Position numbers and translations under genes: made by a program
NCBI GenBank assembly: GCA_948759685.1
Contig: CAQBGY010000100.1
Coordinates: 1 to 9,967 of the forward strand
Origin: an uncultured Eubacterium sp.
GTDB lineage: Bacteria > Bacillota_A > Clostridia > Lachnospirales > Lachnospiraceae
DNA length: 9,967 bases
Direction: 5' to 3'
The notes under the pieces: generated by a model
The model's input: only the letters and a program-made list of their open reading frames with translations
Database searches by the model: none
What the model was told of the DNA's origin: nothing
Shown: one piece after another, positions 1-9,967 of the stretch
Position numbering within the stretch: position 1 is the stretch's first letter
Layout: every line of letters begins with the position of its first letter

Positions 1-99
1 TCTAAACTGACGGGCTAATTCTTCGTATCCTTTGTTCTCGCTGAATAGTTACTTACGCAGATAAAAACAAGCGCAAAGAATAAAGAGGCCGTAACAATC
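1..99. other. Left edge: untranslated or 5'-truncated region before dndE
   Basis: No complete gene is visible here. In the dndE frame there are stops at 16-18 and 46-48. From 49 to 99 the frame is open and reads LLTQIKTSAKNKEAVTI, which resembles the usual N-terminus of Bacteroidales DndE as I remember it, but it contains no ATG, GTG or TTG. On the minus strand, positions 1-48 read LFSENKGYEELARQFR after a stop. This looks protein-like but has no start codon. The stretch may therefore be a junction between dndE and unrelated DNA. I see no convincing promoter. Confidence 0.35.
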
Positions 100-444
100 T
101 TGACACGAAAGTTTGGCTTAGGAGCAGAGAATGTAATAGCGAGAATAGCTATAACTTATTCTCTGCAGAGCGGCACTAAATTTTCGCCTTTAGACATAAA
201 GGACTCTGGAGGGAAAGAATACACAAAGAATGTTCTTTTCGGCAGTCTGTATCCAGTCTATGCAGCAATCATGTGCAAACATTATAGCATCAGAATGTCA
301 GATAAAGATTTGCCTAGATATTTTAAGCTCCACCTAGATGATGGCTTGGAACTAATCATGAGAGATGTAAAAGATAATCCTAATTTGATAGGGTTTGACT
401 ACTTATTTGATAAAATTGAATTGGGATTGAACGAAATATGCTAA
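100..444 (+). CDS. dndE: DndE-family DNA phosphorothioate modification protein, start uncertain
   Basis: DndE is the small DNA-binding partner of DndC and DndD, the enzymes that replace a non-bridging backbone oxygen with sulfur. The 114 residues carry segments that I associate with Bacteroidales DndE: LGAENVIARIAI near residues 7-18, DSGGKEY near 35-41, LFGSLYPVYAAI near 46-57, SDKDLPRYFKLHLDDGLEL near 67-85 and a GFDYLFDKIELGLN tail. The length is close to the family norm of about 110-130. The only usable start is TTG at 100. However, DndE-like sequence continues in frame upstream to about position 49, so the first helix may be lost or a non-standard start is used. The stop overlaps the next ATG by 7 bases (ATGCTAA), indicating translational coupling. 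dndB, dndC and dndD are not in the window. Confidence 0.75.
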   Translation: MTRKFGLGAENVIARIAITYSLQSGTKFSPLDIKDSGGKEYTKNVLFGSLYPVYAAIMCKHYSIRMSDKDLPRYFKLHLDDGLELIMRDVKDNPNLIGFDYLFDKIELGLNEIC

Positions 445-3332
445 GAGCATCGAATATAAACTTCTACAAGATTATGACTGCAGGTTATATATCTGCAGAG
501 GCCTATTCTATGCTTAAGCCTAAAGCCCGTTTCCATGAACTGGACTTAAATGAGTACTTATTATATCCTGACAATATTGCAACAGAGATTAAGCAATTGT
601 TTGAAGATGATGCAACATATGAGGCTATTTGTGGACTAGAGCAGATGGAAGAATGTCTATTTAACGATGATAAACGTCCATATGAGCTTTTGGAAACCTT
701 ACGGTTATCTTCGGGAGAAAAAGTAAATGATTTCTTGTCAAGTACAGGTTCTAAGTTTTTCCTGTTAAATTACGTCTTTAACAATAAAAACAGTCTTAGT
801 ACCAAAGCATTTATCAATATTGACAATATTGATGCTATAATGGACTTTATTATTAAATATGAGAATTCTTTTGTTCAATTATTCACTACTGGTAAAGTTG
901 AACTAAATCTAACACCTTTGGAATCTATGTCTTATAATAGCTATTTAGATATTATTAAAACTGCTGAAAATCCTATAGTAAGAGAGAATTCTGATTTGTA
1001 CTCAGTTCAGCTTCCAAGCACTCGAATGCCTCAATGTACTATTGACCCAAATGCAGTGTCATTAGAGAACACTGTTTATAAAAAATATGTGTTCATACTC
1101 AGTCAATTGACAGATGAAGAATTTGAACCATTCAAATCGTATTTCGAAAGTCAGTTGGCGAATGTTTCTATACGTATAGCCAATTGTGTCAAATCGGTAG
1201 GATACCACATGTTTTATGTAAACTATTTATTTGCAAAAGAGGAGAAACTACTATCTATCCGAAATTTTGGCAAGAAGGCTGTTTATGATTTCAGACAAAT
1301 TAGGCAGTTGTTGATTGATCATGTAATTAATAGTATTGATTATCCTGATGCCAAATTAAAATCTGTTGAAGGTATTGTTACTGCTATCTCTGAAGAGATA
1401 CAGCAACAACAGCTTTTGCAAAATCTTTCCTTACAAGAAATAATAGGCGATACTCAATATGCAATATTGAGTAAGATGCTATATGGATTCACTCAAAAAC
1501 TATCTGTTCGAGCAAAGAATGCAATTAACAGTTATACAGGGGATTTTATTGAGGATTTTGTCCATAAGAACAAGAACATTATGGATATCAAGAATATCGG
1601 TAAAAAATCGTCAGAGGAAATATTGACTGTTGTACAAAAACTGAAAGAATATGCAGAGAAAGCAAAGCTAAAGCCATCGGACGAAATATCGCCAGAAAAA
1701 CTTCAAATTATGGAATATGAAATGTTTTTTGATTACTGTTGGGATGATTTTTCATGTCAGTATTTCCTAAAAAATAGACATTTACCCATGTTCCATATTT
1801 TGGAGAATTGGTTAAACAAACAGGTTGATAAAGGATGGAATATCTTTAAATCATGTCTTCCCCTGTTTGCTGGAGCAGAAATAAAAACTTTAGATGAATT
1901 AGCCGAAAAATATAGTATAACAAGGGAAAGGTGTCGCCAGTTATGTGTTAAACATATTGAGAATTTCCATGAGATTAATGATAAAGAATTGTCTTCGTCA
2001 AGCATAAATCTTACAAAAATTATTGCAAAAACTGAAGAATGGCAATATCTCACTAAGGCTATCTCCTGCAATAATTTGCTGGAGATGGGTATAGTGTACC
2101 CATACATAGTGGAAGAAAAATGCAACTTTTCACAGGAATTTTGTTTCTTTATTTTAAGTATCTTATTGGCAAACGAGTATTCACTTGTTGGGCGTGAGAT
2201 AATTTCGCTTCCCACAAGGGCTAAGCAAATATGGAATAACACATATTTGATTAGATGTGAATATGCTGACGCCTTTAATTTCAGCAAGATACCTTCACTA
2301 ATAGATGAAACAGAGAGTAACTTAACTGAAGATGTAGAAATTGATGCTGAACAGTTGACAATTGACACATTTCTCTTTGAGTGGAACGATTTTGATACAG
2401 AAAAGGTCTATGTCATTTCTGAGATATTATCGCATATCCTGATTCAAGAATGCGGTAAGATACCTAATGAGTGTTTTCAATTTACATTAGAGAGCAAAAA
2501 GATTATTAATGTTACAGATATCATTTACGAGATTTTGCATCAAAATGGTAATCCTATGACTCCAGATGATATATTTACTGAATTAAATAAAATTTATCCC
2601 AACAGGTATAAATCATCAGATAGAGTAAGAACTTTGGTTGCTAGCGACCCTCGTATATGTATGATTGGAAAAGCTAGTCTTGTTGGCTTATTGGAATGGA
2701 AGCACATTAAGATTGGAAGTATTCGTGATATAATCGTACAGTATTTATCAAAGTTTGATGACCCACAACCGGCCGCTAAAATTGTGGAATATGTTCAACA
2801 ATATAGAGACACCACAGAAAGTAGCATACGCTCTTCAATGGGAAGTGGTGATCAGTTTGTTCAATTCAGTGGTGGCCTATACGGTTTGAAAGATAAAACC
2901 TATGCAGCATGGTATAGTATTCCTGAAAAAAGAAGAAGCTTTGCGCTGAGAGTAAATGAAATCGAAATTTTCTTAAGAGAAAACTTACATTTTCCTTTTA
3001 ATCAATCGGATAATGCTACTGAAAATAGTCTTTATACTTGGTGGAGGCGTATTGTAAAGAGCGATGAACTCAATGACGAGCAACGTGCCGAAATTAAGCG
3101 TATACAAGAACAATACAAGGATTATCCTGTAACTCGGCGTGATAACGAATGGAATGAATTTTATAGAAACTATAGGGCGTTTTTGCAGAATTCTGGTCGC
3201 AAACCTCAGAGAGATAATCCCTACGAAAAACCACTTTATAGTTGGTTTGAAAGATGTGTGAATGATTTCATAGAAGGAAATCTATCACCGAACAGAGAAA
3301 AAATGTATATCGAATTATGTAAATTGTTGTAA
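438..3332 (+). CDS. Large multi-domain DNA-binding protein (alpha-CTD-like, sigma-4-like HTH, winged helix, helicase-associated-like repeats)
   Basis: I do not recognise a named family for the whole 964 residues, but several DNA-binding modules are visible. Residues about 270-292 (LLSIRNFGKKAVYDF) and 379-403 (IMDIKNIGKKSSEEI) each resemble the helix-hairpin-helix of the RNA polymerase alpha C-terminal domain. Residues about 483-510 (TLDELAEKYSITRERCRQL) match a sigma-70 region 4-like helix-turn-helix. Residues about 690-820 look like tandem HARE-HTH or winged-helix units. Residues about 835-890 and 901-960 form two related repeats with LYTWW and LYSWF cores, like the helicase-associated domain at the C-terminus of some SF2 helicases. 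No nuclease or ATPase motif is evident. The start overlaps the dndE stop, and the next gene begins 3 bases after the stop. I infer a DNA-binding scaffold or recognition subunit, not a transcription factor. The helicase it may work with is encoded next door. Confidence 0.7.
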   Translation: MLRASNINFYKIMTAGYISAEAYSMLKPKARFHELDLNEYLLYPDNIATEIKQLFEDDATYEAICGLEQMEECLFNDDKRPYELLETLRLSSGEKVNDFLSSTGSKFFLLNYVFNNKNSLSTKAFINIDNIDAIMDFIIKYENSFVQLFTTGKVELNLTPLESMSYNSYLDIIKTAENPIVRENSDLYSVQLPSTRMPQCTIDPNAVSLENTVYKKYVFILSQLTDEEFEPFKSYFESQLANVSIRIANCVKSVGYHMFYVNYLFAKEEKLLSIRNFGKKAVYDFRQIRQLLIDHVINSIDYPDAKLKSVEGIVTAISEEIQQQQLLQNLSLQEIIGDTQYAILSKMLYGFTQKLSVRAKNAINSYTGDFIEDFVHKNKNIMDIKNIGKKSSEEILTVVQKLKEYAEKAKLKPSDEISPEKLQIMEYEMFFDYCWDDFSCQYFLKNRHLPMFHILENWLNKQVDKGWNIFKSCLPLFAGAEIKTLDELAEKYSITRERCRQLCVKHIENFHEINDKELSSSSINLTKIIAKTEEWQYLTKAISCNNLLEMGIVYPYIVEEKCNFSQEFCFFILSILLANEYSLVGREIISLPTRAKQIWNNTYLIRCEYADAFNFSKIPSLIDETESNLTEDVEIDAEQLTIDTFLFEWNDFDTEKVYVISEILSHILIQECGKIPNECFQFTLESKKIINVTDIIYEILHQNGNPMTPDDIFTELNKIYPNRYKSSDRVRTLVASDPRICMIGKASLVGLLEWKHIKIGSIRDIIVQYLSKFDDPQPAAKIVEYVQQYRDTTESSIRSSMGSGDQFVQFSGGLYGLKDKTYAAWYSIPEKRRSFALRVNEIEIFLRENLHFPFNQSDNATENSLYTWWRRIVKSDELNDEQRAEIKRIQEQYKDYPVTRRDNEWNEFYRNYRAFLQNSGRKPQRDNPYEKPLYSWFERCVNDFIEGNLSPNREKMYIELCKLL

Positions 3333-3335
3333 GGA

Positions 3336-5525
3336 ATGCTAGCAGATATAACTTTTCATCATATATATTCCAAGTCTGATTTGCATAGACCAATAGAGTT
3401 TTGCTTGCAGGCTCTAGGTAATAGCATCAGATTAGATTTGGGCTTGGGCTATTTCAGTTCAGCCAGTTTCAATGTACTTTCACTCGGGATGGCACAATTC
3501 ATCGTAAACAATGGGTGTATGAATTTGTACATAAACAAGTACGTCAGCATTGACGACTATGCTCTGTTAAAGGGTGATTATGATGAAAAGTTTGATGACG
3601 AACTCGTAACATCTTTCACTAGCCTAAAGAAAACATTCGATCAACGTGATGAACATTTCTTTAAATGTTTGGCTTATCTAATTGCAACCAATAGGGTAAA
3701 TATAAAAATTATCGTTCTAGCGGATGGCGGACTTCCTCATGAAAAATATGGCATTTTTACAGATGAAGTTGGTAATAGAATTCATTTTACTGGCTCAATG
3801 AATCTAACCGCTTCAGCAATCTTAGGCAACCTTGAAACCATAGAGTGTACCTGTTCTTGGAAAGGTGATGACAGCCGAGAAAAGGTCTTATCTTTAGAAC
3901 AACATTTTCACAAGGTGTGGAACGGTGAGTGCGAAGGAGTTAAGATTTATAATGCTAAGCATTTCTGCAATAACATCATGACAACGTATCCGAATCAAGA
4001 CCCGGAAAATCTTCTACGCAAAGAAAAAGAATTTTTAGCCATATATAATGTGCAAATGAAGTCGGTTTCAAATGATGCTCCTCATTTCCCATTGAAATAC
4101 AAAGATGGAGCTAGGCCATATCAAGAAGAGGCATATAAGGCTTGGGTAGAAAATGGTAAGCAAGGAATATTTGCGATGGCAACGGGTACAGGTAAAACTA
4201 TTACCTCGTTAAATTGTGCATTACATGAATATAACGAGGATAAGTTTTACAACTTGCTGATACTTGTGCCTTCGCTAGACTTAGTAGCTCAATGGCAAGA
4301 AGAACTAAAAGGGTTCAACTTTAAGAAGTCTATAAATGTGTCATCACAGAATGCTTCTTGGAGGAAAGAGTTAATGGATATATCCCAAAAAGTCAAAAGA
4401 AAGAAAACTGTAAATTATGCAATTGTTTCAACGTATGATTCATTTGTAAACAAAGATTTCCAGTATCTTTTACCCATACTTTCGGAAAATATGATTCTCA
4501 TAGCTGATGAAGCACATAATATAGGAGGAAAATCGGTCAAGGAGTGTTTTCGCAATCTAAAAGTTAGGCGTAGAATAGCTCTGTCTGCCACTCCTGAGAG
4601 GATTTATGACGAAGAAGGCAGTAAGGATATAGCATCATTCTTCAATGACAGCCATCCGTATGTGTATTCATTTCCTATGAGTAAAGCTATTAATGAGGGC
4701 AGGTTATGTAAATACTATTATTATCCTAAATTAGCATACTTAAATGACGGTGAAATGAGATTATATAGCCGTATATCAAAGAGGCTTGCACAATTATGGG
4801 ATAGCGAAAATGGAAAATTTAAGAACAAACAAGAAGCTGAAATGCTCTTGATGAATAGAAAGCGTATTATTCACAAGTGCTCCGATAAATTAAATGTTTT
4901 TCGTGAAATAATTTCTGAGATTGGAAAAGATGACCTAAGATACACATTCGTATATGCCCCACAAGGCAAATATGAAAAGATGGGCATTGATGATGAGGTG
5001 ATATTGACAGAAGAAGATGATATGTCATTTATCCAAAGATTGTTAAATGAAGCGAAGATGATGTATCCCAATAAGCGTTGCAACACATTTACAGGCATGG
5101 ACTCAAAGGATAAACGTTCGCTTTTGCTGAAATCATTTGCTGATGGCAATCTGGACATTTTATTTGCTATGAAGTGTTTAGATGAAGGTGTGGATATTCC
5201 AAGGGCTGAACGTGGCATATTTACATCGAGCACTGGCAATCCACGAGAATTTATCCAGCGTCGTGGCCGTTTGCTGCGTAACCACCCCGATAAGATGTTT
5301 AGTTATATCTATGATATAGTGGTAATACCAGCAACAATTAACCGAGAAGATAGTTTTGGGCAGATGGAACGGAATATGGTTAAGTCTGAATTAAAAAGAG
5401 TAGCATATTTCGCAAGCCTGTCAATGAATTGCCATGCCAATAATGGAGCGTTTGAGATTCTTAATGATCTTGCTCATCATTTCGGCATAGTATGGTCTGA
5501 ATTACTAGAAAAGATTGAACAATAA
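3336..5525 (+). CDS. PLD-like nuclease / SF2 DEAH-box helicase fusion protein
   Basis: The N-terminal 200 or so residues resemble a phospholipase-D-like nuclease domain: LPHEKYGIFTDE around residues 133-144 gives the H-x-K pair (H135, K137) with a nearby Asp, followed by FTGSMNLTASA (151-161). Only one HKD half-motif is seen, so activity would need dimerisation, as in single-HKD nucleases. The C-terminal 470 residues form an SF2 helicase: RPYQEEA (260-266), Walker A MATGTGKT (281-288), DEAH (391-394), SATP (417-420), FAMKCLDEGVDIP (610-622) and arginine finger motif QRRGRLLR (641-648). All core motifs are intact, so ATP-driven translocation or unwinding is likely. Start ATG lies 3 bases after the previous stop, with AAGGA just before it. 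The architecture fits a restriction or anti-phage helicase-nuclease. It may correspond to the helicase family annotated as 'DNA phosphorothioation system restriction enzyme', but I cannot confirm that. Confidence 0.85.
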   Translation: MLADITFHHIYSKSDLHRPIEFCLQALGNSIRLDLGLGYFSSASFNVLSLGMAQFIVNNGCMNLYINKYVSIDDYALLKGDYDEKFDDELVTSFTSLKKTFDQRDEHFFKCLAYLIATNRVNIKIIVLADGGLPHEKYGIFTDEVGNRIHFTGSMNLTASAILGNLETIECTCSWKGDDSREKVLSLEQHFHKVWNGECEGVKIYNAKHFCNNIMTTYPNQDPENLLRKEKEFLAIYNVQMKSVSNDAPHFPLKYKDGARPYQEEAYKAWVENGKQGIFAMATGTGKTITSLNCALHEYNEDKFYNLLILVPSLDLVAQWQEELKGFNFKKSINVSSQNASWRKELMDISQKVKRKKTVNYAIVSTYDSFVNKDFQYLLPILSENMILIADEAHNIGGKSVKECFRNLKVRRRIALSATPERIYDEEGSKDIASFFNDSHPYVYSFPMSKAINEGRLCKYYYYPKLAYLNDGEMRLYSRISKRLAQLWDSENGKFKNKQEAEMLLMNRKRIIHKCSDKLNVFREIISEIGKDDLRYTFVYAPQGKYEKMGIDDEVILTEEDDMSFIQRLLNEAKMMYPNKRCNTFTGMDSKDKRSLLLKSFADGNLDILFAMKCLDEGVDIPRAERGIFTSSTGNPREFIQRRGRLLRNHPDKMFSYIYDIVVIPATINREDSFGQMERNMVKSELKRVAYFASLSMNCHANNGAFEILNDLAHHFGIVWSELLEKIEQ

Positions 5526-5538
5526 TAATTTTTAAGAT

Positions 5539-5751
5539 ATGGACGGTAAAGAAATTTTCAAAGAAATCCTTAAATCTCCGCAAATGAAAGAACTTCTTGG
5601 AGTTTCTTCAGGTGAAGAGATTCATGAAGATTATGAGAGTTCTTCTCAGCACCCTGAAATTTCAGTAGTGCAAAGTATTATTGATGCGCAAATTCGGCAT
5701 ACGTCTGATGATGCCTTGTTTAAAAACATAAAGAAGATATTTGACTTATAA
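5539..5751 (+). CDS. Small acidic hypothetical protein (70 aa) of the dnd-linked operon
   Basis: No family is recognised with confidence. The N-terminal part (GKEIFKEILKSPQMKELLG) and the C-terminal part (SVVQSIIDAQIRHTSDD and KNIKKIFDL) look helical, separated by an acidic, Ser/Glu-rich linker near residues 24-38. There is no signal peptide or membrane segment. The gene lies 13 bases after the helicase stop and 2 bases before the ATPase start, so it is co-transcribed and probably real despite its size. A partner or adaptor of the SMC-like ATPase or the helicase is the simplest guess. Confidence 0.65.
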   Translation: MDGKEIFKEILKSPQMKELLGVSSGEEIHEDYESSSQHPEISVVQSIIDAQIRHTSDDALFKNIKKIFDL

Positions 5752-5753
5752 TT

Positions 5754-7898
5754 ATGGCAACAATTATTAATTCTGTTGCGTTCGAGAATTTCTACAACTA
5801 CTATGGAAGTTACGAACACAACGAGTACAAATTCAAACCAGGTATAAACATTGTCAATGCCGATAATAATATGGGTAAGTCAAAGTTTTACAATGGTTTT
5901 ATGTGGTTACTCCGTGACCAAGTGTACGATTCAGATATTAAGGCTTTTTGTGATGCGAATGAGTCACTGTTTAAGATGGCTTCCGGCAAAGCAAAGGCTG
6001 AAGATTATGAATTCAAGGTTGGATTCAGAGTCATCTTTACTAATAGTGACACTAAGTATACTATGGAGAAGTATGCCTTGTTCTGTCATAAGAAAGGAGA
6101 ATTAATTCATGAGGAATCAAGATTGGATATCATGGAGACAGTTAATAATGCTGACACACCTATTCTTGACAAAGGCGAGCAGATGAGCATAATCAACAAA
6201 GTATTCATACCTCTTGCTCTACGTAACTATGCATTGTTACAAGGTGAGTCAATGGACAGGCTTGTTGATTTATCGTCAAAAAAAGCTTTAGCTGATACCA
6301 TTGATACGTTAGCTGGCATTTCCGTTTTGAAAGGCATCTGTGATATTTCCAAAAAGATGGCTCAAAAAGCATATAGTCTGTTTCAAATGGAAGATTCTGA
6401 GAATTCCAAGTTTGATTTGGAACGAAAAAGAGACAAAGAAAAACGAAATCAATTTGTCGCTAATATTGAATCCACTCTGACTGCAATTGAAAATGCAAAG
6501 GACGAGCTTAATGCAGCAAAAAGGAAGAAGGAAGAGTTAGATGCTTTTATCAGTAATTCAAGCAAAAGAATTGAAATCCGCTCACAATTGGATAATATTC
6601 GAATCCAGATAGACAATCAAAAAAAGTCAATCGAGAGGATTGAGACCTCAATTACAAAAAAAATCTTCGATGAAGAGAATCCTTGGCTTCTAATAGGATT
6701 GGAGGATGAGCTTGATACTTTTGATACTAGAAGAGAGAAGCATATTGGCGATTTGGCACAAATGAACAATGATGGAGCGTTGGTTATAATGTTACCAGAA
6801 GGTTCTCCCGATAGTTCATCTTTGGAACGTATGCTTAAAAATGAAGTATGCGAGGTGTGTGGTCAACCCGCCGCAAAGCACTCTAAGGCATGGGAACATA
6901 TCAAACTTATTCTGGATCGCCCCAAGAAAGTTAGTACAAACCGAAATGATTTCGGTCATTTTTATGGAACATTGCAAAAATCTGCCAGTTCATATTCACG
7001 CAATATTCCACTAATAGAATCAAGGATAGAAGCCTTGAAAGACAAACTTGACGAGGAGAAAGAACATCTTGAAAAATTGGAAGAAAAACGTGAAGAGATT
7101 TTCACAGAGTTAAACAATGCTGGCGGAAACGCAGATAATTCTTCATTTAACGATAAAGCTATCATCAAAGACTATGATATCGTTAATACGACCATAGCAA
7201 CTAAAGAACGAGAAATAAGTGAAAAGCAACGTATGGTTGCAACGTGGAATAATTCATTGGACGTTATTAATCAAAAATTGTCCTCATACAAGAAGGATAT
7301 GTCAGTCCAAAAGTACGAAGATTTTGCGGATTTGATGAAAAAAATAAATGATGTTATTGTTAAAACTAAGGATGACATTTATGACCGTACAATTACTGCT
7401 TTGGCAAAAGAAGCTAATGAAAAGTATATTGCTTTGACTACTGGCAACCAATCTTCCGGCGGTAAATTACTTTTTGAACGCAATCACGATGTGGTAAATG
7501 TTTCTATCCGTGATGTGCAGAATGGCGAAATTACAGGTTTAGGTACAGGATTCCAAAGAATGAAGCAGCTTGCAATTGTGATGGCCATCATTTCATCAAA
7601 GATCGGAGATGAAAAAAAATTCGACTATCCCTTTATCTCAGATGCTCCCTTCTCTGAATTTGGTGAAAACTTTGTCAATAATTTCTTCAAAGTTGCCCCA
7701 GGAGTTTTTAGTCAAAGCATTATCATGATTAAAGAACTATATGACCCTACTGCAAAAGATTTGTTAACTCCTTTTGGTAGAAGAATTCTAGAAGAGATGA
7801 AGAATGGTAAAATACCTGGAACATTCTATGTCAACGTAATAGAAGATCGAGCAGATACAACAGGGCTCGTAACGTCACACAAATGTTATTTTGAGTAA
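5754..7898 (+). CDS. Rad50/SMC-like ATPase with zinc hook, DndD-like architecture
   Basis: The 714-residue layout follows Rad50, SbcC and DndD: an N-terminal ATPase half, a coiled coil (about 220-300), a CxxC hook (CEVCG, C366 and C369), a returning coiled coil (about 410-545) and a C-terminal ATPase half. The P-loop is NNMGKS at 38-43, lacking the first glycines of a canonical Walker A but keeping GKS. LLQGES at 161-166 fits the Q-loop. The signature region is GLGTGFQRMKQLAI (595-608) instead of LSGGQ. Walker B is YPFISDAPF (625-633), with D630 kept. Coiled-coil composition is clear from the Glu/Lys-rich heptads. It is not the standard DndD sequence and sits downstream of dndE, so I read it as a separate SMC-like component of the associated module. 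It is packed 2 bases after the small protein and 3 bases before the next gene. Confidence 0.8.
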   Translation: MATIINSVAFENFYNYYGSYEHNEYKFKPGINIVNADNNMGKSKFYNGFMWLLRDQVYDSDIKAFCDANESLFKMASGKAKAEDYEFKVGFRVIFTNSDTKYTMEKYALFCHKKGELIHEESRLDIMETVNNADTPILDKGEQMSIINKVFIPLALRNYALLQGESMDRLVDLSSKKALADTIDTLAGISVLKGICDISKKMAQKAYSLFQMEDSENSKFDLERKRDKEKRNQFVANIESTLTAIENAKDELNAAKRKKEELDAFISNSSKRIEIRSQLDNIRIQIDNQKKSIERIETSITKKIFDEENPWLLIGLEDELDTFDTRREKHIGDLAQMNNDGALVIMLPEGSPDSSSLERMLKNEVCEVCGQPAAKHSKAWEHIKLILDRPKKVSTNRNDFGHFYGTLQKSASSYSRNIPLIESRIEALKDKLDEEKEHLEKLEEKREEIFTELNNAGGNADNSSFNDKAIIKDYDIVNTTIATKEREISEKQRMVATWNNSLDVINQKLSSYKKDMSVQKYEDFADLMKKINDVIVKTKDDIYDRTITALAKEANEKYIALTTGNQSSGGKLLFERNHDVVNVSIRDVQNGEITGLGTGFQRMKQLAIVMAIISSKIGDEKKFDYPFISDAPFSEFGENFVNNFFKVAPGVFSQSIIMIKELYDPTAKDLLTPFGRRILEEMKNGKIPGTFYVNVIEDRADTTGLVTSHKCYFE

Positions 7899-7901
7899 TA
7901 T

Positions 7902-8453
7902 ATGAATCACCAAGAATTAAGAGAGGCTATCTTTGGAAGAAAGCCTAGATACAGCGAGAAATTTAAGCCTTTGATGGAGCGTATCTCTATAAAAGGAGAT
8001 TTGACGGGTAAAGGAGATTTTTCCACCTTTGGCGCTTTCTATCAAACCTTTATGTATGCTTATATAATAGGTCTTAGATTAGGCAAGAAAACACCCCTCA
8101 CTAACGAGGACAAGAAAGTAGAGTTTGCAGATATCTCACATTGGAAACCAACGCCAATCAGAGATTTCATCTTAATGACTCTGCTAAACCGTACAGAGAA
8201 GTTTGATAACTTCTCTTGGAACTGGTTGTCATTAGAAAATAGTTCTGAGGAAAATGTATCAAACTTTATTACTATGCTTATTCGAGAAATGGAGGCATAT
8301 GCAAACATAGGATTGATTTACCTTCAAGACAAATGGGATAATGAGAAGATGTTATTCAATTCTCCATTTGTATTTGTAGACATTCTTCAGGAGTTACCAA
8401 AGAATAATAAGGAATCACTTGCTCAAACAGAGCTATTATCAAATGCTGAATAA
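7902..8453 (+). CDS. Hypothetical protein of the dnd-linked operon (183 aa)
   Basis: I cannot assign a function. It starts 3 bases after the ATPase stop. Visible features are GRKPRYSEKF near the N-terminus, a short ISIKGDLTGKGDFSTFGAFY stretch, an aromatic segment YQTFMYAYIIGLRLGK (about 48-63) and MLIREMEAYANIGLIYLQDK (about 124-143). The middle has alternating hydrophobic helices but nothing long or hydrophobic enough for a membrane span. The pattern of a basic N-terminus, FYxxFMYAYxxGL and a closing 'EAYANxGL' helix reminds me of small proteins found beside dnd or ABC-ATPase defence genes, some of which databases label misleadingly as 'glycoside hydrolase family 15'. No catalytic motif of a glycosidase is present. 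It is probably a structural or bridging subunit of the neighbouring ATPase. Confidence 0.7.
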   Translation: MNHQELREAIFGRKPRYSEKFKPLMERISIKGDLTGKGDFSTFGAFYQTFMYAYIIGLRLGKKTPLTNEDKKVEFADISHWKPTPIRDFILMTLLNRTEKFDNFSWNWLSLENSSEENVSNFITMLIREMEAYANIGLIYLQDKWDNEKMLFNSPFVFVDILQELPKNNKESLAQTELLSNAE

Positions 8454-8898
8454 TATAGTTTTATATAAAAATGCTTTTTTGAATCTACATGTTAAGATAG
8501 TAGATGGACGGAAATTTCCGAACAAGGCCATCTTGTTAATTAGCGTGATGGATCTTGTTCGGTGTGGATATATTGTAGATAATAGGATAAGGCTTGATAA
8601 CACTATCTGCACAGCGTTTGAATATAACTGGAAGGTGTTTGTTGATTCTACGCCACCTACTGTTTGGACTCCATTTTGGCATATGAAGAAGGAACCATTT
8701 TGGCATTTTTACCCCATTCATACTTTGGCTGATATTGATAGACTTGTAAAACCAGGAGAGACAGCTTCATTGGGAAGAATGAAAAGGGAAATAAAATATG
8801 CTTATTTGGACAATGAGTTATTCAATATAATTCAAGAAACATCTGGGAGAACAGAGTTACTTACTGTTTTGAAAACTGAATTTTTATCTCTAAGATAA
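8443..8898 (+). CDS. Stand-alone COG3440/McrA N-terminal-like domain, putative modified-DNA (PT) sensing protein
   Basis: This 151-residue protein resembles the N-terminal domain found before the HNH nuclease in COG3440-type restriction enzymes. The pattern is FPNKAILLISVMDLV (about 25-39, equivalent to the usual HKPxLLLxVIDL), then TPFWHMKKEPFWHF (about 76-89), then YAYLDNELFNIIQE (about 119-132). In ScoMcrA-type enzymes this region contains the PT-DNA sulfur-binding domain, so a role as the PT reader is attractive here, but the binding residues cannot be assigned from sequence alone. No HNH motif follows; the gene ends without a nuclease domain. Start ATG at 8443 overlaps the previous stop by 11 bases and is preferred over an in-frame TTG at 8419. 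It is the last gene of the operon. Confidence 0.65.
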   Translation: MLNNIVLYKNAFLNLHVKIVDGRKFPNKAILLISVMDLVRCGYIVDNRIRLDNTICTAFEYNWKVFVDSTPPTVWTPFWHMKKEPFWHFYPIHTLADIDRLVKPGETASLGRMKREIKYAYLDNELFNIIQETSGRTELLTVLKTEFLSLR

Positions 8899-8979
8899 AG
8901 ATTTTGGGACAAAATTAATTTTGAGTAATTTAATCCAATTTAAGATCAATATTACTCTGATTGTCTATGAAACCTTCTA

Positions 8980-9022
8980 AATCTGCAAGTTTTTTATCTT
9001 AAGGGTCTAAAACTTGCAGATT
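8980..9022. terminator. Perfect 14-bp inverted repeat between convergent genes, candidate bidirectional terminator
   Basis: The arms AATCTGCAAGTTTT (8980-8993) and AAAACTTGCAGATT (9009-9022) pair perfectly around a 15-base loop. It lies 81 bases after the last plus-strand gene and 8 bases after the minus-strand ribbon-helix-helix gene, so it could end transcription from both sides. Against a classical terminator, neither side has a clear U-tract after the stem, and the top of the stem is A/T only. A recombination or protein-binding site is the alternative. Confidence 0.5.
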
Positions 9023-9030
9023 ACATATTC

Positions 9031-9477
9031 CTACTTTACCTTTGGTAGCCTGATTTTTCGGTTCACCTCTTCCCATTTATTAACGTAAGCGTTTAATGCT
9101 TCCGCAATTACATCCTTTAAAAGCAAACCTTCAACAAGGGAAATATACTTCACTTTACGAAGTAAATCCGCATCCACAATAAAGGTAGCCCGAACTTCTT
9201 GAGACTTCTTCGCAATTTTGGCGGCTTCACCCTTCTTAGGACGACCCACATTTTCTTTGCGCTTGGCTTCCAGTCTGGATTTCATCTGTTCGGTAGTCTC
9301 TGTTTCCACTGATAAAGTTTCCTTTACATGGTTCACTTCGTTGTTCTGAGGTTTAGCATCCTGACTTTCTTCCTGAGCGACAGATTTCCCTTGTATAGAC
9401 TGTTGTTGAGTGGCTGATGATGTTTGGGCTTCGCCTATGAAACCATCCATCAATAAGGTTAAATTTTTCTTTGCCAT
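9031..9477 (-). CDS. Ribbon-helix-helix protein with AT-hook-like motif, putative ParA partner
   Basis: The 148-residue protein has a low-complexity, Gln/Glu/Ser-rich N-terminal half (about 15-65), a basic GRPKKGE segment (78-84) that resembles an AT-hook, and a C-terminal ribbon-helix-helix-like fold. In the latter, EVRATFIVDADLLRKVKYIS supplies the strand and first helix (about 94-113), and the second helix follows through ALNAYVNKWEEV. Such proteins follow parA on many Bacteroidales plasmids and integrative elements, and act like ParG-type centromere-binding and autoregulatory partners. Start ATG is at 9477-9475, 108 bases downstream of the parA stop. It is convergent with the operon to its left. 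A DUF3408/TraB-like conjugation protein is the nearest alternative, but the C-terminus fits ribbon-helix-helix better. Confidence 0.65.
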   Translation of the reverse strand: MAKKNLTLLMDGFIGEAQTSSATQQQSIQGKSVAQEESQDAKPQNNEVNHVKETLSVETETTEQMKSRLEAKRKENVGRPKKGEAAKIAKKSQEVRATFIVDADLLRKVKYISLVEGLLLKDVIAEALNAYVNKWEEVNRKIRLPKVK

Positions 9478-9536
9478 ACATTTATTGGTTTATTTGTTGA
9501 GTTTCTGATTTACTGATTTTATTACTTGCCGATTTG

Positions 9537-9580
9537 GTTACTATACTACAAATAACCTTTGCAATAAGTCATATAGTAAC
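9537..9580. repeat. 9-bp perfect inverted repeat between parA and its downstream gene
   Basis: GTTACTATA (9537-9545) and TATAGTAAC (9572-9580) are perfect inverted copies separated by 26 bases, in the 108-base gap between the ParA stop and the ribbon-helix-helix start. Just beside it lies a short direct repeat, CTGATTTA then CTGATTTT (9505-9520). Position and symmetry fit an operator or partition (centromere-like) site bound by the ribbon-helix-helix dimer. A weak hairpin after parA is the alternative. Confidence 0.4.
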
Positions 9581-9585
9581 ATAGT

Positions 9586-9967
9586 TTACCTATTTTCTTC
9601 CCGACTGATTATTTCCTCTGTGAGCGTCTTATAGTCAGCAGCACCATTGCTCTTCGGGTCATATTCAAAGAGGGTCTGACCGGATAACGGCATTTCAGCA
9701 ATGGCAATGTTCTCTCGGATTTTCGTCTGAAACACCTTATCTCCATACCGGTTCTTCACCATATTCATAACTTCCTTATTGAGTTTGCGGTTATTAAACC
9801 GAGTGAAGAACACACCGCCCAATTCCAACTTAGGATTTACCCTTCGCTTGACTTCGCTGACAATATCATCCAACATGGTCAGTCCTTTCAAAGGAAGAGC
9901 TTCGGCGGTCAATTGGAAAAGCCACTCAACTTTGACCCTTTTGGCCACGCAAGATTTGCCCACCTTT
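9586..9967 (-). CDS. parA: ParA-family partition ATPase, C-terminal part, runs off the window
   Basis: The visible 125 or so residues match the C-terminal half of ParA/Soj ATPases: EALPLKGLTMLDDIVSEVKR, then RVNPKLELGGVFFTRFNNRK, then TKIRENIAIAEMPLSG and finally YDPKSNGAADYKTLTEEI. ParA uses ATP-dependent DNA binding to segregate plasmids or integrated elements. The frame stays open to the right edge, so the gene is partial here. The residues just before LTAEALPLKG (KVGKSCVAKRVKVEWLFQ) do not look like the usual ParA segment at that place and include a GKS that resembles a Walker A, so the N-terminal side may be deleted or rearranged. The GTG at 9963 should not be taken as the start. Confidence 0.75.
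   Translation of the reverse strand, partial: KVGKSCVAKRVKVEWLFQLTAEALPLKGLTMLDDIVSEVKRRVNPKLELGGVFFTRFNNRKLNKEVMNMVKNRYGDKVFQTKIRENIAIAEMPLSGQTLFEYDPKSNGAADYKTLTEEIISREENR

Follow-up and report, generated by a model that had tools for sequence, protein, structure and literature searches.

The six-gene operon carried by the window (the whole 9,967-nt stretch of DNA that was analysed) is probably a Dnd-linked PbeABCD anti-phage module with two added DNA readers, a 964-aa protein (ORF2) and a sulfur-binding domain (SBD), acting by the mechanism proposed below. From sequence comparison and structure prediction, PbeA, PbeC, PbeD and a PbeB-like gene are predicted to lie downstream of dndE, together with the two added genes, of which ORF2 encodes a multi-HTH protein and the other an SBD that stands alone. 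Judged by its relatives, the operon probably comes from Bacteroidota.

Operon structure and linkage to dndE

Six ORFs are listed on the forward strand, at 438-3332 (964 aa), 3336-5525 (729 aa), 5539-5751 (70 aa), 5754-7898 (714 aa), 7902-8453 (183 aa) and, from a TTG codon, 8419-8898. They are separated by gaps of 3, 13, 2 and 3 nt, with an 11-nt overlap between the final gene, when read from its ATG at 8443 (see below), and its neighbour, so the single-strand operon with small gaps or overlap described in an earlier sequence-only reading was found where that reading had placed it. The same layout was repeated in four further loci (L014, L015, L019 and L046), which argues that the six ORFs are not a product of chance, and in each of these dndC, dndD and dndE lie upstream of the cluster. 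No terminator was found 3' of the operon within 8700-9967, and the ORF that follows the SBD gene is on the opposite strand.

The dndE-like gene that had been noted at the start of the operon (49-444, forward strand, 5' end incomplete) was borne out by a match of its product, the DNA-recognition subunit of phosphorothioate (PT) modification, to PF08870 (2.2e-25), together with matches to the PADLOC DndE profile (2.6e-11) and to TIGR03184 (3.3e-17, under the family cut-off). Its start codon is absent from the window, an in-frame stop being present at 46-48. Related DndE proteins begin with Met, two or three residues and then QI(K/R)TS or similar, and in the window the stop is followed by LLTQIKTS. 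The first ~48 bases of the window resemble a contig end that is ragged or chimeric. Translational coupling of the operon to dndE, as previously suggested, is plausible because the ORF2 start at 438 precedes the end of dndE (stop codon 442-444) by 7 nt. Only dndE lies inside the window; dndB, dndC and dndD would lie beyond its 5' edge.

The PbeABCD core

According to the sequence-only reading, the gene content of the operon differs from that of the known PT-restriction sets. That did not survive comparison with the Pbe module as described in PMC6459918 and PMC10853773, as PbeA, PbeB (by position only), PbeC and PbeD correspond, in the same A-B-C-D order, to what that reading called a PLD-helicase fusion, a 70-aa protein, an "SMC-like" ATPase and a 183-aa unknown. 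PbeA (3336-5525, forward strand), an HKD (PLD-type) nuclease-like domain fused to an SF2 helicase/translocase, matched the PADLOC PbeA profile at 1.9e-235 and TIGR04095 at 5.4e-117, the latter under the family cut-off. Among 99 aligned PbeA proteins, its active-site residues were kept in 96 (H135), 97 (K137), 97 (N156) and 98 (E167), and the helicase residues checked were kept in all 99, with the exception of A393 (68 of 99). The 70-aa protein (5539-5751, forward strand) is a putative PbeB, assigned on where it lies and on its size, which is close to the 66 aa of the archaeal PbeB; its homologues, 70-73 aa long, occupy the same place in L014-L019, L046 and L073.

PbeC (5754-7898, forward strand) is a Rad50/DndD-like ABC ATPase with a coiled coil and a zinc hook, recognised by PADLOC (2.2e-24) and in alignment A6, where its identity to seven plasmid-borne PbeC proteins was 16-19%. 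The hook is CxxC (C366-C369, positions 6849-6860, forward strand) and not CxC, as it was in 71 of the 76 PbeC proteins examined by a mid-protein motif pattern, the other five having CxC. The 183-aa product of ORF6 (7902-8453, forward strand), assigned to the PbeC partner PbeD, had no PADLOC match, and as a single sequence its match to alignment A5 (15.6%, 0.0017) was too weak. Family profiles were used instead, the 63-row ORF6 family matching 22 PbeD proteins with hhalign at 98.4% (5.6e-15) and a nearer 9-row family matching PbeD at 97.1% (5.4e-11). The published view of PbeD as a cognate of DndE was not confirmed, since comparison of DndE with the ORF6 family and with PbeD gave no match (0.6%, 1.0% and 3.9%).

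ORF2, a multi-HTH protein encoded next to pbeA

ORF2 (438-3332, forward strand) is a multi-HTH DNA-binding protein, in which PF03118 (alpha-CTD) was matched in two stretches (2.6e-13) and no enzyme domain was found. From the N-terminus, and all on the forward strand, its regions are tandem alpha-CTD-like domains (residues ~205-300 and ~320-410, positions 1050-1667; hhalign of the pair 97.8%, 1.3e-12), a sigma-70 region-4-like HTH (residues ~446-512, 1773-1973; profile A2 against PDB sigma region 4 chains, best 2.3e-7), tandem HARE-HTH-like winged helices (residues ~690-760 and ~758-826, 2505-2915; hhalign repeat 94.6%, 6.6e-8) and two C-terminal helicase-associated (HA)-like repeats (residues ~826-964, 2913-3329; hhalign repeat 86.3%, 4.8e-6). 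Among 38 homologues, alpha-CTD was matched at E<=0.01 in 37, sigma-70 region 4 in 23, HARE-HTH (PF05066) in four and HA (PF03457) in four; the window ORF2 itself had no PF05066 match. Its AF2 model (pLDDT 83, pTM 0.44) may be read as separate small domains, and matched nothing in the PDB at E<=0.001, which is not evidence for a new fold.

A link to PbeA was seen in three loci (L016-L018), where the region equivalent to ORF2 residues 608-831, including the second HARE-HTH-like winged helix, is fused to the PbeA N-terminus (96.3%, 2e-9), and a search of these loci for a separate ORF2 gene found none. Elsewhere, ORF2 lies immediately 5' of pbeA in L003, L006, L013, L014, L015, L019 and L046, all with dnd genes, and thus in each of the eight Pbe loci with ORF2 when the window is included; the profile match in L013 (4e-6) does not stand above the rpoA/sigma background, and the only support for ORF2 there is an hhalign match to the HARE region (84.9%). 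Across 80 PbeA loci, ORF2 was present in four of the 15 that have same-strand Dnd genes and in none of the 65 others (Fisher 8.6e-4, uncorrected for shared ancestry, the window-clade ORF2 loci being one clade). We propose, from these sequence relationships, that ORF2 is a PbeA-partner or target-recognition subunit.

Members of the ORF2 family also occur outside PT systems. In 393 genomes, 35 regions of this family were found, several on short contigs, of which two had dnd genes, none had PbeA and 15 had rplI and SpoU adjacent. A tblastn search with ORF2 against plasmids and phages matched nothing but was insensitive, as plasmids L003 and L006 carry a distant ORF2-like gene, and single-protein patterns found no ORF2 in viral contigs. 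Alignment A3 returned 21 stretches and no relatives from the genome contigs, yet relatives are present there (L014 and others, reached via PbeA).

A stand-alone sulfur-binding domain

The last gene (8443-8898, forward strand) encodes a 151-aa protein, its start being placed at ATG 8443 and not at TTG 8419 because nearer homologues are mostly 148-153 aa. The protein, previously described as "COG3440 N-terminal-like", is indeed an addition to the published module and was identified as an SBD, the fold being recognised by both sequence and structure prediction with a match that covers the protein. No HNH domain was matched in Pfam, which has no family for the SBD itself. On sequence alignment to 8h0l and the residue list of PMC6224610, not superposed coordinates, P77 and K28 are the equivalents of the sulfur-cavity residues P165 and R117 (Arg/Lys), and both were invariant in 28 of 28 family rows. 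As this family is stand-alone throughout (117-205 aa) with invariant cavity residues, the window SBD is not considered a decaying remnant. The position of H116, reported to be among the most highly conserved residues (PMC6224610), is Asn27 in the window and His in 8h0l, L014, L050, L090 and P0129-P0135. The 151-aa protein is proposed to be a reader of PT-DNA.

An SBD gene was found 3' of PbeD on the same strand, with gaps of ~0-115 nt, in 10 of the 80 PbeA loci. None was found there in 57 of the 66 loci whose contig leaves 700 nt or more for one, including L019 and L046, which have ORF2. On the PbeA tree, SBD-bearing loci occupy at least four separated places (the window with L014; L050/L059; L054 with the L035 type; L045; and the cyanobacterial L090). 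Any SBD match at all was seen in only 12 of the 393 sampled genomes of one order, and beside PbeA in one of the 12.

Recurrence of the gene set and association with Ssp

The co-occurrence of the six genes was mixed, the full set being present in one of 80 PbeA loci (L014) and the set without SBD in three more (L015, L019 and L046); the L015 contig ends too early to tell whether an SBD follows. When the 80 loci were scored for PT writers, Dnd genes counted only if they shared the strand of PbeA, and Ssp genes counted on either strand; L093, with a divergent dndD (3e-57), and L089, with Ssp matches weaker than the 1e-10 cut-off, were assigned to neither writer. Ssp genes accompanied 56 of the 80 loci, a sample biased to Bacteroidota, and 6 of 11 in the one-order sample. 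In the available text of PMC6459918, dndCD was found with only 42.1% of 553 PbeAC, and the Ssp association offers one possible answer to this low share. It can be suggested only tentatively, and with some doubt, that the PT-sensing part of the Pbe type is made up of HARE-HTH modules and of SBDs, whether stand-alone or Myb-fused, which couple PbeABCD to either PT writer (Dnd or Ssp) by reading sulfur, in which case many "solitary" Pbe loci would be Ssp-linked and PT-licensed.

Proposed mechanism and alternative explanations

In the proposed mechanism, Dnd proteins would place PT marks on host DNA, and PbeC-PbeD, a Rad50-like ATPase with a DNA-binding partner, would scan DNA. PbeA, with its SF2 translocase and HKD nuclease, would be the effector, carried to DNA by the winged helices of ORF2. 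The SBD would bind the PT sulfur and report the DNA as "self", so that the complex is licensed against an unmarked invader and kept off host DNA, and PbeB may restrain or couple the complex. In the archaeal system, loss of dndCDEA is reported to end protection while growth stays normal, and virus that carries the PT mark is reported to evade the defence (PMC6459918); the published Pbe therefore needs a PT-sensing step. The recurrent operon-encoded SBD, with two key cavity residues kept, is a concrete, testable candidate for that sensor in a subset of Pbe systems, and the ORF2-PbeA fusion points to a candidate for target recognition. Archaeal PbeABCD is reported to work with DndCDEA alone, therefore neither ORF2 nor the SBD is essential to the type, and no viral DNA cleavage is reported in the available text of that work, though PbeA looks nuclease-like.

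It is rather unlikely that the operon is an ordinary PbeABCD with two passengers, ORF2 being only a regulator of operon transcription and the SBD an independent PT-reading gene that lies at its end by chance. The sigma-4 and alpha-CTD domains of ORF2 would suit such a role, its relatives in the 393 genomes are mostly outside detected PT loci, and both genes are absent from most Pbe loci examined. However, the fusion of residues 608-831 to PbeA would be left unexplained if ORF2 did no more than regulate the operon, nor does chance sit easily with the constant place of ORF2 directly 5' of pbeA and the SBD genes that follow PbeD in several separated PbeA lineages.

That the SBD protein is instead a component or remnant of PT-dependent (type IV-like) restriction aimed at foreign PT-DNA is improbable. 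The best-known SBDs are those of SBD-HNH enzymes (PMC6224610, PMC7461809), PMC10853773 counts 698 taxa whose Dnd locus includes wHTH+SAD+HNH, and SBD genes do occur at dnd loci, as in L001, where an SBD protein annotated as HNH endonuclease lies 3' of a PbeC fragment, and L165, where a 334-aa SBD protein adjoins dndC. The window protein, however, is an SBD alone, followed by an ORF on the opposite strand, and belongs to the stand-alone family with invariant cavity residues. That the operon is an entirely new kind of PT-dependent restriction, with no relation to Pbe, is highly improbable: the low identity of PbeC to its plasmid-borne relatives, the CxxC hook and the failure of PADLOC to match PbeD would fit it, but it is largely refuted by the matches of PbeA (1.9e-235) and PbeC (2e-24) in PADLOC and of PbeD by family profile (6e-15), in A-B-C-D order.

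Comparison with known systems

The Dnd-linked Pbe reading places the operon among PT-linked defence modules that share a general role with DndFGH, SspE/SspFGH and DndI. In the suggested comparison with the DndFGH, Pbe and Ssp profiles, Pbe was matched, and DndF, DndG, DndH and SspE were not among the PADLOC matches listed for the seven window proteins (for PbeA, 25 of 26). What the operon shares with MzaA of MZA is a large protein with a sigma-4 domain, encoded at a defence locus (ORF2 against NF041931, 0.018); MZA membership was rejected, as this match covers 28 residues, far below the cut-off, and no other MZA match was among those listed. In contrast to the SBDs of ScoMcrA, SprMcrA and SBD-Hga, that of the window is without SRA or HNH, shares its operon with a gene for PT writing and has Asn at the H116 position; a ScoMcrA-type PT-dependent type IV enzyme was rejected for the 151-aa protein, which lacks the HNH domain. 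The CxC ABC-ATPase/DndE clade (PMC10853773, available text) has a CxC hook, whereas that of the window is CxxC, and on this ground the clade name was rejected and PbeC filed under Pbe only.

The closest counterpart is PbeABCD with DndCDEA (Xiong et al. 2019, PMC6459918), which, as far as the available text goes, has in common the PbeA HKD-helicase, the small PbeB (putative in the window), the PbeC ATPase and PbeD in the same order and adjoining dnd genes, although the window PbeB and PbeD are too diverged for single-sequence matches. Pbe gene content beside dndE thus agrees with the prediction of a PT-linked, defence-type operon, and the claim of an alternative system holds in part: the core is the known Pbe, and relative to the module in the available text of PMC6459918 and PMC10853773 the window adds the 964-aa multi-HTH protein 5' and the stand-alone SBD 3'.

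Operon layout and identity of the Pbe core

An ORF listing bore out the six-gene forward-strand cluster described by the sequence-only reading, in the places where it had put it; its further claim, that no known set has such a gene content, was refuted for four of the six genes, assigned to the Pbe module by PADLOC (PbeA, PbeC), by family profile (PbeD) or by place and size (PbeB). PbeA (3336-5525, +) was matched by PADLOC at 1.9e-235 and PbeC (5754-7898, +) at 2.2e-24. The 70-aa protein between them has the place and size of PbeB, which is 66 aa in the archaeal system (PMC6459918), and homologues were seen at the equivalent position in eight relatives. No PADLOC match was obtained for the 183-aa protein, and its single-sequence match to PbeD was weak (15.6%); its 63-row family, built from the surveyed loci, matched 22 PbeD proteins at 98.4% (5.6e-15), and the nine nearest rows alone matched PbeD at 97.1% (5.4e-11). 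The gene order is A-B-C-D, as in the Pbe module. Of 99 aligned PbeA proteins, 96, 97, 97 and 98 retained the HKD-type residues H135, K137, N156 and E167, respectively, the remainder being mostly gaps, and every helicase residue checked was present in 99/99, save A393 (68/99).

The assignment of DndE rests upon a PF08870 match at 2.2e-25. No start codon can be seen for it: the first ~48 bases contain in-frame stops and differ in reading from related DndEs, this stretch probably being a contig-end artefact. The 964-aa ORF2 (438-3332, +) starts within dndE, whose stop codon is at 442-444, and is followed by intergenic gaps of 3, 13, 2 and 3 nt, in that order. For the last gene, encoding a stand-alone sulfur-binding domain (SBD; 8443-8898, +), the ATG at 8443 was the best start, giving an 11-nt overlap with the preceding gene. 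Converging on the operon are a PrgO-like gene (9031-9477, -; 1.1e-4, below the cut-off) and a ParA-like gene (9586-9966, -; CbiA 1e-6), a gene content which suggests a plasmid or integrative element.

Sampled PbeA loci are accompanied mostly by Ssp

Scanning GTDB r220 contigs with a PbeA profile yielded at least 588 pattern matches and at least 537 relatives. Only the best 80 of these were retained, which biases the set towards relatives of the window PbeA and towards Bacteroidota. Each of the 80 loci, reaching up to 10 kb on each side, was searched with home-made Dnd, Ssp, Pbe, ORF2 and SBD profiles. Among these best 80, dnd genes lay on the PbeA strand in 15, ssp genes on either strand in 56, both in none and neither in nine, the last including several short contigs, a locus with a divergent dndD (L093) and one with weak ssp matches (L089). 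The single-strand PT writers SspB-SspC-SspD, not Dnd, accompany PbeABCD in most sampled loci (56/80, Bacteroidota-biased; e.g., L027 and L035). Two loci, L035 and L027, were checked with PADLOC, which confirmed SspB, SspC and SspD in both and, in L027, an SspA/DndA cysteine desulfurase. Among the best 80 of at least 537 relatives, L014 alone again brings together all seven of the window's gene types.

The order of G001, the genome carrying L014, was also searched (393 genomes), with counts that are lower bounds, limited first-look candidates having been scored per genome. At least 11 PbeA were found at E<=1e-80, accompanied by ssp in six (L171, L173-L176, L179), dnd in two (G001/L014, L170) and neither in three (L172, L177, L178), two of these three contigs being <7 kb. 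L170 encodes a 355-aa PbeD-like protein (4984-6051, -) with a C-terminal extension that, by its motif, may resemble a Schlafen/AlbA_2 domain. SspBCD-like genes, PbeA and PbeC were also seen in two UNVERIFIED 'Bacteriophage sp.' records, L004 (MT835493.1) and L005 (MT835506.1), perhaps bacterial contigs labelled wrongly as phage.

In the survey, the pbeA-adjacent form of ORF2 is tied to Dnd-Pbe

ORF2 contains tandem alpha-CTD domains, an HTH of the sigma-4 type, HARE-HTH-like winged helices in tandem and a pair of HA-like repeats, and domain and profile searches found no enzyme domain; HARE and HA are weakly assigned, with Pfam matches in 4/38 homologues each and none in the window protein. Among the best 80 of at least 537 PbeA relatives, ORF2 was present in 4/15 same-strand Dnd loci (L014, L015, L019, L046) and 0/65 others (Fisher 8.6e-4, uncorrected for ancestry). 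Three further loci with dnd genes, from Ruegeria (L003), Pontibrevibacter (L006) and Arthrobacter (L013, the weakest case), likewise carry an ORF2-like gene immediately 5' of pbeA, bringing such loci to 7/93 in all (L001-L093); on the plasmids L003 and L006 it is annotated 'sigma factor-like helix-turn-helix DNA-binding protein'. In L016-L018, a PbeA of 924-926 aa stands directly 3' of dndE, and its residues 9-173 match ORF2 608-831 (hhalign 96.3%, 2e-9), the control profiles A1, A4, A5 and A6 all scoring <1%.

A FastTree phylogeny of 99 PbeA placed the window, L014, L015, L016-L018, L019, L046 and L073 in one clade (0.995), Dnd-linked throughout save L073, whose contig starts inside pbeA. The ORF2 of this clade may represent one gain; L003/L006 and L013 fall outside it. 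L015 (JADLKP010000032.1) is on a contig binned as Methanobrevibacter, its operon nested in an otherwise Bacteroidota clade, reflecting either mis-binning or transfer.

Within the order of G001, at least 35 genomes matched ORF2 at E<=1e-15. Of the 35 regions fetched (34 other genomes and a second copy in G001; some short contigs), two had dnd genes (L124, L126), 15 adjoined rplI and a SpoU methylase, and none was found to contain PbeA. The ORF2 family as a whole therefore lacks PT specificity; within the survey, the tie to Dnd-Pbe belongs to the form immediately 5' of pbeA. The rplI/SpoU-side relative (~480-520 aa, alpha-CTD/sigma-4/HARE; L129-L132, L135-L141, L144, L151-L153) is a recurrent chromosomal gene. 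In L124 (5787-11891, -) and L126 (1-5683), the ORF2-like gene is followed by a DndD-like ATPase and a DndE-HerA/DndH-like ATPase fusion, with no PbeA found alongside. A long ORF2-like protein (806-866 aa) ends a run of four to five genes in L127 (3213-10603) and L142 (9010-17965, -), possibly another defence operon; one gene of the L127 run has an HtpG/HSP90-like match (1.3e-11, below the cut-off).

Distribution of the SBD

A same-strand SBD follows PbeD, at gaps of about 0-115 nt, in 10/80 loci (L014, L035, L045, L050, L054, L058, L059, L065, L074 and L090; best 80 of at least 537), or in 9 of the 66 that have PbeD with space of 700 nt or more. It occurs elsewhere in the locus in L026, L033, L034 and L089, with a 66-aa fragment in L076, and SBD-bearing loci occupy at least four separated places on the PbeA tree. 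No SBD was found in the 3.6 and 7 kb after PbeD in L019 and L046, respectively; L015 has 118 nt there, too little to judge. At least 12 of the 393 genomes had an SBD at E<=1e-4, only one beside PbeA. Among the other 11 regions, L165 has dndC adjoining the SBD, L160 has a dndE match <3 kb away and L167 shows a weak SspD-like match; none of the sought genes was found in the remainder, some on short contigs. Proteins of 638-743 aa with an N-terminal SBD directly follow PbeD in L035 (15187-17106), L058, L065 and L074; the C-terminal end appears winged-helix-like by eye, and the L035 protein has a Myb-like domain (PF00249 6e-6).

Proposed mechanism and comparison with known systems

The analysis established gene identities, layout, predicted fold, conserved residues and the ORF2-PbeA fusion. 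In the proposed scheme, Dnd would write PT, PbeCD would scan DNA, PbeA would act as effector, ORF2 would target PbeA and the SBD would read PT. According to PMC6459918, Pbe depends on cellular PT and PT-marked virus escapes it, so a PT-sensing step is called for, and the SBD is the best candidate for it in this operon.

In searches of open full text and in passages of PMC10853773, PMC12839542, PMC7464106, PMC7461809 and PMC12707154, neither a stand-alone SBD nor an alpha-CTD/sigma/HARE protein was found in Pbe loci. These searches and passages also yielded no statement of an Ssp-Pbe pairing; a single paper, PMC8053081, came up as naming SspBCD and Pbe together. The two groups that described the Pbe module report the same gene set (PMC6459918; PMC10853773) and disagree on the nature of PbeC and on DNA cutting by PbeA, with no cleavage seen in the former and cleavage predicted in the latter. 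The window PbeC carries a CxxC hook, as did 71/76 of the PbeC examined with a mid-protein motif pattern (CxC in 5/76), and 'CxC ATPase' is therefore an ill-fitting name for most PbeC seen here.
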